Origin: Vicinamibacteraceae bacterium
Lineage (GTDB): Bacteria > Planctomycetota > Phycisphaerae > Phycisphaerales > UBA5793
Direction of reading: 5' to 3'
Length of the DNA stretch: 64,000 nucleotides
Assembly: GCA_011525805.1 (NCBI GenBank)
Contig: WYBR01000109.1
Span: 62,001 to 126,000, forward strand
Shown: piece after piece, positions 1 to 64,000 of the stretch
Layout of the letters: every line of letters begins with the position of its first letter
Numbering within the stretch: position 1 is the stretch's first letter
Notes under the pieces: generated by a model
What the model was told of the DNA's origin: nothing
Database searches by the model: none
What the model saw: only the letters and a program-made list of their open reading frames with translations
Translations under genes and position numbers: made by a program

Positions 1-317
1 CCGTCTCCATCGGCCTCAGGGGAAACCAGAACTCATCCATCGACTCGCGGTGCCAGAAGGGCCGGCCATCAAGGAACTGGAGCAGCCAGCCGACGGTGAA
101 GTCGTGCTGCCGGCGCGCCTGCTCCTCAGTGAAGCCGCGCTCCATCCAGTGCCGGACCTGGAGGGGCCGGGCGACCATCGAGCCGGAGAAGAACCTCTGC
201 CCCGGCGCCTCCCGATAGAACTCCTGCCCCAAGACCATCCGCCCGGGCAAGGCGAGCAGCATCCCCATCAGGACGACGCGGAACGCGACGCTGGTGACGC
301 GGGGGGGGGGCGAACAT
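1..317 (-). CDS. Partial secreted protein of unknown function, start out of frame
   Basis: The gene runs off the left edge of the window. The readable frame gives a short hydrophobic segment (VLMGMLLALPGRMVLGQ) followed by a Trp/Arg/Glu-rich stretch ending near WFPLRPMET, as in an exported protein with a signal peptide. The best start, ATG at 317-315, has a good ribosome site (AGGAGAA) a few bases upstream, but a run of ten C (minus strand) follows it directly and puts it one base out of frame. Nine C would give an uninterrupted signal peptide beginning MFAPPPRVTSVAF. In-frame ATG codons at 268 and 262 could be used instead but have no visible ribosome site. The function is not recognised. 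Confidence 0.5.
301..310. repeat. Ten-base G homopolymer
   Basis: Ten consecutive G on the plus strand (C on the coding strand), lying between the start codon and the signal peptide of the minus-strand gene at the left edge. Length changes here would switch that reading frame. A sequencing or assembly length error is equally possible. Confidence 0.9.
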
Positions 318-422
318 GGCGGATTCTCCTTGCCTTGTGTCAGTATAACCGACGAACGTCACAAGTGCCGCCGGAAAGCCGGAAAGTGCCGGAGAATCGT
401 CGAAAACAGGGCGAAATGCTCG

Positions 423-1247
423 TCAGTCGGTCGAAATCCGGCCTTCGCCGATGGCAGAAGGGGAGCCGACCTTCGGCGGATCGATTCGTGTGCCCTGTTG
501 CTGTTCCACCGGCCAGTAGTGCAGCATCGCCGGGGCGATGACGCGCAGGGCGAAGCGCTGGTTGAGCAGGTCGAGGTGGTCTCCGCTGTTGCGGTGTTCA
601 AGCCAGGCGGGGTCGTAGCCCCACTGCTCGAAGCGCGGGTGATTGAAGGTGAAGCCGATGCGGCCGCCGGCGTCGCCGAAGTGTCCGTCCGAGGTGCCAA
701 AGAGCGTCGTCCCCATGCCGAGGATGAGCCGGTCATGCTCCGAGGAGAGCGCGACGATGCGCGGTACTCGCTCGAGCGCCGGGCCAAAGTCGTACTCGGG
801 CGAGAGGGCGGGCGCGAGAATCCAGACCTGTTCGACGAGATTTTCGCCGATCTCAAGCAGTTCGGCCGCGCGGATGACGATGCGGGCGCCGCCGCTGTGC
901 CCGGTGAGGATCACGCGGGCCTCGGGCGAAGTCGCCTTGAAGCCGCGCACGCGCTCGACGAGTCGCCGCGCTTCGCGCTCGTGCAGGGCGGCGTCGCTGA
1001 GGTTGCGGCCGGGCAGGAGGGTCGCCCAGGCGACGAAGTGCACTTCCTGAATTCCGCCGCGGATCAGGCCGCGCGCGAAGTAGTGATCGTGGGGCACGTC
1101 GCCGGAGATGCCCGGCGCATGGAACACGTACACGCCGTCGTGGCGGATGATCCCTTCGCGCTCGTTGAGCGCCACGCCGCATCCTCCCGCGCCGAGCAGG
1201 GCGGCGGCTGCCGCCACGGATCGCCAGTGTCTCAGGAACATGAACAT
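423..1247 (-). CDS. Putative lipoprotein, alpha/beta-hydrolase fold
   Basis: The N-terminus (MFMFLRHW, then an Ala/Leu-rich stretch ending GAGGCG) looks like a lipoprotein signal peptide with a weak lipobox. The body has the nucleophile elbow GHSGGAR and a late HxxxxDLL stretch, consistent with an alpha/beta hydrolase acting at the cell envelope; the substrate is unknown. The start chosen is ATG at 1247, which places the hydrophobic segment at the N-terminus. An upstream TTG at 1277 would overlap the stop of lptB by four bases (TTGA) and is possible if translation is coupled. Transcription with lptB is likely. Confidence 0.7.
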   Translation of the reverse strand: MFMFLRHWRSVAAAAALLGAGGCGVALNEREGIIRHDGVYVFHAPGISGDVPHDHYFARGLIRGGIQEVHFVAWATLLPGRNLSDAALHEREARRLVERVRGFKATSPEARVILTGHSGGARIVIRAAELLEIGENLVEQVWILAPALSPEYDFGPALERVPRIVALSSEHDRLILGMGTTLFGTSDGHFGDAGGRIGFTFNHPRFEQWGYDPAWLEHRNSGDHLDLLNQRFALRVIAPAMLHYWPVEQQQGTRIDPPKVGSPSAIGEGRISTD

Positions 1248-1273
1248 GCGTCGCCCGTCCGATGCGTCCGGCG

Positions 1274-2011
1274 TCAATCGAATTCGTCGCCGCGGAACAT
1301 CGACCCGAGGTACGAGCGGCGCACGACCTCATCGCGGATGAGGTCCTTTGGAGCGCCTTCGGCCAGAATGCGCCCGTCATTGAGGATATACGCCCGATCG
1401 CAGACGCGCAGCGTCTGGAGGACGTTATGGTCGGTAATGAGCATGGCGATGCCGCGCTGCTCGCGCAGGCGGATGATCTCGCGCTGGAGGTCTTCGACGG
1501 CGAGGGGATCGACGCCTGAGAACGGTTCGTCGAGGAGAATGAGATCGGGGTTCTTGATGAGGCAGCGGGCGATCTCGAGTTTGCGCCGCTCGCCGCCCGA
1601 GAGGGTGCGGGCGGACTGACTGCGGTTGCGCGTCAGGCCGAACTGCGCCAGCAGGTCGTTGAGGCGGGCCTTGCGCTCCTGCCGGCTCAGGGGCTGGAGT
1701 TCGAGGAAGGCCATGAGGTTCTGCTCAACGGTCGCGCGGCGGAGGATGCTCGGCTCCTGGCTGAGGTAGCCCATGCCCCGGTTGGCGCGGCGGTACATCG
1801 GCTCGCGCGTCACGTCGTGGCCGTCAAAGATCACCTCGCCGCCGTCGGCCGTCGTCATGCCGATGCTCATGCGAAAACTGGTCGTCTTGCCGGCGCCGTT
1901 GCGTCCGAGAAGGCCGACGATCTCCGCCCGGTCCACGTGGAAGGACACCTGGTCCACGACGGTGCGCTGGCCGTAGCGCTTGACGAGATTGCTGGCCTTG
2001 AGCAATTGCAT
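1274..2011 (-). CDS. lptB: LPS export ABC transporter ATP-binding protein LptB
   Basis: A 245-residue ABC ATPase of typical LptB length. Visible motifs are Walker A GRNGAGKTT (about residues 36-44), Q-loop Gln85, signature LSGGE (137-141), Walker B LILLDEP (157-163) and the H-loop His195. The stretch GMGYLSQEPSIFR-like (here GYLSQEPSILRR) and LLDEPFSGVDPLAVEDLQ are characteristic of LptB, which powers extraction of lipopolysaccharide from the inner membrane with LptF/LptG. This implies a diderm envelope. The lptA, lptC, lptF and lptG partners are not in the window. It precedes the lipoprotein hydrolase and follows thiDE on the same strand. Confidence 0.92.
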   Translation of the reverse strand: MQLLKASNLVKRYGQRTVVDQVSFHVDRAEIVGLLGRNGAGKTTSFRMSIGMTTADGGEVIFDGHDVTREPMYRRANRGMGYLSQEPSILRRATVEQNLMAFLELQPLSRQERKARLNDLLAQFGLTRNRSQSARTLSGGERRKLEIARCLIKNPDLILLDEPFSGVDPLAVEDLQREIIRLREQRGIAMLITDHNVLQTLRVCDRAYILNDGRILAEGAPKDLIRDEVVRRSYLGSMFRGDEFD

Positions 2012-2033
2012 CAGGTGGGGATGTTAGGCAGGC

Positions 2034-3068
2034 TCAGGCGCGCGCCAGCGCCGCGCGCAGGCGGCGCACTGCCGCGGCCGGATCGTCGCTGGAGCAGACG
2101 TATGAACTGACCGCGACGCCGGCGGCGCCCGCCTCGACCAGTTCGCCGACGTTGCGATCGGTGATGCCGCCGATGGCCAGGTGCGGGAGGGGCACCTTCT
2201 GAACGTACTCGCGCAGATACTCCGGTCCGGCGAGGTGAGGTTTGTCCTTGGTCGTGGTGAGGAACATCGGCCCGACGCCGCAGTAATCGGCGCCCGCCTT
2301 CGCCGCCGCCTCCGCCTGCGCCAGGTTGGCCGTGGAGACGCCGATGAGCAGCCGCCGCCCGGCGAGGCGTCGCACGTGGCCGACGGGTAGATCGGACTGT
2401 CCGAGGTGGACGCCGTCCGCGCCGGCGAGCAGCGCCACATCGGCGCGATCGTTGATCACGCTCGCTGCTCCCGCCGCGCGGCATCGCTCGACGACGACCG
2501 TCGCGCGACCGAGGAGTTTGCCGTCTTCGAGGTCTTTTTCGCGCAGTTGAATGCAGTCGGCTCCGCCTTCCAGTGCGGCGTCGAGCACGTCGAGCCATGG
2601 GCTGGCGCAGAGCGACTCGGTGAGCAGGACGCACAGGCGCCACTGCGGCGCGATCACCGTGCCCAGGCGGCGCTGCAGGCGCTGCTCGGCGTCGTAGGCG
2701 CGGTAGCGCAGCGACTCGACCGCCGCGGCCGCGCCGCCGTCGATCGCCTTGAGGTACTCCTCAAGGGAGCGCAGCGACTCGCCGAGGCGCTTACCGGCCG
2801 CGACGACGACGGCCGCAACGCTTTCTCGCCTTGCTTCCGCTTCGGTCTTGATCGCCCCGCCGACGTCGCCCGGGGCGTCGCGATTCGCCTCCAGCAGGCC
2901 GGGGCCGAGGCGATCGAGCGCTGCGCGGAGGTCGTGGCGGATGGACTTGAGGCGCGCGGAGAGATCAGCGTCATCGGCGATGAAGCGCGCGTAATCCTCC
3001 ATGACGCGCAGCGCCTCGCGGGCGCGATTCGCGTTGGCGTCGAGGAGGCGCAGCGCCGTGCGGCTCAT
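2034..3068 (-). CDS. thiE: ThiD2-ThiE fusion: thiamine phosphate synthase with N-terminal ThiD2 domain
   Basis: The C-terminal part (about residues 140-344) is a TIM-barrel thiamine phosphate synthase: it has GADCIQLREKDL, VINDRADVAL, GADGVHLGQSDLP and VGPMF..T.TK. It joins HMP pyrophosphate to the thiazole phosphate. The first ~130 residues (starting RLLDANANRAREALRVMEDY, an Arg/Glu-rich helical stretch) match the ThiD2 domain found fused to ThiE in cyanobacteria and some other lineages, proposed to supply the HMP-phosphate kinase step. The ribosome site AGGA precedes ATG 3068. The fusion would let one polypeptide do two consecutive steps. ThiE assignment is firm; the ThiD2 role is family knowledge. 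Confidence 0.9.
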   Translation of the reverse strand: MSRTALRLLDANANRAREALRVMEDYARFIADDADLSARLKSIRHDLRAALDRLGPGLLEANRDAPGDVGGAIKTEAEARRESVAAVVVAAGKRLGESLRSLEEYLKAIDGGAAAAVESLRYRAYDAEQRLQRRLGTVIAPQWRLCVLLTESLCASPWLDVLDAALEGGADCIQLREKDLEDGKLLGRATVVVERCRAAGAASVINDRADVALLAGADGVHLGQSDLPVGHVRRLAGRRLLIGVSTANLAQAEAAAKAGADYCGVGPMFLTTTKDKPHLAGPEYLREYVQKVPLPHLAIGGITDRNVGELVEAGAAGVAVSSYVCSSDDPAAAVRRLRAALARA

Positions 3069-3117
3069 GACTCAATCCTATGCGGGGCGGCGCCGACGCG
3101 ATCCCGGCGAGCGACGC

Positions 3118-4740
3118 TCACTCGAGCCGCCGCGCCAGCAGCCACTCGACGACGTCGGGAAGGACGTACCCGACGACGAGGGTGTGGCCGAAGTCCGGCA
3201 CGAAGCGGTACTCGACCTCCAGCCCCGCCTGCTTTGCGAGGTTCACGGCCGGCTCGATGCGCGAGGGAGGGACGATCGAGTCGAACTCGGCCGCGATCGC
3301 AAGGGTCGGCGGAAGGCGCGCAGCGCGGGCGTAACTCGCCCCCGCCAGCCAGCACGCCGCGGCAACGCGCTCGCCGCGCCCGCTGCACATGCCGCCGGTC
3401 AGTGCCGCGCCGAGAGAGTGGCCGATGACGTAGACGCGCGATTCGTCGATCGAGTAGAGTTGCTTCATCGTGTCCACGATGGTGTCGAAGGCGAGGCCGA
3501 GGTCCATCAGGGGCGCCGCGAGCGGCGAGACGACCGCGAAGCCGTGCTCTTCCGCCAGGCGGGTGATGACGCCCGCCCCGTACCCGTCGATGAACATGTT
3601 CTCATTGCCGCCCGCGCCGTGCAAGGCGATGAGCAGGGGCATGGAGTCCTTCGCCAGCGCCGACTCGGGCACGAAGATGCGCGCCGGCAGGTGCACGTCG
3701 GTTGTGAGCGGCAGCCCATGCCAGGTGTCTCCTGATCGGCCCATGTAAGGATTGACGCCCGCGGCCACCGCCGCCCACTCGCGATCGAGGTCGCCGACCA
3801 GTTGCGCAAAGTCGGTCAGCAGCGCAGTGATGTCCGCGTGCGAGTCGATCAGATTCAACAGGGCGACGCGCTCGCGCAGCAGACGGTGGGGGAGCGGTTC
3901 ATCCGCGCCGTCGCGGGATTGCGCCAGCGCTTCGAGCCGCTTCGCCAGCCGGGCGCGCGACGCCTCGATCGGCTCGGCCAGCACGGTCCACCGGCCGATG
4001 AGTTCAAAGGTCTGCGGAACCTCGGGCGAGAGGGGGCGCAGCGGTCCCGATCGCAGCATGAGGTCGCGCCGCCCCGGCCTGATCGGCCTCTCAAGCATGA
4101 AGTCGATTTCCACGTCGACTTCCCGTGCTGCGCTGACGACCGGCGAGGCCGAGATGAACCTCGAAAGATCTCCCTCACTCACCACCAGAGCAAACTCCGC
4201 TGGCGCCGGCACATCGGGCGGAAGCGGGTAGATCGACGTGAGTCGAGCGCGAACGCTCGGCGCGGAGTGGGGGTCCCCCGCCAGGTCGTCGAGCGATGGG
4301 TGGGCCGGGTCGAGTTCGATTCGAAGCGAGCGGGCAAACGCGGCGAAGGCTCTGTCGCGGCCGCTCCCGGGTCGTTCGAGCATCAGCGCATTCATGGCCT
4401 GCACGACGGTGGCGAGGTTCCCTCCGAAGAACGCCAGCGTCGCGCGGTCAAAGTCCGCGTTGAGGCGCCGCATGGTTTCTGGATCGGCGAGCGTCCATCG
4501 CCTCCACTCGTCCGAATCGACGTCCATCCCCTCGGGCGGCGTCGCGTGGCGGTCGGCGAGGCGCTGCATGATCTGCGCATCGAGCCGCTGGAAGGACAGC
4601 GCCGCGTCTCGATACGTCGCCCGCGGCGCCGCGGCGCCGTGTGGTCGGCGCTCCGGTTCCCCCTGCGCCGCCGCATCAGTCGGCAGCGGCGCGCCGATGA
4701 ACGACAGCGCCGCGATGCACATCCAGACCGCTCGGATCAT
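3118..4740 (-). CDS. Secreted alpha/beta hydrolase, PHB-depolymerase/carboxylesterase-like
   Basis: A 540-residue protein with a signal peptide (MIRAVWMCIAALSFIGAPL, cleavage probably near DAAAQ). The first ~300 residues are not recognised. The C-terminal ~200 residues form a polyhydroxybutyrate-depolymerase-like esterase domain: oxyanion region LIALHGAGGNENMF, nucleophile elbow GHSLG (Ser near 442), acid in EFDSIVPPS (Asp near 487) and His in DFGHT (near 519). It probably cleaves ester bonds outside the cytoplasm; the substrate is not predictable. The start ATG 4740 has ribosome site AGGGAGA and overlaps the photolyase stop as ATGA, so the two are translated from one message. A longer open frame upstream is only the shadow of the photolyase gene. 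Confidence 0.8.
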   Translation of the reverse strand: MIRAVWMCIAALSFIGAPLPTDAAAQGEPERRPHGAAAPRATYRDAALSFQRLDAQIMQRLADRHATPPEGMDVDSDEWRRWTLADPETMRRLNADFDRATLAFFGGNLATVVQAMNALMLERPGSGRDRAFAAFARSLRIELDPAHPSLDDLAGDPHSAPSVRARLTSIYPLPPDVPAPAEFALVVSEGDLSRFISASPVVSAAREVDVEIDFMLERPIRPGRRDLMLRSGPLRPLSPEVPQTFELIGRWTVLAEPIEASRARLAKRLEALAQSRDGADEPLPHRLLRERVALLNLIDSHADITALLTDFAQLVGDLDREWAAVAAGVNPYMGRSGDTWHGLPLTTDVHLPARIFVPESALAKDSMPLLIALHGAGGNENMFIDGYGAGVITRLAEEHGFAVVSPLAAPLMDLGLAFDTIVDTMKQLYSIDESRVYVIGHSLGAALTGGMCSGRGERVAAACWLAGASYARAARLPPTLAIAAEFDSIVPPSRIEPAVNLAKQAGLEVEYRFVPDFGHTLVVGYVLPDVVEWLLARRLE

Positions 4741-6185
4741 GATGAATCTCCCTGTCTGACCTGAGCAAACGCGGCCAGCGCGCGATGCCGCGCCTCGGCG
4801 TGATCGACGATCGGATGAGGATAGGTGCGTCCGAGCGCGACTCCCGCCTCCGCCAGCGCCGCGGCAGGCGCCGCCCACGGCTCGTGAATCCAGCGGTCGG
4901 GAAGCGCCGCGAGTTCCGGCACCCAGCGGCGCACGCAGGCGCCGTGCGGGTCGAACGTGCGGCCCTGGGTGATCGGATTGAAGATGCGGAAGTAGGGGGC
5001 TGCGTCCGCCCCGCAGCCGGCGCACCACTGCCAGCCCAGGGTGTTGTTCGCCAAGTCGGCGTCGACAAGCGTGTCCCAGAACCACTCGGCGCCGCGACGC
5101 CAGTCGATAAGCAGGTCTTTGACGAGGAACGAGGCGACCATCATGCGCGTTCGGTTGTGCATCCACCCCGTCGCCCACAGTTGCCGCATGCCGGCGTCGA
5201 CAGAGGGATACCCCGTTCGTCCGTGCTGCCAGGCGCGCAGGTCGCGGGCGCTGCGCCGCCAGGGGAAGCGGCGGAAGTTGCGGCGCAGCGGCGCCTCGGG
5301 CGTGCGCGGGAAGTGGTGCAGCAGATGGTGGGCGAACTCGCGCCAGGCCAGTTGGCGCAGAAACGCCAGCGCCCCGCGCGACGGCGCCTCGCCGCCGCGA
5401 GCCGCTTCGGACTCGATCACCGTCCGGTACACTCGCCTCGCCGAGATTTCGCCGAAGTGCAGGTGCGGGCTGAGCCGCGACGAGCCTTCTTCATCCGGCC
5501 GATCGCGGGCGGAGTCGTACTCAGCCAGCGCCGCAGATCGGAGCGCCTCAAGGCGGTCGGCAGCGCCGCGCTCACCCGGACGCCACTGTTCCCGCAAGCC
5601 CCCCGCCCAGTCGCCCGCGGGCAGCAGGCCAAGATCGCGCAGCGCCGCGGACGCCGGCCACGTTTTCGGCGCACTGAGCCTTCGCGGGGCCGCAAGCGGC
5701 TCGCCGACCTCCAGCGACGCCTCCAGCGCGCGCCAGAACGGCGTGAAGACCTGGAACGGGCCGCCCGACTTTGTTCGCACCGCCTCCGGATCGTGCAGCA
5801 GCGCAGTGTTGAGCCTCTCAAACGCGACGCCGCGCTTCATCAGCGATCGCGCGAGGCGATCATCGATCTCCGATGCGTGCGGCTCGAATCGCCTCGACGC
5901 GACGAGGCGTGTGGCGCCCGTCTCGGCGAGGAGTCGGGCCAGTTCATCTTCCACTCGCCCCTGCCGCAGGACGAGGCGCGACCCGCGCCGGCGCAATGCG
6001 GCATCGAGCGATTCGAGTGAATGGTGCAGCCACCAGCGGCTCGCCGCGCCGGGCGGCCAGGAGCGCTCCTCTTGCGGCGACCAGATGAAGACGGGCGCCA
6101 CGCCGCTTGGCCGCGAAAGCGCGCCGTGTACGGCCGCATGATCATCCAGCCGGAGATCGTTGCGAAACCAGAGAATCGTGGTCAT
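4737..6185 (-). CDS. phr: Deoxyribodipyrimidine photolyase (cryptochrome/photolyase family)
   Basis: About 482 residues. The N-terminal Rossmann domain starts TTILWFRNDLRLDDHAA, the family hallmark. The C-terminal FAD-binding domain has LSPHLHFGEIS, WREFAHHLLHHFP, GYPSVDAGMRQLWATGWMHNR and WQWCAGCGADAAPYFRIFNP. The TGWMHNR and NTLGWQW segments carry electron-transfer Trp residues. It repairs UV-induced cyclobutane dimers using light; class I CPD photolyase is most likely, but a cryptochrome-like role cannot be excluded from sequence alone. ATG 6185 gives the canonical start; an upstream in-frame TTG at 6194 adds three residues. The stop overlaps the next gene (ATGA). Confidence 0.92.
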   Translation of the reverse strand: MTTILWFRNDLRLDDHAAVHGALSRPSGVAPVFIWSPQEERSWPPGAASRWWLHHSLESLDAALRRRGSRLVLRQGRVEDELARLLAETGATRLVASRRFEPHASEIDDRLARSLMKRGVAFERLNTALLHDPEAVRTKSGGPFQVFTPFWRALEASLEVGEPLAAPRRLSAPKTWPASAALRDLGLLPAGDWAGGLREQWRPGERGAADRLEALRSAALAEYDSARDRPDEEGSSRLSPHLHFGEISARRVYRTVIESEAARGGEAPSRGALAFLRQLAWREFAHHLLHHFPRTPEAPLRRNFRRFPWRRSARDLRAWQHGRTGYPSVDAGMRQLWATGWMHNRTRMMVASFLVKDLLIDWRRGAEWFWDTLVDADLANNTLGWQWCAGCGADAAPYFRIFNPITQGRTFDPHGACVRRWVPELAALPDRWIHEPWAAPAAALAEAGVALGRTYPHPIVDHAEARHRALAAFAQVRQGDSS

Positions 6186-6242
6186 GGCCCGCAAGCGTAG
6201 AGCGGCCAGCAGCGCTCGCGCACCCGAATCCGGCGAGGTGAA

Positions 6243-7670
6243 TCAGAAGCGGATCGGACGGCTCACGACGTTGCTCTTCACATCCGGCCGCACCGCTTGG
6301 AACCAGACGAGCGGCGCGCTGCGGATCGGAACCGGCAATGTGAAGACCGCCTGCCCGTTTCCATCGGCACGGCGGATCGGTCCCGCCTGCTGCGGCTGGG
6401 CCAGGTCGATTGTCACTCCCCAGCCGTTGGGCCGCACGCGGCCCGGGCCGCGGAGACTGTAGGCCAGCCCGAAGAGCGCCCTGGGCGGAGCGCCGGTCAG
6501 GCGGAACTCGGCGTTCGTCCCCATGATGATGTCGCTCACCGCGAGCACCAGGCGCCGGCGCGGGTTCCACGCCGCGATCGAGTTGGGCGTGCTCGAGCCG
6601 GTGTTGAAGAGGTCCGGCCCGTTCATGACGAGCGAGCCGTCGATCTGAACGGCGAAGGAGTACACGCCGCTCTTGCCGTCGATTGCGGACGAGTTGTCGG
6701 TGACGAAGACGAGGCTCTCCATGACGGCGACCTTGCCGAGCGTTCCCTGAAGGCCGACGTCGAAGGAGTATCCGGTTGAGACGAGCCGTCCGTCGCTCTC
6801 GACGCGCATGGTGCGCAGCGTGGCGTCGGTGCCGTGGCCGACGAAGACGTAGCGGTCATCCTCGGAGGCGACGGCGAGTTTGGGTGAAGCGCCGGGCGAC
6901 TGCCAGGGCGAACCGGGCAGCGGCGCGAGCAGGCCGGTGAGGGCGTCGATGCTGTAGCCGTGTACCGCCGTGCCGCCGCTGCTGATTCCACCGCCGGCGT
7001 AGACCTTGGTGCCGTCGTTGGTTATGCCCAGGCCGAGCGGGTAGATGCCGCCGGTCGGCAGCGAGCCGCGCAGCGCGCTCGCTCCATTCGGGAGGATTTC
7101 GATGGTGTAGATCGCGTTGGCCGTGGAGTCGTTGGCGAAGAGGAACCGGCCATGCGGGTGCATGGCGAGGCTCGAGCAGAATCGACCCGTGGGGTGACGC
7201 GCCACTTCCATCAGCGACGGCGTCGCCGGGTCGAACTCGTAGAGGCCGACCGTGTTGTCGCCGCTGAGTTTCGTCTGCGTTACCGCGAGCAGATTCTCGC
7301 GCACCCACGTGACATCCAGCGGGCTGTCGGGGACGAGTTTCGTCAGGACGAAAGTCATCGTGGCGTCGGCGTTGACGCGGAAGACGTCCACCTTCTCCTC
7401 GATGTTGTTGGCCGTGCCGTGCGAGAGCGCGACGTAGCGCCCGCCCGGCGAGAGGCTGATGGCCTGCGGCCCGGTGTCGGAGGTGTCCCACACGCCGACG
7501 AGGTTGAGCGTGCCGTCGGGATTGACGGTCAGCGATGAGAGTTTCCCCTGGGCGGCGTTGGGATAGGTGACGACGAAGACCGCCGGCTCGATCGATTGCG
7601 CTGCGGCAGCGGCCGCCGCGAGAAGCGCCGCGCCGCAGGCGGCCATGATCCTGAACGAGTAGACTGACAT
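6243..7670 (-). CDS. Secreted beta-propeller protein, lactonase/YVTN-like
   Basis: A 475-residue protein with a clear signal peptide (MSVYSFRIMAACGAALLAAAA). Repeated blades such as NPDGTLNLVGVWDT, SPGGRYVALSHG, HPHGRFLFANDS and TNDGTKVYAGG show the seven-bladed propeller pattern of the 6-phosphogluconolactonase/YVTN family. The export signal argues against a pentose-phosphate enzyme; a surface or periplasmic binding or lactone-hydrolysing role is more likely. The start has a strong ribosome site (AGGGGAG). The final ~90 residues fall outside the propeller and may form an extra beta domain. It stands alone, 57 bases downstream of nothing obviously related. Confidence 0.8.
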   Translation of the reverse strand: MSVYSFRIMAACGAALLAAAAAAAQSIEPAVFVVTYPNAAQGKLSSLTVNPDGTLNLVGVWDTSDTGPQAISLSPGGRYVALSHGTANNIEEKVDVFRVNADATMTFVLTKLVPDSPLDVTWVRENLLAVTQTKLSGDNTVGLYEFDPATPSLMEVARHPTGRFCSSLAMHPHGRFLFANDSTANAIYTIEILPNGASALRGSLPTGGIYPLGLGITNDGTKVYAGGGISSGGTAVHGYSIDALTGLLAPLPGSPWQSPGASPKLAVASEDDRYVFVGHGTDATLRTMRVESDGRLVSTGYSFDVGLQGTLGKVAVMESLVFVTDNSSAIDGKSGVYSFAVQIDGSLVMNGPDLFNTGSSTPNSIAAWNPRRRLVLAVSDIIMGTNAEFRLTGAPPRALFGLAYSLRGPGRVRPNGWGVTIDLAQPQQAGPIRRADGNGQAVFTLPVPIRSAPLVWFQAVRPDVKSNVVSRPIRF

Positions 7671-7821
7671 ATCGGACTCCCCTCTGATCGCGCTCGACGG
7701 CGCGACTCCGCGGCAATAGTACTGGGAACGCGGCCGAAACGCAATGGAATCTCGAAGAAGAAGGCAATTCGCCGGAGGATCGCGCGCGGCCGCGCGCGGT
7801 CGCAACTCGCTGCTCCGCCGA

Positions 7822-8541
7822 TCAGGCGCTGCCAGGTCGAAGCAGGAGCGGCGCGCCGCACTCGGTGCAGACGGGACTGGTTCCGACCGGATAGGCGCAC
7901 TCAGGGCACCAACCCCGTCGGATGCGGCGACGGCGACGCCAGGCAAGCGGCAGCGCGAACGCAATCCACGCGGCTGCGCCATACACCACTGTGTTCACCG
8001 CAAAGCCGAGCGGGATCGGCCGCATCGGCAGGACGAGGTCGGTGACGATGAAGGTGTTGGGCGTCTGTTTGTGGCCGAGATGGATGCCGCCCTGCACCCG
8101 GCCGTGCGTGCCCTGCTCGAAAGCGCACCACATCGAGAGCATTGGCCAGCCGCGCGCCGTGTGACCGAGGGGAATGTTCATCGACTCATAAACGTCGCGC
8201 GGGTCGCGGCCGGCGAGCGGACCCCAGTGCGGCCAGAGCGCTTCAAGCGGAATGACCGGCACGTCCGCCCAGCGCATCGTCCACGGTCCTTTGTGTACCA
8301 GCACGTGATCGGCGCCGAATTGCCTCCAGCGGCTGAGCGACAGGCCGGCCGGGCCGACCAACTCGTTGGGAACCTCCCGAGGCACAAACTCCCCCGGCTC
8401 CATCGGCTTGTTGGTGGACTGAAACGAATCAGGCTGGTAAAGCACCCGCCAGCCGAGCCACCACGCCACGGTCACGTTCACGACCGCGCCGACGAGCAGC
8501 CATGCGGCGATGCGTGAGAGTGCGCGCGTGCCCCTGTTCAT
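7822..8541 (-). CDS. Membrane protein with C-terminal zinc ribbon, unknown function
   Basis: About 239 residues starting MNRGTRALSRIAAW. There are two membrane segments, one at the N-terminus (AAWLLVGAVVNVTVAWWLGW) and one near residue 195 (GFAVNTVVYGAAAWIAFALPL), separated by a soluble region. The C-terminus is a CPECAYPVG...CTECG zinc ribbon placed on the cytoplasmic side if the N-terminus is inside. The same tail type occurs in the genes at 48821 and 49720 and is common in planctomycete hypothetical proteins. An ATG nine bases upstream is an alternative start. No function is known. Confidence 0.72.
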   Translation of the reverse strand: MNRGTRALSRIAAWLLVGAVVNVTVAWWLGWRVLYQPDSFQSTNKPMEPGEFVPREVPNELVGPAGLSLSRWRQFGADHVLVHKGPWTMRWADVPVIPLEALWPHWGPLAGRDPRDVYESMNIPLGHTARGWPMLSMWCAFEQGTHGRVQGGIHLGHKQTPNTFIVTDLVLPMRPIPLGFAVNTVVYGAAAWIAFALPLAWRRRRRIRRGWCPECAYPVGTSPVCTECGAPLLLRPGSA

Positions 8542-8619
8542 GCGACCCATGATACGGCCGCCGCAGCCGGCGTTCGCCCGAGGGCCCGCGCCGCGCGGCG
8601 GTACCATTGCGGCGCCCCT

Positions 8620-9669
8620 ATGAGCCTCCGCGCCGCCCAATTCCTCGCCCTGATCCTCCTGCCCTGCTTCCTCACGGCGGCGACGCTGTTCGGCTGCGCC
8701 TCCCGCGCCGCCGTCGAGTCGCCGACGGTGTTGCAGCGTTTCGAGTACAGCCAGCTTCACATGGGCGTCCGCGCGCGGATCGTGCTCTATGCCGCCGGCG
8801 ATGATGCCGCCGCCGACGCGGCCCGCGCCGCGTTTGCGCGCCTCGCCGAACTTGACGCCATGATGAGCGACTACCGCAGCGACAGCGAACTGATGCGCCT
8901 CAGCGCCGCAGCGGGCGGCGGTCCCGTTCGCGTGAGCGCGGAGCTCTTCGAGGTGCTCGCGTTCGCGAAGGAGTTGCACGCGCGCAGCGGCGGGGCGTTT
9001 GACGTGACGGCCGGGCCGGCCGTGCGTCTCTGGCGCGAGATGCGCCAGACCGGCGCCCTCGCCCCGCCCGGGCGGATTAGCGCAGCGCAAAACCTCATCG
9101 GCTCTCAGTGGATGCGCCTCGATGCCGGGGCGCAGACCGTCGAACTCCTCAAACCCGGCATGCAACTCGATCTCGGCGGCATCGCCAAGGGATACGCGTG
9201 TGATGCGGCCTCGACCGTGCTCCACGCTCGCGGCCTCGATCGGCACCTCGTCGCCATGGCGGGGGACATCGTGGTGGGCGAATCGCCCCCCGGCGAAAAG
9301 GCCTGGGAAATTGCGATGGAAGGCGGCGCGAATCGAAGCGCCGGCGAGACGGTTCGACTCCTCAACGCCGCCATCTCGACCTCAGGCGACGCCGAGCAGT
9401 TCGTCGAGATCGAGGGCCGGCGCTTCGGCCACATCGTCGATCCACGCACCGGGCTCGGCTCGCCGAGGCGAGTCTCCGCGACGGTCGTCGCGCCGCGCGG
9501 GATGATGTCCGACGCGACAGCGACGGCGCTGTGCCTGCTGCCGATCGAGGAAGGTATGAAACTCGCCCGGAGTTACCCCGGTATGGTGGCCAGGATCCGG
9601 GAAGCCGACGAGCCGGATCCCTCCAGCGCCTCCACCGCCCCCGCCTGGCGCATGAAAAGCGTCCCGTAG
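8620..9669 (+). CDS. apbE: FAD:protein FMN transferase (ApbE), lipoprotein
   Basis: A 349-residue protein with an N-terminal hydrophobic segment ending TLFGCASRA, a lipoprotein-type export signal as is usual for ApbE. Family motifs are LDAMMSDYRSDSELMRL, SGGAFDVTAGPAVRLW, LDLGGIAKGYACD, and GRRFGHIVDPRTG with the metal-ligand region SDATATAL. ApbE attaches FMN covalently to threonine in extracytoplasmic flavoproteins such as NqrB, NqrC or RnfG. No such target is in this window. The last three codons (Val-Pro-stop) lie inside the tRNA-Glu gene on the opposite strand. Confidence 0.93.
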   Translation: MSLRAAQFLALILLPCFLTAATLFGCASRAAVESPTVLQRFEYSQLHMGVRARIVLYAAGDDAAADAARAAFARLAELDAMMSDYRSDSELMRLSAAAGGGPVRVSAELFEVLAFAKELHARSGGAFDVTAGPAVRLWREMRQTGALAPPGRISAAQNLIGSQWMRLDAGAQTVELLKPGMQLDLGGIAKGYACDAASTVLHARGLDRHLVAMAGDIVVGESPPGEKAWEIAMEGGANRSAGETVRLLNAAISTSGDAEQFVEIEGRRFGHIVDPRTGLGSPRRVSATVVAPRGMMSDATATALCLLPIEEGMKLARSYPGMVARIREADEPDPSSASTAPAWRMKSVP

Positions 9670-9733
9670 GGGATTTGAACCCCTGTTACCAGGATGAGAA
9701 CCTGGCGTCCTAGGCCGGCTAGACGAACGGGAC
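9660..9733 (-). tRNA. tRNA-Glu (anticodon CTC)
   Basis: On the minus strand the sequence folds as a full cloverleaf: acceptor GTCCCGT paired with ACGGGAC, discriminator G, anticodon arm CCAGG-TTCTCAT-CCTGG with anticodon CTC (reads GAG), and T-arm AGGGG-TTCAAAT-CCCCT. The body is closely similar to bacterial tRNA-Glu (for example TTCGTCTAG and GGCCTAGGAC in the D-arm). No CCA is encoded. Its 3' end overlaps the last codons and stop of apbE on the other strand. Confidence 0.95.
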
Positions 9734-9961
9734 GTGCGGCTGATTCGCGTTGGGAATGGAGTGTATTCCGCAGGCGAAACGAATCAACGCCCGACCGCCG
9801 CCGGTCGTTTCACGCCGGGAAACGGCATCGCGGCGCGTCCTCGGCGGTATGATTGTCGTACCCTGCGCAACTGGTGGGCGCGGACCACATCTTCACCTCG
9901 TCCGGGCGGACCGTGCCATCGATCCGCCGCTGCGGCATCGGCCGCAAAGGAGCATGACACC

Positions 9962-12667
9962 GTGACTCGACCCCTCTCTTCCCGCAGCGCGGCGCCGCTG
10001 GCGCTCGGCGCGGCCTTTCTTTTCGGGTTCTCGGCCGCGGCCGACGCGCGCGACTTTCCCCCCTTCGACAAGGTCTCCGAAGGCTACCGCAAGGTGATCT
10101 CGACGGCGGACGGGGCGGAGTCGATGTACACGCTCTACCGCAACGACAAGGAGAACCAACTCCTCGCCGAACTGCCGCGCAACTTCGAGGGCCGGCGCTT
10201 CTTTGCCGCCGTCTCGATCGCCGGCGGCAGTTCCTTCACGGGCTGGCAGTGGAACGAACTCTACTGCTACTGGCGGCGCATCAACGATGAACTCGTCCTC
10301 ATGCAGCCCGAACTCCAGTACCAGGCGCGCGGCGACAGCGAGATCAAGTCCTCCGTGGTGCGGACCTACTCCGACCGCGTGCTCCTGTCGGTGCCGATCG
10401 TGACGATGGGGCCCAGCGGCGGGCCGGTGATCGACCTTGATGCGCTGCTCGTGGGCCAGTCGGGGCGCTTCGCGCTGCCGCTCAATCCGCGCCTCACGAC
10501 GATCGAGAACTGCAAGGCGTTCCCCGAGAACATCGAACTCTCCTTCGAGGGCCCCGGTCCGGACGGGCGCCTCACGCAGATTTACTACTCGCTGAGCACG
10601 ATTCCGCGCACCGACTATCAGCCGCGCGAGGCGGACGAGCGCATCGGCTACTTCATGACCGTTTTCAAGGACTTCGCCAAGGACAGCACGGACGGCAAGC
10701 AGTTCGTCCGCTACATCAACCGCTGGAACGTGAAGAAGCGCGACGCCTCGCTGGCGCTGAGCCCGCCGGAGAAGCCCATCATCTTCTACGTCGAGCACAC
10801 CGTCCCCGTGAAGTACCGCCGCTACGTCCGCGACGGCATCCTCGAGTGGAACAAGGCGTACCGCGAGATCGGTATCGACGGCGCCATCGAGGTGCGCCAG
10901 CAGGACGCCAAGACCGGAGCCTACATGGACCTCGACCCCGAAGACGTGCGCTACAACTTCATCCGCTGGATCACCTCCGAGTCAGCCTTCGCAATGGGGC
11001 CGAGCCGCGCCAATCCCGAGACCGGCGAGATCCTCGACGCCGACATCATCTTCGACGACTCGATGATCCGCTACTACGCGCTCAACTACCGGCAGATGAT
11101 CGCGGAGATTCCCAAGGAGGAGGCGACGCCGGAAGCGATGGAATGGCTGCGCCGCCATCCGCACTGGGATCCCGCCGCGTACCTGCGCCCGCACACGAGC
11201 GCCGGCGAGCAGTCGCCCTCCGGACTTCCGCAGGGCGACGAGGCGGGCGTGATGTTCGCCGAGGACGACTCGAACCCGGGCTCGCTGCTGGCGCGGATCG
11301 TCCAGAAGAACCGCCGCTGCGACATGGCCTTGGGCAAGGCCCACCAGATGAACCTCGCCCGGCTCGCGGTCGCGGCCCGGATGGACCCCGCCGCCTACAG
11401 CGATGAAAACCTGATCGACGGCCTGCCGGAGAAGTTCGTCGCGCAGGTCATCAAAGAGATCGTCGCGCACGAGGTCGGCCACACGCTCGGCCTGCGGCAC
11501 AACTTCAAGGCCTCGACCTGGAAGGGTCTCGAGGAGATCAACCAGGGCGTCGGCGAGGCGCAGGTCGCCTCCGTCATGGACTACAACCCCCTCAACCTCG
11601 CTCCCGAGGGTCAGGAGCAGGGCGACTGGGTGACCCCCGTCATCGGCCCGTATGACTACTGGGCGATCGAGTACGGCTACACGCCTGAGGAGAAGAAACT
11701 CCCCGAGATCGCCGCGCGCGTCGCCGAAGCGGGGCTTCAGTACGGCACCGATGAAGACGCCTCCGGCCCCGACCCGCTCGTGCGCCGCTTCGACCTCGGC
11801 GCCGAGCCGATCGAATACGGCCGGCGCCAGATCGAACTCGTCCGTCGCCTGCGCGGCGAGTTGCTCGACCGCGCCGTCGCTAAAGGCGAGCCGTGGTACC
11901 CCGCCCGGCAGTACTTCAACATGCTCCTCTATCAGCAGGCCGGCGCCGTGAGCATGGTCAACCGCTTCGTCGGCGGAACGTACGTCAACCGCGACCGCAA
12001 GGGCGATCCGAACGCCCGGCCGCCGATGATCCCCGTCGAGGCGGTTCGCCAGCGCGAGGCCTTCAAGTTCGTCGTCGAGAACGCGTTCCGGGACGAGGCG
12101 TTCGGCCTGACGCCCGAACTGCTCACCTACCTTGCGACCGACAAGCAGAGCCACTGGGACAACTACTCCGAGTCGCCGGAGTTCCCCGTGCATGACACCA
12201 TCATGGGCGTGCAGCGCGGCGTGCTGTTCCAGATGATGAATCCGACCGTGCTCCGCCGCGTCCACGACAACGAGTTTCTCCTTCCCGAGGGGGAGGATGC
12301 GTTCACCCTCCCGGAACTGCTCAACGGCCTGACCGGAGAAATCTGGAGCGAGGTGCTCGCCTCCGACGCGGCCAACGGCAAATACACGAACCGCAAGCCG
12401 ATGATCTCTTCGCTTCGCCGCAACCTCCAGCGCGAGTACATCACCAACCTCATCGACCTCAACGAGGCGTACGGCTCATGGGGGCCGCCGCGAGCGGTTC
12501 AGGCGCTGGCGATGGAGTGGATGGTCAACCTCCGCGACCGGATCGACAAGGTGGTGAGCGGCAACAACGCCCGCAACCTCGACGACTACACCCGCACGCA
12601 CCTCAAGGAGTGCCAGACGAGGCTCAGCGCCGCGATCGACGCGGTCAAGACCTACTCGGGCAACTGA
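9962..12667 (+). CDS. Secreted zinc-dependent metalloprotease (gluzincin/metzincin-like, DUF5117-type)
   Basis: A 901-residue protein starting at GTG 9962 with ribosome site AGGAG nine bases upstream. The signal peptide runs to about SAAADA. The catalytic motif HEVGHTLGLRH (His503, Glu504, His507, third ligand His513) is the extended metzincin-type zinc site. Flanking regions KYRRYVRDGILEWNKA, EDVRYNFIRWI, and SVMDYNPLN with a downstream Met match the large bacterial zinc-dependent metalloproteases that carry DUF5117/DUF4953-type domains. It is predicted to be exported and act on extracellular or periplasmic protein. A hairpin terminator follows 28 bases after the stop. It appears to be a single-gene transcript. 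Confidence 0.85.
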   Translation: MTRPLSSRSAAPLALGAAFLFGFSAAADARDFPPFDKVSEGYRKVISTADGAESMYTLYRNDKENQLLAELPRNFEGRRFFAAVSIAGGSSFTGWQWNELYCYWRRINDELVLMQPELQYQARGDSEIKSSVVRTYSDRVLLSVPIVTMGPSGGPVIDLDALLVGQSGRFALPLNPRLTTIENCKAFPENIELSFEGPGPDGRLTQIYYSLSTIPRTDYQPREADERIGYFMTVFKDFAKDSTDGKQFVRYINRWNVKKRDASLALSPPEKPIIFYVEHTVPVKYRRYVRDGILEWNKAYREIGIDGAIEVRQQDAKTGAYMDLDPEDVRYNFIRWITSESAFAMGPSRANPETGEILDADIIFDDSMIRYYALNYRQMIAEIPKEEATPEAMEWLRRHPHWDPAAYLRPHTSAGEQSPSGLPQGDEAGVMFAEDDSNPGSLLARIVQKNRRCDMALGKAHQMNLARLAVAARMDPAAYSDENLIDGLPEKFVAQVIKEIVAHEVGHTLGLRHNFKASTWKGLEEINQGVGEAQVASVMDYNPLNLAPEGQEQGDWVTPVIGPYDYWAIEYGYTPEEKKLPEIAARVAEAGLQYGTDEDASGPDPLVRRFDLGAEPIEYGRRQIELVRRLRGELLDRAVAKGEPWYPARQYFNMLLYQQAGAVSMVNRFVGGTYVNRDRKGDPNARPPMIPVEAVRQREAFKFVVENAFRDEAFGLTPELLTYLATDKQSHWDNYSESPEFPVHDTIMGVQRGVLFQMMNPTVLRRVHDNEFLLPEGEDAFTLPELLNGLTGEIWSEVLASDAANGKYTNRKPMISSLRRNLQREYITNLIDLNEAYGSWGPPRAVQALAMEWMVNLRDRIDKVVSGNNARNLDDYTRTHLKECQTRLSAAIDAVKTYSGN

Positions 12668-12694
12668 TTGGATTGCACATCCCTGATTGAACCG

Positions 12695-12726
12695 ACACGG
12701 GCGAAGGGCCTTCCCTTCGCCCGTGT
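12695..12726. terminator. Strong hairpin between convergent genes
   Basis: A perfect 14-bp stem (ACACGGGCGAAGGG, loop CCTT, CCCTTCGCCCGTGT) without a T tract on either side. It sits between the end of the metalloprotease gene (plus) and the end of the DUF2283 gene (minus), so it probably serves both transcripts. Confidence 0.75.
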
Positions 12727-12757
12727 TCGCGCGATCGCCGCGCGCGGCTTCGCGAGA

Positions 12758-12955
12758 TTACATCGCGACCTTGAAGTGAACGCTGTCGAGGTCGGTCATT
12801 CGTTTGGAAGCGTCGAGGATTTCGACGCCGACGAGGTTGCCTGATGCGTCGTAGTCGAGGATCACGCCGGGCTTGTCTTCGTCGCTCTCGCTGACGGGGC
12901 CGTCCGTGAAGAGCACGCGAAGCGTGTCGCTTCTCTGATCGTAGGTGACTTTCAC
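12758..12955 (-). CDS. DUF2283 family small protein
   Basis: A 65-residue protein with the DUF2283 pattern: MKVTYDQRSDTLRVLF, then GVILDYDASGNLVGVEIL and DASKRM. It begins with GTG at 12955, and that codon overlaps the stop of the upstream DUF4258 gene (GTGA). DUF2283 and DUF4258 proteins are often adjacent and are suspected to be toxin-antitoxin-like partners, with DUF2283 in the antitoxin position; this is not proven. Confidence 0.85.
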   Translation of the reverse strand: MKVTYDQRSDTLRVLFTDGPVSESDEDKPGVILDYDASGNLVGVEILDASKRMTDLDSVHFKVAM

Positions 12956-13179
12956 GGTCGACTCCTGTACTTGCGCATCTGGCTGGTGCGGTAGGCGATC
13001 ACCAGTTCCGGCGGATCGCGATCAACGTCAACGAACACTCGAGACAGATAGTCCTTGCTCGGGCTTCCCATTGGAATCATACGCTGCGCCACGACGCGAC
13101 CGCGTCGGATGGGGAGCACTTCGTCGGGCCGCACCAACACGGCTCGTACCTGCTCTTCACTGATCCCACGCACGACCAT
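12952..13179 (-). CDS. DUF4258 family protein, possibly truncated at the N-terminus
   Basis: The 75 residues from ATG 13179 (MVVRGISEEQVRAVL... ending YRTSQMRKYRS) fit DUF4258, a small RelE-fold-like family. No ribosome site precedes this ATG. The reading frame continues upstream through HARDQ, which resembles the conserved HAxxRM start of the family, to a TGA at 13197-13195; beyond it the same frame stays open to an ATG at 13263 (MADSHPPAPSDSPP...). The gene may therefore have lost its start through a stop mutation, or begin at an unrecognised codon. It overlaps the DUF2283 gene by four bases. Confidence 0.7.
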   Translation of the reverse strand: MVVRGISEEQVRAVLVRPDEVLPIRRGRVVAQRMIPMGSPSKDYLSRVFVDVDRDPPELVIAYRTSQMRKYRSRP

Positions 13180-13517
13180 CTGGTCGCGAGCATGATCTCA
13201 AACGATCGTCGCGGACAGATCCGGCGGCGAATCGGACGGAGCGGGAGGATGGGAATCGGCCATGGCTCGGCATGATACGCGGCGAAGGAGGGAAATGATC
13301 GGACACCGTCCACTACTCGACGATCTCGCCGGATGCGAACTGGGTCACGAACATGTCCGTCGCGCCCGAATCGACCAAACGTCGCGCCTTGCACGGGCCA
13401 TCCACCGGGCTTCGGTCCGCTGGGCATTGCTCACGACAGGCACAGGGGCGGTCTCGGCCCACCGCACCTCGACTGGCCTGTTTGCCCGCTCACCTGCTCT
13501 CGGCCTTTCGCCGCTCC

Positions 13518-13542
13518 TATATTGATGACGCCACACGTCATC
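13518..13542 (+). promoter_or_regulatory. TATATT box and leader hairpin before the Gfo/Idh/MocA gene
   Basis: A TATATT hexamer (13518-13523) is followed at once by a perfect 7-bp hairpin (GATGACG, loop CCACA, CGTCATC; 13524-13542) that ends where the ribosome site CGGAGGAG begins. There is no good -35 element. The hairpin could affect ribosome access or protect the 5' end. Confidence 0.35.
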
Positions 13543-13557
13543 CCGGAGGAGCACGCC

Positions 13558-14865
13558 ATGAATCGTATCGGAAGCAACCGTGAGGGTGGAACAGTCACCC
13601 GGCGCGAGTTCGTCAAGTCCACCGCCGGCCTCACCGCCGCCGCGGCTTTGCCGATCATCCCTTCCGCCGCGTGGGCGGCAGCGAGCGCGCACGTCGCCGG
13701 GTCTGACGCCGTCCGCATCGGCCTCATCGGCTGCGGCGGGCGCGGGACCGGCGCGGCCTACGATGCGCTCAACGCCTCACCCGACACGCGCGTCGTCGCA
13801 CTCGCCGACGTTTTCGCCGATCGCCTCAACGGCAGCCGCAGCCACCTGGCCAAGCACGAGCGGGGCAAGGTGGACGAGGCCAATTGCTACGTCGGCTTCG
13901 ATGCCTTCAAGCAGTTGCTCAGCGGCGCCGAGGTGGACATGGTGATCCTCGCTACGCCGCCGCACTTCAGGCCGATTCACTTCGAAGCGGCGATCAAGGC
14001 CGGCAAGCACGTCTTCATGGAGAAACCCGTCGCCGTCGATGGGCCGGGCATCCGCAAGGTGATCGCGGCGGGGCAGGCGGCGAAACAACAGAACCTCTCG
14101 GTCGTCGCGGGCACGCAGCGGCGTCACGAGGCGTGCTACCTCGCCGCGATGCAGCGCCTGCGCGACGGCGCCATCGGCGCCATCACCGCGGCGCGCTGCT
14201 ACTGGAACCAGGGCGGCCTGTGGGTCAACGAACGCAAGAGCGAGTGGTCCGACATGGAGAACCAGTTGCGCAACTGGCTCTACTACACCTGGCTCAGCGG
14301 CGATCACATTGTCGAGCAGCACGTGCACAACCTTGATGTGGTGAACTGGGCCATGGGCGGCCACCCCATCAAGGCGATGGGCATGGGCGGGCGGCAGGTG
14401 CGCACCGCTCCGCAGTACGGCCACATCTTCGACCACTTCGCGATCGAGTATGAGTATCCGAGCGGGGCGTTCCTCCAGAGCATGTGCCGACAGATCGACA
14501 ACTGCGCCGGCCGCGTCGAGGAGATCATCCAAGGCACCGAAGGCCGCATGCGCACCCACTCCGGCCACGCCGAGATGAGCGGCCGCGGCGAGTGGCGCTA
14601 CGAGAGCGACAACCCGAATCCCTACATGCAGGAGCACGTCGATCTGCTCGCGAGCATCCGCAACGGCGACGGGTTGAATGAGGCGCAGACGGTGGCGGAG
14701 GCGACTCTGACGGCCATCATGGGCCGTATGAGCGCCTACACGGGCCAGGAAGTGACGTGGGAGCAGGCGCTCAACTCGAAGGAGGACCTGAGTCCGCCGG
14801 CGTACGAGTTCGGCCCGCTGCCGATGCCGCCGGTGGCGACGCCGGGCAGGACGCCGCTGGTGTGA
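13558..14865 (+). CDS. Tat-exported Gfo/Idh/MocA family oxidoreductase
   Basis: A 435-residue protein with a twin-arginine signal (TRREFVKSTAGLTAAAALP), then a Rossmann fold with the dinucleotide loop IGLIGCGGRGTG (about residues 54-65) and the family motif HVFMEKPVAVD near residue 157. The C-terminal domain has YYTWLSGDHIVEQHVHNLDVVNW, with the catalytic-type His pair. Such enzymes oxidise or isomerise sugars with NAD(P) and are heavily expanded in planctomycetes, often Tat-exported with tightly bound cofactor. The ribosome site is GGAGGAG. It heads a group with an isomerase-like gene and a GH29 fucosidase, suggesting sugar catabolism. Confidence 0.92.
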   Translation: MNRIGSNREGGTVTRREFVKSTAGLTAAAALPIIPSAAWAAASAHVAGSDAVRIGLIGCGGRGTGAAYDALNASPDTRVVALADVFADRLNGSRSHLAKHERGKVDEANCYVGFDAFKQLLSGAEVDMVILATPPHFRPIHFEAAIKAGKHVFMEKPVAVDGPGIRKVIAAGQAAKQQNLSVVAGTQRRHEACYLAAMQRLRDGAIGAITAARCYWNQGGLWVNERKSEWSDMENQLRNWLYYTWLSGDHIVEQHVHNLDVVNWAMGGHPIKAMGMGGRQVRTAPQYGHIFDHFAIEYEYPSGAFLQSMCRQIDNCAGRVEEIIQGTEGRMRTHSGHAEMSGRGEWRYESDNPNPYMQEHVDLLASIRNGDGLNEAQTVAEATLTAIMGRMSAYTGQEVTWEQALNSKEDLSPPAYEFGPLPMPPVATPGRTPLV

Positions 14866-14886
14866 GTCGCGGTGAAGGCGCGGGCG

Positions 14887-14995
14887 CACCCCACGATTCG
14901 CTCAAAGACTCGCTCATCATGGGCGTGCCGTTCATCGTGGGCGTGCATTGAAGAGTGTCAAACGCCCACGATGAGGCTCTGCGAATCGTGGGGTG
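14887..14995. repeat. Nested palindrome in the intergenic spacer
   Basis: Two perfect nested inverted repeats fill the 152-base gap between the oxidoreductase and isomerase-like genes. The outer arms are 15 bp (CACCCCACGATTCGC at 14887-14901 and its complement at 14981-14995). The inner arms are 13 bp (TCATCGTGGGCGT at 14932-14944 and its complement at 14962-14974). A variant of the inner arm, TCATCATGGGCGTG, is present just upstream as an imperfect direct repeat. It could be an mRNA structure controlling the downstream gene, or a mobile palindromic element. Confidence 0.85.
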
Positions 14996-15017
14996 AATCA
15001 AAGACAAGGACACGATC

Positions 15018-15974
15018 ATGATGCGACGGGAATTCGTGAAGATGGCGGCGGCGAGTGCAGCGGCGTCCGGGGTGGCATGGCCTCGCGCTGCGCGCGGTGC
15101 TGCCGAAACCGCACGTGCAGCCAAATCAAGCGCGATCCGCACGAACCGTGCGCCGTTCAAGCTCAAGTACGCCCCGCACTTTGGCATGTTCCGCCACCAC
15201 GCCGGCGACGACGACGTGGATCAACTCAAGTTCGCCGCCGATGAGGGCTTCACGGCGTGGGAAGACAACGGCATGGCCGGACGCAGCGTCGAGGAACAGG
15301 AGCGCTTCGCCAAAGCGATGAGCGACCTCGGCATCGCCATGGGCGTCTTCGTCGTCAACATGGACACCGCGTGGGGCGCGACCCTGTCGAGCGGCGCTGC
15401 CGATGCCCGCGACAAATTCGTTGCAGCCTGCCGCCGCGCCGTTGACGTCGCCAAGCGCGTCAACGCCAAGTGGATGACCGTCGTGCCCGGCACCTTTACG
15501 CAGCGACTCTCGCTCGACTACCAGACCGCGAACGTGATCGACTGCCTGCGCCGGGGGGCGGAAATCTTCGAGCCGCACGGCCTTGTCATGGTCCTCGAGC
15601 CGCTCAACCCCTGGCGCGACCATCCCAACATGTTCCTCACGACCATCGGGCAGGGCTACCAGGTCTGCCGCGCCGTCAACAGCCCCGCGTGCAAGATCCT
15701 CGACGACCTCTACCACCAGCAGATCACCGAGGGCAATCTCATTCCCAACATCGACCGCGCCTGGGAGGAGATCGCCTACTTCCAGGTCGGCGACAATCCG
15801 GGCCGCAACGAGCCGACGACCGGCGAGATCAACTACCGCAACGTCTTCGCCCACATTCACAACAAGGGCTTCACGGGCATCGTGGGCATGGAACACGGCA
15901 ACAGCCGCGGCGGCAAAGAGGGCGAGCGAGCCGTGATCGACGCCTACCGCGCCTGCGATTCCTTCGGAGGTTGA
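15018..15974 (+). CDS. Tat-exported sugar phosphate isomerase/hydroxypyruvate isomerase-like TIM barrel
   Basis: A 318-residue protein beginning with a twin-arginine signal (MMRREFVKMAAASAAASG). The mature part is an xylose-isomerase-like TIM barrel: FAADEGFTAWEDNGM, NAKWMTVVPGT, HGLVMVLEPLNPWRDHPNMFL, KILDDLYHQQITEGNLI, and GFTGIVGMEHGNS. The Glu, Asp, His and Glu residues in these segments match the metal site of hydroxypyruvate isomerase and related 3-keto-sugar enzymes. Its export and neighbours suggest processing of sugar-derived keto intermediates with the Gfo/Idh/MocA enzyme. The stop is five bases from the next start. Confidence 0.88.
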   Translation: MMRREFVKMAAASAAASGVAWPRAARGAAETARAAKSSAIRTNRAPFKLKYAPHFGMFRHHAGDDDVDQLKFAADEGFTAWEDNGMAGRSVEEQERFAKAMSDLGIAMGVFVVNMDTAWGATLSSGAADARDKFVAACRRAVDVAKRVNAKWMTVVPGTFTQRLSLDYQTANVIDCLRRGAEIFEPHGLVMVLEPLNPWRDHPNMFLTTIGQGYQVCRAVNSPACKILDDLYHQQITEGNLIPNIDRAWEEIAYFQVGDNPGRNEPTTGEINYRNVFAHIHNKGFTGIVGMEHGNSRGGKEGERAVIDAYRACDSFGG

Positions 15975-15979
15975 CGGCG

Positions 15980-17722
15980 ATGCGCTTGGGTTCCGCGCCG
16001 TTCTTCGTCCTGTTGATGCTCGTGCTCTTCGCGCCATCGGCGCCGGCTGCGCCGCCGGACGAATCGGACGATCGACTCGACTGGTGGCGCGAGGCGCGCT
16101 TCGGCCTGTTCGTTCACTGGGGCCTCTACGCGATTCCCGCGGGCGAGTGGAACGGCGAGGCCGTCCCCGGCGTCGGCGAGTGGATCATGCACAACGGCGA
16201 GATTCCTCCCGCCGAATACGCCGCGTTGGTTCCGCAGTTCAATCCTGTGAAGTTCGACGCCGACGAGTGGTGCCGCATCGCCGCAGATGCCGGCATGAAG
16301 TACCTCGTCGTCACCACCAAGCACCACGACGGCTTCTGCCTCTTCGATTCGAGGCACACCGCTTTCGACATCATGGCCACGCCCTTTAAGCGCGACATCA
16401 TGCGCGAGATCAGCGAGGCCTGTCGTAAGCACGGCCTGCGCATCGGCTGGTACCACTCTATCTGGGACTGGTCGCAGCCCGACGCCTCCGGCGAGCGCTT
16501 CGACGAGTATGCCCGCGTCCTCAAGGCGCAGGTCGATGAACTGCTGACCAACTACGGCCCGATCGACATCATGTGGTTCGACGGCGAGTGGATTCCGGAG
16601 TGGACCGAGGGCAAGGGCCGCGACCTCTACGAACACATCCGCCGCGTCGCGCCGCGCGTGATCATCAACAACCGCGTCGGCAAGGGCCGCGCCGGCATGG
16701 CGGGCCTGCACAACCCCGAAGAGAACGTCGGCGACTTCGGCACGCCCGAGCAGGAAGTCCCCGGCCGCGGCATCCCCGGCTACGACTGGGAAACCTGCAT
16801 GACCATGAACGACACCTGGGGGTATCGCCGCGATGATCACAACTGGAAGTCTGCGGCGACGCTGGTGCGCCAACTCATCGACACCGCGAGCAAGGGCGGC
16901 AACTACCTCCTCAACGTCGGACCGACCGCCGAAGGGCTGATCCCGCAGCCGAGCGTCGAGCGCCTCCAGGCCGTCGGCGCCTGGCTGCGCGTGAACGGCG
17001 AGAGCATCTACGGCACTCAGGCGGGACCGTTCGACCGTCTCGCGTGGGGACGATGCACGCGCCGCGGCGAGCGCCTCTACCTCCACGTCTTCGACTGGCC
17101 CGCCGACGGCGTCCTGCCGGTTCCGGGCCTGCTCAATGATGTCGTCGGCGCGCGCCTCCTTGGCGCGGCGGAGACCGCTCAACTCCGAACGGCGCGACAG
17201 GGCGAGTCGATCGCGATATCCCTCCCGGTCCGTCCGGCGGGTGAGATGCCGTATGTCATCGCGGTCGATCTCGTCGGCGAGGTGCGCGTCGTCCGCGTCC
17301 CGATCTGTCCGCAAGCCGATGGGTCAGTCGTTTTGCGCGCCGTTGATGCCGAGGTGATCGGCCACACGGCCCGCTACGAGTCGGGCGGGGGCAAGGACAA
17401 CATCGGATTCTGGACCGATCCGTCCGACGCGGTCGCGTGGGAGTTCCATATCGAGAGGCCCGGGCGGTACTTCGTGACGATGTCGCAGGCCTGCCCGGTA
17501 GACACGGCCGGCGCCCGGATTCGCATCACCGTCGGTTCCGAAGAACTCACCGCAGATGTCCGGCCGACTGGCGGGTGGTCCGAGTTCATCGAGGTGGATC
17601 TCGGTGAAGTCGCGCTCGACGCCGCGGGCGGCTGCGTCGTGCGCGTCGAGGCGCTTTCGAGGCCGCCACTTGCGGTGATGAATCTGCGGAGCGTAACGCT
17701 TCGACCGAGTGCCGGGCGCTGA
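15980..17722 (+). CDS. Alpha-L-fucosidase, glycoside hydrolase family 29, secreted
   Basis: A 580-residue protein with a signal peptide (MRLGSAPFFVLLMLVLFAPSAPAAP). GH29 motifs are WWREARFGLFVHWGLYAIP, KYLVVTTKHHDGFCLFDS, and DIMWFDGEW with the probable nucleophile Asp201; KGGNYLLNVGPTAEG closes the catalytic barrel. A C-terminal beta-sandwich follows (about residues 345-580, ending in a carbohydrate-binding-like segment). It would release alpha-linked fucose from glycans. The ribosome site GGAGG overlaps the end of the upstream isomerase-like gene, so the two are probably co-translated from one message. Confidence 0.92.
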   Translation: MRLGSAPFFVLLMLVLFAPSAPAAPPDESDDRLDWWREARFGLFVHWGLYAIPAGEWNGEAVPGVGEWIMHNGEIPPAEYAALVPQFNPVKFDADEWCRIAADAGMKYLVVTTKHHDGFCLFDSRHTAFDIMATPFKRDIMREISEACRKHGLRIGWYHSIWDWSQPDASGERFDEYARVLKAQVDELLTNYGPIDIMWFDGEWIPEWTEGKGRDLYEHIRRVAPRVIINNRVGKGRAGMAGLHNPEENVGDFGTPEQEVPGRGIPGYDWETCMTMNDTWGYRRDDHNWKSAATLVRQLIDTASKGGNYLLNVGPTAEGLIPQPSVERLQAVGAWLRVNGESIYGTQAGPFDRLAWGRCTRRGERLYLHVFDWPADGVLPVPGLLNDVVGARLLGAAETAQLRTARQGESIAISLPVRPAGEMPYVIAVDLVGEVRVVRVPICPQADGSVVLRAVDAEVIGHTARYESGGGKDNIGFWTDPSDAVAWEFHIERPGRYFVTMSQACPVDTAGARIRITVGSEELTADVRPTGGWSEFIEVDLGEVALDAAGGCVVRVEALSRPPLAVMNLRSVTLRPSAGR

Positions 17723-17782
17723 GAGATTCGGCGCAAAGGCGTTGGGCGGGCAGGGTCGGCACTCTTATCGCTGCGGGGAGCC

Positions 17783-17825
17783 ACCCGGGTCAGCCGTGCC
17801 GGAAATGACCATGCATCCCCCGGGT
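17783..17825 (+). promoter_or_regulatory. Possible structured leader upstream of the histidine kinase
   Basis: ACCCGGG (17783-17789) can pair with CCCGGGT (17819-17825), and alternatively GGTCA (17788-17792) with TGACC (17806-17810). The two pairings share bases, so they exclude each other. The element lies about 160 bases before the kinase start. It matches no RNA family I recognise. Confidence 0.25.
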
Positions 17826-17986
17826 TGAGCCGCCCGATGATGGAGGCGAAGGCGATCATCGCGCCGTGATGTGCCGCGGGCCGGGTCGACGCCGATTCCG
17901 CCCGCCCCACATCCCCAGTCAATCGCGCCTGGTGCGGAACCGGCTGAAGTCGGCCGGCCGCAGCGCCTCCGGAACGGGACGACGGC

Positions 17987-20056
17987 ATGACCAATTCAGT
18001 CACCGGACTTCAGGATCGACCGGAGCGCGCGCCGCCCGAGCCGCTCGTGCACATGCCCCCGCGCTCGCATCCGCACCGTCCGATCATGAGCGGACCGCAG
18101 AGCCACGCCGCCCAGATCCGCACCGTCGTCAACAACTTCCCGGGAGCGGTGTACCGCTGCTCGATCGACGACGCGTGGACCATGCACTTCCTCAGCGACG
18201 AGGCGCAGGAGATCACCGGGTATCCGGCCGTCGACTTCATCGGCAACCGACGCCGTTCGTTCGTCGACCTCATTGATCCGCAGGACGACGCCCGCAATCG
18301 AGGTATCGTCGATCAGTGCATCAAGTCGAGAATGCCCTTTCAGATCGAGTACCGGATCAAGCATGCGGACGGGACGGTCCGATGGGTGCACGAGAAGGGG
18401 CAGGCGTGGTACGACGAGCGCGGGCAGGCGAAGTTCCTGGACGGCGTGATCATCGACGTCACGGCGCATCACCAGGTGCAAGAGGAGATCCGCCGGGCGT
18501 GGGAGTTTCTCCGCGCGTCGATCGACTCCTTCGTCAGCCAGGTCGCCATTCTCGACGAAGCGGGGCGCCTCGTGATGGTGAATCGCGCGTGGAGGGATCT
18601 GGGCCTGAGCAGCGGGCTGAGCGAAGCGCAGGTGGACGAGATGCTCGGCCGCGACTACGTCGAGGTCTGCCGGGCGATGAAGGGGAGAGAGTCGCCCGAG
18701 GCGCGGCGGATCGCGGAAGGGATCGCCGCCGTGCTCGCGGGGCGCGAGCGTCTCTTCGCCATGGAGTATGCCTGCCATGCGTCGCCGACGCCCCGCTGGG
18801 TGCTGTGCCGCGTCAGCCGCTTCCTGCACCAGGATCGCGCCTGGGCGACGGTGGCTTATGTGGACATCACGGAACGACGCCTCGCGGAGGAGGCGCTGCG
18901 CCTGAGCGAGGAGCGTCTCGCGCTGGCGCTGCGCGGCGCCTCGTCGTTCGTGTGGGATTGGACGCTCTCCCCGCCGCGGTCGTGCCAGGCGCCGGGGCTG
19001 CTCGAGGCCCTCGGCCACGCGCCCGATCGCCCGGCGTCGGGCCGGGTGTTCTACAGACTTGTTCATGAGGACGACCGCGCCGGCGTGCGCCGCGCCATGC
19101 GCCGCTGCCTGCTGCACGGCGAGTCGCCGGCATTCGAGTTGCGCCTGCGCCGCGCCTGCGGCGAGTACCGCTGGTTTCGCGCCGCGGGGGCCGTGGTGCG
19201 CGAGTCCGACGGTCGCCCGGCGCGCGTCTCCGGGACCGTCCAGGACATCGACGATCGCAAGCGGGCCGAGGAGATCGAGAGCGAGCGAAACAGTCTGCGC
19301 GACGCCGTCGAAGCGATGCGCAAGGTGCTCGGCGTGGTCGGCCACGAGTTGCGCACGCCCCTGGCCGCGCTCCGCGCCATGACCGAACTGGCGCTCGACG
19401 TCGGCGCTTCCGCGCCGCCGACCACGGAGATGATGGGCGCGATCCACAACGAGATCGTCCGCATGGCCGAGATGGTCAACAACATGCTCGACGCCGCGCG
19501 CCTCCAGAGCGGATCGGCGGAGTGGCGCTGGACCGAGTTCTCCCTGCGCGACGTGTGCGAGGCCGCCCTGGCCGTGGTGCGGCCGCTGAGCGCCGGCGAC
19601 CGCGTGGCGATCCGCCTCGACCTGGCCGACGCGGCCCTGCGCATGAAGGGCGATGCCGATGCCGTGCGCCGACTGCTCATCAACCTCATGCACAACGCGC
19701 TCAAGCACACCGAGGAGGGCAGCGTAACGCTTCGCGCCGCATTGGTCCGCGAGGACGACGCCGCGATGATCGAACTCGAAGTGCGCGACACGGGGCGCGG
19801 CATCGCGCCTGAACTCCTCCCGCACCTCGGAGAGGCCTTCGCGCTTAACTCGGGCGCGATCGGCTCTGATTACGTTCAGGGCAGCGGCCTCGGCCTGGCC
19901 ATCTGCCGATGCATCGCCGCCGCGCACGGCGGACGGATTGCCGTGCGCTCAAGGCCGGGCGAGGGCACCACCATCCTGGTTCGAATTGCGGCCGACCGGG
20001 ACGAACCTGTTCTCGGCCGGTCCGTCCGGACCGTCATTGAAGGGTCAGCCCAATGA
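17987..20056 (+). CDS. PAS-domain sensor histidine kinase, soluble
   Basis: A 689-residue protein with no membrane segment. Three PAS-type sensor domains are visible: one around 45-165 (WTMHFLSDEAQEITGYP...YRIKHADGTVRWVHEKGQ), one around 175-300, and one around 305-430 (RLALALRGASSFVWDW...). The phosphorylated His is in VVGHELRTPLAAL (His453). The ATPase domain has NLMHNALKHTEEG, DTGRGIAPELL and GSGLGLAICRCI. It most likely senses a cytoplasmic signal and phosphorylates the FixJ-type regulator encoded downstream at 20475. A GTG/ATG choice is not an issue; ATG 17987 lies in an open stretch, and an ATG at residue 34 is an alternative. Confidence 0.92.
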   Translation: MTNSVTGLQDRPERAPPEPLVHMPPRSHPHRPIMSGPQSHAAQIRTVVNNFPGAVYRCSIDDAWTMHFLSDEAQEITGYPAVDFIGNRRRSFVDLIDPQDDARNRGIVDQCIKSRMPFQIEYRIKHADGTVRWVHEKGQAWYDERGQAKFLDGVIIDVTAHHQVQEEIRRAWEFLRASIDSFVSQVAILDEAGRLVMVNRAWRDLGLSSGLSEAQVDEMLGRDYVEVCRAMKGRESPEARRIAEGIAAVLAGRERLFAMEYACHASPTPRWVLCRVSRFLHQDRAWATVAYVDITERRLAEEALRLSEERLALALRGASSFVWDWTLSPPRSCQAPGLLEALGHAPDRPASGRVFYRLVHEDDRAGVRRAMRRCLLHGESPAFELRLRRACGEYRWFRAAGAVVRESDGRPARVSGTVQDIDDRKRAEEIESERNSLRDAVEAMRKVLGVVGHELRTPLAALRAMTELALDVGASAPPTTEMMGAIHNEIVRMAEMVNNMLDAARLQSGSAEWRWTEFSLRDVCEAALAVVRPLSAGDRVAIRLDLADAALRMKGDADAVRRLLINLMHNALKHTEEGSVTLRAALVREDDAAMIELEVRDTGRGIAPELLPHLGEAFALNSGAIGSDYVQGSGLGLAICRCIAAAHGGRIAVRSRPGEGTTILVRIAADRDEPVLGRSVRTVIEGSAQ

Positions 20057-20139
20057 GCGTGTCAGGGATCGCCCTGCGGCTTGAACCACGTCTCCCCATG
20101 CGCCGCGAACCCTTCGTGCAGGGCGGGTCGGCGTCGGCG

Positions 20140-20225
20140 GCTTCCTCGTGATTGCCACTTGTCGCCTCGGGCGGGCTCCTTTCGCCATGCGTGCGAACCG
20201 CCGGGCGGACTGATCACGAGGAAGC
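20140..20225 (+). ncRNA. Long intergenic hairpin, possible RNA element
   Basis: Perfect 13-bp outer arms (GCTTCCTCGTGAT at 20140-20152 and its complement at 20213-20225) enclose two coaxial inner stems: GGCGG/CCGCC (20170-20174 with 20198-20202) and TTCGC/GCGAA (20181-20185 with 20193-20197). The strand is not determined by sequence. No known RNA family is recognised. Confidence 0.4.
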
Positions 20226-20291
20226 GCCGCGCCGCGACCCGCTCAGTCGCTCGTCGTCCAATCAGGTTGAAGTTCGAGGCCCGTTCGGTTT

Positions 20292-20314
20292 GTGGTTCAC
20301 CCGCAACCACTTTT
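20292..20314 (+). terminator. Weak intrinsic terminator-like hairpin
   Basis: A 6-bp stem (GTGGTT, 7-base loop, AACCAC) followed directly by TTTT. It could end kinase transcripts or attenuate read-through into the regulator gene. The stem is short for a high-GC genome. Confidence 0.4.
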
Positions 20315-20474
20315 CCTCCGGCCGGTACTTGCCCGTTCACGTTCAATCTGCGAGAATCGGGAAGCGTGTCGGGCGCCGCGCTCGAAGGCGGCTCGGCCCG
20401 ACAGTCGCGGCGCGAGGCCTGGCCCGCCACCCGGCGCGGGAGTTGTGCGCGGCCGCGCGCACCGGAGTCTGGCC

Positions 20475-21113
20475 ATGGTTGAACAACCTGCGCTGGTCTG
20501 GATTGTGGACGATGACGACCAGGTCCGCAGCGCCGTTACCGCCATTCTCAAACACGCCTCCCTCGAAACGCGCGAGTTCGACCGCGGCCGAACGTTTCTG
20601 CGCGAGTTCGATTCGGCGAGGCACGGCTGCGCCGTGTTCGACCTCCGCCTTCCCGACCTCAGCGGCCTGGAACTGCTCGAAACATTGCGCCGGCAGGGCC
20701 ATGAAACGCCTGTAATCTTTCTGAGCGGATACGGCGACATCGCGACCGCGACGCACGCCATGCGCCTTGGTGCGATCGACTTCATCGAGAAGCGGCAGGC
20801 CTCGGAGACGCTCCTTCCGCGCGTGCGCGAGGCCCTGGCCATCGACCGCCGCCGGCGCTCCAGCCGCGATGAGATCGGCGATCTTCTCCGGCGGCACGAG
20901 TCGCTGACGCCGCGCGAGCGGGAGTTGCTCGAACTCGTGGTGGCGGGCCGGCTGAGCAAGGAGATCGCCTCGCTCCTGCGCATCTCCGAGAGGACGGTGG
21001 CGAACCACCGCGCCAACCTGATTCAGAAGATGGGAGCGGTGAACACCGCCGACCTCGTCCGCATGGCGGTGCGCGTGCGCGAGCGCCGGGGACCAAAAAG
21101 CCCTTCAACATGA
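20475..21113 (+). CDS. FixJ/NarL-type two-component response regulator
   Basis: A 212-residue protein. The receiver domain has the acidic pocket VDDDD (11-15), phospho-acceptor Asp56 in VFDLRLPDLSG, and the conserved Lys in FIEKRQAS near 105. The C-terminal LuxR-type HTH (about 140-205) has LTPRERELLELVVAGRLSKEIASLLRISERTVANHRANLIQKMG. The DNA-binding type and length match the FixJ family. It is the obvious partner of the PAS kinase upstream. Its targets are unknown. The start is ATG 20475; longer upstream reading has no homology. Confidence 0.92.
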   Translation: MVEQPALVWIVDDDDQVRSAVTAILKHASLETREFDRGRTFLREFDSARHGCAVFDLRLPDLSGLELLETLRRQGHETPVIFLSGYGDIATATHAMRLGAIDFIEKRQASETLLPRVREALAIDRRRRSSRDEIGDLLRRHESLTPRERELLELVVAGRLSKEIASLLRISERTVANHRANLIQKMGAVNTADLVRMAVRVRERRGPKSPST

Positions 21114-21116
21114 TCA

Positions 21117-21134
21117 CGCGCCCGGCGGGGCGCG
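21117..21134 (+). terminator. GC-rich hairpin after the response regulator
   Basis: CGCGCCC, loop GGCG, GGGCGCG: a perfect 7-bp stem starting three bases after the stop codon. No T tract follows, so it may act only as an RNA stabiliser. Confidence 0.4.
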
Positions 21135-21271
21135 CAGGAACCGGGAGCGCGCCGCGTCCGGGGCCGGCGCCATGCATCGGCCCGCGCCGGGTTCGATGCA
21201 CGACGACCGCGCGGGAGGCGTTGTCGATTCTGACGGCGACCGCGCGGCGAATTGCCTGAATTGGAGGTTCG

Positions 21272-21895
21272 TTAGCGCCCCTCGTGCTCGTCGAGGGGGA
21301 TGAGCGAGACGGTGAGCGCGTACGCCCGTCTCGGCGCGTCGTGCGGAGACGTCGCCAACTTCGCGCCGCGGCGTCGCGCCGAGGCGTGCGTGGCGAAGAG
21401 CGATCCCATCTCCTCGAGCAGTTCGTAGAAGCGTGCGAGGTCTTCATCCCTCAGTCGGCCGCGCTGGCGGCGCACGTAGATGTTCTCGCGCCGGCCGACG
21501 CGGCGGACCAGGCCGTGCGTCAGTGCATCGCGGTAATTGCGCTCCGTCAGTTTGAGGACGGTGCTGTTGAAGCGCAGGAGGGTGCGCCGCTGATCGTCCG
21601 CGGCGTCGCCGCTGCCGGCGAGCCGGAAGTGGCCGCTGACGAGTTCATAGATGGCCTCGTCGCGCTTGCCGGCCTTGCGGCTCCCCGACTGGCGCAGCAG
21701 GCCGACCTTGACCATGATCTCAAGGTGGTAGTAGAGCGACTGCGGGGAGCGGCCCAGTTCGCGGGCCAGTTCCGCGACGCTGCACGGACCGATATCCGAC
21801 ATGGCGTCGACGATCTCCAGCCGCGCGGGCGACTCGGTGATCGCCTCGCGCTGCCGCGGATTGAGAATCACGATCTTCCGGCTGCGCCTGGGCAT
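21272..21895 (-). CDS. ArsR-like winged-helix transcriptional regulator
   Basis: A 207-residue protein. The N-terminal half is a winged HTH: QREAITESPARLEIVDAMSDIGPCSVAELARELGRSPQSLYYHLEIMVKVGLL, with the recognition helix in RSPQSLYYHLEIM, followed by a wing with KRDEAIYEL. The C-terminal half (LKLTERNYRDAL...LARFYELLEEMGSLF) is helical and probably dimerises. There is no cysteine metal site, so it is unlikely to sense metals. It is divergent from the secreted protein gene at 22152, and a palindrome on that gene's promoter is a natural operator candidate. ATG 21895 is chosen because the HTH homology starts soon after it. Confidence 0.82.
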   Translation of the reverse strand: MPRRSRKIVILNPRQREAITESPARLEIVDAMSDIGPCSVAELARELGRSPQSLYYHLEIMVKVGLLRQSGSRKAGKRDEAIYELVSGHFRLAGSGDAADDQRRTLLRFNSTVLKLTERNYRDALTHGLVRRVGRRENIYVRRQRGRLRDEDLARFYELLEEMGSLFATHASARRRGAKLATSPHDAPRRAYALTVSLIPLDEHEGR

Positions 21896-21914
21896 ACGCC
21901 AGTTTCGCCGCCTC

Positions 21915-21938
21915 GGCCCCGGGGTCAAACCCGGGGCC
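21915..21938. promoter_or_regulatory. Perfect hairpin in the regulator leader
   Basis: GGCCCCGGG, loop GTCAAA, CCCGGGGCC: a 9-bp perfect stem located 19 bases upstream of the regulator start codon. In the regulator mRNA it would lie just before the ribosome site. It could equally block transcription between the divergent genes. Confidence 0.5.
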
Positions 21939-21962
21939 ATTCAGGGACCGGCGGGTTTTGGA

Positions 21963-21986
21963 TTCAAATTTGATCGGATATTTGAA
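21963..21986. promoter_or_regulatory. Operator-like palindrome TTCAAAT-N10-ATTTGAA
   Basis: Perfect 7-base inverted repeat with a 10-base spacer, giving arm centres 17 bases apart, in an AT-rich island within GC-rich DNA. The right arm overlaps the -35 element of the promoter reading toward 22152. It lies between a divergent winged-helix regulator and its neighbour, as expected for a repressor site. Confidence 0.6.
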
Positions 21987-22009
21987 CAATGCGGAACCGG
22001 GGCTATACT
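21982..22009 (+). promoter_or_regulatory. Sigma-70-type promoter for the secreted protein gene
   Basis: -35 TTGAAC (21982-21987), 16-base spacer, -10 TATACT (22004-22009). Transcription would start near 22016, leaving a leader of about 135 bases before ATG 22152. Confidence 0.65.
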
Positions 22010-22151
22010 TGCTCCGAATACCGTGGGTGAGGCCGGGCCCGCGCCGGGTCGTCTCCCCGGGCGGGCGCGATCCACGCCGATCGGCCTGCCGGGTCGGCCG
22101 GCGGGCCGGCGCACCCCGCTGCACGACATCGACCGCCAAGGAGAAACTCAG

Positions 22152-22829
22152 ATGAAGACCTCAACTCGACAGGCCCTTTTCGGACTCGCCGTCGCCGGAT
22201 GCTGCACCGCCGTCGCCCTCGGCGCGCTCATTCGCATCACCGAGAACTTCGAGAACATCCAGCCCCACGAAGACCCGCAGCGCGGCTGGACGTTCAACTC
22301 CGGCGACGAGAGCGTCGCGCAGCGCAACGGCAACCACTACCTCCGCACCTCCACCGACACCTGGGGCGTCACGCTGAGCACGAAGACCGACGGCTCGAAC
22401 CGACTCGTCGGCAACCGCGATTACCGCCGCGAAGGCGTCGCCGGCTTCGAGATCACCACCGCCGGAACCGCCGACTTCAACACCCTGCGCGACATGAGCA
22501 TCTCCCTCGTCAACGACAACGGGACGCCCGGCGACTGGTCCGACGACTTCGGCTTCTACCACGTCACGGGCCAGATGATGCGCTTCGACGGCTCGCCGCG
22601 CACCTACCGCTACGTGGTGCCGAGCCAGCACACCGGAAGCACGCCCACCGGCTGGGTGGCGTGGTCGATCGGGCCGAATTCACCGACGGAGTTCACCTGG
22701 GATCAGGTTATCACCGACGTAGATGAACTCAACTTCCACTACTACCACCCCGAGAATTTCTACATCTTCCAGTTCCACCACGTTGGCGTGGACAACATCC
22801 GCACCGTCATCAACACCGACTGGCGCTGA
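22152..22829 (+). CDS. Secreted protein of unknown function
   Basis: A 225-residue protein with a signal peptide (MKTSTRQALFGLAVAGCCTAVALGA) and strong ribosome site AAGGAGAAA. The mature part is rich in Asn, Thr, Asp and aromatic residues (ENFENIQPHEDPQRGWTFNSGDES..., FHYYHPENFYIFQFHHVGVDNI) and has the beta-strand pattern of a jelly-roll or concanavalin-like sandwich, as in many exported adhesive or carbohydrate-binding domains. The family is not recognised. No PEP-CTERM tail is present. It is probably regulated by the divergent winged-helix protein through the palindrome on its promoter, and a strong terminator follows. Confidence 0.75.
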   Translation: MKTSTRQALFGLAVAGCCTAVALGALIRITENFENIQPHEDPQRGWTFNSGDESVAQRNGNHYLRTSTDTWGVTLSTKTDGSNRLVGNRDYRREGVAGFEITTAGTADFNTLRDMSISLVNDNGTPGDWSDDFGFYHVTGQMMRFDGSPRTYRYVVPSQHTGSTPTGWVAWSIGPNSPTEFTWDQVITDVDELNFHYYHPENFYIFQFHHVGVDNIRTVINTDWR

Positions 22830-22875
22830 GCCCGGCAAGGCGTCGCCGCCTCGCCGCGATCATCCTCCGCTCCCA

Positions 22876-22902
22876 AAGCCCATGTTCATCGAACATGGGC
22901 TT
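22876..22902. terminator. Bidirectional hairpin terminator
   Basis: AAGCCCATGTTC, loop ATC, GAACATGGGCTT: a perfect 12-bp stem between convergent genes (secreted protein, plus; sulfotransferase-like, minus). It has AAA on one side and TT on the other, so it can work in both directions. Confidence 0.8.
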
Positions 22903-22914
22903 CGGCGTCTTGCG

Positions 22915-23532
22915 TCAGGCGCGATTGCGGTAGAGACTCTCGTCCACGACGCGAGCCATTGCGGCGACGTCGAGGTCGCCGCCGAGAAAGCCGTTCAGCC
23001 GTGCCGCGCCCTCGCTGGGATGGGCGATCATCTCGTGGTAGGGGATGTCGAGCGTGCGGATGTTGGGCTGGCGGGCGAGCCACTGGTCCACCATGTCCAG
23101 GTGCTTCTGGAGCAGGGTCAGCACTTCCTCGTCGCTGATCTTGTCCGGATCCTCGCCGCGCCGCACGAGCATCTTCTTCTGCGACTCGATGCTCTCCTCG
23201 AGGCGCCGTCGCATGAAGACGACGCGGTACTCGTAGTCGGAGGGAAGATGGCGAAGCAGCGCGGAGATCACCTTGACGGACTTGCCCACGGCGTCGGCGA
23301 CCCAGGCGGTGTCGCCCTTGTCAAGGGCCTTGACGCGCTCAAACTCGTAGTAGCCCTTCGGGTTGTCTTCGTCGGCGGTGCGGATGTTGTCGATGATCGG
23401 CGGGACGCCGCCGGCGTCGAGCATTTTCATCATCATCGACGTTCCCGATCGCGGCAGGCCGGAAACGACGGTCACGAAGGGACGCGCTGGCGAAGCGGTC
23501 TTGCGGCCGAGAAGGCGCTTGAGAATCGACAT
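22915..23532 (-). CDS. Sulfotransferase family protein
   Basis: A 205-residue protein with the 5'-phosphosulfate-binding loop in VVSGLPRSGTSMMMKMLDAGG (PRSGTS at about 27-32), the standard entry motif of sulfotransferases. Downstream there is a segment FMRRRLEESIESQKKML that may hold the 3'-phosphate site, and HEMIAHP. It is shorter than most PAPS sulfotransferases (about 250-300), so the acceptor domain may be reduced. The acceptor molecule is unknown. It stands alone between two convergent or divergent neighbours, with ATG 23532 supported by the start of the homologous region. Confidence 0.8.
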   Translation of the reverse strand: MSILKRLLGRKTASPARPFVTVVSGLPRSGTSMMMKMLDAGGVPPIIDNIRTADEDNPKGYYEFERVKALDKGDTAWVADAVGKSVKVISALLRHLPSDYEYRVVFMRRRLEESIESQKKMLVRRGEDPDKISDEEVLTLLQKHLDMVDQWLARQPNIRTLDIPYHEMIAHPSEGAARLNGFLGGDLDVAAMARVVDESLYRNRA

Positions 23533-23659
23533 GGGGCAGTCCGGAGAACGCGGTGCAGTGGACTCAGCAGCCGGACCATCGGCCCGGAACAGCAGCGATG
23601 GTAGTCCGGATGGCGCCCGCCGTCGCCACGATCGCCCGGCCGACCGGGGCGTTGAGGCG

Positions 23660-24457
23660 CTACTTATTGTGCTGCGCGCCGCGATCGAGTTGCGCCCAGA
23701 TCTGGCTCCGAGGCCAGTTCTCGGTGGCGCGGTTGGGCAGCATGTTGTAGAGGCGCTGCCGTTCGTCAACCATCCACGCCACGCTCAGGTCGTTCATGAG
23801 CAGGTTCGAGCCGGTGAGGTGGCTGAAGTCGCTCTTGGTCCGCAATCCGTCGGCGAGGATCGAGATGCCTGCCGGGTGCTCTGCGTTGATCTTGTCCCGG
23901 TCGTGGCGGTCGATGGGGTCGGGCGGAAGACTGGCGAGGTTGAGCAGCCCGCGGTAGTGGTAGTTGCCGAAAAGCACGGCTCGGCTGCGGCGGTTCCAGA
24001 AGTTCTGATAGCGCTCGATTGGGTGCTCGCCGGTGTGCGAGGGGCAGTAGAAAGCGCCCGGGTCCGAAAGGTAGTTCTGGGAGTAGAGTCGTCCGACGCC
24101 ATCCCACGTGTCGCCCCACGTGCCGCGATTGAGGATCATCATGTCCTGCGGCCGCGCCTCGCGGCGCTGGTCGCCGGCGTAGTAGGAGTGCGGGAAGCGG
24201 TTGCGGTTCTCGCGCGCGAAGGACTCGAGCGCGATGGCGATCTGGTGCATGTTGCTCGCGCAGCCGACGCGCCGCGCGGACTCGCGCAGCCGCGCGAAGG
24301 CCGGCATGAGCAGCGCGATGAGCAGCCACGTCACGCCGAGCACGACGAGCAGTTCGAGAAGCGAAAACCCGCGCCGACCGGCACCCGGCCGCGCGTCTTC
24401 GCGGACGGCGCGCTGCGCGCGACGCGCTTGATCCGATCTGTCTGGACCCTTGGCCAC
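23660..24457 (-). CDS. Pseudopilin-like protein with prepilin cleavage/methylation signal
   Basis: A 265-residue protein. After a basic leader of about 30 residues (MAKGPDRSDQARR...) it has the prepilin site RRGFSLLELLVVLGVTWLLIALLMPAF: cleavage after Gly, with the conserved Glu at +5. The rest (SNMHQIAIALESFARENRNRFP, FYCPSHTGEHP, HYRGLLNLASLP) resembles the planctomycete type II secretion pseudopilin-like family. It is likely inserted in the membrane and assembled or displayed outside. Its leader is longer than that of the paralogues at 43890 and 45281. Confidence 0.85.
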   Translation of the reverse strand: MAKGPDRSDQARRAQRAVREDARPGAGRRGFSLLELLVVLGVTWLLIALLMPAFARLRESARRVGCASNMHQIAIALESFARENRNRFPHSYYAGDQRREARPQDMMILNRGTWGDTWDGVGRLYSQNYLSDPGAFYCPSHTGEHPIERYQNFWNRRSRAVLFGNYHYRGLLNLASLPPDPIDRHDRDKINAEHPAGISILADGLRTKSDFSHLTGSNLLMNDLSVAWMVDERQRLYNMLPNRATENWPRSQIWAQLDRGAQHNK

Positions 24458-24673
24458 GGCTGGACTCCACTAGCGTCCGTCACCGATTAGTGTATCACGA
24501 ACCGGGCGGGAACCACCCCAAATCCATCCGGATTGCACATTTTGTCGAGTTTTCTGCAACAGGCCCCCGGGACTTCCCAACGGGCGGCAATCGACCAAAA
24601 TCCTGAAACCGCAGACCCTTAGCGTGCGGACAGAGGGGTGGCGGGGTCGAATCCCTGCTAGGATCATGGTGCC

Positions 24674-25231
24674 ATGCACGACGACTGGTCACTCATGCAG
24701 CGCGTCGCTGAAGGGGACCGCGCAGCGGTCGCGGAGTTATACGACCGTTTTGCAAGTCTCGTCTACAGAATGGCTTACCAGTTGCTCCCCACCAAGAGCG
24801 ACGCCGAGGACGCCGTACAGGAGGTCTTTGTGCGTCTCTGGCAGAGCGCCGGGCACTTTGATCCCAACCGGGCCTCGCTCGTGACTTGGGTCATGCTCAT
24901 TACCCGTCGCTACTTGGTGGACCAGTTGCGGCGGCTGAAGGTTCGGCCCAGGTTTGCCGGTTTTGACGAGCACTGGTCCGCGGAAGACGAACTCGTCGTG
25001 GCACCCGGAACGGGGATGCAGCGGCGCGAGCGAGGCGAGCGGCTGCGGGAACGAATCGCCGCCCTGCCCGACCTGCAGCGCCAGGTCATCGAGCGGGCGT
25101 ACCTCGGCGGCAAGACGCTGCGGGAGATCGGACAGGAACTCAACAAGCCTCTTGGAACGGTGAAGTCAGCATTGAGTCGAGCCTTGGCCGTGCTGCGGGA
25201 ACGCATACCGAGTGAAGAAGGTATCGCATGA
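24674..25231 (+). CDS. ECF-type RNA polymerase sigma factor
   Basis: A 185-residue protein with region 2 (ELYDRFASLVYRMAYQLLPTKSDAEDAVQEVFVRLWQSAGHFDPNRASLVTWVMLITRRYLVDQLRR) and region 4 (LPDLQRQVIERAYLGGKTLREIGQELNKPLGTVKSALSRALAVLRE). This is the size and pattern of group-4 (ECF) sigma factors, of the SigK-like kind. The stop overlaps the start of the anti-sigma gene (ATGA). The regulon probably includes its own operon. A weak ribosome site AGGAT precedes ATG 24674. Confidence 0.95.
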   Translation: MHDDWSLMQRVAEGDRAAVAELYDRFASLVYRMAYQLLPTKSDAEDAVQEVFVRLWQSAGHFDPNRASLVTWVMLITRRYLVDQLRRLKVRPRFAGFDEHWSAEDELVVAPGTGMQRRERGERLRERIAALPDLQRQVIERAYLGGKTLREIGQELNKPLGTVKSALSRALAVLRERIPSEEGIA

Positions 25232-26121
25232 GATTCTCACGAGATGAATTGATCGAACTGGCGGGTCGAGACGCCCTGGGCATTCTCGACCCGGATGAGA
25301 AGGAGGCGTTCGACGCCGCCTTCCGTCGAGCTGACGCCATGCTTCGCGACGAGATTCGCGGTGTGCAGCAGTCGGCGGCGCTTCTGGTTGAGGCGGCGCC
25401 CGGGCCGGAGCCGGACGACGACCTGCGCCAACGGGTGCTCGCGCGAGTGGACGAGTGCATCGAGCAGGTGCCGCCGGCCGCGCTCAAGGGGCGAGTGCTG
25501 CGCAACGTCGAAGAACTCGTCAAGCAGGACCTGGAAGGGAGCCTGCAGTTCGGCGTCGGCCGCGAGCCGGTCCTTTCCGGCCGGCACGAGTGGATCGAGC
25601 GCTTCGCCGCCGGCCGCGTGTCGCCGATGTGGCGCATCGCCGCCCTGATCCTGCTCACCGTTTCCCTCGGCCTCGCCTGGCTGGCGCTGGACGCTTACTC
25701 CAACGCCATGCGGCTGGCCGATCGCGTCGCGACCAATCGCATCGAAGAGATTCTGCGCATCCAGTTCAAGCAGTTGCCCGAGGACTACTGGTTCAATCCC
25801 GAGTCGCGGCTCGCGACGTTCAACGTCGTCTCGACCGACTTCAAGGGACGCGCCATGCTTGCGGTGCTCAACTCGCAGGATCGCGGCTTCCTGGCGGCGA
25901 TCAACATGCCTGAGTCCGCCGATCCCTATCGCCTCAAGATGGGCTTTGGCGATGATCCGGCCCAGGCCCGCACTGTCGTCGAGTTCTACTCCAAGGACGG
26001 CACCTGCGCCGTGCCCATTTCGCTCGGCGCGATGGACGTCACTCATGCCACGTGGTGGATCATGGGGCCGAGCGCCAGTGCCGAGGGCACCGAGACCGCC
26101 CTTCTCCAGATCGTCCCGTAA
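25228..26121 (+). CDS. Membrane anti-sigma factor, RskA-like
   Basis: A 297-residue protein starting MRFSRDELIELAGRDALGILDPDEKEAFDAAF, a helical sigma-binding domain of the RskA kind. There is no HxxxCxxC zinc motif. One membrane segment (MWRIAALILLTVSLGLAWLAL, about residues 134-154) is followed by a ~140-residue extracytoplasmic domain whose ATFNVVSTDFKGRAMLAVLNSQDRGFLAA stretch resembles the anti-sigma-K C-terminal domain. It should hold the upstream sigma factor until an envelope signal causes release. Overlap with the sigma gene by four bases supports coupled translation. Confidence 0.85.
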   Translation: MRFSRDELIELAGRDALGILDPDEKEAFDAAFRRADAMLRDEIRGVQQSAALLVEAAPGPEPDDDLRQRVLARVDECIEQVPPAALKGRVLRNVEELVKQDLEGSLQFGVGREPVLSGRHEWIERFAAGRVSPMWRIAALILLTVSLGLAWLALDAYSNAMRLADRVATNRIEEILRIQFKQLPEDYWFNPESRLATFNVVSTDFKGRAMLAVLNSQDRGFLAAINMPESADPYRLKMGFGDDPAQARTVVEFYSKDGTCAVPISLGAMDVTHATWWIMGPSASAEGTETALLQIVP

Positions 26122-26152
26122 TCTGAATCGCGATTCCTGATTCGAGTTTGTT

Positions 26153-26182
26153 CGAGGTCCGCGCCGGCGAGCGCGGACCTCG
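26153..26182 (+). terminator. Terminator hairpin after the sigma/anti-sigma operon
   Basis: CGAGGTCCGCGC, loop CGGCGA, GCGCGGACCTCG: a perfect 12-bp stem, 31 bases past the anti-sigma stop. It is followed not by T residues but directly by the TATAAT box of the next gene. Confidence 0.7.
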
Positions 26183-26185
26183 GTG

Positions 26186-26191
26186 TATAAT
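26186..26191 (+). promoter_or_regulatory. Consensus -10 box TATAAT directly after a hairpin
   Basis: Perfect TATAAT, with transcription predicted near 26198 and ATG at 26214. The place where a -35 element would lie is inside the terminator hairpin and has no match, so an activator or an alternative sigma factor, such as the one encoded just upstream, may be needed. Confidence 0.5.
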
Positions 26192-26213
26192 GGACGCATC
26201 GAGGAGGGGCTGA

Positions 26214-26963
26214 ATGCAACGGACAATCTGGATGGTCGCTGCGCTGGGCGTGGCGACCGCCACAGCCGCCGGCGACGTCGTTGAGATCGGCGCCAGCGGG
26301 GATAACACGCTCTACGAAGACTTTCGCGGCGCCTGGAGCAACGGCGCCGGGTCCTACATGTTCGCCGGCTCGACGGCAGGCTGGGCCTACCGCCGCGCCC
26401 TCATCGCCTTCGACGTCGCCGGCTCAGTCCCGCATGGTTCAACGATCACCGGCGCGACGCTGCGGCTGCATATGTCCAAGACGATCGCCGGCAACCAGAG
26501 CATCAGCCTTCACCGGCTGCTTTCGGACTGGGGCGAGGGCTCGTCCAACGCGTTGGGCGAAGAGGGGGATGGCGCGCCGTCGCAGCCCGGCGACGCCACG
26601 TGGATTCACACGTTTTTCGACACGCAATACTGGACCACTCCGGGCGGCGACTTTCTCGCTGATCCCAGCGCCGCGGCCGTCGTCGGCGGCGTCGGGTACT
26701 ACACCTGGCAGAGCACGACCGATCTCGTCGCGGATGTCCAGACGTGGTTCGACAATCCGGCGCAGGCGTTCGGCTGGGTGATTCTCGGCAATGAATCGAC
26801 GTGGACGACCGCCAAGCGGTTCGACACGCGCGAGAACAGCGTGATTGAGTTTCGACCCGTGCTCACCATTGAGTACGTTCCCATCCCGGCGCCGGGCGGG
26901 ATCGCGCTGCTCGGCCTGGGCGGCTTGTGTCTGACGCGCCGCCGCCGCACGCCGGCGCGTTGA
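26214..26963 (+). CDS. Secreted DNRLRE-domain protein with PEP-CTERM-like tail
   Basis: A 249-residue protein with a signal peptide (MQRTIWMVAALGVATATAAG). The body has the DNRLRE pattern: GDNTLYEDF, then RRALIAFDVAGSVPHGSTITGATLRLHMSK and LVADVQTWFDNPAQAFGWVILGNE, a beta-sandwich common in exported planctomycete proteins. The C-terminus IPAPGGIALLGLGGLCLTRRRR is a PEP-CTERM-like sorting signal (Pro-rich motif, membrane segment, Arg cluster). It is probably processed by an exosortase and anchored or exported to the surface matrix. The ribosome site is GAGGAGG. Its position after the ECF operon suggests a possible target. Confidence 0.88.
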   Translation: MQRTIWMVAALGVATATAAGDVVEIGASGDNTLYEDFRGAWSNGAGSYMFAGSTAGWAYRRALIAFDVAGSVPHGSTITGATLRLHMSKTIAGNQSISLHRLLSDWGEGSSNALGEEGDGAPSQPGDATWIHTFFDTQYWTTPGGDFLADPSAAAVVGGVGYYTWQSTTDLVADVQTWFDNPAQAFGWVILGNESTWTTAKRFDTRENSVIEFRPVLTIEYVPIPAPGGIALLGLGGLCLTRRRRTPAR

Positions 26964-26989
26964 TCGCACCGGGCGCGGCGTGCTATACT
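26960..26989 (+). promoter_or_regulatory. Candidate promoter for the RNHCP gene
   Basis: -35-like TTGATC (26960-26965), 18-base spacer, -10 TATACT (26984-26989). The -35 overlaps the stop codon of the PEP-CTERM gene. Leader length before ATG 27204 would be about 200 bases with no obvious structure. Confidence 0.4.
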
Positions 26990-27203
26990 CCCGCGGATGA
27001 CACCCACTGTCTGATCCAGCCTGCGACGGACCGACCACGCGCCTCGACGTGCCTGCACGCCGATGAGGCGTGTGCGTTGTGTGCGTGGCGCGCCCGGCCT
27101 CGTGCGAGATCGAGGTTGCGGGCGGCGGGCTGGCGCCCCGGCATCTCTTCGTTCATGAGAGTTCGCGCGGCCGAAGTCGGCGGCGTCGGGGATTCGATCA
27201 TCC

Positions 27204-27569
27204 ATGTCACGAAAGTCACGCCCGGACGGGGGCTTCACCTGCATGCGCTGCCGACAGGTGGTCGGTTCGCAGTCGCTGGGTACCTCGCATCGCAATCACT
27301 GTCCAAATTGCCTGTGGTCGCGGCACGTCGATGAAGAAGTGGGGGATCGGCGCTGCGCCTGCCGCAGCCCGATGGAGCCCATCGCCCTCGAGGTGCGCCG
27401 CGACGGCGAGTGGGCGATCGTCCACCGCTGCACCGGCTGCGGGACGCTGCGCACCAACCGCGTCGCCGGCGACGATCATGTCCTGGCTCTGCTCGCGCTG
27501 GCGCTGCGGCCGCTCGCCAACCCCGCCTTCCCTCTCGATCACCTCGATCCTTCCCGACCGCGGGTCTGA
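27204..27569 (+). CDS. RNHCP domain zinc-binding protein
   Basis: A 121-residue protein. It carries [10 protein letters not shown], the signature [33 protein letters not shown], and a second pair [13 protein letters not shown]. This is the RNHCP family pattern, with Cys and His residues suited to two zinc sites. The function of the family is unknown; nucleic-acid or protein binding is a reasonable guess. The start chosen is ATG 27204. The gene is upstream of the methyltransferase with a 113-base gap. Confidence 0.88.
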
Positions 27570-27682
27570 GCCGCGCGGGGCGAGACGGCGGCCTGCATCG
27601 AGTTATACTTGCCGCCGCGCCGGCGGGGCCGCTTCGGAAAGCGGCGCCGGGCGGCGCCCGGATCAACCCACAGGAGTGCCCC

Positions 27683-28696
27683 TTGTCAACGCCGGCGATG
27701 AACCCTGACCGAATCCTGAACCTCGGCCTCTCGTTCTGGAATGCCCGCACGCTCCTCAGTGCTGTCGAGATCGGCGTGTTCACGGGGCTGGCCCGCGGCG
27801 GGGCCGATCTCGAAACCATCCGCGCCCGCCACAACCTGCATCCGCGCAGCGCGCGCGACTTTCTTGATGCGCTCGTCGCGCTGGGGATGCTCGAGCGGCG
27901 CGACGGGCTGTACTCGAACTCGCCCGAGTCCGATCGTTTCCTCGACCGCGCCAAGCCGACCTACGTCGGCGGCCTGCTCGAGATGTGCAGCCGGCGCCTC
28001 TACGGCTGCTGGGACCACCTCACCGAGGCGCTGCGCACGGGTCAGCAGCAGAACGTGAGCAAGGGGTCGGACGACATCTTCGGCGCGCTCTATGCCGACG
28101 AAGGCCGCCTGCGCGAGTTTCTCTCCGCCATGACCGGGCTGAGCCTCGGCGTCGGAGAGGCGATTGCCGGGAAGTTCCCGTGGGGGCGGTATCGCACGTT
28201 CGTCGACGTCGGGGCGGCCCAAGGAGCCGTGCCCGTGTGCATCGCGCGCTCCCACGCCCACCTCACCGGCGTGAACTTCGACCTTCCCGTGGTCGGGCCG
28301 GTGTTTAGCGAGTACGTTGCGTCGTTCGGCCTCTCCGATCGCCTCGCGTTCCAGGGCGGCGACTTCTTCAAGGATCCGCTGCCGCACGCGGACGTAGTGA
28401 TCATGGGGCACATTCTCCACGACTGGGATCTGCCTACAAAGAAGATGCTCATCGCCAAGGCCTACGCAGCGCTTCCGGCGGGCGGGTCGCTGCTCGTCTT
28501 CGAGTCGCTCATCGACGACGATCGGCGCCACAACGTCTTCGGCCTGCTCATGAGCCTGAACATGCTCATCGAGACGCCTGGCGGGTTCGACTACACCGGA
28601 GCGGACTGCATCGGCTGGATGCGCGAAGCGGGATTCCGGGAGGCTCGCGTCGAGCATCTGTGCGGCCCCGACTCGATGGTGGTCGGCCTAAAGTGA
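27683..28696 (+). CDS. SAM-dependent O-methyltransferase (acetylserotonin-type)
   Basis: A 337-residue protein. The N-terminal dimerisation winged helix ([62 protein letters not shown]) is followed by a Rossmann methyltransferase domain with [13 protein letters not shown] (SAM loop), [24 protein letters not shown] (catalytic-type His) and [14 protein letters not shown]. It methylates a hydroxyl group on a small molecule of unknown identity. The TTG start at 27683 has a good ribosome site (AGGAG, six bases away); ATG 27698 is the next choice. A TATACT box is at 27604-27609. Confidence 0.88.
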
Positions 28697-28752
28697 AAGG
28701 CTTGTGGGCGCCGGTGCGACGCGGGGACGATCGCCCGCCGAAGGGAGGGAAC

Positions 28753-29190
28753 ATGGACCGGGAAACGCTGCTGCGTCACTGGGAAGAAGCGTGGCGCGAA
28801 GGTCTGTGGGCGGCCCCGTGGAGCCGCGTTCTCGAGGGACTCACGCCTCCCGAGGCGGTCTGGCGGCCGCAGCCGGAGCGCCACTGCATCTGGCAGTCCA
28901 TCAACCACATGATGTTCTGGCGCGACGTTGCGCTGCGCCGCCTTCGCGGCGAGACCGTCGCGGCCGAAGAAAGACAGCGCCGCAACTGGGAGATGCCGAG
29001 CGACACCAGCGAAGCCGCGCTCGATGCCCTTCGCTCCGCGTGGACCCGCTCGCACGGGCAGGTGCGCGCCGCGATCGCCGATGAGCGGGCCAGCCTCGCC
29101 GACCTCCAGAACGTCGCGTACCACGACAGTTATCACGTGGGGCAGATCATGCTCCTGCGAGCGTTGCAGGGCCTGCCGCCGATCGAGTGA
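28753..29190 (+). CDS. DinB-like metal-binding four-helix protein
   Basis: A 145-residue protein. It shows the DinB/YfiT pattern: LLRHWEEAWREGLWAAPWSRVLEGLTPPEAVWRPQ, then SINHMMFWRDVALRRL and the final YHDSYHVGQIMLLRALQGLPP. The His residues in NHMMFW and HDSYH are the likely metal ligands. DinB-superfamily proteins are often thiol-dependent transferases or maleylpyruvate-type enzymes; here the substrate is unknown. The ribosome site AAGGGAGGGA is excellent. Confidence 0.85.
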   Translation: MDRETLLRHWEEAWREGLWAAPWSRVLEGLTPPEAVWRPQPERHCIWQSINHMMFWRDVALRRLRGETVAAEERQRRNWEMPSDTSEAALDALRSAWTRSHGQVRAAIADERASLADLQNVAYHDSYHVGQIMLLRALQGLPPIE

Positions 29191-29255
29191 GCCTTGGGAT
29201 CGACCCGTTGCCGGCGCGGCCGCGGCCGCGCCCTTCAGAGAGATGAGGTGCGTTC

Positions 29256-29609
29256 ATGGGGTTCCTTCAGGAGTTCCGCGAGTTCGCCGTCAAGGGAAAC
29301 GTCGTGGACATGGCCGTGGGTATCATCCTCGGCGCGTCGTTCAACAAGATCGTGAATTCGATGGTGAACGACATCATCATGCCGCCCATCGGCATGGCGC
29401 TGGGTCGCGTCGAGTTCAAGGACCTTCAGTTCGTCATGAAGGAGGCGAGTGTGGATGAGGCGGGCGTCGAGATTTCGGCCGTCGCCATTCGTTACGGAAT
29501 GTTCATCAACACGGTGATCGAGTTTCTCATTGTCGCCCTGTCCGTTTTCCTTGTGATCAAGGTGATGAACCGGGTGCTCCGGGCGCGCTCCGCGGCCAAG
29601 CCCGCCTGA
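29256..29609 (+). CDS. mscL: Large-conductance mechanosensitive channel MscL
   Basis: A 117-residue protein with the MscL signature MGFLQEFREFAVKGNVVDMAVGIILGASFNKIVNSMVNDIIMPPIG (amphipathic helix, pore helix TM1 with the conserved Gly-rich turn), a short periplasmic loop, and TM2 (GMFINTVIEFLIVALSVFLVIKVMNRV). It opens as a pentamer under membrane tension to release solutes in osmotic downshock. It ends soon after TM2, so the C-terminal helical bundle found in the ~136-residue E. coli protein is missing; this bundle is not essential for gating. Confidence 0.95.
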   Translation: MGFLQEFREFAVKGNVVDMAVGIILGASFNKIVNSMVNDIIMPPIGMALGRVEFKDLQFVMKEASVDEAGVEISAVAIRYGMFINTVIEFLIVALSVFLVIKVMNRVLRARSAAKPA

Positions 29610-29630
29610 CGGAAAGAGGGGATCACCGCC

Positions 29631-30836
29631 ATGCACGGCGCACCGGCGGGCGCCGCCCGGCGCCTCTTGCTCGCGTCCCTCCTCGCAGCCGCGGCGCTTG
29701 CTTGCGGCGCCGAGGCCGCCCGAGCCCAGCCCGACACCGCGCCGCGCGACTTGAGCGATTCCATCGAGAGAGTCCGCGTCGCACACGACGTGCCCGCGCT
29801 CGCCGTCGCGGCCGTGCGCGGCGGAGAAATCGCCGCGCAGGGCGCCGCGGGCGTGCGCCGCGCCGGCCGCGGTGAGCCGGTCACCATCGACGATCGCTGG
29901 CACATCGGTTCGTGCGCCAAGTCGATGACGGCCACGCTCGCCGCGCGCCTCGTGGAAGCCGGCGCGATCCGGTGGGAGACGACGATCGGTGAGTCGCTCG
30001 GCGCCGTCGAGTCCCTCCGCGATCGCCTCCGCCCTGCGTACGACGCCGTCACGCTGCGGCAACTGCTTTCTCATCGCGCGGGCCTGCCGGAGGATCGCGC
30101 GCCCGATCCGACCATCTGGCCGCGCATCATGTCGCTTCGTGGAACGATGATCGAGCAGCGGCGCGCGGCGACGGCCATCGTCCTCGCGCGCGAGCCGGCG
30201 TCGGCGCCGGGTTCGGCGATGGCCTATTCCAATTTCGGCTACGTCACTGCCGCCTCCATGATGGAGCAGGCGACCGGCCGGCCGTGGGAGGACCTCATCC
30301 GCGAGCACGTCTTCGAGCCGCTGCACATCACCACCGCCGGGTTCGGACCGCCCGGCGGCGGCGAAGTGGGCGACGCCGCGGCGCAGCCGCGCGGCCATCG
30401 GCTGGCTCGAGGCCAGGCCCACGCCGTCGAACCCGGCACGCCCGGCGCCGACAACCCGCCGGCCTTGCGCCCTGCGGGCGGCGTGCATCTTTCCCTTCAG
30501 GACTGGTGCCGATACGCCGCCGCGCACGCCGCGCACGCCCGCGGCGTCGACACGGCGCTTCTCAAGGGGGAGTCGTGGGCGGTGCTGCACGCCGATGAGT
30601 ACGGCCAGGGCTACGCGCTGGGCTGGGGACTCGGGCAGCGCGAGTGGGCGGGCGGGCGCGTGCTCACCCACAGCGGCAGCAACGGCCTGTGGATGGCGGT
30701 CGTGTGGGTCGCCCCCGAGCGCGACCTGGCGATCGTCGCCGCGACGAATATCGGAGGCGACGCGGCCGCGGCCGCCTGCGATGAGGCCGTCGTCGAAGCG
30801 CTCAAGGCGCTCGACGTGCTTGCGCCGCCGCAGTGA
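29631..30836 (+). CDS. Secreted serine hydrolase, beta-lactamase class C/esterase type
   Basis: A 401-residue protein with a signal peptide (AARRLLLASLLAAAALACGAEA). It has the three active-site motifs of the serine beta-lactamase/D-Ala-D-Ala peptidase fold: SCAK (Ser-x-x-Lys in IGSCAKSMTATLAARLVEAG), the YSN triad in MAYSNFGYVTAASMMEQATGR, and HSGSNG. The LRQLLSHRAGLPED segment is typical of esterase-like members. It probably acts in the periplasm as an esterase, peptidase or lactamase; the specific activity cannot be told. Confidence 0.88.
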   Translation: MHGAPAGAARRLLLASLLAAAALACGAEAARAQPDTAPRDLSDSIERVRVAHDVPALAVAAVRGGEIAAQGAAGVRRAGRGEPVTIDDRWHIGSCAKSMTATLAARLVEAGAIRWETTIGESLGAVESLRDRLRPAYDAVTLRQLLSHRAGLPEDRAPDPTIWPRIMSLRGTMIEQRRAATAIVLAREPASAPGSAMAYSNFGYVTAASMMEQATGRPWEDLIREHVFEPLHITTAGFGPPGGGEVGDAAAQPRGHRLARGQAHAVEPGTPGADNPPALRPAGGVHLSLQDWCRYAAAHAAHARGVDTALLKGESWAVLHADEYGQGYALGWGLGQREWAGGRVLTHSGSNGLWMAVVWVAPERDLAIVAATNIGGDAAAAACDEAVVEALKALDVLAPPQ

Positions 30837-30999
30837 CGGACTGTGGTGCGGTGCGCAGGGCGTGATCGCCGCTCATGCCGACCAGCCCCACGCGCGAGCG
30901 CGGACCACCTCTTGTTGACGAACCCTCGTCGCTTCGCTCCTCGCGTCCTCGTTGGCGCTTCGGCCTGGTTCGGTGTGCTTCTCGTAATGTGGGAGTCCT

Positions 31000-31437
31000 T
31001 TACCGTTTGCGCATCGCGGCGCCGGCGAGCACGCCGACGGCGCCGATGATCGGATTGAGGATGTACGAGAGCACGGGCTGGCGCGCCTTCGAGGCGGCAT
31101 CCTGCATCGTGATCTCGCTCGGTCGAGGCGTCGCATCCGGTTCCTTCATCATCGCTGGAATGGACATGACGATTCCGAGCACGAGCACAAGACCCGCGAG
31201 CACGCGTGGGGCCTTCGATCCCCTTGAGGCAATGGCAGCGCAGGTCAGCCCGCCCAGCACGGCCGCAACGAAGCCAGCGGCGAAACTCATCACCAGCCAG
31301 GTCATCGAGGCGTCCCACGAACCGGGCTTGAACGAACCCTCTTCGCCGAGAATGAACCATGCGCCGGTGAAGCAGACCATCACGACGACGACCATCGCCA
31401 CGTAACCGACGATGACACCCACTATGGCCTTGAGCAT
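31000..31437 (-). CDS. Small membrane protein of unknown function
   Basis: A 145-residue protein with ribosome site AGGAGTCA. Four membrane segments are visible: MLKAIVGVIVGYVAMVVVVMVCFTGAWF, MTWLVMSFAAGFVAAVLGGLTCAA, VLAGLVLVLGIVMSIPAMM, and LNPIIGAVGVLAGAAM. A short charged region with PDATPRPSEITMQDAASKARQP is between the last two. No conserved motif points to a function. It is divergent from ftsW, with 258 bases between the starts. Confidence 0.75.
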   Translation of the reverse strand: MLKAIVGVIVGYVAMVVVVMVCFTGAWFILGEEGSFKPGSWDASMTWLVMSFAAGFVAAVLGGLTCAAIASRGSKAPRVLAGLVLVLGIVMSIPAMMKEPDATPRPSEITMQDAASKARQPVLSYILNPIIGAVGVLAGAAMRKR

Positions 31438-31695
31438 GACATGACTCCTTGATTGGAGATTGTTCGGACACCGCGTCCGATATGGTGCATCGGCGAAAGG
31501 GGTTTTGCCTCTACACGCTTTGGACGATGCGAGCGGGGCGAGAGGCGCCGTTCCGTGCGGCCGCGCGAGTCGGCGGCGGGAGGAGTCCTCGTCGCTTCGC
31601 TTCTCGCGTCCGCGCCGGCGTTCCGGCGTGGCGGCGGCGCGGACGGTTTCTGCCTTTGCAGCCGCGATTCCTCGTATTCCGATGAAGAAGGGGCC

Positions 31696-32922
31696 ATGCC
31701 GCGGCCGGGACAGACGATCATCATCTGCGTTATCGCCCTGCTCACTCTGGGGATCGTCATGGTCACCAGCGCGGGGTTGACGATCGACGCCCGCCACGCG
31801 GTCTCGCTCAAAGGGATGCTCACTGGACGACCGGTGCTGTACGCCCTCTGCGCCGTGGCGATGATGTTCGCGGCGTCGTGCGTGCGCATCGAGTGGTTTC
31901 GCGGGCCGGTCGAGGGGAGCGCGGCGCAACGCGTGCTCCTGACGCCGGCGACGTGGCTGGCCGCGATCGCCGTGCTGTGCCTGTGCCTCGTCTACGTGGA
32001 CGGGTTCGGCAAGGAGGTCAACTACGCCCGCCGGTGGGTGCGCCTCGGTCCCGAGTCGGTCAACCTCTCCTTCCAGCCCAGCGAGGTGGCGAAGTGGGCA
32101 ATGGTCTTCATCATCGCGACGTACGTCGTTCATCTCGGGCCGGAGCGGATGAAGCGATTCGCCACGGGCCTCGTGCCGGCGCTGGCGATCACGATGCTCG
32201 TGTGCGGGCTGATCGTGCTGGAGGACCTCGGCACGGCGGTGCTCATCGGGGCGGTGGCGTTGTTTCTGCTCTTCGCGGGCGGGGCGCGGTGGTGGCACAT
32301 CGGCATTCTCTTTCCCCTGCCCGCGGCCGGAGTCGTGTTGGCGGTGCTGACGAGCGAGTATCGCCGGGCGCGGATTCTCGCCTTCCTCGACCCCTACGCC
32401 GACCCACAGGGCACGGGTTACCACATGATCCAGTCGATGGTCGCCGTTGCGGAGGGGCATGTGACGGGTCGCGGTCTCGGGCACGGGGTGTACAAGTTCG
32501 GCTACCTGCCGGAGGACACGACGGATTTTCTCTTCGCGGTGATCTGCGAGGAACTGGGGCTCTTCGGCGCCGCACTGGTTGTCTTCCTCTACGTCATGCT
32601 CCTGTTGGCCGGAGCGAGCGTCATCCGGCGGCAGACCGAGCCGCTGGCGCGATTCGCGGCCCTGGGCGTGGTGGCGACGATCGGGATGCAGGCGGTGATG
32701 AACCTGATGGTCGTTACCGGCCTCGCGCCGACCAAGGGCATCGCCCTGCCGCTTTTGAGCAGCGGGGGAACGGGATGGATCCTGACGGCCGTCTGCCTCG
32801 GCCTGCTGGTGGGGATGGACCGTCGCGTGGCGCGGCCGGTTGAGCCGAGCCGAGAGCCGGAGGCGCCGGGGCTTGAGCGGGCTCTCTCGATCGCCGCGCC
32901 GGCATCACTCGCGACGCGTTGA
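31696..32922 (+). CDS. ftsW: Peptidoglycan glycosyltransferase FtsW (SEDS family)
   Basis: A 408-residue polytopic membrane protein of SEDS type. Motifs are NYARRWVRLGPESVNLSFQPSEVAKWAMV, ILEDLGTAVLIG-like (VLEDLGTAVLIGAVALFLLFAGG), DPQGTGYHMIQSMVAVAEGHVTGRGLGHG, YLPEDTTDFLFAVICEELGLFGA, and GIALPLLSSGGTGW. It polymerises lipid II during septal peptidoglycan synthesis. FtsW rather than RodA is preferred because of its place beside mraY/mur genes, though SEDS assignment is not absolute. Its last 18 bases overlap the end of the convergent lipocalin-like gene. Confidence 0.93.
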   Translation: MPRPGQTIIICVIALLTLGIVMVTSAGLTIDARHAVSLKGMLTGRPVLYALCAVAMMFAASCVRIEWFRGPVEGSAAQRVLLTPATWLAAIAVLCLCLVYVDGFGKEVNYARRWVRLGPESVNLSFQPSEVAKWAMVFIIATYVVHLGPERMKRFATGLVPALAITMLVCGLIVLEDLGTAVLIGAVALFLLFAGGARWWHIGILFPLPAAGVVLAVLTSEYRRARILAFLDPYADPQGTGYHMIQSMVAVAEGHVTGRGLGHGVYKFGYLPEDTTDFLFAVICEELGLFGAALVVFLYVMLLLAGASVIRRQTEPLARFAALGVVATIGMQAVMNLMVVTGLAPTKGIALPLLSSGGTGWILTAVCLGLLVGMDRRVARPVEPSREPEAPGLERALSIAAPASLATR

Positions 32923-34095
32923 GCCGGGCGGCGCCGGAACGGGGCGGCACCACCTCTGCCACGGAAAGGCGTCAATGCGCGGCGGCTGGAACATCTGCAC
33001 CAGCCCCGGCTGATCATCGAGGCGGACTTCGCGCGAGGCGCTCTCCACCCGCACCGAAGCGCGGCTGACGGCGGCGATCCGGCACGGCGAGGCGTCGGCG
33101 AGGCGGCTGATGGCGTGCGTGACGGCGACGCCATCGCGCTCACTCGCCCACGTCAGCGTCATCGGATAGCCGAGCAGCCAGGCCGACCGCTGGAACTCGG
33201 CGCGCGGCGTGCGGTCGCCACGGATGATGCGGGGCGGCTCGCCCTGAGCGAAGATCATCAGCGAGGGGGCCAGTTGGATGTACTTGCGGATGATGATGAG
33301 TTCTCCGATCGCGGCGCCGCCCGGCCAGCAGACGCGAGCGGTGAAGAACCGCCGCAATCCTTCGCCGATGGGTCCGCTGCCTCGAAAGTGGTCCATCCCA
33401 CCGTCGGCGTCGTCGAGGATGAGGGTGCGGCGCTGGCCGGCCGCGTCGCTCCACACGATCGTCCCGCTCGCCGATCCGCACGGGCACGCGGGCAGCCAGT
33501 CGTGCAGCGCGCCGGCGGGCGAGTCGGGCAGGAACTGGCGAAGGTAGCAAGGGGTGTGGAAGCGGGGCGCGAGCGTGAGTTGAACGCTCAGCCGACGGCC
33601 CGCGGCCAGTCGGGGCTGAAGGACGTGGCGCCAGCCGGTGGTGGTGCAGGGAGCGTCGAGCGCCAGTCGCCAGCCCTCGCCGTGCCCCGCGAGGCGGCCT
33701 CCTTCGAAGGCGATCGACCAGGGGGCGTCGGCGTCGGGCTCGACGAATGACCGGGGATCGAGGGCGAGGTCGCTGCGCGCCGCGAGCCGGCCGAGTGCGA
33801 GCACCGCGACGCGAAGCGAGACGGCCGCGGTCTTGCGCCCCAGGGCCGCGTCGATGAACCGCCCGGCGCGAATCTGCCGCACGCTCCGGCGGTACGCGGG
33901 GCTGAAGGCGTCGCCGAAGTGGATCGAGCACACCAGCCCCGAGCCGTTTGCGTCAAGCGCGCTGAGTTCCCACCATTCATAGGCGCCGAGTTCCTCCGTC
34001 CACGCGGCGCGGTTGTGGACGTGGATGGCGCGCGTGTCCGCCGGCCGCAGTCGCAACTCGGGGTGCTGCTCGGCAAGTTCGGTGATCTCGGGCAC
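32905..34095 (-). CDS. Hypothetical protein, CrtC/lipocalin-like
   Basis: About 396 residues from GTG 34095; no clear ribosome site is seen, so the start is uncertain. There is no signal peptide. YEWWELSALDANGSGLVCSIHFGDAFSP and MDHFRGSGPIGEGLRRFFTARVCWPGG resemble the beta-barrel entry and DHxxG-type segments of carotenoid 1,2-hydratase (CrtC)/AttH-like lipocalin domains. The similarity is by eye and weak. Position: it replaces murD between mraY and ftsW, reading with mraY and tail-to-tail with ftsW. A role in pigment or lipid modification is only a suggestion. Confidence 0.65.
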   Translation of the reverse strand: MPEITELAEQHPELRLRPADTRAIHVHNRAAWTEELGAYEWWELSALDANGSGLVCSIHFGDAFSPAYRRSVRQIRAGRFIDAALGRKTAAVSLRVAVLALGRLAARSDLALDPRSFVEPDADAPWSIAFEGGRLAGHGEGWRLALDAPCTTTGWRHVLQPRLAAGRRLSVQLTLAPRFHTPCYLRQFLPDSPAGALHDWLPACPCGSASGTIVWSDAAGQRRTLILDDADGGMDHFRGSGPIGEGLRRFFTARVCWPGGAAIGELIIIRKYIQLAPSLMIFAQGEPPRIIRGDRTPRAEFQRSAWLLGYPMTLTWASERDGVAVTHAISRLADASPCRIAAVSRASVRVESASREVRLDDQPGLVQMFQPPRIDAFPWQRWCRPVPAPPGSTRRE

Positions 34096-34124
34096 GAGGC
34101 AAGGATAGGGGAGGCTCGGCCTGC

Positions 34125-35291
34125 TCAGCGCAGGCGGATCGTGGCGAGAGCAAGCGCCGCGAGAATGGCCGTGATGAGCCAGAAGCGCACCACGACCTGC
34201 TGCTCGGTCCAGCCGCCGAGGTGGAAGTGATGGTGAATCGGCGCGCAGCGGAAGATGCGCCGGCCCCGGCTCCACTTGAAGTAGCCCACCTGGAGGACGA
34301 CGCTGAGGATCTCGACGTAGTAGACGCCTCCGATGAGCAGCAGCAGGAACTCCTGGCGGATGACGACGGCGATGTAGGCCATGAGGGCGCCGAGGGCGAG
34401 CGAGCCGGTGTCGCCCATAAAGACCTGCGCCGGCGAGCAGTTGTACCAGAGAAATCCGAGACAGGCGCCGGCCATCGCTCCGGCCATCACCGCCAGTTCG
34501 TTGCTGTAGGGGATGTAGGGCATAAGCAGTTGCTTGGCGATTTCCTCCGACCCCGCCACGCCGCACAGAATCATGAGAGAGAACGAGCAGATGATCGCGA
34601 TGCCGCCCGCGAGGCCGTCCATCCCGTCGGACATGTTCACCGCGTTGGAGGAGCCGGCGATCATGAGCACGGCGAGGAGGGTGAAGCTCCACGCGGGCAG
34701 TTGCCAGAGAAGTTCCGGCTCATCGGTGCCGGGCTTGAAGGCGCGGACCAGAGGAAGGGCCGGGAAACTGTGCGTCATCTCCGGGTTCTGCAGGCCGTAG
34801 CGATACACGAAAAACCCCGCGAGAAACGCAAACCCGAGTTGGAAGATGAGCTTCTCCCACGCGTGCAGCCCCTCGCGCGCACCCTGGCCGCGGCGGGCAT
34901 TCGTGAGTTTGAGCCAGTCGTCGATGCCGCCCAGGACCGCCATGCCCAGCAGGAGAATCAGCCCCAGGTTGACGTAGAAAACGCGGAGATCGGCCAGGAG
35001 CAGCGAGGCCGCGAGGATCGATCCGCAGATGAGCACTCCGCCCATCGTCGGGGTGTTCGCCTTCTGCGCCATGAGGCGGTTGAGGTCGGCGTGGTAAAAC
35101 TCCGGCGCATCGCCGACCTTCTGGCGCAGCAGCCAGCGGATCACCGGCCGGCCGAGCATCACCACGAACAGGAACGAGAAGATCACCGCCGCGATGGCGC
35201 GGAAGTCCACCCGGTCGAAGATCCGCACGTAGCCGTAGAGTTGGTTGCTCTCCAGCCAGCTGCGAATGAGGTTGAGCAGGGCGACGATCAT
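34125..35291 (-). CDS. mraY: Phospho-N-acetylmuramoyl-pentapeptide transferase MraY
   Basis: A 388-residue integral membrane enzyme with ten predicted segments. Motifs are KANTPTMGGVLI, GIDDWLKL, SNAVNMSDGMDGLAGG (Mg-binding Asp residues), MGDTGSLALGALMAYIA, and APIHHHFHLGGWTEQQVVVRFW. It moves phospho-MurNAc-pentapeptide onto undecaprenyl phosphate, forming lipid I. It follows murF by 107 bases on the same strand, so murE-murF-mraY form one operon. Confidence 0.97.
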   Translation of the reverse strand: MIVALLNLIRSWLESNQLYGYVRIFDRVDFRAIAAVIFSFLFVVMLGRPVIRWLLRQKVGDAPEFYHADLNRLMAQKANTPTMGGVLICGSILAASLLLADLRVFYVNLGLILLLGMAVLGGIDDWLKLTNARRGQGAREGLHAWEKLIFQLGFAFLAGFFVYRYGLQNPEMTHSFPALPLVRAFKPGTDEPELLWQLPAWSFTLLAVLMIAGSSNAVNMSDGMDGLAGGIAIICSFSLMILCGVAGSEEIAKQLLMPYIPYSNELAVMAGAMAGACLGFLWYNCSPAQVFMGDTGSLALGALMAYIAVVIRQEFLLLLIGGVYYVEILSVVLQVGYFKWSRGRRIFRCAPIHHHFHLGGWTEQQVVVRFWLITAILAALALATIRLR

Positions 35292-35398
35292 CGGGACGAT
35301 TCGAGTGCTGCGGGGAGGCGCGGCGCGCTCGCCCTTGAGCGCGCGAGCCGAGGCGCTCCGGGATTATCGACCCGTCCGGGGCCAAGGCGTTGGGATTC

Positions 35399-36868
35399 TC
35401 AGCCGCTGTTCGCCGCGGCGGGGGCCGACGATCGCCGCGATGCATCGAACCGCTCCCGAACCGCGGCGACGATCCGTTCCAGCCGCATCCCACGCGAGCC
35501 CTTGACCAGCACGCGGTCCGTCTCGCCGAGCAGATCGACAAGTTCGCCGATGGTCGCGTCGTTGAGGTCGTCGGCGTGATGCACTTCGACGCGCGCCTCG
35601 CGCTCCAGCGCCTCGGCCGCCATCCGCATGAGCGGACCGATGAGAATCGCCAGCCGGGGCGGGGCGAGGCCCTCCGACTCGTCGAGCAGTTCCTCGGCGA
35701 CTTCGGCATGGGCGGCGGGGCCCAGGTCGCCCAGTTCGAGCATGTCGCCGAGGATCACGACGCCGCGCCCGGCGCCCTCCGCGACAAGGCGTCGGAAGGT
35801 GCGGATCGACGCCTTCATCGACTCCGGATTGGCGTTGTAGCAGTCGTCGAAGAGTTCGAGCCTCCCGAGGCGGTGCAGTACGAAGCGCATCTCAGGCGCC
35901 TCGATCGTCAGCAGGCCGGCCTGTATCTCGGCATCGGTCAGGCCGCAGCGGCGGCCGACGGCGATCGCCGCCGTTGCGTTCGAGGCGTGGTGCATGCCAT
36001 AGAGCGGCAGGCGCCAGGGTGTGCGGTCGTTAAGGGTGAAGGTCGTTCCCGCGCTGGTGACCGAGCACTGGCAGATTCGCAGGTCGGCATCCGTCGAGAA
36101 GCCGAAGGTGATGCCGCGCTCCATCGGCTCGATGTGCGGGAGGATCGCCGGTTCGTCGATGCAGACGGCCGCCCAGCCGCCATGCGCGATGGCGCCGAGG
36201 ATGGCCGCCTTCTCGCTCGCCACGCCCTCGACCGAGCCGAGGCCTTCGAGGTGGACTCGACCGATGCTCGTGATGATCGCGATGTCCGGCTCAACGATGG
36301 AAGCGAGATCAGCGATCTCGCCGGGGTGGTTCGTTCCCACCTCACAGATGACGTACTGGTCGCGCGGCTGGGCGGCCAGAATGGTCAGTGGCACGCCGAT
36401 GTGGTTGTTGAAACTCTTCGGACTGCCCGAGACGCGGAAGCGCCGGCCGAGCACCGCCAGGAGCATCTGCTTGGTCGTCGTCTTGCCGCTCGAACCGGTG
36501 ACGGCGATGAACCGCGTCAGGCCGAGGCGACGTCGATACGCGGCCGCGAGCCGGGCGAGGGCCTTGAGTGTGTCCTCGACGAGCAGGACGTGCAGGTTGG
36601 GCGGCCAGCGCCCCATGTCCCCGGGCGGCCGGTGGACGATGAGCATGGCCGCGCCGCGATCGACGGCGTCGTCGAGATGGTCGTGGCCGTCGAACCGCTC
36701 GCCCCGCAGTGCGAGAAAGACCTGCCCCGCGCTGAGCGTGCGCGAGTCGGTGCCCAGTCCGTCGGGATCGATCCGGGCGGAAGCGTTCAGAGGCCGCCGC
36801 AGCCAGCGACCGCCCCCGGCCGCGGTGCGCAGCGTCTCCGGTTCCCAGAATGTCTCAGGATCGGTCAT
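35399..36868 (-). CDS. murF: UDP-MurNAc-tripeptide--D-Ala-D-Ala ligase MurF
   Basis: A 489-residue Mur ligase. The N-terminal domain (GLGTDSRTLSAGQVFLALRGERFDGHDHL) is followed by the ATP-binding loop VTGSSGKTTTKQML, then EVGTNHPGEIADLASIVEPDIAIITSIGRVHLEGLG and DDCYNANPESMKASIRTF in the C-terminal domain. It adds D-Ala-D-Ala to the UDP-MurNAc tripeptide in the cytoplasm. The start ATG 36868 overlaps the murE stop (ATGA), showing coupled translation. Confidence 0.96.
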   Translation of the reverse strand: MTDPETFWEPETLRTAAGGGRWLRRPLNASARIDPDGLGTDSRTLSAGQVFLALRGERFDGHDHLDDAVDRGAAMLIVHRPPGDMGRWPPNLHVLLVEDTLKALARLAAAYRRRLGLTRFIAVTGSSGKTTTKQMLLAVLGRRFRVSGSPKSFNNHIGVPLTILAAQPRDQYVICEVGTNHPGEIADLASIVEPDIAIITSIGRVHLEGLGSVEGVASEKAAILGAIAHGGWAAVCIDEPAILPHIEPMERGITFGFSTDADLRICQCSVTSAGTTFTLNDRTPWRLPLYGMHHASNATAAIAVGRRCGLTDAEIQAGLLTIEAPEMRFVLHRLGRLELFDDCYNANPESMKASIRTFRRLVAEGAGRGVVILGDMLELGDLGPAAHAEVAEELLDESEGLAPPRLAILIGPLMRMAAEALEREARVEVHHADDLNDATIGELVDLLGETDRVLVKGSRGMRLERIVAAVRERFDASRRSSAPAAANSG

Positions 36869-38406
36869 GCGCCGGCCGCCTGCGGCTCGGGGATGGGGCC
36901 GAAGCGGGCCTGAAGCGTCGCCGCGGCGATGAGTCGGTCGTCGAAGGGGTACCTCTTCGTTCCGATGATCTGGTAATCCTCATGCCCCTTGCCCGCGATC
37001 ACGACTACGTCGTTGCCTCTCGCCTCGGCGATGCACCGAACGATCGCCGCCTTGCGATCGACCTCGGCGGTAACCTCGGCGGCGGTGTCGGAGGGCACGC
37101 CCGCGAGAATCTCCTCGACGATGGCGCCGGGGTCTTCGGTCCGCGGATTGTCGCTCGTGATGAAGACGCGCTCGGCGAGTCGGCAGGCGACGGCGGCCAT
37201 GCGCGGCCGCTTGGTGCGGTCGCGGTCCCCTCCGCAGCCGAAGACCACGGTGAGGCGACCGCCCTCGGCCACGGTCGGGCTGGCGGCGCGGAGCACGTTG
37301 GCGAGCGCATCGTCGGTGTGGGCGTAGTCGACGAAGACGGCGAAGGGAGCGAGCGGGTGGCGCACCGGTTCGAGGCGCCCCGGCGGAGCCGTGCAGTGCG
37401 ACAGACCCTGCTCCAGGCTCTCGCGCGGCACACCGCACCACGCCGCGGCGCACGCCGCCTGGAGCGCGTTGCTGACGTTGTGCCGGCCGAGGAGCGGCAG
37501 GTCAACCTCGAACGAACCCCACGGGCCGGCGAACTCGGCCGAGGTCTGCCCGGGGCCCAATGTTCTGATCGACGCGATCGCTTCATCCTCAGCCGACGGC
37601 GCCGCGGCCTGGTCGGTCAGCCTCGTCCTCCGGATCGGCGCCCGGCAGCCGGCGGCCATCGTCTCCGCCGCCGGATCGTCGGCGTTGAGGATCGCCAGCC
37701 CGCCGGGCGGCAGGGAGGCAAAGAGCATCGCCTTCGCCGCCGCGTAAGCCTCCATCGAGCCGTGGTAGTCGAGGTGATCGCCCGTGAGGTTGGTGAAGAC
37801 GCCCACGTCGAACTCGATCGCGGCCGTGCGCCCCTGGTGCAGGGCGTGGCTCGAGACTTCCATGACGGCCGCGGAGCACCCGTGCGCGACCATGTGGGCG
37901 AAGGTCCGGCTGAGTTCGATGGCGGAGGGAGTCGTCAGGTTCGAGGGGCGGCGCGACTTGCCGTCGTTGGTAATGACGGTGCCGATCAGGCCGCACTTCC
38001 ATCCGCTGCGCGCGAGCAGTTGCTGGAGGATGTGCGTTGTCGTCGTCTTGCCGTTGGTTCCGGTGACGCCGATGAGCGTGAGGGCGTTCGAGGGCCGGCC
38101 GAAGAAAACCTCCGCCGTCGTCGCCATGACCTGGCCGAACCCGAGCGAGGCGCCGGCGGGGCAGATCAGGGTGGCGCGGCCCGGGTCGAGCGAATCATCC
38201 TCCGCGAGGATGCCTGTCGCTCCGCGCTCGAGCGCCTCGGCGATGAATTGCCGCCCGTCGCTCTTCGCGCCGCCTCGCGCGATGAACAGACAGCCGGGCG
38301 TGGCGAGCCGGCTGTCCTCGGTGAGATCCTCAAAGCGGCGATCCGCCGCGCCGCGAACGACGCGCAGGCCCGCCTCCTCAGCCAGTTCACGCAGTGCAAT
38401 GCTCAT
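36865..38406 (-). CDS. murE: UDP-MurNAc-L-Ala-D-Glu--2,6-diaminopimelate ligase MurE
   Basis: A 513-residue Mur ligase starting MSIALRELAEEAGLR. Visible are the substrate loop DLTEDSRLATPGCLFIARGG, the ATP-binding loop VTGTNGKTTTTHILQQ, SSHALHQGR, and FTNLTGDHLDYHGSMEAYAAAK. The amino-acid specificity motif is DNPR (in FITSDNPRTEDPGAIVEEI), which marks meso-diaminopimelate as the third residue. This indicates a Gram-negative-type peptidoglycan. An ATG further upstream is open but outside the conserved N-terminus. Confidence 0.96.
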   Translation of the reverse strand: MSIALRELAEEAGLRVVRGAADRRFEDLTEDSRLATPGCLFIARGGAKSDGRQFIAEALERGATGILAEDDSLDPGRATLICPAGASLGFGQVMATTAEVFFGRPSNALTLIGVTGTNGKTTTTHILQQLLARSGWKCGLIGTVITNDGKSRRPSNLTTPSAIELSRTFAHMVAHGCSAAVMEVSSHALHQGRTAAIEFDVGVFTNLTGDHLDYHGSMEAYAAAKAMLFASLPPGGLAILNADDPAAETMAAGCRAPIRRTRLTDQAAAPSAEDEAIASIRTLGPGQTSAEFAGPWGSFEVDLPLLGRHNVSNALQAACAAAWCGVPRESLEQGLSHCTAPPGRLEPVRHPLAPFAVFVDYAHTDDALANVLRAASPTVAEGGRLTVVFGCGGDRDRTKRPRMAAVACRLAERVFITSDNPRTEDPGAIVEEILAGVPSDTAAEVTAEVDRKAAIVRCIAEARGNDVVVIAGKGHEDYQIIGTKRYPFDDRLIAAATLQARFGPIPEPQAAGA

Positions 38407-38510
38407 GCGCCCGTCCGCCGTCTCTCCCCCGGCAAAGGATATCGTCGAAGCCCGCAGCGCGAATGCAGATTTGCACGCGCGCCCGCGAAGGCGCACGCCG
38501 CCCGGGGCGA

Positions 38511-40589
38511 TCAGCGACGCATCGAGTCGAGGATGGTTGATCGCCCGTGGCTCGATACCTCCTCGCGGAGCAGTTCGATGAACCGCGCGAGGGGGACGCT
38601 TCCAAGATCGCCCGCGGTGCGGTGGCGGACGCTGACCGTCCCCGCCTCAGCGTCCTTGCCGCCGACGATGAGCATGCAGGGGGTCTTCTCCTCCGTCGCG
38701 TTGCGGATCTTCGCCTGAAGACGCTCCGGCGAGTCGTCAAAGCCCACTCGGAACGACCCGGCCTGCTCAATCGCCCGGCGGACCTTGCTGGCGTACTCCG
38801 CGAACTTCTCCGAGATCGTGAGAATGCGGACCTGCTCCGGGCTGAGCCACATCGGGAAGTCGCCGGCGAAGTGCTCGATGAGGATGCCGATGAACCGCTC
38901 CAGCGAGCCGAAGGGCGCGCAGTGGATCATGATCGGCCGGTGCTTCTCGTTGTCGGCGCCGATGTAGTTGAGGCCGAAGCGCTCCGGCAGGTTGTAGTCC
39001 ACCTGCACCGTGCCGAGTTGCCATTCGCGTCCGATGCAGTCGCGGGCGACGAAGTCGATCTTCGGGCCGTAGAAAGCCGCCTCGCCCGGCTCGATCGAAT
39101 AGGGCACGCCCATGCCTTTAGCCGCCTCGATGCACACCTTCTCCGCCAGCGCCCAGTTCTCCGCTGAGCCGACGTACTTGCTGCTCGCCGGATCGCGCAG
39201 GCCGACGCGCACGCGGTAGTCGTTCAGGCCGATCTCCGCGAGCACCATCCGCGCCAGTTCGATGTCGATGTCGATTTCGCGGCTGAGTTGATCGGGTGTG
39301 CAGAAGATGTGCGAGTCATCCTGAGTAAAGCCGCGCACGCGGGTCATGCCGTGGCACTCGCCCGACTGTTCGTAGCGGTAGACGGTCCCGAACTCGGCGA
39401 GGCGGATGGGCAGGTCGCGGTAACTGTGCTGGTCCGCCTCGTAGATCTTGATGTGGTGCGGGCAGTTCATCGGCTTGAGGAGGAACCCGTCCACCTCCGG
39501 CGCGGCCATCGCGTTGGCGATGTCGGCGCAGCCGCAACCGCCCCCGTGCGCGAGAAGCGAACGGCTCAGGCCTTCCGCATCGACGAGCGGCGGAAACTGC
39601 GAGTCGGCGTAGTAGGGGAAGTGCCCGCTCGTGCGGTACAGGTTCAACTTGCCGATGTGCGGCGTGTTGACCCACACGAACCCGCGCTCGCTCCGCGCCT
39701 TGCGGAGAAACTCCTCGAGTTCGCGGCGGATGATCGCGCCGTTGGGCAGCCAGAGGACCAGCCCCGTGCCGACATCCTCGTTGAGGCTGATGAGGCGCAG
39801 TTGTTTCCCGATCACGCGGTGATCGCGCTTCCGCGCCTCGTCGAGCATCTTGAGGTGGTGGTCGAGGTCTTTCTGGTTGGCGAAGGCGGTGCCGTAGACG
39901 CGCGTCAGCCGGTCGCTGTTCTCGTCGCCGTGCCAGTAGGAGGAGGCGAGGGACATGACCTTGAACGCGCCGATGCGCCCGGTGCTCGGGACGTGCGGGC
40001 CGCGGCAGAGATCTTCCCAATCCTCGCCCGGCTTGCCGGTCGCGTAGAACGAAAGGCGGTCCGAGCCGGCCTCGATCGCCTTTTGGGCGTTGTCGATCTT
40101 GTACTTCGACCCCTCGCGCTGGAGTTTGCTCATTCCCGCGTTCACGGGCATCTCGTAGCGGCAGAAGGGGCGGTTGGCTTTGATGATCTCCGCCATGATC
40201 GCCTCGACCCTGCCGAACTCGTCGCTGCTCAGTGATGCGCCGTCGGGGAAGCGCATGTCGTAGTAGAACCCGTTCTCGACCGGCGGGCCGTAGACGAGTT
40301 GCGTGCCGGGCTTGAGGCGCTGGATCGCCTCGGCCATGACGTGGGCGGCGGAGTGGCGCAGCAGGTACAGCGCGTCGGGATCGGGCTGGCCGTCGCGGGT
40401 CTTGTCCGTGACGATCGAGACCTTGGCGTCGCGGTCGACGACGTGGCCGAGATCGTGCAGTTCGCCGTCAACCTTGACGCCCAGCGCCGCCTTGGCGAGT
40501 CCCGGGCCGATCGACGCGGCGATCTGCGCGCCGCTCACCGGCTCGGGATACTCGCGAATGCTTCCGTCAGGCAGTGTGATCCGAGGCAT
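38511..40589 (-). CDS. thrS: Threonyl-tRNA synthetase
   Basis: A 692-residue class II synthetase. Order: TGS domain (MPRITLPDGSIREYPEPVSGAQIA), the editing domain (LLRHSAAHVMAEAI with HSAAH, and the Cys/His site in the DLCRGPHVPSTG region), the catalytic core with FLLKPMNCPHHIKIYEADQHSYRDLPIRLAEFGTVYRYE, and the anticodon domain at the C-terminus. The zinc ligand positions (Cys in MNCPHH, His in GECHGMTRVRGF, His in MIHCAPFGSLER) are present. An extra ~30-residue insert before MNCPHH (LLAHGGGCGCADIANAM) is unusual. The ribosome site is AAGGGA; two hairpins lie in the leader. Confidence 0.96.
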   Translation of the reverse strand: MPRITLPDGSIREYPEPVSGAQIAASIGPGLAKAALGVKVDGELHDLGHVVDRDAKVSIVTDKTRDGQPDPDALYLLRHSAAHVMAEAIQRLKPGTQLVYGPPVENGFYYDMRFPDGASLSSDEFGRVEAIMAEIIKANRPFCRYEMPVNAGMSKLQREGSKYKIDNAQKAIEAGSDRLSFYATGKPGEDWEDLCRGPHVPSTGRIGAFKVMSLASSYWHGDENSDRLTRVYGTAFANQKDLDHHLKMLDEARKRDHRVIGKQLRLISLNEDVGTGLVLWLPNGAIIRRELEEFLRKARSERGFVWVNTPHIGKLNLYRTSGHFPYYADSQFPPLVDAEGLSRSLLAHGGGCGCADIANAMAAPEVDGFLLKPMNCPHHIKIYEADQHSYRDLPIRLAEFGTVYRYEQSGECHGMTRVRGFTQDDSHIFCTPDQLSREIDIDIELARMVLAEIGLNDYRVRVGLRDPASSKYVGSAENWALAEKVCIEAAKGMGVPYSIEPGEAAFYGPKIDFVARDCIGREWQLGTVQVDYNLPERFGLNYIGADNEKHRPIMIHCAPFGSLERFIGILIEHFAGDFPMWLSPEQVRILTISEKFAEYASKVRRAIEQAGSFRVGFDDSPERLQAKIRNATEEKTPCMLIVGGKDAEAGTVSVRHRTAGDLGSVPLARFIELLREEVSSHGRSTILDSMRR

Positions 40590-40624
40590 GACTGATTCCC
40601 TTGACTTCTCCTCGCCGCCCAAAA

Positions 40625-40646
40625 CCCAGGCAAGGCCATGCCTGGG
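40625..40646 (-). promoter_or_regulatory. Attenuator-like hairpin in the thrS leader
   Basis: Perfect 8-bp stem CCCAGGCA/TGCCTGGG with 6-base loop, followed on the minus strand by TTTT. It lies 36 bases before the thrS start. It may act as an intrinsic terminator controlling thrS. Confidence 0.5.
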
Positions 40647-40677
40647 CTTTGGACGGCGATGTACCCCAAAACGCACA

Positions 40678-40704
40678 ACGCACGGCTCAGTATCGGCCGT
40701 GCGT
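40678..40704 (-). promoter_or_regulatory. Second hairpin upstream of thrS
   Basis: Perfect 9-bp stem ACGCACGGC/GCCGTGCGT with a 9-base loop. It lies 113 bases beyond the lspA stop and upstream of the attenuator-like hairpin, so it may be either the lspA terminator or part of the thrS leader. Confidence 0.5.
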
Positions 40705-40817
40705 CTCTCCTTCCATCGCTGAGCGCACCAACCGATCACGGCCGCGTCATCGCGGTCGTCGTCCGGGTCGTCGTGGCGGTGCGGTTCGGATGCATGACTC
40801 CAAAGCCTAGTCGCGCT

Positions 40818-41510
40818 TTACGCCGGGTCAATCGGTCTGGCGGGCGCGGAGTTTGAGGCGCAGACCGGCGCCTCTTCCCGCCCCGGCTCTGCGCGGCGGT
40901 TCATCCGCAGCATGAGCAGGCCGATGCCGCTCAGGAGCAGGACGTCGGCAATGTTGAAGACCCACGGGAAGACCTCCGAATTGCCTCCGGGCCAGGTCCA
41001 GTTCAGCGGAAGGTGCGTGTCGGGGAGGATCTTCAGAAAGTCGCGCACCGCTCCGAACATGATCCGGTCGAAGAGATTGCCGATCGCCCCCGCCAGGATG
41101 CAGCCGATCGCCAGGTGGGTGACGGCGTCGCCCCGGCGCGTGCGGCAGGCGAACACGTAGAACCCGACCGCGACGGCGATGAGCGTGAACGCAACGAAGA
41201 ACACTCGCTGGCCCGGCCCAATGCCGAAGACCGCCCCGCGATTGAGCACAAGGTGCAGATCGAGAATGTCGGGAATCGCCTCGAAGTGCGCGTTCGCCGG
41301 TGGATGCCAGTTCGGATCGGCGAGAATGACGTCGCGATCCAGCGCGACCGGCTCGTCGCCGATGAACGCGAATGCGGCGCTCTTCGACGCGAGGTCCGCG
41401 GCCAGGCCCAGAGTCAGCACGGCGAGCAGCAGCAGCCATGACGCGAGGGAACGTCCGGCCGGCGGACGGAGATCGGGCCCGGGAAACTTCAGCGTGCGCT
41501 CCTGCATCAT
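40818..41510 (-). CDS. lspA: Lipoprotein signal peptidase LspA
   Basis: About 230 residues with four membrane segments. The catalytic aspartates are in GNLFDRIMFGAVRDFL and VFNIADVLLL, the family signature. It removes the signal peptide from diacylated prolipoproteins in the inner membrane, fitting the lipoproteins in this window. It is longer than the usual ~160 residues because of an N-terminal extension and an insert of about 40 residues between TM1 and TM2 (DEPVALDRDVILADPNWHP...). A TTG start at 41519 is also open. Confidence 0.93.
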   Translation of the reverse strand: MMQERTLKFPGPDLRPPAGRSLASWLLLLAVLTLGLAADLASKSAAFAFIGDEPVALDRDVILADPNWHPPANAHFEAIPDILDLHLVLNRGAVFGIGPGQRVFFVAFTLIAVAVGFYVFACRTRRGDAVTHLAIGCILAGAIGNLFDRIMFGAVRDFLKILPDTHLPLNWTWPGGNSEVFPWVFNIADVLLLSGIGLLMLRMNRRAEPGREEAPVCASNSAPARPIDPA

Positions 41511-41595
41511 GGAGGTCAATGGTAGGAAGTGCGATCGCGCCGCTCCGCCGGCTCTGAAGCGGCCGACCGCTTCGAGGAAGCCGCGCCGGATGAGA

Positions 41596-42564
41596 TCAAT
41601 GCCGGAAACGGTGGAAGCGATCCCGCTCCCTCGCCACCTCGATGCACACCTTGGCCCAGGGCTTGGCCTCGAGGCGCGGCAGGCTGATCGGCTTGTCGGT
41701 CACTTCGCAGATGCCGTAGGTGCCGTCCCTGATCTTCTCGAGCGAGCGGTCGATCTCCATGATCAACTCGCGCTCGGTGGCGGCCAACTGGAGGGCGAAT
41801 TCCTGATCGAAGGTGTCCGTGCCCGCGTCCGCCATGTGCATCGGGGCGTGGTTGGCGTCCCCCGATCCGCTCCCCCGGAGCGCGCCCGACTCCATCGCCT
41901 GAACGTCCCCGAGAATTTCGGCGCGGCGCTTGAGCAGCAGGTCGCGGAAGTGATCCAGTTGCTTCCTCGTCAGGCGCGCCGGCGTGCTCCGCGCGTAGGC
42001 GGCGTCATTCGGATGCGCCGGCGTCGGATCGAGCATCCCGGCCTTGCGCGCCGGCGGTCCGGGCGGCTTGTGCCGCACGCGGGAGGTGCCGGTTGAATTG
42101 GGCGATGGGGAGGTGCGACCGCCGGTGGCGGCGATGGGCCGACCTTCCTTCACCGGCGCGGGGGAAGTCGGTGGCGCTGCCGGGCGAGCGGGGCGGGACG
42201 CGGTCGGCGCCTTGGGCGAACGCCTGGCGCTCGTCTTCTTCTTCGCGGCCTTTCGCGCCGCAGGGCGCTTCGGCTTTCGCGCGCGGGTCTGCTTCCGGCT
42301 GCCTGCCTTGCGGCGACTGGACTTCCGGCTGGCGGACTTCCGGCTGGCGGACTTCCGGGCGGCGGACTTCCGGGCGGAGGACTTCCGGGCGGAGGACTTC
42401 CGGGCCGGCCGCGTGGCTCGTCGCTTGGAAGCAGGCCTCCTGGAGGCCTTTTTCTTGTTCTTTTTGGGGGTGGCGCGACGGCGCGAGGCGGGTTTCCGGG
42501 CGGCTCGCTTCTGTCGGCTCGATCCGGCCTTCCGGGAAGTCCGGCTGGTCTTCTTCTTCGCCAC
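41596..42564 (-). CDS. DksA/TraR-like protein with histone-H1-like basic N-terminal tail
   Basis: About 322 residues from GTG 42564 (ribosome site GGGAG). The first ~180 residues are almost only Lys, Arg, Ala, Ser and Pro with RKSSA/RKSAS pentapeptide repeats, like bacterial histone-H1-like tails, and should bind DNA or RNA. The C-terminal ~110 residues (RKQLDHFRDLLLKRRAEILGDVQ...ELIMEIDRSLEKIRDGTYGICEV) are a DksA/TraR coiled coil plus finger. The finger is degenerate: two of four Cys remain (CEVT and CIEV in place of CxxC pairs). It may bind RNA polymerase, but zinc binding is doubtful. Confidence 0.85.
   Translation of the reverse strand: MAKKKTSRTSRKAGSSRQKRAARKPASRRRATPKKNKKKASRRPASKRRATRPARKSSARKSSARKSAARKSASRKSASRKSSRRKAGSRKQTRARKPKRPAARKAAKKKTSARRSPKAPTASRPARPAAPPTSPAPVKEGRPIAATGGRTSPSPNSTGTSRVRHKPPGPPARKAGMLDPTPAHPNDAAYARSTPARLTRKQLDHFRDLLLKRRAEILGDVQAMESGALRGSGSGDANHAPMHMADAGTDTFDQEFALQLAATERELIMEIDRSLEKIRDGTYGICEVTDKPISLPRLEAKPWAKVCIEVARERDRFHRFRH
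42319..42408. repeat. Six tandem 15-bp coding repeats
   Basis: Six consecutive copies of a 15-bp unit (GGACTTCCGGCTGGC and close variants GGACTTCCGGGCGGA/GGACTTCCGGGCCGG on the plus strand). They encode the RKSxx pentapeptides of the basic tail. The near-identity at the DNA level suggests recent slippage, so copy number probably varies between strains. Confidence 0.92.
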
Positions 42565-42709
42565 GGCCAGGCTCCCTGGGTTAATGTGGATAAGCCGGAA
42601 AGCGGTGGGTGATTTCGAGGTAAGCAGCCGCGTCAGGTGCGGAGCCGAGAAGGATAGTCCCGCCTGCACAAGCGGTCAATTCGCCGCAGGATTGCCGGCT
42701 CGACGCGGT

Positions 42710-43693
42710 TCAAGCGGGGGAAACGGCCTCAGCCACCACCCCGATCTGGCGAAGCCGCTCGTAGCGGCGTCGAACGAGGTTCTCTATCTTGAATCGCTTC
42801 AATTCGGTGATCTTGTCGATGATCCACCGTTGAAGCATCTCCGCCGCTTGCTCGTGGTTGCGATGCGCTCCGCCCACGGGCTCCTCGACGATCTCATCGA
42901 TGGTGCCGAGTTTGAGGTTCTGCTCCGCCGTCAGGTGCAGCGCCTGTGCGGCCGCGGCGTTGGTGTCCGGCCTGGCCTGCTTCCAGAGGATGGCCGCGCA
43001 CCCTTCCGGACTGATGACGGAATACCACGAGAACCGCATCATCCCCACGCGGTCGGCCACGGCGATGCCCAGCGCGCCGCCCGATCCGCCTTCTCCGATG
43101 ATCACGCTCACGATGGGAGTCCGCAGGCGGCTCATCTCTCGCAGGTTCACCGCGATCGCCTCGGCCTGGCCGCGCTCCTCAGCCCCCAGGCCGGGATAGG
43201 CGCCGGGGGTATCGACGAGCGTGACCACGGGCAGGCTGAACTTCTCCGCCAGTCGCATGTTCTTCAGGGCCTTGCGATAGCCCTCGGGATGCGCGCAGCC
43301 GAAGTTGCAGAGCATGCGCTCGCTGGTGTCGCGGCCCTTGCGATGTGCGACGACCATGACCTTGAATTTCCCGATGCGGGCGAAGCCCGTCAGGATGGCC
43401 GGATCGTCGCCGAAGTGGCGGTCGCCGTGCAACTGGCAAAAGTCCGAGCAGATCCGCCGCAGGTAGTCTGTCGACTGCGGCCGCCGCGGGTGGCGGGCGA
43501 CGCGGCTGACGATGTCCCACGGATCGAGACCGGCGTAAACCTGTCCGAGTTTGGCTTCATGCTCGCGCCTGACCCGGTCGAGGAGGCGCGCTTCCTCCTC
43601 GGTGGGGGAGGCCTTGCCTGCAAGGCGATCAATCTCCTCCTCAAGGGGCAGCAGGGGGCCTTCGAAGGGTGCTCGGTTCGGGTCGCTGGCCAT
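42710..43693 (-). CDS. accA: Acetyl-CoA carboxylase carboxyltransferase subunit alpha
   Basis: A 327-residue protein of usual AccA size. It begins with a coiled N-terminus (LPLEEEIDRLAGKASPTEEEARLL) and has the carboxyltransferase motifs GDRHFGDDPAILTGFARIG, KGRDTSERMLCNFGCAHPEGYRKALKNMRLAEKFSLPVVTLVDTPGAYPG and IGEGGSGGALGIAVADRVGMM. It transfers carboxyl from biotin to acetyl-CoA for fatty acid synthesis, with AccD; accD, accB and accC are not in the window. ATG 43693 starts MASDPNRAP. Confidence 0.97.
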   Translation of the reverse strand: MASDPNRAPFEGPLLPLEEEIDRLAGKASPTEEEARLLDRVRREHEAKLGQVYAGLDPWDIVSRVARHPRRPQSTDYLRRICSDFCQLHGDRHFGDDPAILTGFARIGKFKVMVVAHRKGRDTSERMLCNFGCAHPEGYRKALKNMRLAEKFSLPVVTLVDTPGAYPGLGAEERGQAEAIAVNLREMSRLRTPIVSVIIGEGGSGGALGIAVADRVGMMRFSWYSVISPEGCAAILWKQARPDTNAAAAQALHLTAEQNLKLGTIDEIVEEPVGGAHRNHEQAAEMLQRWIIDKITELKRFKIENLVRRRYERLRQIGVVAEAVSPA

Positions 43694-43793
43694 GCCGGTC
43701 GCTGAAGGAAGTGAGGGAGGACGAGGTGAGCAGCAATGATAGGTTCGCGCGGGACGCCGAGCTGTGGAGTCGCGCGAGGGCAAGCGGAAGGCA

Positions 43794-43831
43794 AAAAGCG
43801 GCGGACCCGGCGGCTGGAGCCGCCGGGTCCG
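43794..43831 (-). terminator. Rho-independent terminator of the first pseudopilin gene
   Basis: Perfect 13-bp GC-rich stem (43802-43814 with 43819-43831, loop TCCA on the minus strand) followed by CCGC and TTTTT. It is 59 bases past the pseudopilin stop. Confidence 0.92.
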
Positions 43832-43889
43832 TTTGAGTGCTCAGGCGATCGGCGAGTGAAACGCCGGCCGCGGGTCCCGGATTCTCCGA

Positions 43890-44795
43890 TCAGTTGATCG
43901 GATCCCAATACTGGGTCGGGGAAGTGGTGTTGTCGGGCGAGTTGCCCCACATGCACAGCCAGATGTCCTTGCCGCCCGTGCCGCCGCTGATCGGGTCCTG
44001 CTGCTTGAAGAGGTTGTCGAGCAGGTCCTTCTGGACGGAGGTGTTGCGGTAGGTCACGCCGGGCGGGCAGAAGGCGAGTTCCGTCTGGTCCTCGGACTGC
44101 AGGCCGAGTCCGGTCTGCTCCTGGAAGCCGAGGACGTGCCCGTCGTTGAATCCGACGTTGCCGCTCCAGGTCGTCCGGGCTCCGTGGAAGAGGTAGGTGG
44201 GGCTCTTCTTGTCGGGGATGCCGTCGCGCACGCCGCGGTCGGAGATGACGGCATAGTTGGCGTTGAGGCTGTCGGCCCACTCCGCGTTGTAGCGACTGCC
44301 GGCGGGAGCGAGAGTCGCGTAGGACGCATTCGTCTTCGCGTTCGTGTCCTGCACATTGCAGGAGAAGTCAGGATCCCACATCCAGACGTCCTGCCAGCCC
44401 GGATCATCCTGCGTGCCGTAGCGGTACTTGGTCTTGACCTCGAGGTTGGAACTCGCGTCGCCGGGGCAGGTCACGACTTCCGGCGAGTAGTAGGTGTTGA
44501 AGATCATGTACGAGTAGAAGTTGGCGGAGGAGTTGCCGTTCTGGCCGTACACGTTCGCGCCCGCCGTGAGGGGGCTGATGCGGACGGGCTTGGGATAGGT
44601 GCCGCCGAAGTCGTTGGCGAAGAGCACCATGCCCTTGTGAATCTGGTTGACGCGAGTCGAGCAGGTCAGGAACTTGGCATTGTTGCGGGCGCGCGCCAGC
44701 GCGGGCAGCAGGATGCCGATGAGCAGAGCGATGATGGCGATGACCACCAGCAGCTCGATGAGGGTGAACCCTCGGGACCGGGAAAGACGATGCAT
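43890..44795 (-). CDS. Pseudopilin-like protein (type II secretion/prepilin-cleavage family), copy 1
   Basis: A 301-residue protein with a short basic leader and the prepilin site [35 protein letters not shown]. The mature part ([63 protein letters not shown]) is the planctomycete DUF1559-related pattern with the late H-x-x-G-W/NDGHV element. It should be processed by a prepilin peptidase and exposed outside. Ribosome site AAAGGAG. It is a tandem paralogue of the gene at 45281: they share HKGMV, [12 protein letters not shown] and WxGNxxxND. A long leader and its own promoter and terminator make it a single-gene unit. Confidence 0.92.
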
Positions 44796-45118
44796 GGCTT
44801 GCTCCTTTGAATGATGGTATGGATGAGATCCAAAGCCAATGCTTCAATGCACGCCCCCGCCGGACCTTCCGGCGGAACAGGGTGATTGCCTGCGGAACTC
44901 TCGCTCGCTGCCTACACCCGCGAAATGGACCAGCATCCGGGCTGCTGACCTCGGGGCCACGGCTCGCGGCGGAGTGAATTGCGTCGGATTGTCGTCGGAT
45001 CAGTCAGGGGAAGGGCGTTCAGCGGACCCTGGGAATAATGAACGATGAATGCGGATGGTCCTGAGCGTCTCGACGGCGCCGGCGGGCGAATCGCGCGCCG
45101 GCGTCATTCCATACGTCA

Positions 45119-45146
45119 AATATAGCGGCGCGGTTGCCCGCGTCAA
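45119..45146 (-). promoter_or_regulatory. Promoter of pseudopilin 1
   Basis: On the minus strand: -35 TTGACG (45146-45141), 16-base spacer, -10 TATATT (45124-45119). Transcription would start near 45112, about 317 bases before the start codon. Confidence 0.65.
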
Positions 45147-45182
45147 GCCGATTTCGCCGGTTGAAGCCGCAAAGTGCGGCCG

Positions 45183-45216
45183 AAAAAGGAACCGGGCCGG
45201 CTAAGAGCCGGCCCGG
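45183..45216 (-). terminator. Rho-independent terminator of the second pseudopilin gene
   Basis: Perfect 11-bp stem CCGGGCCGGCT/AGCCGGCCCGG with loop CTT, followed on the minus strand by TTCC and TTTTT. It lies 65 bases past the stop of the gene at 45281. Confidence 0.92.
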
Positions 45217-45280
45217 CGTCGATTCAGACCGCTTCGGCCGACGAAACGTGCTCGGCGGCGGAAGGGTTGTGGCGAGCGGA

Positions 45281-46210
45281 TCAGCGCTCGACCAGCGGGT
45301 CAAAGATGTTGCGGGCGCGGAAGCGGCTGACGACCTGCTGCTCCACCCAGAAACCAATCTCGATGTCGAGGTCAGTGTCGGTCTGGTCGAGTTTGAAGAT
45401 GTTGTCAGGCGTCTGGAGGTTGTTCACGGGATTGAAGAAGTAGATGCCGTCGGGCACGAACGCCATGTCCGCCTGGCCGTCGATGACGAGGCCGTCGACC
45501 TCGTAGCGCTCGGTGAAGCGGTTGACGCTGTTGTCGTTGTAGGCGATGTTGCCCGTCCAGGCCTTGTTCGTTCCGTGGAGGATGTGGGCCAGCGTGGGAT
45601 CGCCATGCTTGCCGTCGCGCACGCCGCGGTCGCTCATCACCGCGTAGTTGCCGTCGTGGCTGGAACTGATCCACTGCTGGCGGAGGCGCTTGCCGGTCAT
45701 GCGCATCATCGCGTAGGAGACGTTGCAGCCGTAGCCGACACTTGAATAGGCGTCTGAGAAGTTGCCGCCGAAGCGGTTGTCGAACACGCCCTGCGTGTAG
45801 ACGTAGTCCGGCTTGGTGGAATCGGTCTCGTAGGCATAGACGGGGATCGTGCGGATGTTCGGGTTGATCTCGCCGGGATCGACCGCGAACTTGGGATCGA
45901 AGAGCTTCTGGAAGATGAGCATCGACATGATGTTGCCGACCGAGTTGTAGCCGTGCCCGAGCGTCGTCCCGGTGGACTGGGAATGGGCGAGGTTGGCCTT
46001 CTCGGGGACGGGGAACTCATCCCGATTCGCGTCGCCGTAAAAGACCATTCCCTTGTGGATGTCGCGCTGCTGGGAAGCGCACTGCATGAGGCGGGCGGTG
46101 CGGCGGGCGCGGGAGAGCGCGGGCAGCAGCAAACCGATGAGCAGCGCGATGATTGCGATGACCACCAGCAGTTCGATGAGCGTAAAGCCGAGTCGTCGAT
46201 TCCTGGTCAT
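45281..46210 (-). CDS. Pseudopilin-like protein, copy 2
   Basis: A 309-residue protein with the prepilin signal [37 protein letters not shown] and ribosome site AAGGAGG. The mature part has [56 protein letters not shown], and WTGNIAYNDNSVNRF, aligned with the gene at 43890 at several places but diverged over most of its length. It is probably a surface-exposed pseudopilin. Its own promoter (46586-46614) and terminator make it independently transcribed. Confidence 0.92.
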   Translation of the reverse strand: MTRNRRLGFTLIELLVVIAIIALLIGLLLPALSRARRTARLMQCASQQRDIHKGMVFYGDANRDEFPVPEKANLAHSQSTGTTLGHGYNSVGNIMSMLIFQKLFDPKFAVDPGEINPNIRTIPVYAYETDSTKPDYVYTQGVFDNRFGGNFSDAYSSVGYGCNVSYAMMRMTGKRLRQQWISSSHDGNYAVMSDRGVRDGKHGDPTLAHILHGTNKAWTGNIAYNDNSVNRFTERYEVDGLVIDGQADMAFVPDGIYFFNPVNNLQTPDNIFKLDQTDTDLDIEIGFWVEQQVVSRFRARNIFDPLVER

Positions 46211-46655
46211 GTGTGACCTCCTTGGAAGTGGGCCGCGGCGGGCGGCGCGTCGAGCCCGTGTGGCGCGAACCCTCAGGCGGACTGGCCGCCGCCGGAAAAG
46301 TCTGAGAGTCGCATCAACCGCCGTATTGTCCTTCGCCCGTCCCCATGACGTGCGAATCTGCCGATTTGCGGAGCAAACGGCGGACTCGGCTGAAGCCCCG
46401 ATTGGTCCGGTGCGCCTGGCCGAAACCGATGCACCCTGCGAGTGACGAGGGGTGCAGCGCCGTGCTCGATTCAGGTTGTCGGCGGGGCTGGAGGGTCAAC
46501 CGGGGAACCCGGTGAATGATGGCAGTGAGTATCAGCGAATGAATCGAGGAATGCTCAGCCGCCGCCAGATCGAGTTGTCGAGACAAGGGTAAACGATCTC
46601 ACACCCCTTGTCAAGAGAAATCTTCGCAGGATCGTCCAGTTCGGTTCCACTCGAT
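46211..46655. other. 445-base gap: leader of pseudopilin 2
   Basis: No protein gene is seen. The promoter at 46586-46614 would give a ~370-base untranslated leader. The leader has several short hairpins (for example CTCAG...CTGAG around 46270-46310 on the minus strand) but nothing I can assign to a known riboswitch class. Confidence 0.6.
46586..46614 (-). promoter_or_regulatory. Promoter of pseudopilin 2
   Basis: On the minus strand: perfect -35 TTGACA (46614-46609), 17-base spacer, -10 TACCCT (46591-46586). The -10 is a poor match, so control by an activator is possible. Confidence 0.55.
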
Positions 46656-47870
46656 TCAACCTCGCCGGCCCTCCGCCGAGCGGTCGGTGCCGCCCGGCGG
46701 GCGGCCAATTCGCGGTCGCCCCGCGCTGCTCAGCAGCAGGTCTGCGATGGCGCCGGCGGCTTCCGCGGCCGGGCGCTCCGCCAGGCCCGTCCGCACCCGG
46801 GCGCGGGCCGGCGCATCCGCCATCACGCCCAGCAGCCTGCGCCCCATGAGGTCGAGGTTCTCTTGCGGATCGATGCGATCGGCCTCCAGCCACGCGAGCC
46901 CGGCATCAACCCACGGCTGGGCGTTGAGGCGCTGATGCTGGTCACGATGCCAGGGATAGGGCGAAAAGAGCGTCGGCACGCGGTTGGCCACCGCCTCGGC
47001 GACGCTCGACGCGCCGCATCGGGAGAGCGCGAGATCAGCCGCTCCCCACGCCAGCGCCATCTCGCTCAAAAACGGCAGCACGACGGCCGGCACCGCGCGG
47101 CCCGCATAGCCCTCCCGGACTTCCTCGAAGTCCGCCTCGCCGGTGAGATGCAGGATCTGCCAACCGCTGAACGCCGCCGGATGCTCCCGGATCAGGTCGG
47201 TGACGAGGCGGTTGAGCGTTCCGGCCCCCTGGCTGGCGCCGGTGACAAGCAACGTGAGACGGTCGGGCGCGAGGCCGAGGCGGCGGCGGCACTCCTCCGG
47301 CGCCGCCGCCGCAATCGCGCGGCGGCGGATGGGCATTCCGACGACTTCGCGGCTGAAGGATGGGAAGTCCGGGCACTCCACGGCCGAGACGAGGCGCGAA
47401 ACGAAGCGGGCGGCGAGGCGGTTGGCCTTGCCGGGCACGACGTCGAGATTAACGAGGACGACGGGAAGGCCCGCCGCCCGAGCCGCGCGCGCCGCCGGGG
47501 CCGCGACGAAGCCGCCCATGAGCGCGACGATGGCCGGGCGCGACGCCGCCCGCCGCTCTTCCAGCACCGCCCGCGTCCGGGCGACGGCCCGGCGCCAGCC
47601 CACGGCAAAGCGCCACAGCGCCGCGGGAAACGGGCGCCAGGCCAGCGGCTGGGCTGCGAGCGGAACGAACGCCTCGCCCGCCTGCGAGAGGATCGATTCG
47701 TCAATGCGCCGCTGCGAGCAGAGAAAGACCGCCTCGGCGTCGGGGACGCGCTCGCGCACGCGCTCGGCCACCGCCAGGGCGGGGAAGAGGTGTCCCCCCG
47801 AGCCCCCGCCGGCGAAGATCACCAGCGGCGGTTGGTCGGCGCCTCTCGCGGTGGGTGGCTGGTCGGTCAC
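46656..47870 (-). CDS. murG: UDP-GlcNAc:undecaprenyl-PP-MurNAc-pentapeptide transferase MurG
   Basis: A 404-residue GT-B glycosyltransferase. It has FAGGGSGGHLFPALAVAE (donor loop), MGGFVAAPAARAARAAGLPVVLVNLDVVPGKANR, LVTGASQGAGTLNRLV, LSRCGASSVAEAVANRVPTLFSPYPWHRDQHQRLNA. The conserved HEQN stretch before the PGxANR motif is changed to VNLD, a departure from the usual acceptor-site sequence. It makes lipid II from lipid I on the inner face of the membrane. The start is GTG 47870, overlapping the HMG-CoA lyase stop (GTGA); it is unlinked from mraY/murF/murE by about 10 kb. Confidence 0.92.
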   Translation of the reverse strand: MTDQPPTARGADQPPLVIFAGGGSGGHLFPALAVAERVRERVPDAEAVFLCSQRRIDESILSQAGEAFVPLAAQPLAWRPFPAALWRFAVGWRRAVARTRAVLEERRAASRPAIVALMGGFVAAPAARAARAAGLPVVLVNLDVVPGKANRLAARFVSRLVSAVECPDFPSFSREVVGMPIRRRAIAAAAPEECRRRLGLAPDRLTLLVTGASQGAGTLNRLVTDLIREHPAAFSGWQILHLTGEADFEEVREGYAGRAVPAVVLPFLSEMALAWGAADLALSRCGASSVAEAVANRVPTLFSPYPWHRDQHQRLNAQPWVDAGLAWLEADRIDPQENLDLMGRRLLGVMADAPARARVRTGLAERPAAEAAGAIADLLLSSAGRPRIGRPPGGTDRSAEGRRG

Positions 47871-48790
47871 GATGGATCAGAGCATCGGCCGGAAGTCTCG
47901 GCCCGGTACACACGGCCTGGCAGGCGCCGCCCGAGGGCCCGCTCGATGATCGAACCGGCCTCGATGAGGCGCGGCAGACTGACCCCCGTTTCGATCCCCA
48001 TGCGCTCAAGGCAGTAGACGACATCTTCAGTGGCGAGATTGCCGGCGGCGCCCCGGGCGAAGGGGCAGCCGCCCAGTCCGCCGGTTGAAGCGTCGAACGA
48101 TCGCACGCCCAGTTCGAGGGCGCGAAGAAGGCAGGCCAAGGCCGTGCCGCGCGTGTCATGCAGATGAAGCGTGGTGCGGCCCGGATCGACAACGGCGCCA
48201 ACTGCCTCGTAGAGGCGATCGATCTCAGTGGGCGCGGCGACGCCGATCGTGTCTCCGAGGTCGATCTCATCCACACCGAGGTCGAGAAGACGCCGCACCA
48301 CTTCGGCCACCGCCTTCGGGGCGATCGGGCCCTCATACGGACACGCGATCGCGCAGGAGACGTAGGCGCGAACGATCATGGCCTGCGCGCTCGCCTCGGC
48401 AACGACGGGCCTGAATCGGTCGATCGACTCGGCGATGGTCGCGTTGATGTTGTGCCGGTTGAAGGTTTCCGAAGCGGCGGTGAAGAGGGCGATCTTCTCG
48501 ACGTGGCAGGCGACGGCGCCCTCCAGGCCCTTCATGTTGGGCACCAGCGCGCTGTAGACCACGCCGCTTCGGCGCGTGATGCCGGCAAAGACCTCGGCCG
48601 CGTCGCCCAGTTGCGGCACCCACTTGGCAGAGACGAAACTGCTTACTTCAATCTCCGCCACGCCGCTGTCGGAGAGCGCATCGATGAAGGCGACCTTGTC
48701 GGCGGCTGAGACAGTGTCGGGCTCGTTTTGAAGACCGTCCCGCGGCCCGACCTCTGTGATGCGAATGGCGGTCTGTTGGGCGATGGGCAT
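47867..48790 (-). CDS. Hydroxymethylglutaryl-CoA lyase
   Basis: About 307 residues. It has the HMGL-like TIM barrel signature: ITEVGPRDGLQNEPDTVSAADKVAFIDALSDSGVAEIEVSSFV, YVSCAIACPYEG, VDEIDLGDTIG, TLHLHDTRGTALA, and FDASTGGLGGCPFARGAAGNLATEDVVY with the catalytic Cys loop GGCPFA. It cleaves HMG-CoA to acetoacetate and acetyl-CoA, as in leucine degradation. Related isopropylmalate-synthase-like enzymes lack the GGLGGCPFA loop. An ATG at 48802 adds four residues. Translational overlap with murG is functionally unrelated. Confidence 0.92.
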   Translation of the reverse strand: MPIAQQTAIRITEVGPRDGLQNEPDTVSAADKVAFIDALSDSGVAEIEVSSFVSAKWVPQLGDAAEVFAGITRRSGVVYSALVPNMKGLEGAVACHVEKIALFTAASETFNRHNINATIAESIDRFRPVVAEASAQAMIVRAYVSCAIACPYEGPIAPKAVAEVVRRLLDLGVDEIDLGDTIGVAAPTEIDRLYEAVGAVVDPGRTTLHLHDTRGTALACLLRALELGVRSFDASTGGLGGCPFARGAAGNLATEDVVYCLERMGIETGVSLPRLIEAGSIIERALGRRLPGRVYRAETSGRCSDPS

Positions 48791-48820
48791 CGTGCGGATC
48801 ATAGACGCACGGGCTGAACG

Positions 48821-49723
48821 TCAGAGCGGCGCGCGGAAGCGCCGGTACAGAACTCTGCAGCCGGCTGCCCAGAAGATCAGCCAGAATGCCAGCAGCGCCA
48901 CCATCGCTGCGGGATGCGGCCCGACCATCCGGAAACTTCCCGCCTGCTGCACGGTGAAGAGTCTTGTCATCGGATCTTGCGCAAGCGCCGACGAGAGCGC
49001 CGCGGGCGAGGGGCGATTGTCAGAAGCCCACAAAACCAGGTCGCGCAGCGGCGAAGCGATGTCGTCGGGACCCGCGTTCTCTTCCGGCGGCGGCGTCGAT
49101 CCGAGCAGGCGGCCAAGAGACTCGGCGTCCAACTGCGACAGCGGCCGCCGGCGCTGGTCACTATGTGTCCACCACGCGGCGGCCTCCAGATCGACGTGAA
49201 GCGAGCCGCCGTTTGCGCCCGGCGCCGATCCGGCGACCCGCAGAGACATCGAGTCCGCCAGCTCGACCAGCGCCGATGGACTCGACCGGCTCCTGGCGCT
49301 GAGCGGCCAGACCATGTCGGTCGAGTTGATCGTCACTTCCACGTGCTCGAAAGAGGCGGGTGCGATGGGGAGGAGATCCCATGAGGTCTCATGCACGTTC
49401 CGCGTCGGCACCGCCAGCGAAGCAATCAACCCCGAGAGCGCGAACGCGGGAATGGGAAGGAGCAGCGACCACAGGACAACTGCCGTCCAGGCCCTGATCG
49501 GCCGGCGCATGGCGGGGGTGAGGATGCCGACGCGACGCAGGTCTGACCCGCACTCAGGGCACGCCAGTGAAGTCAGTCCTTCGACGGGATAGCGACACGC
49601 CGCGCAGCAGGGCGCTGAGACGGATCCGATCTTCGATCGCCGGCCGATGGCGAAGGCGATGAACATGAGCGCGCCGATGAACAGCACGACGCAGACGAGA
49701 AGCAGCGGGAAGGCGATGCTCAT
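48821..49723 (-). CDS. Membrane protein with N-terminal zinc ribbon
   Basis: A 300-residue protein. TM1 is at the N-terminus (AFPLLLVCVVLFIGALMFIAFAIG), followed by a zinc ribbon CAACRYPVEGLTSLACPECGSDL, TM2 (WTAVVLWSLLLPIPAFALSGLIA), a ~150-residue soluble domain and TM3 (MVALLAFWLIFWAAGCRVLY). The ribbon is of the same type as in the two other zinc-ribbon membrane proteins here. Function unknown. The start overlaps the stop of the gene at 49720 (ATGA), so the two are an operon. Confidence 0.75.
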   Translation of the reverse strand: MSIAFPLLLVCVVLFIGALMFIAFAIGRRSKIGSVSAPCCAACRYPVEGLTSLACPECGSDLRRVGILTPAMRRPIRAWTAVVLWSLLLPIPAFALSGLIASLAVPTRNVHETSWDLLPIAPASFEHVEVTINSTDMVWPLSARSRSSPSALVELADSMSLRVAGSAPGANGGSLHVDLEAAAWWTHSDQRRRPLSQLDAESLGRLLGSTPPPEENAGPDDIASPLRDLVLWASDNRPSPAALSSALAQDPMTRLFTVQQAGSFRMVGPHPAAMVALLAFWLIFWAAGCRVLYRRFRAPL

Positions 49724-50262
49724 GGCGGAGGGGCTGGACGGGCTGGAAAGGCGTCGGAGCCGGGGGTTGAGGCGGCCGCGATGAGCGCGCCGCATTCGGG
49801 GCAGATCGGCGAGACCGTGGCGGAGAGGTCGTATCCGCACTGATAGCAGCGGCCTTCGGGCCTGGACGCGGCGCGGGGCAGGAGCAGCGCCGCCAATGAG
49901 ACGATCGGCACGCCGGCGCAGAAGGCGATGACGGCCGGCAGCGGCGCCTGCGCCGCCATCAGCCCCAGCCCCAGCGTCAGCGGAGCGCCATACACGAGCG
50001 GGAGCGCCAAGGACCATCGGCGGCGGGCGAGCGTGGCGCCGAGGACGGGCGCGTGGCCGAGCCCGACGATCACGCCGCCCAGGGTACACAGCGCCGCGAA
50101 GAAGAGCACGCCGGCGGGTCGCCGCGCCGTCGCGGCCGCGGCGGCGCCGATCAGCCCCAGGCCTATCGCGCCTCCGGCCAGCGCGATGATCACAAGCAGG
50201 CGGCGGCGGCGCTGCGCCTCAAGTTCGTCGAACACGTCGTCGATGGGCTGGTTCTCGATCAT
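49720..50262 (-). CDS. Membrane protein with C-terminal zinc ribbon
   Basis: About 180 residues with four hydrophobic segments (LLVIIALAGGAIGLGLIGAAAAA, AGVLFFAALCTLGGVIVGLGHA, LALPLVYGAPLTLGLGLMAA, LPAVIAFCAGVPIVSLAALLL) and the zinc ribbon CYQCGYDLSATVSPICPECGALI at the C-terminus. The CxxCGYDL...CPECG form is typical of planctomycete small membrane proteins. Function unknown. GTG 50280 is an alternative start. It sits 28 bases downstream of the NDH-2 gene's stop and overlaps the next gene. Confidence 0.75.
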   Translation of the reverse strand: MIENQPIDDVFDELEAQRRRRLLVIIALAGGAIGLGLIGAAAAATARRPAGVLFFAALCTLGGVIVGLGHAPVLGATLARRRWSLALPLVYGAPLTLGLGLMAAQAPLPAVIAFCAGVPIVSLAALLLPRAASRPEGRCYQCGYDLSATVSPICPECGALIAAASTPGSDAFPARPAPPP

Positions 50263-50289
50263 GCGGCACCGCTTTACCACGGCCGTTCG

Positions 50290-51924
50290 TCAACGGCCGT
50301 CCTGCTCCTGCCGGAGTGTATCCAGCCGTCGGCGCGCGGTGTCCTGGAACTGGTCGCGCAACTGGCCGAGGTGGGCGATGAGGGATGAGAAGTCGCCCCG
50401 TTCGATGCTCAGCACGTCCATCGCGTCGAGGCATCGGACCGTGGCGCTGCGCGGCGCGCGGTGGAGCAGGGCCATCTCGCCGAAGTACTGCCCGGCGCCA
50501 AGTTGCGCGATGACGTCGGCGCAGCCCGCGGCTTCATTGAAGCGCTCGACCGCGGCCGTTCCGCGAATGATGACGTAGACGCGGTCGCCGAGGTCGCCCT
50601 GCTCGAAGACGGTCTGCCCCGGCTCGAAGTGCTCGTGGTTGATGCCGCTGCTGCGGCCGAGGCGCAACTGCACGATGTCCGGCGGGAAGAAGAGATCGAC
50701 AAGCCAGGAGAGGCCGACGCGGACCTTGGCCTGCACGCCCGGCAGTTTGCTCCAGTAGACGGTGCGCCAGAGGAACCACGCGGGCAGGCCGGCGAGTTTC
50801 AGCCCCATCACCTGCGCGACGCCCTTGCGATGCCCCAGCGCGCAGAGCGAGCCGAGGCCCTTGAACTCGAAGGGCGTGAGCGTGCCGCTTTCGATCGACG
50901 CGAGGATGTTCGCGGCCGCGAGGCGCGCTTCGCGGATGGCGTGCTGGGCGGTCGGCGGCGCATAGCGCGACTCGCCCGACTCGTCAGCGCCCGGCAGGGG
51001 CACGAGCGCGCAATCGCCCAGCGCCCAGAGGTTCGCCGCGCCTTGCACCCGAAGGAACGAATCGACGACGATGCGCCCGCGATCCTTCGGAACGTCGAGC
51101 GACTCGCACAGCGGGTTGGGATGGCTGGGGACCGTGGCCACCAGCGTGGCCGTCGCGAGGCGCGATCCGTCGGCGAGCAGGGCGTGGTCGGCCGTCGCCG
51201 CCGCGAGGCGCGCGCCGAGCATGATCTCGACGCCCCGCCGGCGAAGCAGATTCTGCGCGTAGAGCGCCAGCGACTCATCGACCTCCGGCAGGATGCGCTC
51301 GCGCGAATGCAGAAGGACGAACCGGCACGCGTCGCGGCGGATCGAGGGGTAACTGCGGGCTGCCCGGCGGACGAAGTCGTGCAGTTCGGCGATCACTTCG
51401 ACACCGGAGAAACCGCCCCCGGCCACCACGAATGTCAGCAGCCTCGTCCGCAACTCGCCATCGCGCTCCGACTCCGCCTCCTCGAGTACGCGGATGACGT
51501 GGTTTCGCAGCGCGAGGGCGTCGCCGTGCGTCTTGAAGGGCATCGCGTGCTCGGCCAGACCGGTCTGGCCGCGGAAGTCCGTCACGTTGCCCAGCGCGAT
51601 CACGAGATGATCGAAGGGCAGGATGAGCGGCCGCGGCCGGAAGCCCGGCGAGCAGATCACGCGGCGGTTCACGAGATCGACGCTCTCGACGTCGCGCACG
51701 TGCAGCCGCACGCCGGGGATGAAGCGGCGGATCGGCGTGGTCGTGTCGGCGATGCCCACGCTGCCGGAGATCACCTCGGGCAGCATGGGCTGAAAGACCA
51801 GGTAGTTCTCGCGGTTGACGAGGTGGACCTCGACGCGCCCGCGGGATCGGCGGAGCAGTTCGCGGGCGGCGTACGCGCCCGCGAATCCGCCGCCGAGGAT
51901 GACGATGCGCGTGGGGTCGGACAT
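50290..51924 (-). CDS. NDH-2-type NADH:quinone oxidoreductase fused to a cyclic-nucleotide-binding domain
   Basis: A 544-residue protein. Residues 1-400 are a type-2 NADH dehydrogenase-like flavoprotein: FAD site RIVILGGGFAGAYAA, NYLVFQPMLPEV, NAD site VVAGGGFSGVEVIAEL, and ANLWALGDCALVP. The C-terminal helix (WFLWRTVYWSKLPG) is the usual membrane anchor region. Residues ~430-540 add a CRP-type CNB domain with the phosphate-binding cassette FGEMALLHRAPRSATV, keeping the Glu and Arg that bind cyclic nucleotides. It should move electrons from NADH to quinone, with ligand control of the reaction. Such a fusion is unusual. It lies in a divergent redox cluster. Confidence 0.9.
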   Translation of the reverse strand: MSDPTRIVILGGGFAGAYAARELLRRSRGRVEVHLVNRENYLVFQPMLPEVISGSVGIADTTTPIRRFIPGVRLHVRDVESVDLVNRRVICSPGFRPRPLILPFDHLVIALGNVTDFRGQTGLAEHAMPFKTHGDALALRNHVIRVLEEAESERDGELRTRLLTFVVAGGGFSGVEVIAELHDFVRRAARSYPSIRRDACRFVLLHSRERILPEVDESLALYAQNLLRRRGVEIMLGARLAAATADHALLADGSRLATATLVATVPSHPNPLCESLDVPKDRGRIVVDSFLRVQGAANLWALGDCALVPLPGADESGESRYAPPTAQHAIREARLAAANILASIESGTLTPFEFKGLGSLCALGHRKGVAQVMGLKLAGLPAWFLWRTVYWSKLPGVQAKVRVGLSWLVDLFFPPDIVQLRLGRSSGINHEHFEPGQTVFEQGDLGDRVYVIIRGTAAVERFNEAAGCADVIAQLGAGQYFGEMALLHRAPRSATVRCLDAMDVLSIERGDFSSLIAHLGQLRDQFQDTARRRLDTLRQEQDGR

Positions 51925-51956
51925 GATCCGGTTCTCTGATCCGCCCGGCGCCGAGA

Positions 51957-53198
51957 CTACGGGCCGATCGTCTGGATCATCGCCTTGATTGCCTTGACCC
52001 AATCGGCGCCCTCGCCACCTTGCGCAGCCACTTCCCACGCCTCCCAGAAGGCGTCGGGCTCCGTGGCGCCGGTTCCCACGAACCACGCCTGGCACAGCGC
52101 GGTGACGCCGAAGGCGATGTTCTTGCGCGCGACGCTTCCGCTCGCCTGATCCGCCAGCGCGGCGAGTTCCTTCGCCGCGGCCTTGCAGGCGTCCGCGGAG
52201 TAGTTCCCTTGGGCGAGGCCTGCGGGTGAGTCCGAGCCGAAGTGCTTCTTCGCGATGGCGGCCCCGGCGCCGTACATCTTCTCAAGCGATTCAGCGGTTG
52301 CGGCGTCCCAGCCCTTGCCCTTCCACGCCTGAACCTGCTCCTTGGCGGCCTGCCACGAAGCGGCCTGGCCGATCGCCCACAGTTTCGCGTTGATCCACTC
52401 GCGCTTCGAGTCGTCCCAGTGCGTCGCGTAGGCGCTCGCTGGGTCGTAGGCATAGTAGTTGTACGCGTACAACTCGAATTGCAGCGGCGGGTGCCCCGCG
52501 TCGAGCAGATCCTTGTCGATCTGCAGGTGGCAGGAGACGCACGTCGCGGCCCGGAGCGCGAGGTCCGTCGTGTCGATGAGACCCCACTCGCGCTTCAGAC
52601 CCTCCGAGCCGAGGCGCGTTCGCTCCCTGGTCGTCCATCCGGCCTCGGCATGCGGATCTTTGTAGCCCTTGGCGGCGTCGTTGCTGAGCGACCCGCCCGA
52701 AGGGCCGTGGCAGATTTCGCAGCCCACCGCGTTGGCGCTGAGCACGAACTGCTCGCCGCGCTGAGGGGCCGGGACGCTGGTCGCGTGGCAGGAGAGGCAG
52801 CGGTCTGAGGCGGAGGCGTCGGCGAGTTGCATCTTCGCCGCGATCTCCTTCGACGCAGCCTCGAAGAGGGTGTTGAACGCTTCGCGGTGCGGATCGCTGG
52901 CCGCCCAGATCGTTGATTCATCGCCGATCATCTGGCCTGACTGCTCGGTCGCGCTCTCGGCGCTGTGGCAGTCGCCGCCGGTGCACGAGGGGTTGCCGAG
53001 GTAGCGGAATCCCGGCAGGATCATGGGGTCGGTGAGGGTGGCGTGCGCCTCGAAGGTGCGCCCCCACTCGGCGCGCTCAATGGTGGGGGAGGCGGTCAGC
53101 GGAGTGGCGACCCGGAGACCGGCGGCTGCGATCACGCCTCCTGCGAGAAGCGCCAAGCCGACGCCGGGCGACGCGACAAGACCAATTCCGTGCGACAT
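51957..53198 (-). CDS. Exported tetraheme cytochrome c554-like protein with one CX4CH site
   Basis: A 413-residue protein with an N-terminal hydrophobic segment (GVGLALLAGGVIAAAGL). Heme motifs: CTGGDCH (Cys72, Cys77, His78; a CX4CH spacing), CLSCH (134-138), CEICH (160-164) and CVSCH (220-224). The YLGNPSCTGGDCHSAES, CEICHGPSGGS and CVSCHLQIDKDLLDAGHPPLQFEL segments resemble cytochrome c554 and related multiheme proteins. The C-terminal 190 residues are helical with no heme motif. It is periplasmic and probably accepts electrons from the neighbouring redox proteins. It lies 32 bases upstream of the NDH-2-CNB gene. Confidence 0.9.
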   Translation of the reverse strand: MSHGIGLVASPGVGLALLAGGVIAAAGLRVATPLTASPTIERAEWGRTFEAHATLTDPMILPGFRYLGNPSCTGGDCHSAESATEQSGQMIGDESTIWAASDPHREAFNTLFEAASKEIAAKMQLADASASDRCLSCHATSVPAPQRGEQFVLSANAVGCEICHGPSGGSLSNDAAKGYKDPHAEAGWTTRERTRLGSEGLKREWGLIDTTDLALRAATCVSCHLQIDKDLLDAGHPPLQFELYAYNYYAYDPASAYATHWDDSKREWINAKLWAIGQAASWQAAKEQVQAWKGKGWDAATAESLEKMYGAGAAIAKKHFGSDSPAGLAQGNYSADACKAAAKELAALADQASGSVARKNIAFGVTALCQAWFVGTGATEPDAFWEAWEVAAQGGEGADWVKAIKAMIQTIGP

Positions 53199-53440
53199 GA
53201 GCGGACTCTCCAGATGGACCGAGGCGGGACGGGGACGCCAAGAGCATACGGGCCGCGCGGCGGCCGGGCACGGGCCGCTTCGCCGACGAGGTGGCCTCGC
53301 GGTGGCGCTCGTCGGATCAAGGCGACGGCTCGGGCAAGCCGATGGGACTGTATCAGTCCCCGGTATCGGCCAGAACGCCCGTTCGACCCCATTCGGGAAA
53401 CCGATCGCAGCGCCGAATGCGCCTTCGGGAGCATGTGAAG

Positions 53441-55051
53441 ATGGCCAAGCGGATGCTGACGGCGAAACTCTCCGTGGACGCCGGCGTCCGGATGACGGCC
53501 GCCGACCTCGTCGGCATCGACATCTTCCGCGACCTCGACCGCCGGGTCATCGAGAAGTTCCCCGGCACGGTCGTGCGCCGCGAGTTCGAGGCGGGCGAGG
53601 TGATCTGCCGCGAAGGGGAAGGGGGCACGACGGCGTTCTACCTGCTCGAAGGCTCGGTGCAGGTCTTCATCGCCCGTCGCCTCGCGGGCGGCGCGGCCGG
53701 GCCGCGCCGCGGATGGGGCGCCGCCCTGGCGCGGTGGATCGGCGGCCGGCGCATCCGGCCGCCGCAGCACGGCGACGACGCGATCATCCCCATCGACGCC
53801 AACGTCGATCTGACGTGGGGCCAGCCGCGCACCACGCTCGGGCCGGGGGAGGTCTTCGGCGAGATGAGCTGCCTCAATCTCGCCCCGCGATCCGCCACCG
53901 TCGTCGCCGAGACCGACTGCGTCATGCTCGAAATCCTCCGCAACATGTACGAGCAGTTGCAGAAGGCGCCGACCTTCCGCGAGCGGATGGATGCGAACTA
54001 CCGCGCCCGCGCGCTGCAGGGGCACCTGCGCAACGTGCCGATCTTCCGCGACCTTCCCGATGAAGTGATCGAGCGCCTTCAGGGGCGCGCCCAACTCGTC
54101 GCGGTCGACGCCGGCACGACGATCTTCAGCGAGGGCGACGAGGCCGACGGCGTGTACATCATCCGCCTAGGCCAGGTGCGCGTCAGCCAAGCCTTCCCCG
54201 GAGGGGAGCGAACGCTCGCCTACCTCACGCGGGGCGACTTCTTCGGCGAAACGGGCCTCCTGCGCCGGGCGCAGCGCAATGCCACCTGCCGCGCCGTCGA
54301 TCATCCCATCGTCGAAGGCGGGCGCAAGCGCAAGCCGGCGCGGGTCGAACTCGTGAAGATTGCGCGGGAGGACTTCGCCGCGGTCATCGAGGAGTTTCCA
54401 CGCATCAAGGGGCGGCTGGAGTCGGTGGCGCAGGAGCGGCTGCGCCAGCAGCGCAAGGCTCGCGTTTCGCTCACCGTCTCGGCCCCGAGCCGGCGCGTTG
54501 AAGACCTTGGCCTGCTTCAAGGCCAGAACCTCATGCTCATCGACCTCGAACGCTGCACGCGCTGCGACCAATGCGTCGACGCCTGCGTGGAGGCGCACGA
54601 GGACGGGATCAGCCGGCTCTTCCGCACCGGCCCGCGCTACGACAAGTACCTCGTGCCCTCGAGTTGCCGCATGTGCCTCGACCCCGTGTGCATGATCGGC
54701 TGCCCGGTCGGGTCGATCCGGCGCAGCGAAGACCTGAGCATCGTCATCGAAGACTGGTGCGTGGGCTGCGGCATCTGCGCCAAGCAGTGCCCCTACGAGT
54801 CAATCGTTATGCACGAACTCGAGGAGTTCGGCCAGGAGGTGAGCGAGCGGCTGGCGCGCGTCGCCGAGAGCGGCGAGGTGATGGCGGTGACGCAGCGCGC
54901 CGCGGTCTGCGACCAGTGCGAAGACCTCCCCGCCGGACCCGCGTGCGTTTACGCCTGCCCGCACGACGCCGCAGCCCGCGTCAACGCCGCGGAGTTTCTC
55001 AGCGCGGGCGGGCTGTTCGCGACCGCGGCGAGGGAAGGCGAGAGGGAGTAA
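53441..55051 (+). CDS. Two CNB domains fused to a four-cluster [4Fe-4S] ferredoxin domain
   Basis: About 536 residues. Two CRP-type CNB domains come first: PBC1 FGEMSCLNLAPRSATV and PBC2 FGETGLLRRAQRNATC, both with the Glu and Arg needed for cyclic nucleotide. CNB1 has an inserted ~45-residue loop. The C-terminal ~170 residues are a DmsB/PhsB-like ferredoxin: CTRCDQCVDAC, CRMCLDPVCMIGC, CVGCGICAKQC and CDQCEDLPAGPACVYAC, 16 Cys for four [4Fe-4S] clusters. It is cytoplasmic by sequence (no signal). ATG 53441 has GGGAG upstream; earlier starts (53417, 53435) are possible. It is divergent from the CX4CH cytochrome gene. Confidence 0.9.
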   Translation: MAKRMLTAKLSVDAGVRMTAADLVGIDIFRDLDRRVIEKFPGTVVRREFEAGEVICREGEGGTTAFYLLEGSVQVFIARRLAGGAAGPRRGWGAALARWIGGRRIRPPQHGDDAIIPIDANVDLTWGQPRTTLGPGEVFGEMSCLNLAPRSATVVAETDCVMLEILRNMYEQLQKAPTFRERMDANYRARALQGHLRNVPIFRDLPDEVIERLQGRAQLVAVDAGTTIFSEGDEADGVYIIRLGQVRVSQAFPGGERTLAYLTRGDFFGETGLLRRAQRNATCRAVDHPIVEGGRKRKPARVELVKIAREDFAAVIEEFPRIKGRLESVAQERLRQQRKARVSLTVSAPSRRVEDLGLLQGQNLMLIDLERCTRCDQCVDACVEAHEDGISRLFRTGPRYDKYLVPSSCRMCLDPVCMIGCPVGSIRRSEDLSIVIEDWCVGCGICAKQCPYESIVMHELEEFGQEVSERLARVAESGEVMAVTQRAAVCDQCEDLPAGPACVYACPHDAAARVNAAEFLSAGGLFATAAREGERE

Positions 55052-55156
55052 GGCAAGGAGGCGTCGATGGATCGGGGCATCGGGGTATTGAAGGTACGAC
55101 GTGCAGACACACCCGAGGCCGCTTGCGTCTTCGCCTCAAGCAGTCGCGTGAACTGA

Positions 55157-56029
55157 ATGCTCATCGATCGATCGCACATCCCGTGGGGACTCGCAAGCGC
55201 GCTGGCGGCGGGCGGGGCGTCGTGGTGGTACGTGGCCGACGCCCCGCGGCACTTGAGCGGTCCATCCGGCTCGACGCTCGTCGGGTTGACGCTCGGCGCT
55301 GCGGCCCTGGGCATCATGCTCTTCTGCACCGCCCTCTCGCTCAAGCGCAAGGCGCCGCATCGGCGCCTCGGTCGCGCTTCGACGTGGATGCGAGGGCACA
55401 TCTGGCTCGGTCTGCTTGCGTGCGTGCTGGTCGCGCTTCACGCCGCGTTTCGACTCGGCGGCCCGGCGACGGCTTTGCTCTGGGCGCTGCTGGCGCTGGT
55501 GACGCTCAGCGGACTCTTCGGCCTGCTGCTCCAGCAGGTCATTCCCCGCCTCCTGCTGCACAGCGTGCCGGGCGAGACGATCGCCCAGCAGGTGGAGCGG
55601 CGGCTGCGCGACCTTTCCGGATTGGCCGAGCAGGTCGTCGTGCGCTTCGCCGGCAGCCTCGATGAGCCCGCGCCGGCGTGGGACGCGGCGGCGCCATCTC
55701 CGGCCGGGCCGCCTGCGGGGGGTGAGCCGATCCGCCGCTTTCATCTCGACCACTTGCGCGGTTACCTCTCCGGCCAGGCGGAGGGTGAAATCGACGATCC
55801 GCACCGGGCCGAGAACCTCTTCCACGCCCTGCGAACCATGACGCCCGAACACGCGCACGCCGGAGTTGACGAACTCGAAGCGATCTACTGCCTGCGGCGC
55901 GACCTGCTGCGCCAGCGCCGGCTGATGCGAGTGCTGTTCGCGTGGCTGCTCGTTCACGTGCCCTTGAGTTGGCTGCTGTTGCTGCTCGTGCTCGCGCACG
56001 CCGTGACGGCGTTGCGATTCTGGACATGA
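55157..56029 (+). CDS. Diheme cytochrome b-like membrane protein
   Basis: A 290-residue protein. TM segments lie at about 10-28, 41-60, 82-100, 104-128 and 257-288. Two His pairs, His81/His95 and His267/His281, have the 13-residue spacing (H-x13-H) seen in the bis-His heme helices of cytochrome b. They would let two hemes stack across the membrane. Between them is a ~115-residue soluble region (140-255) with no known domain. This is a probable quinol-interacting electron carrier. The gene lies between the CNB-ferredoxin and cytochrome genes on one strand. The heme assignment is inferred. Confidence 0.75.
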   Translation: MLIDRSHIPWGLASALAAGGASWWYVADAPRHLSGPSGSTLVGLTLGAAALGIMLFCTALSLKRKAPHRRLGRASTWMRGHIWLGLLACVLVALHAAFRLGGPATALLWALLALVTLSGLFGLLLQQVIPRLLLHSVPGETIAQQVERRLRDLSGLAEQVVVRFAGSLDEPAPAWDAAAPSPAGPPAGGEPIRRFHLDHLRGYLSGQAEGEIDDPHRAENLFHALRTMTPEHAHAGVDELEAIYCLRRDLLRQRRLMRVLFAWLLVHVPLSWLLLLLVLAHAVTALRFWT

Positions 56030-56076
56030 AAGGAGAGGCTTGAGACTGGAGACGTGAGATCCGGGGCTGAACGCAG

Positions 56077-56143
56077 GCGGTCGAGCGACCGCGACGTCAC
56101 AGGTTCCGCGCCTGTGAGCAACCGCGGGCTGCCGCCTGCGGTT
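56077..56143 (+). promoter_or_regulatory. Three consecutive hairpins before the tetraheme cytochrome
   Basis: GCGGTC/GACCGC (56077-56092), TCACAGG/CCTGTGA (56097-56117) and AACCGC/GCGGTT (56120-56143), side by side in the 149-base gap. The gap then continues with three 7-bp CCAAGCC-type tandem repeats. They may regulate the two cytochrome genes relative to the upstream redox genes. Confidence 0.5.
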
Positions 56144-56178
56144 ATGGCCCCAGCCCAAGCCCCAAGCCCCAAGCCGCC

Positions 56179-56727
56179 ATGCCCGACACTCGACCAATTG
56201 AAGAGCGATACGACATCACCTATTTCCGTCGACGGCACTGGCCGGACCGCGCGAATCGATGGCTGATGTGGCTGGTCGTCCTCGGCGGCGGGGGAGCGCT
56301 CGCTGTTCTCGCGGGACGCGGCGATCACCGGCTGTACTCCTCCGGGCCGCTGAACGTCGTTCACGCGAGTTTCGGCGATGATTGCGCGCAGTGCCACCAG
56401 CCGGCCGCGGAGGCGGGCGTGAATTACTTTGTGCCGGTGTCGGACTCCGCGTGCCTGCGCTGTCACGCGGCGGCCGCGCATGCGTCGGACCAGTCCGCCT
56501 ACAGCGCCGAGCGCGAGGTCCTCGTGCCCGGCCACGCCAGGCCCGTGCTCATGGCCGCGCGCTGCGCCGAGTGCCACATCGAGCATCGCGGACGCGAGTC
56601 CGACCTTCGCCTCGTTGCCGATCGCACGTGCGTGCAGTGCCACGAGGATCTCAGCCTCAAGGGCTACTCGCAGCGCGTCGAGCGGGACTCGTCCGGCTCG
56701 GACGTCGCCACGGAGGACTCGCCATGA
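56179..56727 (+). CDS. Membrane-anchored tetraheme cytochrome c
   Basis: A 182-residue protein with one N-terminal membrane segment (RWLMWLVVLGGGGALAVLAG) preceded by a ~27-residue cytoplasmic tail, then four CxxCH motifs: CAQCH, CLRCH, CAECH and CVQCH. It resembles the NapC/NirT and cytochrome c3/c7 class, with most hemes likely bis-His (His residues flank each motif). It could take electrons from the membrane cytochrome b and pass them to the hexaheme protein. The stop overlaps the next start (ATGA). Confidence 0.9.
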   Translation: MPDTRPIEERYDITYFRRRHWPDRANRWLMWLVVLGGGGALAVLAGRGDHRLYSSGPLNVVHASFGDDCAQCHQPAAEAGVNYFVPVSDSACLRCHAAAAHASDQSAYSAEREVLVPGHARPVLMAARCAECHIEHRGRESDLRLVADRTCVQCHEDLSLKGYSQRVERDSSGSDVATEDSP

Positions 56728-57788
56728 GGGTGCGTCTGGTCATTGGTGCGGCGGCCGCGGCCGTTTGCGGCCTGGCCGGCGCGGCCGCGGTGCTGACGCC
56801 GCGGACGGAACCGCCGGTGGAGGCGTCGATCGTGAACTCGATCACGGGCTTCGTCGCCGATCATCCCGAGTGGGCGGTGCGGCGCGAGGAGCGCCGCGAT
56901 CTGGCGACCGTGGGCCTCAATCACGCGCTGCACATGAACCACGATTCGTCGAAAATGCAAAAGCGCCTTGCCGCGGCCGGCGCGGCGGCGCTGGCGGTCG
57001 AGCGGCTCGAAGACGGCCTGCTCGCGCTCACGTGCGCCTCGTGCCACGAGCAGGATGCCGCCGGGCGGTACATGGACCCGATCCACTTTGACCGGCACTG
57101 CGCCCCCTGCCACACGATCGACCTGCCGACGCTCGGCGGCGAGCGCGTGCCGCACGGCAACATGCCGGCGCTCATCAATCACGTCGATCGCCACCTGCTG
57201 CGCGAACTCGCGAAGGAACTCAATCGCGCAGCGGCGTCGGCCCCGGCCGGCGGCGCGGCGGCGCTCGCCTATCAGCCGGGGGCGGGCTGGATCGAAAGGG
57301 CGCGCGTCGAGTCGGCCGCGACGGGCCAGCCGCGCAAGACCGGCCCCAAGGCGACCGAACCGGCGGCCGCGAGGCTGGACATGGACGCGTGGCTGGCGGA
57401 GCGGCGGGCGACGGCATACCTCACCCTCGTCGCCGCCTGCGGCAAGTGCCACACGGCCGACTCGATCACCATGCCCCCGCCCGAACCGCGCGGCAGGCCC
57501 TTCGATGTCGCGCCGCCGAACATCCCCCAGCGCTGGCTTAACCGGTCGATCTTCTCGCACCGTGCGCACCAGGCGCTGACGTGCATCCAGTGTCACGAGC
57601 AGGCGTCGACGAGCCGGGTGACCGCCGACATCATGCTGCCTTCGATCGCGTCGTGCCGCCAGTGCCATGCGCCCGCGGCGGGCGTGCGCTCCGACTGTGT
57701 GATGTGCCACGTCTATCACCCGCCGCTGACGCCGTCCCCGCCAGGCTCGCTCACGATCGAGGAATACGCGGGGAGCGGCAAGCGGTAG
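56724..57788 (+). CDS. Hexaheme cytochrome c
   Basis: A 354-residue protein with an N-terminal signal or anchor (MRVRLVIGAAAAAVCGLAGAA) and six CxxCH motifs: CASCH, CAPCH, CGKCH, CIQCH, CRQCH and CVMCH. The ATG overlaps the upstream stop, and the ribosome site is GGAGG. Additional His residues (NHALHMNH, FDRHC, RAHQALTC) could be distal ligands. It is periplasmic and probably the terminal member of the chain; its partner could be an oxidase, a reductase or an extracellular acceptor. No porin gene is in the window. Confidence 0.92.
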   Translation: MRVRLVIGAAAAAVCGLAGAAAVLTPRTEPPVEASIVNSITGFVADHPEWAVRREERRDLATVGLNHALHMNHDSSKMQKRLAAAGAAALAVERLEDGLLALTCASCHEQDAAGRYMDPIHFDRHCAPCHTIDLPTLGGERVPHGNMPALINHVDRHLLRELAKELNRAAASAPAGGAAALAYQPGAGWIERARVESAATGQPRKTGPKATEPAAARLDMDAWLAERRATAYLTLVAACGKCHTADSITMPPPEPRGRPFDVAPPNIPQRWLNRSIFSHRAHQALTCIQCHEQASTSRVTADIMLPSIASCRQCHAPAAGVRSDCVMCHVYHPPLTPSPPGSLTIEEYAGSGKR

Positions 57789-57848
57789 CCGGCGGTGCAT
57801 CGGAGCGGATTTCCTCCGAGGCTTCTTCCTTGCTCGCTCGCGGCCCGG

Positions 57849-59006
57849 TCAGGCGCGAGGGCGGAGTCGGCGCAGCCGCTCGATCGCCGCGCTGAGCGTT
57901 TCGAGCCGCTTGCAGAAGGCGAAGCGCACGAGGGGCCGGCCGTGCTCGGGATGGTCGTAGAAGGGCGTCGGCGGGATCGCGGCAACGCCGATTTCATCAA
58001 CAAGGTGGGCGCAGAAGGCGCGGTCGTCCTGGAACCCGAATGGCGTGTGATCGGCAAGGACGAAGTACGTGCCCGCTGGTCGAAACACGACAAACCCGAT
58101 TTCCTCAAGCGCATCACAGAGCAAGTCGCGCCGCTGCCGGTAGTTGCTCAGAAACCGGTCGAGGTACTCGGGGCCGGCGCCCACCGCCGCGGCCGCGCCG
58201 TGCTGCAGCGGCGTCGCCACTGAGTAACTGAGAAACTGCCGGCCGGATCGCACGCAGCGGCTCAGGTCCGCCGAGGCGATCGCCCAGCCGATCTTCCAGC
58301 CCGTAAGCGAGAACGTCTTGCCGACGGAGGAGAGCGTGATGGTGCGCTCCGCCATGCCCGGCAGCGTCGCCAGCCGCACGTGCTCGCCCTCGAAGACGAG
58401 GTGCTCGTACACCTCGTCCGTGACGGCGATGAGATCGCGCTCGCGGCACAGGGCCGCGATGAACTCGAGTTCTTCGCGACCGAAGACTTTGCCCGTCGGA
58501 TTGTGCGGGGTGTTGATGAGGATGGCGCGGGTGCGCGGCGAGATCGCCCGCGCGAGCGCTTCACAATCGAGCGCGAAGTCCGGGGCGGCGAGGGTGAGCA
58601 CGACGGCCTGGGCCCCGCACATCTCGATGCAGGGCTTGTAGGAGTCGTAGTAAGGCTCGAAGGTGATGACCTCGTCGCCCTCGTTGAGCAGGCCCAGGCA
58701 CGTCGCCGCGATCGCCTCGGTGCAGCCGTTCGTCACGCTCACCTGTGTATCCGGGTCGATGGCCTGGCCGGTGAGGCGCTCCCAGCGCGCCGCGAGGGCG
58801 CGGCTGAGCGGCGGGACGCCGGACATCCGCGCGTACTGGTTGTGCCCTGCGCCGATCGCTTCGACGGCCGCGCGGCGGACGAACTCGGGCCCGTCAAAGT
58901 CGGGAAAGCCCTGCGAGAGGTTGATCGCCCCGCGCTCGTTGGCCAGGCGCGTCATCTCCGTGAAGATCGAAGTGCCGTAGGAAGCGAGTCGATGCGAGAC
59001 GGGCAT
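57849..59006 (-). CDS. PLP-dependent aminotransferase, class I/II
   Basis: A 385-residue protein. The fold type I motifs are NLSQGFPDFDGPEFV, SVTNGCTEAI, NTPHNPTGKVFGREELEFIA, TDEVYEHLVF, and the PLP lysine in SSVGKTFSLTGWKIGWAIA. The pattern SQGFPDF plus SVGKTFSLTGWK is that of methionine/kynurenine aminotransferase-like enzymes (YbdL, KAT I). It moves an amino group from an amino acid, probably Met, Phe or kynurenine, to a keto acid. The start ATG 59006 begins the conserved region. It is divergent from the methyltransferase gene with only 36 bases between the starts. Confidence 0.93.
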   Translation of the reverse strand: MPVSHRLASYGTSIFTEMTRLANERGAINLSQGFPDFDGPEFVRRAAVEAIGAGHNQYARMSGVPPLSRALAARWERLTGQAIDPDTQVSVTNGCTEAIAATCLGLLNEGDEVITFEPYYDSYKPCIEMCGAQAVVLTLAAPDFALDCEALARAISPRTRAILINTPHNPTGKVFGREELEFIAALCRERDLIAVTDEVYEHLVFEGEHVRLATLPGMAERTITLSSVGKTFSLTGWKIGWAIASADLSRCVRSGRQFLSYSVATPLQHGAAAAVGAGPEYLDRFLSNYRQRRDLLCDALEEIGFVVFRPAGTYFVLADHTPFGFQDDRAFCAHLVDEIGVAAIPPTPFYDHPEHGRPLVRFAFCKRLETLSAAIERLRRLRPRA

Positions 59007-59042
59007 GGCGGGTCCGGTGTCGGGGCGTGGGCGGAAGTGACG

Positions 59043-60707
59043 ATGAAGGAAGGGATGATAGCGAAGCGCGATCGCCGTCGAACGCTGGGAATCTTCTACA
59101 CGCCTCCGGAACTCATCGAGCCGATCCTCGATGCGGCTCTCGATCCTGTGCTCGCTCAGTGGCGCGATGAGCGATCTTGCGCGACGTCGCTTGGGCGGCT
59201 GCGCCTCATCGACCCGGCGTGCGGGAGCGGGCGCTTTCTCCTCGCGGTGTGGCGTCGACTGGCGGAGCGCGTGCGTTCGATCGCCTCGCCGCCGGGGCGT
59301 TTGCCGCTGCTGCGCCGCGCGGCGGCGTCGCTGCACGGAATTGACGTCGATGAGCAGGCGCGCCGGGCCGGGGAGGAGGCGCTCCAGGGCGAGTGTGCGC
59401 GATGGGGAGTGGAACCGCGCGACTTCGTCAACTGGTTCACACTCGGCGATGCGCTGCTCGACGTCGATGTGCTGGAGCGGTCGTTTGACGTCGTGATCGG
59501 CAACCCGCCGTTCGTCGACGCGGAGACGATGTGTGCCGCAGATCGGGACCGCCGCGCCCTGCTCGCCTCGCGCTACGAAACGGCTCGCGGCAACTGGGAC
59601 CTCTCGTCACTGTTCGTCGAGCGGGCCATTCAACTCGTCCGCCCCGGCGGGCGCATCGGCCTCGTGCTGCCGCGGCGCCTGCTCGCCTCCGACCATGCGC
59701 GGCATGCGCAGAATCTCATGGCGGCGCAGCGGATCGAAGTCATCCGCATGAACCGCCCCGACGCGTTCCCCGGAACCCGCGTCGAGACGGTCAGCGTCGT
59801 CATGCAGCGCGCCGAGCCGGGGCCGCGGCACGCCCTGCGACTCGTCGATGAAGCCGGCCGCGAGCGCAGCGCCGAGCAGCGCACGCTGCGCCTCCTCCCG
59901 CCGGGTCACTGGTCGGCGGTGCTGCACGGAGACTCGCCGGCCGCCGCCGCGTTCGTGCGGCATCAGCGCGGCAACGGTCGGCGAATCCTCGACGCGGCGT
60001 TCGTCGGGGACGGCGCGACGACGGCCGAGGCCTACCTCATCCGCGAAGCGATCGTCGAGTCGGAGGAGCGCCACGCGCCGGCCGTGCGGTTGATCAATAC
60101 GGGGACGATCGACCCGTGGGAGACGCAGTGGGGACGGCGGCCGACTCGCTATCTTCGCGGCGCCTGGCATCGGCCCGTGGTCCCCCTGCGATGGCTTGAA
60201 GCGAGTCTGCCGCGCCGCGCCGTACAGGCCCGCGCGCCGAAAGTCCTTATCGCCGGACTTGCGGGGCGGATCGAGGCGGTCGTCGACGAGGGCGGCGCGC
60301 TGTGCGGCAAGTCGGCGGTGCAGGTCATTCCCCGCGATCCCCGTCTGTGCCACGCCCTGTGCGCCTGGCTTAACTCGGCGCCGCTCAACGCCATTTACCG
60401 GGCGCTGTTCGGATCGCGCGGCTTCGGCGCGCGGTCCATGCACCTGGGGCCGCGCCAGATCGAGCAGTTGCCCCTCTGGCCGGCCGACCATCCCGGCTGC
60501 GGCGATGCGATCGACACCCTGACGCGATTGAGCCGCCGACTTCACACCCCGCGGACAGCCGGCGGGTCGTCCTCCACTCGGCGGGCGCAAAAAGGACTCG
60601 AGCAGCACATCGACCTGATCGTCGAGAGGCTGCTCGAGCGGAAGGAGGCGAAAGGGCTCAGCGCAGCGACTCGGGGGGCACGGCCGGGCCCGGGTCAAGT
60701 TCCATAA
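59043..60707 (+). CDS. Orphan N6-adenine DNA methyltransferase, TaqI/Eco57I type
   Basis: A 554-residue protein. Motif X GIFYTPPELIEPIL (16-29) and motif I DPACGSGRFLL (57-67) bind SAM, and motif IV NPPF (154-157) is the N6-adenine catalytic loop. The C-terminal half has VLIAGLAGRIEAVVDEGGALCGKSAVQVIP and LCAWLNSAPLNAIYRALF...HLGPRQIEQLPLWP, which match the TaqI-like target-recognition domain. No endonuclease motif or restriction gene is found in it or nearby, so it is probably a solitary methyltransferase. The 3' end overlaps the convergent TolB-like gene by 50 bases. ATG 59055 is another possible start. Confidence 0.9.
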   Translation: MKEGMIAKRDRRRTLGIFYTPPELIEPILDAALDPVLAQWRDERSCATSLGRLRLIDPACGSGRFLLAVWRRLAERVRSIASPPGRLPLLRRAAASLHGIDVDEQARRAGEEALQGECARWGVEPRDFVNWFTLGDALLDVDVLERSFDVVIGNPPFVDAETMCAADRDRRALLASRYETARGNWDLSSLFVERAIQLVRPGGRIGLVLPRRLLASDHARHAQNLMAAQRIEVIRMNRPDAFPGTRVETVSVVMQRAEPGPRHALRLVDEAGRERSAEQRTLRLLPPGHWSAVLHGDSPAAAAFVRHQRGNGRRILDAAFVGDGATTAEAYLIREAIVESEERHAPAVRLINTGTIDPWETQWGRRPTRYLRGAWHRPVVPLRWLEASLPRRAVQARAPKVLIAGLAGRIEAVVDEGGALCGKSAVQVIPRDPRLCHALCAWLNSAPLNAIYRALFGSRGFGARSMHLGPRQIEQLPLWPADHPGCGDAIDTLTRLSRRLHTPRTAGGSSSTRRAQKGLEQHIDLIVERLLERKEAKGLSAATRGARPGPGQVP

Positions 60708-61950
60708 CGAAGCGGGCGACCCACAACTGGCTCTCGCCCCGCCGACCCGGCTCCATCGAGCGCTGGCTCGTCCACATCATGTGGCGGCCGTCAGAGTTGA
60801 AGACCGGCAATCCGTCGAATCCCGGCGCGTGCGTCACGCGCCGCGTGAGCAGGCCGTAGCGGATGCTGCCGTTGGAGCCCGGCAGGTCGCCGGGGTCAGC
60901 CGTGGTGATGAAGACCTCGTAATTGAAGTGGCCGATGGCGCTGCTGGCGTAGACGAGGTGCCGCCCCTGCGGATGCCAGTAGGGGCACCAGTTGACCGAG
61001 TCGCCGTCGGTGAGTTGAAACTCCTGCGTCAGGCCGACCGGCACGCCGTGCTCGTCGAACTTCAGATGGCCGACGAACAGTTGCAGGTAGTTGTTGCCGA
61101 GGCGGTCGGAGCGGTAGGTGATGCGCTTGCCGTCGGGGCTGAAGAACGGTCCGCCGTCGTACCCTTCGGCCGTGACGATCCGGTTCGATTCGCCCGTCTT
61201 CATGTCGCGGATGTAGAGGTCGGCGAAGGCCGGGGCGGCGTCAACCCGTGTGTAGAGCAGGAAGCGGCCGGTCGGGTCGAGCGAACCCTCGGCGTCATAG
61301 GTGTCGTTGCCGGTGATCCGACGCAGTTCGCCCACTTCGGGCGGCGGAAGCGGGGCGCCGGGATGCTCATCCGCGAAGATCTCCGGGACGATCATCGTGA
61401 CGATCTCAGTCTCCGGCGGGAACATCCACTTGTACTTCGAGCCGTCGCGCTGAAAGCCCGGCGCTTCGCTCGCGCTCGGAGGGATCACCGTTGAGCCGAA
61501 GTAGATGCGAGAGACGTCGCGCGGGTCGAACCAGCCGCAGGTGTTGGCCGATCCCGGCGGGCTGACCTGGATGGCCTTGTCGGCGCCGATGATCCGGTCG
61601 CCTTCGAAGCGGAGGCGCGCCACGTACATGGCGTAGAACGGATCGGGCCGCTGCCCCTCCGCCGGCCGCGGGACGGCCTGGAAGATGATCCACCGGTCGT
61701 CGGGGCTGAAATACGCCTCGCCGGCCTTGGCGAAGTCCTCGTCGAAGGTCAGTTGCACCTGCTCGGCAAGGACGCCGCGCTCCGCGATGCGCCAGTCGAG
61801 CGGCGCTTCCGCAGCGCCGGCCGCGGGCGGGCCGCCGGTGTTCTGTGCGATCGCGACGCCGCTCAGCGCGAGAACCGCCGCGCCGCACGCTGCGGCCGTC
61901 GTGAGGATCATCTGCCTGCGCCCGCCGCTCAAACCCACTGTTCCGGTCAT
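60658..61950 (-). CDS. Exported TolB-like beta-propeller protein
   Basis: A 430-residue protein with a signal peptide (MILTTAAACGAAVLALSGVAIAQ) and ribosome site GAGGTGA. Propeller blades are visible as AEAYFSPDDRWIIFQ-like (GEAYFSPDDRWIIFQA), SLDPTGRFLLYTRVD, FFSPDGKRITYRSDRLGNNYLQL, WHPQGRHLVYASSAIG and FNSDGRHMMWTSQRS. This is the WD40-like PD40/TolB family, often used to bind proteins at the envelope. Unlike TolB, it has no N-terminal TolB domain and no tol-pal neighbours. Function unknown. Confidence 0.85.
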   Translation of the reverse strand: MTGTVGLSGGRRQMILTTAAACGAAVLALSGVAIAQNTGGPPAAGAAEAPLDWRIAERGVLAEQVQLTFDEDFAKAGEAYFSPDDRWIIFQAVPRPAEGQRPDPFYAMYVARLRFEGDRIIGADKAIQVSPPGSANTCGWFDPRDVSRIYFGSTVIPPSASEAPGFQRDGSKYKWMFPPETEIVTMIVPEIFADEHPGAPLPPPEVGELRRITGNDTYDAEGSLDPTGRFLLYTRVDAAPAFADLYIRDMKTGESNRIVTAEGYDGGPFFSPDGKRITYRSDRLGNNYLQLFVGHLKFDEHGVPVGLTQEFQLTDGDSVNWCPYWHPQGRHLVYASSAIGHFNYEVFITTADPGDLPGSNGSIRYGLLTRRVTHAPGFDGLPVFNSDGRHMMWTSQRSMEPGRRGESQLWVARFVMELDPGPAVPPESLR

Positions 61951-62114
61951 GGAATCACCTCATTACACGGGATGACACTCTGGACCAGTATAGTCTCGGC
62001 TGAATCGCCTCCGGTCATTGTTCAACGTCTTTGCGGCGGATCAGGGAAATCACCTCGAAGCCTCCCGGTCGCGCCGAAGGAATCTCCCATCCGGGCGGGG
62101 GATTATCATCGCGG

Positions 62115-62735
62115 ATGCGGATTCTCTTTGCCGATGCGCATCTCGCCTGCGTGGACAAACCCTCCGGCCTGCTGAGCGTGCCGGGCCGCGGCGAGGCGAA
62201 GCGCGACTGCGTGGTGGCCCGCCTGGCGGAGCGCTTCGGCTGGGCCCGCGAAGCGCATCGCCTGGACCTCGACACGAGCGGGCTGATGATCGTCGCCCTC
62301 GACCCCGCCGCCCACCGCGACCTCTGCCGCCAGTTCCGCGATCGCACCGTCGAGAAGCGCTACGAGGCCGTCGTCTTCGGCCACCCCGCCGTCGATTGCG
62401 GAGTCATTGACCTGCCGATGCGGGCGGACATCGACCGTCGCCCGCGTCAGATCGTCGATCATGTTCGCGGTCGAAGGGCGGTAACGCGCTTTGACGTCAT
62501 CGAGCGCCGTCGCGACGGGTGCGCCCGGCTGGCGCTCGTGCCTGAGACGGGCCGATCTCACCAGTTGCGCGTGCACCTGGCCTCGGTGGAGCACCCGATT
62601 CTCGGGGACGACCTCTACGCCCCGCCCGAGATCGGCGCTCTCGCCCCGCGCCTGCTGCTGCACGCCACACGACTCGCGTTCGACCATCCCGCCGGCGGCG
62701 AGCGCCTGACGCTTGAGTCTTGCTGTCCGTTTTGA
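62115..62735 (+). CDS. RluA-family pseudouridine synthase
   Basis: A 206-residue protein of RluA type: starts ILFADAHLACVDKPSGLLSVPGRG, catalytic motif HRLDLDTSGLMIVA (Asp of HRLDxxTSG), TVEKRYEAVV, and ETGRSHQLRVHLASVEHPILGDDLY. It is a compact form without an S4 domain. It makes pseudouridine in rRNA or tRNA; the site is unknown. The start ATG 62115 has no strong ribosome site. Confidence 0.9.
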   Translation: MRILFADAHLACVDKPSGLLSVPGRGEAKRDCVVARLAERFGWAREAHRLDLDTSGLMIVALDPAAHRDLCRQFRDRTVEKRYEAVVFGHPAVDCGVIDLPMRADIDRRPRQIVDHVRGRRAVTRFDVIERRRDGCARLALVPETGRSHQLRVHLASVEHPILGDDLYAPPEIGALAPRLLLHATRLAFDHPAGGERLTLESCCPF

Positions 62736-62842
62736 CTGTCCGCGCCGCGCGGGGCGGCTCGGGGCGGCGGGCGTATTCTTGGGCACTGTTTTTCTGCAAT
62801 GCGCCGCGGCGGCGGGAGGCTGGGCGCAAGGAGTATGGCTCC

Positions 62843-64000
62843 GTGGCCTCACCGGTGGTGGAAGAGTCGGGTCATTCGTCCGCGCTGGCGCCGACGTCCG
62901 CCGGTCGCGAGGCGCGGCGGTCGGCGCACGCTCCGGCGGCGCACGTCTCCGATCGGCTCGACGAGGCGGCCGCGATCCCGTCCCCTCCGCGCGGCGACGG
63001 TCGAATCCGCACCGGCCGCCTCGCGGGCCTGTCCCTCGGCGCCGCGATGTGGGTGCTCTCCTGGCCGATCATGGCCCAGTCGTTCCTCGATGCGCTTCTC
63101 GGGACGGTGGACACCGCCGTGGCGGCGCGGCTCGGCGTCGAGGAGACCGATGCCGTCGGCCTCTCGACGTACATCATGTGGTTCACGGGGGTGATCACGA
63201 TGTCGGTGGCGATCGGCGCCACGGCGCTCATCAGCCGCGCCGTCGGCGGCGGCCACCGCAGCCGCGCCAACGACGTGCTCGGCCAGTCGATGACGCTGGC
63301 GGCGATCATCGGCGTGCTCGCCGGCGTCGTCATGGCCCTGGCCGCGCCCTTCCTCGGCCGGCCCGTTGGGCTCGATCCCGTCGCGTCGCGCCTCATGGCC
63401 CAGTATCTCTGGCCCATCGCCGCCTCGATGCCGGCGATGGTCGTGACGAACGTCGGCGTGGCGTGCCTGCGCGGCGCGGGCGAGTCGCGCAGCCCGCTGT
63501 GGATCATGCTCGTCGAAAACGTCATCAACCTGCCGCTCAACATCATCCTCTCCGGCGTCGCGTTTCACTTCACGCTTCTTGGCCGCGAGGTGAACTGGGC
63601 GGGCGTTCCCGGCGTCTCGATGGGCATCGCGGGCATTGGCATCGCGACCTGCGTGGCCCGCTGCGTCGGGGCGGGCATCGTCCTGTGGCTGCTGGCGCGC
63701 GGCGACGACGCGATGCGCCTGCACTGGCACCGCATGCGGCCGCGCTGGGCGTCGATGAAGCGCCTCGTCAACGTCGGCCTGCCCAACCTCTGGGAGTCGC
63801 TTGGGATGTGGTCGGGCAACTTCATCATCATCCTTGTCATCGGGCAGGTGCTCGCCGCGGCCGCGGGGGTGCCGGGCCTTATCGGCGCGCACCAGATCAC
63901 CATCCGCCTCGAGTCGTTCAGTTTCCTTCCCGGCTTTGCCATGGGGACGGCGGCGGCGACGCTCATGGGCCAGTACCTCGGCGCGGGCAACGCGAAGATG
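62843..64000 (+). CDS. MATE family efflux transporter (partial at the 3' end)
   Basis: The frame from GTG 62843 (ribosome site AAGGAG nine bases before) to the window edge encodes 386 residues and continues past it. After a ~55-residue charged and Pro/Ala-rich cytoplasmic tail it has repeated membrane segments: GLSLGAAMWVLSWPIMAQSFLDALLGTVDTAVAARLG, WFTGVITMSVAIGATALISRAVGGG, YLWPIAASMPAMVVTNVGVACLRGAGESR, LVENVINLPLNIILSG and GLPNLWESLGMWSGNFIIILVIGQVL. These are the MATE (MatE/NorM-like) pattern; it probably exports drugs or metabolites using an ion gradient. The long hydrophilic N-terminus is unusual. Confidence 0.92.
   Translation, partial: MASPVVEESGHSSALAPTSAGREARRSAHAPAAHVSDRLDEAAAIPSPPRGDGRIRTGRLAGLSLGAAMWVLSWPIMAQSFLDALLGTVDTAVAARLGVEETDAVGLSTYIMWFTGVITMSVAIGATALISRAVGGGHRSRANDVLGQSMTLAAIIGVLAGVVMALAAPFLGRPVGLDPVASRLMAQYLWPIAASMPAMVVTNVGVACLRGAGESRSPLWIMLVENVINLPLNIILSGVAFHFTLLGREVNWAGVPGVSMGIAGIGIATCVARCVGAGIVLWLLARGDDAMRLHWHRMRPRWASMKRLVNVGLPNLWESLGMWSGNFIIILVIGQVLAAAAGVPGLIGAHQITIRLESFSFLPGFAMGTAAATLMGQYLGAGNAKM

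Follow-up and report, generated by a model that had tools for sequence, protein, structure and literature searches.

A planctomycete gene cluster with cyclic-nucleotide-binding domains on its electron carriers: a candidate switchable route from NAD(P)H to multiheme cytochromes

The window, that is, the whole stretch of 64,000 nucleotides of planctomycete DNA that was analysed, contains a redox gene cluster whose features are collected in Table 1. The preliminary description had proposed six genes in two divergent groups, and all six open reading frames are present. The limit of the flavoprotein gene was taken as listed because a longer open reading frame (to 52095) runs into the upstream gene. 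The start of the hexaheme gene overlaps the end of the tetraheme gene by 4 bp, and a promoter and terminator scan of the 242-bp divergent intergenic region gave no sigma-70-like promoter or terminator match. Conservation of the six-gene neighbourhood had been set beforehand as a check, and the order is kept in 5/5 genomes of the genus.

Table 1. Features of the cluster, with likely coding limits given as positions in the window
Feature	Position	Strand	Description
NDH-2-CNB (P0001)	50290-51924	-	NDH-2-type FAD pyridine-nucleotide dehydrogenase, C-terminal CNB domain
c554-like cytochrome (P0002)	51957-53198	-	periplasmic (predicted) tetraheme, 1 CX4CH + 3 CXXCH
Divergent intergenic region	53199-53440	.	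242 bp
CNB-A + CNB-B + four [4Fe-4S] ferredoxin (P0003)	53441-55051	+	cytoplasmic (predicted)
Cytochrome b (P0004)	55157-56029	+	integral membrane, bis-His diheme (predicted)
Tetraheme cytochrome c (P0005)	56179-56727	+	membrane-anchored (predicted), 4 CXXCH
Hexaheme cytochrome c (P0006)	56724-57788	+	6 CXXCH

The cyclic-nucleotide-binding (CNB) domains had been placed on two different electron carriers, and Pfam agrees. Of these carriers, both predicted to be cytoplasmic, the NDH-2-like flavoprotein P0001 has one such domain (cNMP_binding, 1e-19; residues ~431-517, PBC cassette FGEMALLHRAPRSATV) and the four-cluster ferredoxin P0003 has two (Fer4 families, and cNMP_binding at 7e-36 over several stretches). 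The three PBC cassettes quoted earlier with their Glu and Arg are exact as quoted, and these residues are kept in relatives, except for CNB-B in one clade. In the NDH-2-CNB family, G482, E483 and R492 are invariant in 14/14 homologues, and PBC-A keeps its Glu and Arg in almost every one of 50 divergent homologues, even at ~30% identity. PBC-B is intact in the window's own protein and degenerate in one clade of relatives, so that only CNB-A could be a universal receptor. The CNB fold is supported by profile and structure comparison; the AlphaFold model of P0001 (pLDDT 84) finds its best PDB matches among NDH-2 enzymes, and the predicted structure of the CNB-ferredoxin is only moderate (pLDDT 71, pTM 0.61). 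Spurious CNB calls are ruled out by the Pfam E-values (to 7e-36), the model folds and the conserved PBC. CRP-type regulators are likewise ruled out, as the proteins have no HTH and no further CNB protein was found in the genome, where NDH-2-CNB and CNB-ferredoxin are the only PF00027 matches.

P0003 has the feature of four-cluster DmsB/HycB-type proteins, since its cluster cysteines are invariant (16/16) in 50 sequences, and it resembles the HycB/DmsB-type subunits, whose four [4Fe-4S] clusters hand electrons to a membrane partner. Unlike them, it carries an N-terminal tandem CNB and has no molybdoenzyme partner; the partner would be a diheme cytochrome b with a decaheme cytochrome c. P0001 has the NDH-2 family features Pyr_redox_2 (4e-37), NDH2_C (4e-7) and two dinucleotide-binding motifs, and shares the fold, the two dinucleotide-binding sites and the NDH2_C region with NDH-2 of PDB 4nwz and 9mqy; however, it adds the C-terminal CNB and its acidic NADH determinant is replaced. 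This acidic residue at the end of beta-2, which marks the NADH-specific members and not the whole NDH-2 family, is absent from P0001, which reads H206-S207-R208 at the point where a D or E is found in 9mqy and 4nwz; NDH-2-CNB proteins have His/Gln-Ser-(Arg/Ala/Gly) at this position. The replacement suggests NADPH or dual cofactor use by P0001, and NDH-2-CNB may use NADPH instead of NADH, which refines the NADH/quinone-to-multiheme chain proposed earlier. A CNB on a pyridine-nucleotide flavoprotein also occurs in the CNB-fused thioredoxin reductases (e.g. ATII-TrxR, PMC6544261), although these are thiol/disulfide enzymes with an N-terminal CNB and without a link to a respiratory membrane chain.

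The membrane protein P0004 gave no above-threshold Pfam match, only sub-threshold DUF4405 and Ferric_reduct. Its H81, H95, H267 and H281 form two Hx13H pairs in predicted transmembrane segments; 34-35 of 35 sequences retain them, and the probable diheme cytochrome b of the preliminary description is supported by these pairs (H81/H95 and H267/H281). P0002 (Pfam Cytochrome_C554) has an N-terminal hydrophobic segment and, as had been noticed, one CX4CH motif (CTGGDCH) beside three CXXCH; a c554-like homologue adjoins the CNB-ferredoxin in many relatives. P0005 and P0006 match multiheme c3/c7 types in Pfam. Their heme counts of 4 and 6 were right, but they are not two distinct proteins: P0005 corresponds to the N-terminal four hemes and P0006 to the C-terminal six of a decaheme subunit that is a single protein in relatives, so that one decaheme is split here. 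Beyond weak sub-threshold multiheme profile matches, the window cytochromes gave no homology to named EET families such as the MtrCAB type.

The CNB-ferredoxin, cytochrome b and multiheme cytochrome are found together in 28/33 planctomycete genera examined, linkage being defined as at most 3 kb from the CNB-ferredoxin to a cytochrome b and at most 4 kb to a multiheme cytochrome. This count and the 5/5 genomes of the genus rule out an assembly accident in one genome. As judged from these sequences, the conserved core is the CNB-ferredoxin, the cytochrome b and the decaheme, plus the c554-like cytochrome. Outside Planctomycetota the core genes are on Sphingobium plasmids (plasmid records), where a single chain combines Pyr_redox, CNB, CNB and ferredoxin and is followed by the cytochrome b and a 10-heme cytochrome. 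In other lineages a NuoE-NuoF fusion adjoins CNB-ferredoxins bearing a NuoG-like N-terminus, and an FNR-type flavoprotein with Fer2 is near the CNB-ferredoxin in ten loci. The CNB-ferredoxin is fused to or beside unrelated NAD(P)H dehydrogenases, which favours a link to NAD(P)H.

NDH-2-CNB is joined to the CNB-ferredoxin operon only in this genus and is unlinked in every other lineage examined, and 7/15 NDH-2-CNB genomes have no CNB-ferredoxin. The cluster might consequently be two unrelated neighbours, a stand-alone cNMP-regulated NDH-2 and a CNB-ferredoxin operon. We consider this unlikely, because the six-gene arrangement recurs throughout the genus, because the two genes co-occur in 8 genomes against 3.1 expected (p=0.004), and because the same operon is adjoined by a different NAD(P)H dehydrogenase in other lineages.

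Four class III cyclase-domain genes are present in this genome, and among relatives all those with CNB-ferredoxin (10/10) have a cyclase, compared with 30/61 overall. An FHA-GAF-class III cyclase is beside NDH-2-CNB in three loci (L126, L128, L129) and near CNB-ferredoxin in two (L065, L069). Class II cAMP-PDE-like genes are beside NDH-2-CNB in L121-L123, L125 and L126 and near CNB-ferredoxin in the same two loci (L065, L069), and a CpdA-type phosphoesterase gene is downstream of the Sphingobium genes. This adjacency was seen in only about four lineages; the genome of the window itself gave no class II PDE and has its cyclase genes away from the cluster. Taken together, the neighbouring cyclase and PDE genes, and the fact that no CNB domains were found elsewhere in a genome with cyclases, favour a cyclic-nucleotide ligand. 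A chain of the same composition could nevertheless use CNB as a scaffold or oligomerisation module, or bind another ligand such as a nucleoside, heme or a metabolite. The loss of the CNB-B cassette in one clade, Foldseek matches that include Trypanosoma PKA-R "cAMP-independent" structures with guanosine or inosine, and database matches of CNB on encapsulin shells speak for such a role. It is rather doubtful, however, as a scaffold would need neither the Glu nor the Arg which PBC-A and NDH-2-CNB preserve, and as cyclase and PDE genes are close by in several lineages.

Beyond the cluster, the chain probably leads on to a cytochrome and porin pair of the outer membrane, encoded elsewhere in the genome. 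On another contig (C25), a putative surface 10-heme LVIVD lipoprotein-like gene lies beside a porin-like gene; Pfam gives no match for the porin-like protein, so we only infer its barrel nature. CNB-ferredoxin accompanies the LVIVD 10-heme cytochrome in 38/39 genomes (p=3e-29, a value inflated by the relatedness of the genomes), and the overlap holds at family level (21/21 families). In G031, G100, G187 and Sphingobium the two are linked directly. A decaheme that stops short of the surface and delivers its electrons to a reductase in the periplasm (for nitrate, nitrite, N2O or another acceptor) would agree with the unlinked position of the surface genes in this genome, and with the absence of the LVIVD cytochrome from 42/80 CNB-ferredoxin-positive genomes, several of which have FNR-type flavoprotein and pentaheme genes near CNB-ferredoxin instead; in view of the near-constant association and the direct linkages it is a somewhat improbable end point. 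Multiheme/porin conduits may run in both directions, and the sequences do not fix the direction. The surface cytochrome and decaheme could thus draw electrons inward from donors outside the cell (Fe(II), humics or a partner cell), and the ferredoxin and flavoprotein could reduce NAD(P)+ or quinone, with CNB gating the uptake; the presence of a c554-like cytochrome would suit this. Yet NAD(P)+ reduction from high-potential donors needs energy input, the operon is without a pump subunit and NDH-2 is ordinarily an NAD(P)H oxidase, so inward flow appears improbable.

We lean slightly towards an electron conduit that runs from NAD(P)H to the cell surface under cNMP control, with the CNB domains of flavoprotein and ferredoxin as its proposed allosteric switch. 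This model takes from sequence the domains, the invariant cofactor ligands, the operon, the cassettes, the cyclase/PDE neighbours and the co-occurrence with outer-membrane cytochromes, and we infer which ligand binds, that it gates the flow, that the proteins form a physical complex, in which direction the electrons move and what accepts them outside the cell. The cluster would supply those parts of a transmembrane conduit that lie in the cytoplasm and the inner membrane. NAD(P)H electrons would enter by a flavoprotein, which in this genus would be NDH-2-CNB; in other lineages NuoEF/NuoG-like, FNR-type or fused Pyr_redox modules would take its place. The electrons would then pass along the CNB-ferredoxin with its four [4Fe-4S] clusters to both b hemes of the membrane cytochrome. 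From there they would reach the periplasmic decaheme, which is membrane-anchored and split 4+6 here, and the c554-like tetraheme, and then probably the separately encoded surface lipoprotein and porin-like protein. The ligand of the CNB domains on both carriers would be a 3',5'-cyclic nucleotide from a class III cyclase of the cell, with cAMP the likeliest, and the bound nucleotide would allosterically open or close electron entry, by which a second messenger would act directly on respiratory flux. The pyridine-nucleotide-to-multiheme chain with a proposed cyclic-nucleotide switch, as first read, is supported and is strengthened by the cross-phylum core operon, the NAD(P)H dehydrogenase fusions, the cyclase/PDE neighbours and a genome in which no other CNB protein was found.

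Porin-multiheme EET systems (MtrCAB, Geobacter PCC and the verrucomicrobial porin-MHC, PMC5615132) have an inner-membrane entry, a periplasmic multiheme cytochrome and an outer-membrane porin-like protein with a surface multiheme cytochrome, the layout that is proposed here too. In contrast, the entry here would be flavoprotein/CNB/4x[4Fe-4S]/diheme b/decaheme and not CymA or Cbc quinol oxidases, the surface cytochrome is predicted to be a 10-heme LVIVD lipoprotein, and the carriers bear CNB. The NrfD-containing Planctomycetota clusters (PMC10732223) were also compared and are a different complex, with NrfD/ActD and no CNB mentioned. The literature searched (CNB with ferredoxin, multiheme or NDH-2) gave no description of a chain with CNB on its carriers, nor was any found on LVIVD together with multiheme. 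The FGE...PRxAT-type cassettes are those of the PKA regulatory subunit, PKG, CRP and MlotiK1-SthK channels, whereas the proposed output is electron transfer and not kinase activity, transcription or ion conductance; "cyclic-nucleotide-gated electron channel" is proposed by likeness to CNG ion channels. The chances are about even that this is a new class of respiratory complex in Planctomycetota and Alphaproteobacteria, with exchangeable NAD(P)H-dehydrogenase inputs and dedicated cyclase/PDE, in which a 3',5'-cyclic nucleotide directly gates the transmembrane path that electrons take from NAD(P)H by way of Fe-S, b hemes and decaheme to the cell surface.

Second messengers act on respiration mostly via transcription factors or kinases. 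If the proposal is true, a receptor inside the electron carriers would be a direct and fast switch of the respiratory chain and of extracellular electron transfer, and would provide a role for the bacterial proteins with CNB or class III cyclase domains, neither of which is well understood in this phylum. The module appears to be an undescribed inner-membrane entry point of multiheme electron conduits.

All six genes are present where the preliminary description placed them, and profile searches resolve P0001 as Pyr_redox_2, NDH2_C and cNMP_binding, P0002 as cytochrome c554-like, P0003 as tandem cNMP_binding domains plus 4Fe-4S, and P0005 and P0006 as multiheme cytochromes c. P0004 gave no significant family in these searches; when 35 members of its own family are compared, high conservation of histidine is confined to two Hx13H pairs (H81/H95 and H267/H281), the signature expected of two bis-His b hemes, which bears out its first designation as a probable diheme cytochrome b. 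The best PDB matches of the AlphaFold model of P0001 (pLDDT 84) are NDH-2 enzymes, and those of P0003 (pLDDT 71) are the tandem CNB domains of PKG and PKA. A gene just past the cluster putatively encodes an N6-adenine DNA methyltransferase; its product carries a GNPPF motif and may belong to a restriction-modification system.

Coordinates of the cluster genes and of other features discussed in the text
Feature	Location	Position	Strand
P0001, NDH-2-CNB	window	50290-51924	-
P0002, c554-like tetraheme cytochrome	window	51957-53198	-
P0003, CNB-CNB-ferredoxin	window	53441-55051	+
P0004, cytochrome b	window	55157-56029	+
P0005, tetraheme cytochrome	window	56179-56727	+
P0006, hexaheme cytochrome	window	56724-57788	+
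Putative methyltransferase	window	~59050-60707	+
LVIVD cytochrome/porin-like pair	C25, another contig of the window's genome	32552-38597 (L156 8415-14685)	
Cyclase-like domain fused to kinase	L140, window's genome	3917-6220	
Cyclase-like domain fused to kinase	L142, window's genome	946-4122	
FHA-domain genes	L083	8283-10316, 11575-13188	
FHA-domain gene	L085	7553-9748	
Probable FHA-domain gene	L143, Sphingobium plasmid	11323-13119	
FHA-domain gene	L126	6909-8531	
FHA-domain gene	L065	770-2710	

The window lies in a Phycisphaerales genome, with a UBA5793 MAG among its congeners. CNB-ferredoxin relatives (E<1e-25) occur in 80 of the 392 planctomycete genomes sampled, many of them full length at 40-50% identity, and the surroundings of 40 loci were retrieved, their genes called and mapped. 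A P0004-like cytochrome b lies within 3 kb of the CNB-ferredoxin, mostly less than 60 bp away on the same strand, in 28 of 33 genera, and these also have a multiheme cytochrome within 4 kb of it. The multiheme cytochrome is in most genera one 10-heme protein resembling P0005 in its N-terminal part and P0006 in its C-terminal part, split 4+6 in the window's genus and in genome G031; in a second operon type (L064, L065, L069, L076, L078) a 17-18-heme gene, cytochrome b, CNB-ferredoxin and a 15-heme gene stand together. All five genomes of the genus (the window, L067, L068, L132, L133) have the complete six-gene neighbourhood; no mapped locus outside the genus links NDH-2-CNB to the CNB-ferredoxin operon. 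Near the CNB-ferredoxin copies of L048, L049, L051, L052 and L062 a cytochrome b or multiheme gene was not detected, and some adjoin a NuoE-NuoF fusion; a soluble NADH-linked version may exist.

Three other unrelated pyridine-nucleotide modules occupy the place held here by NDH-2-CNB: a NuoE-NuoF fusion (seven loci), beside which the CNB-ferredoxins tested have an N-terminal NuoG-like region (Fer2_4, NADH-G_4Fe-4S_3, Fer4_Nqo3); in ten loci, an FNR-type flavoprotein that includes a plant-type ferredoxin domain; and, encoded on plasmids of Sphingobium, one 841-residue chain that unites a Pyr_redox domain with CNB-CNB-ferredoxin. Among the arguments for electron exchange between the CNB-ferredoxin and NAD(P)H, such non-homologous replacement, taken together with the fusion, is the strongest. 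Where 9mqy and 4nwz have the acidic NADH determinant, P0001 aligns a His followed by Ser-Arg and its relatives His/Gln-Ser-(Arg/Ala/Gly), so NADPH may be the preferred substrate of P0001 and its kin.

The sixteen cluster cysteines are invariant across 50 CNB-ferredoxins, in which the Glu and Arg of the first cyclic-phosphate cassette are kept nearly always; the second cassette is intact throughout one large group of them and has degenerated in another. All 14 NDH-2-CNB proteins compared, drawn from several families, have the GE...R core unchanged. An FHA-GAF-class III cyclase gene directly adjoins NDH-2-CNB in other planctomycetes (L126, L128, L129) and stands four genes from the CNB-ferredoxin in L065 and L069. 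Proteins of the metallo-β-lactamase fold that match PDEase_II (class II cAMP phosphodiesterase) significantly are encoded near both carriers, within two genes of NDH-2-CNB in L121, L122, L123, L125 and L126 and five genes away from the CNB-ferredoxin in L065 and L069. Together these loci represent about four lineages and do not count as nine independent cases. In L121, L122, L123 and L125, from genomes without a CNB-ferredoxin match, NDH-2-CNB stands alone beside a divergent class II cAMP-PDE-like gene and may be a separately regulated NDH-2. A CpdA/SpdA-type phosphoesterase comes after the Sphingobium genes (NCBIfam 7e-40 and 9e-28, under the equivalog cut-offs).

P0001 and P0003 are the sole PF00027 matches in the window's genome, which has four cyclase-domain genes. 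One of these, a CHASE2 cyclase (L139), shows by our reading of its sequence the metal, Lys/Asp and Asn/Arg residues canonical for the class; cyclases of similar size are found in all congeners, two of which (G001, G002) have one further CNB match each. Class III cyclases occur in 10/10 relatives with CNB-ferredoxin versus 30/61 overall (p=3e-4; p=0.012 at genus level), and G005, a genome of the same family that lacks the module, had no match to a CNB domain or to a class III cyclase. L140 and L142 each encode a class III cyclase-like domain fused to a Ser/Thr protein kinase domain, putative cyclases of uncertain activity. FHA domains, which bind phosphothreonine, appear repeatedly on CNB-ferredoxins, FNR-type flavoproteins and neighbouring cyclases, and probably on the Sphingobium decaheme cytochrome, a hint that Ser/Thr kinases also feed into this system.

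Several loci also encode a 10-heme cytochrome of about 1200 residues with LVIVD repeats and a protein of about 630 residues, without Pfam matches and with an aromatic last residue, which is probably an outer-membrane barrel. The LVIVD cytochrome is present in 39 of the 392 genomes; CNB-ferredoxin occurs in 38 of these 39, against 8.0 expected (Fisher p=3e-29, a guide only because the genomes are not independent), and at family level the overlap is 21/21. In the pair on C25 the porin-like protein ends in LSY and the lipoprotein-like cytochrome has a lipobox-like LAAC in its N-terminal region; this pair is the probable outer-membrane end of the chain.

Electrons would pass from NAD(P)H through flavin, four [4Fe-4S] clusters and two b hemes to the decaheme (plus the c554-like protein) and, via the porin-like protein, to the surface cytochrome, with the CNB domains on both cytoplasmic carriers acting as the gate. 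Carrier composition, gene order, the membrane segments predicted for cytochrome b and the presence of the outer pair have support in sequence; we infer the ligand, allosteric coupling, direction and final acceptor. The ligand is most likely cAMP, since the neighbouring genes are cAMP-PDE-like and the cassette PRSAT resembles those of MlotiK1, CRP and other receptors that bind cAMP. A CNB domain fused to a flavoenzyme is known from thioredoxin reductase (PMC6544261), porin-multiheme conduits from Verrucomicrobia and others (PMC5615132) and undescribed NrfD-type complexes from Planctomycetota (PMC10732223). The module is grouped with multiheme electron-export systems as a variant, because the systems of the latter two papers, as described there, are without its inner-membrane module. 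No paper joining CNB domains to ferredoxin, multiheme cytochromes or NDH-2 was found in the largely open-access literature searched. Direct gating of electron flow by a cyclic nucleotide, which would be categorically new, is to our judgment equally balanced between true and false.

Strong homologues of both outer proteins stand beside the Sphingobium operon, and the large plasmids of Sphingobium sp. TomMM7A (L143) and S. herbicidovorans (pMSHV, L145) carry the system, LVIVD surface cytochrome included. This suggests that it has moved horizontally between phyla and, for experiments on it, offers a tractable host.
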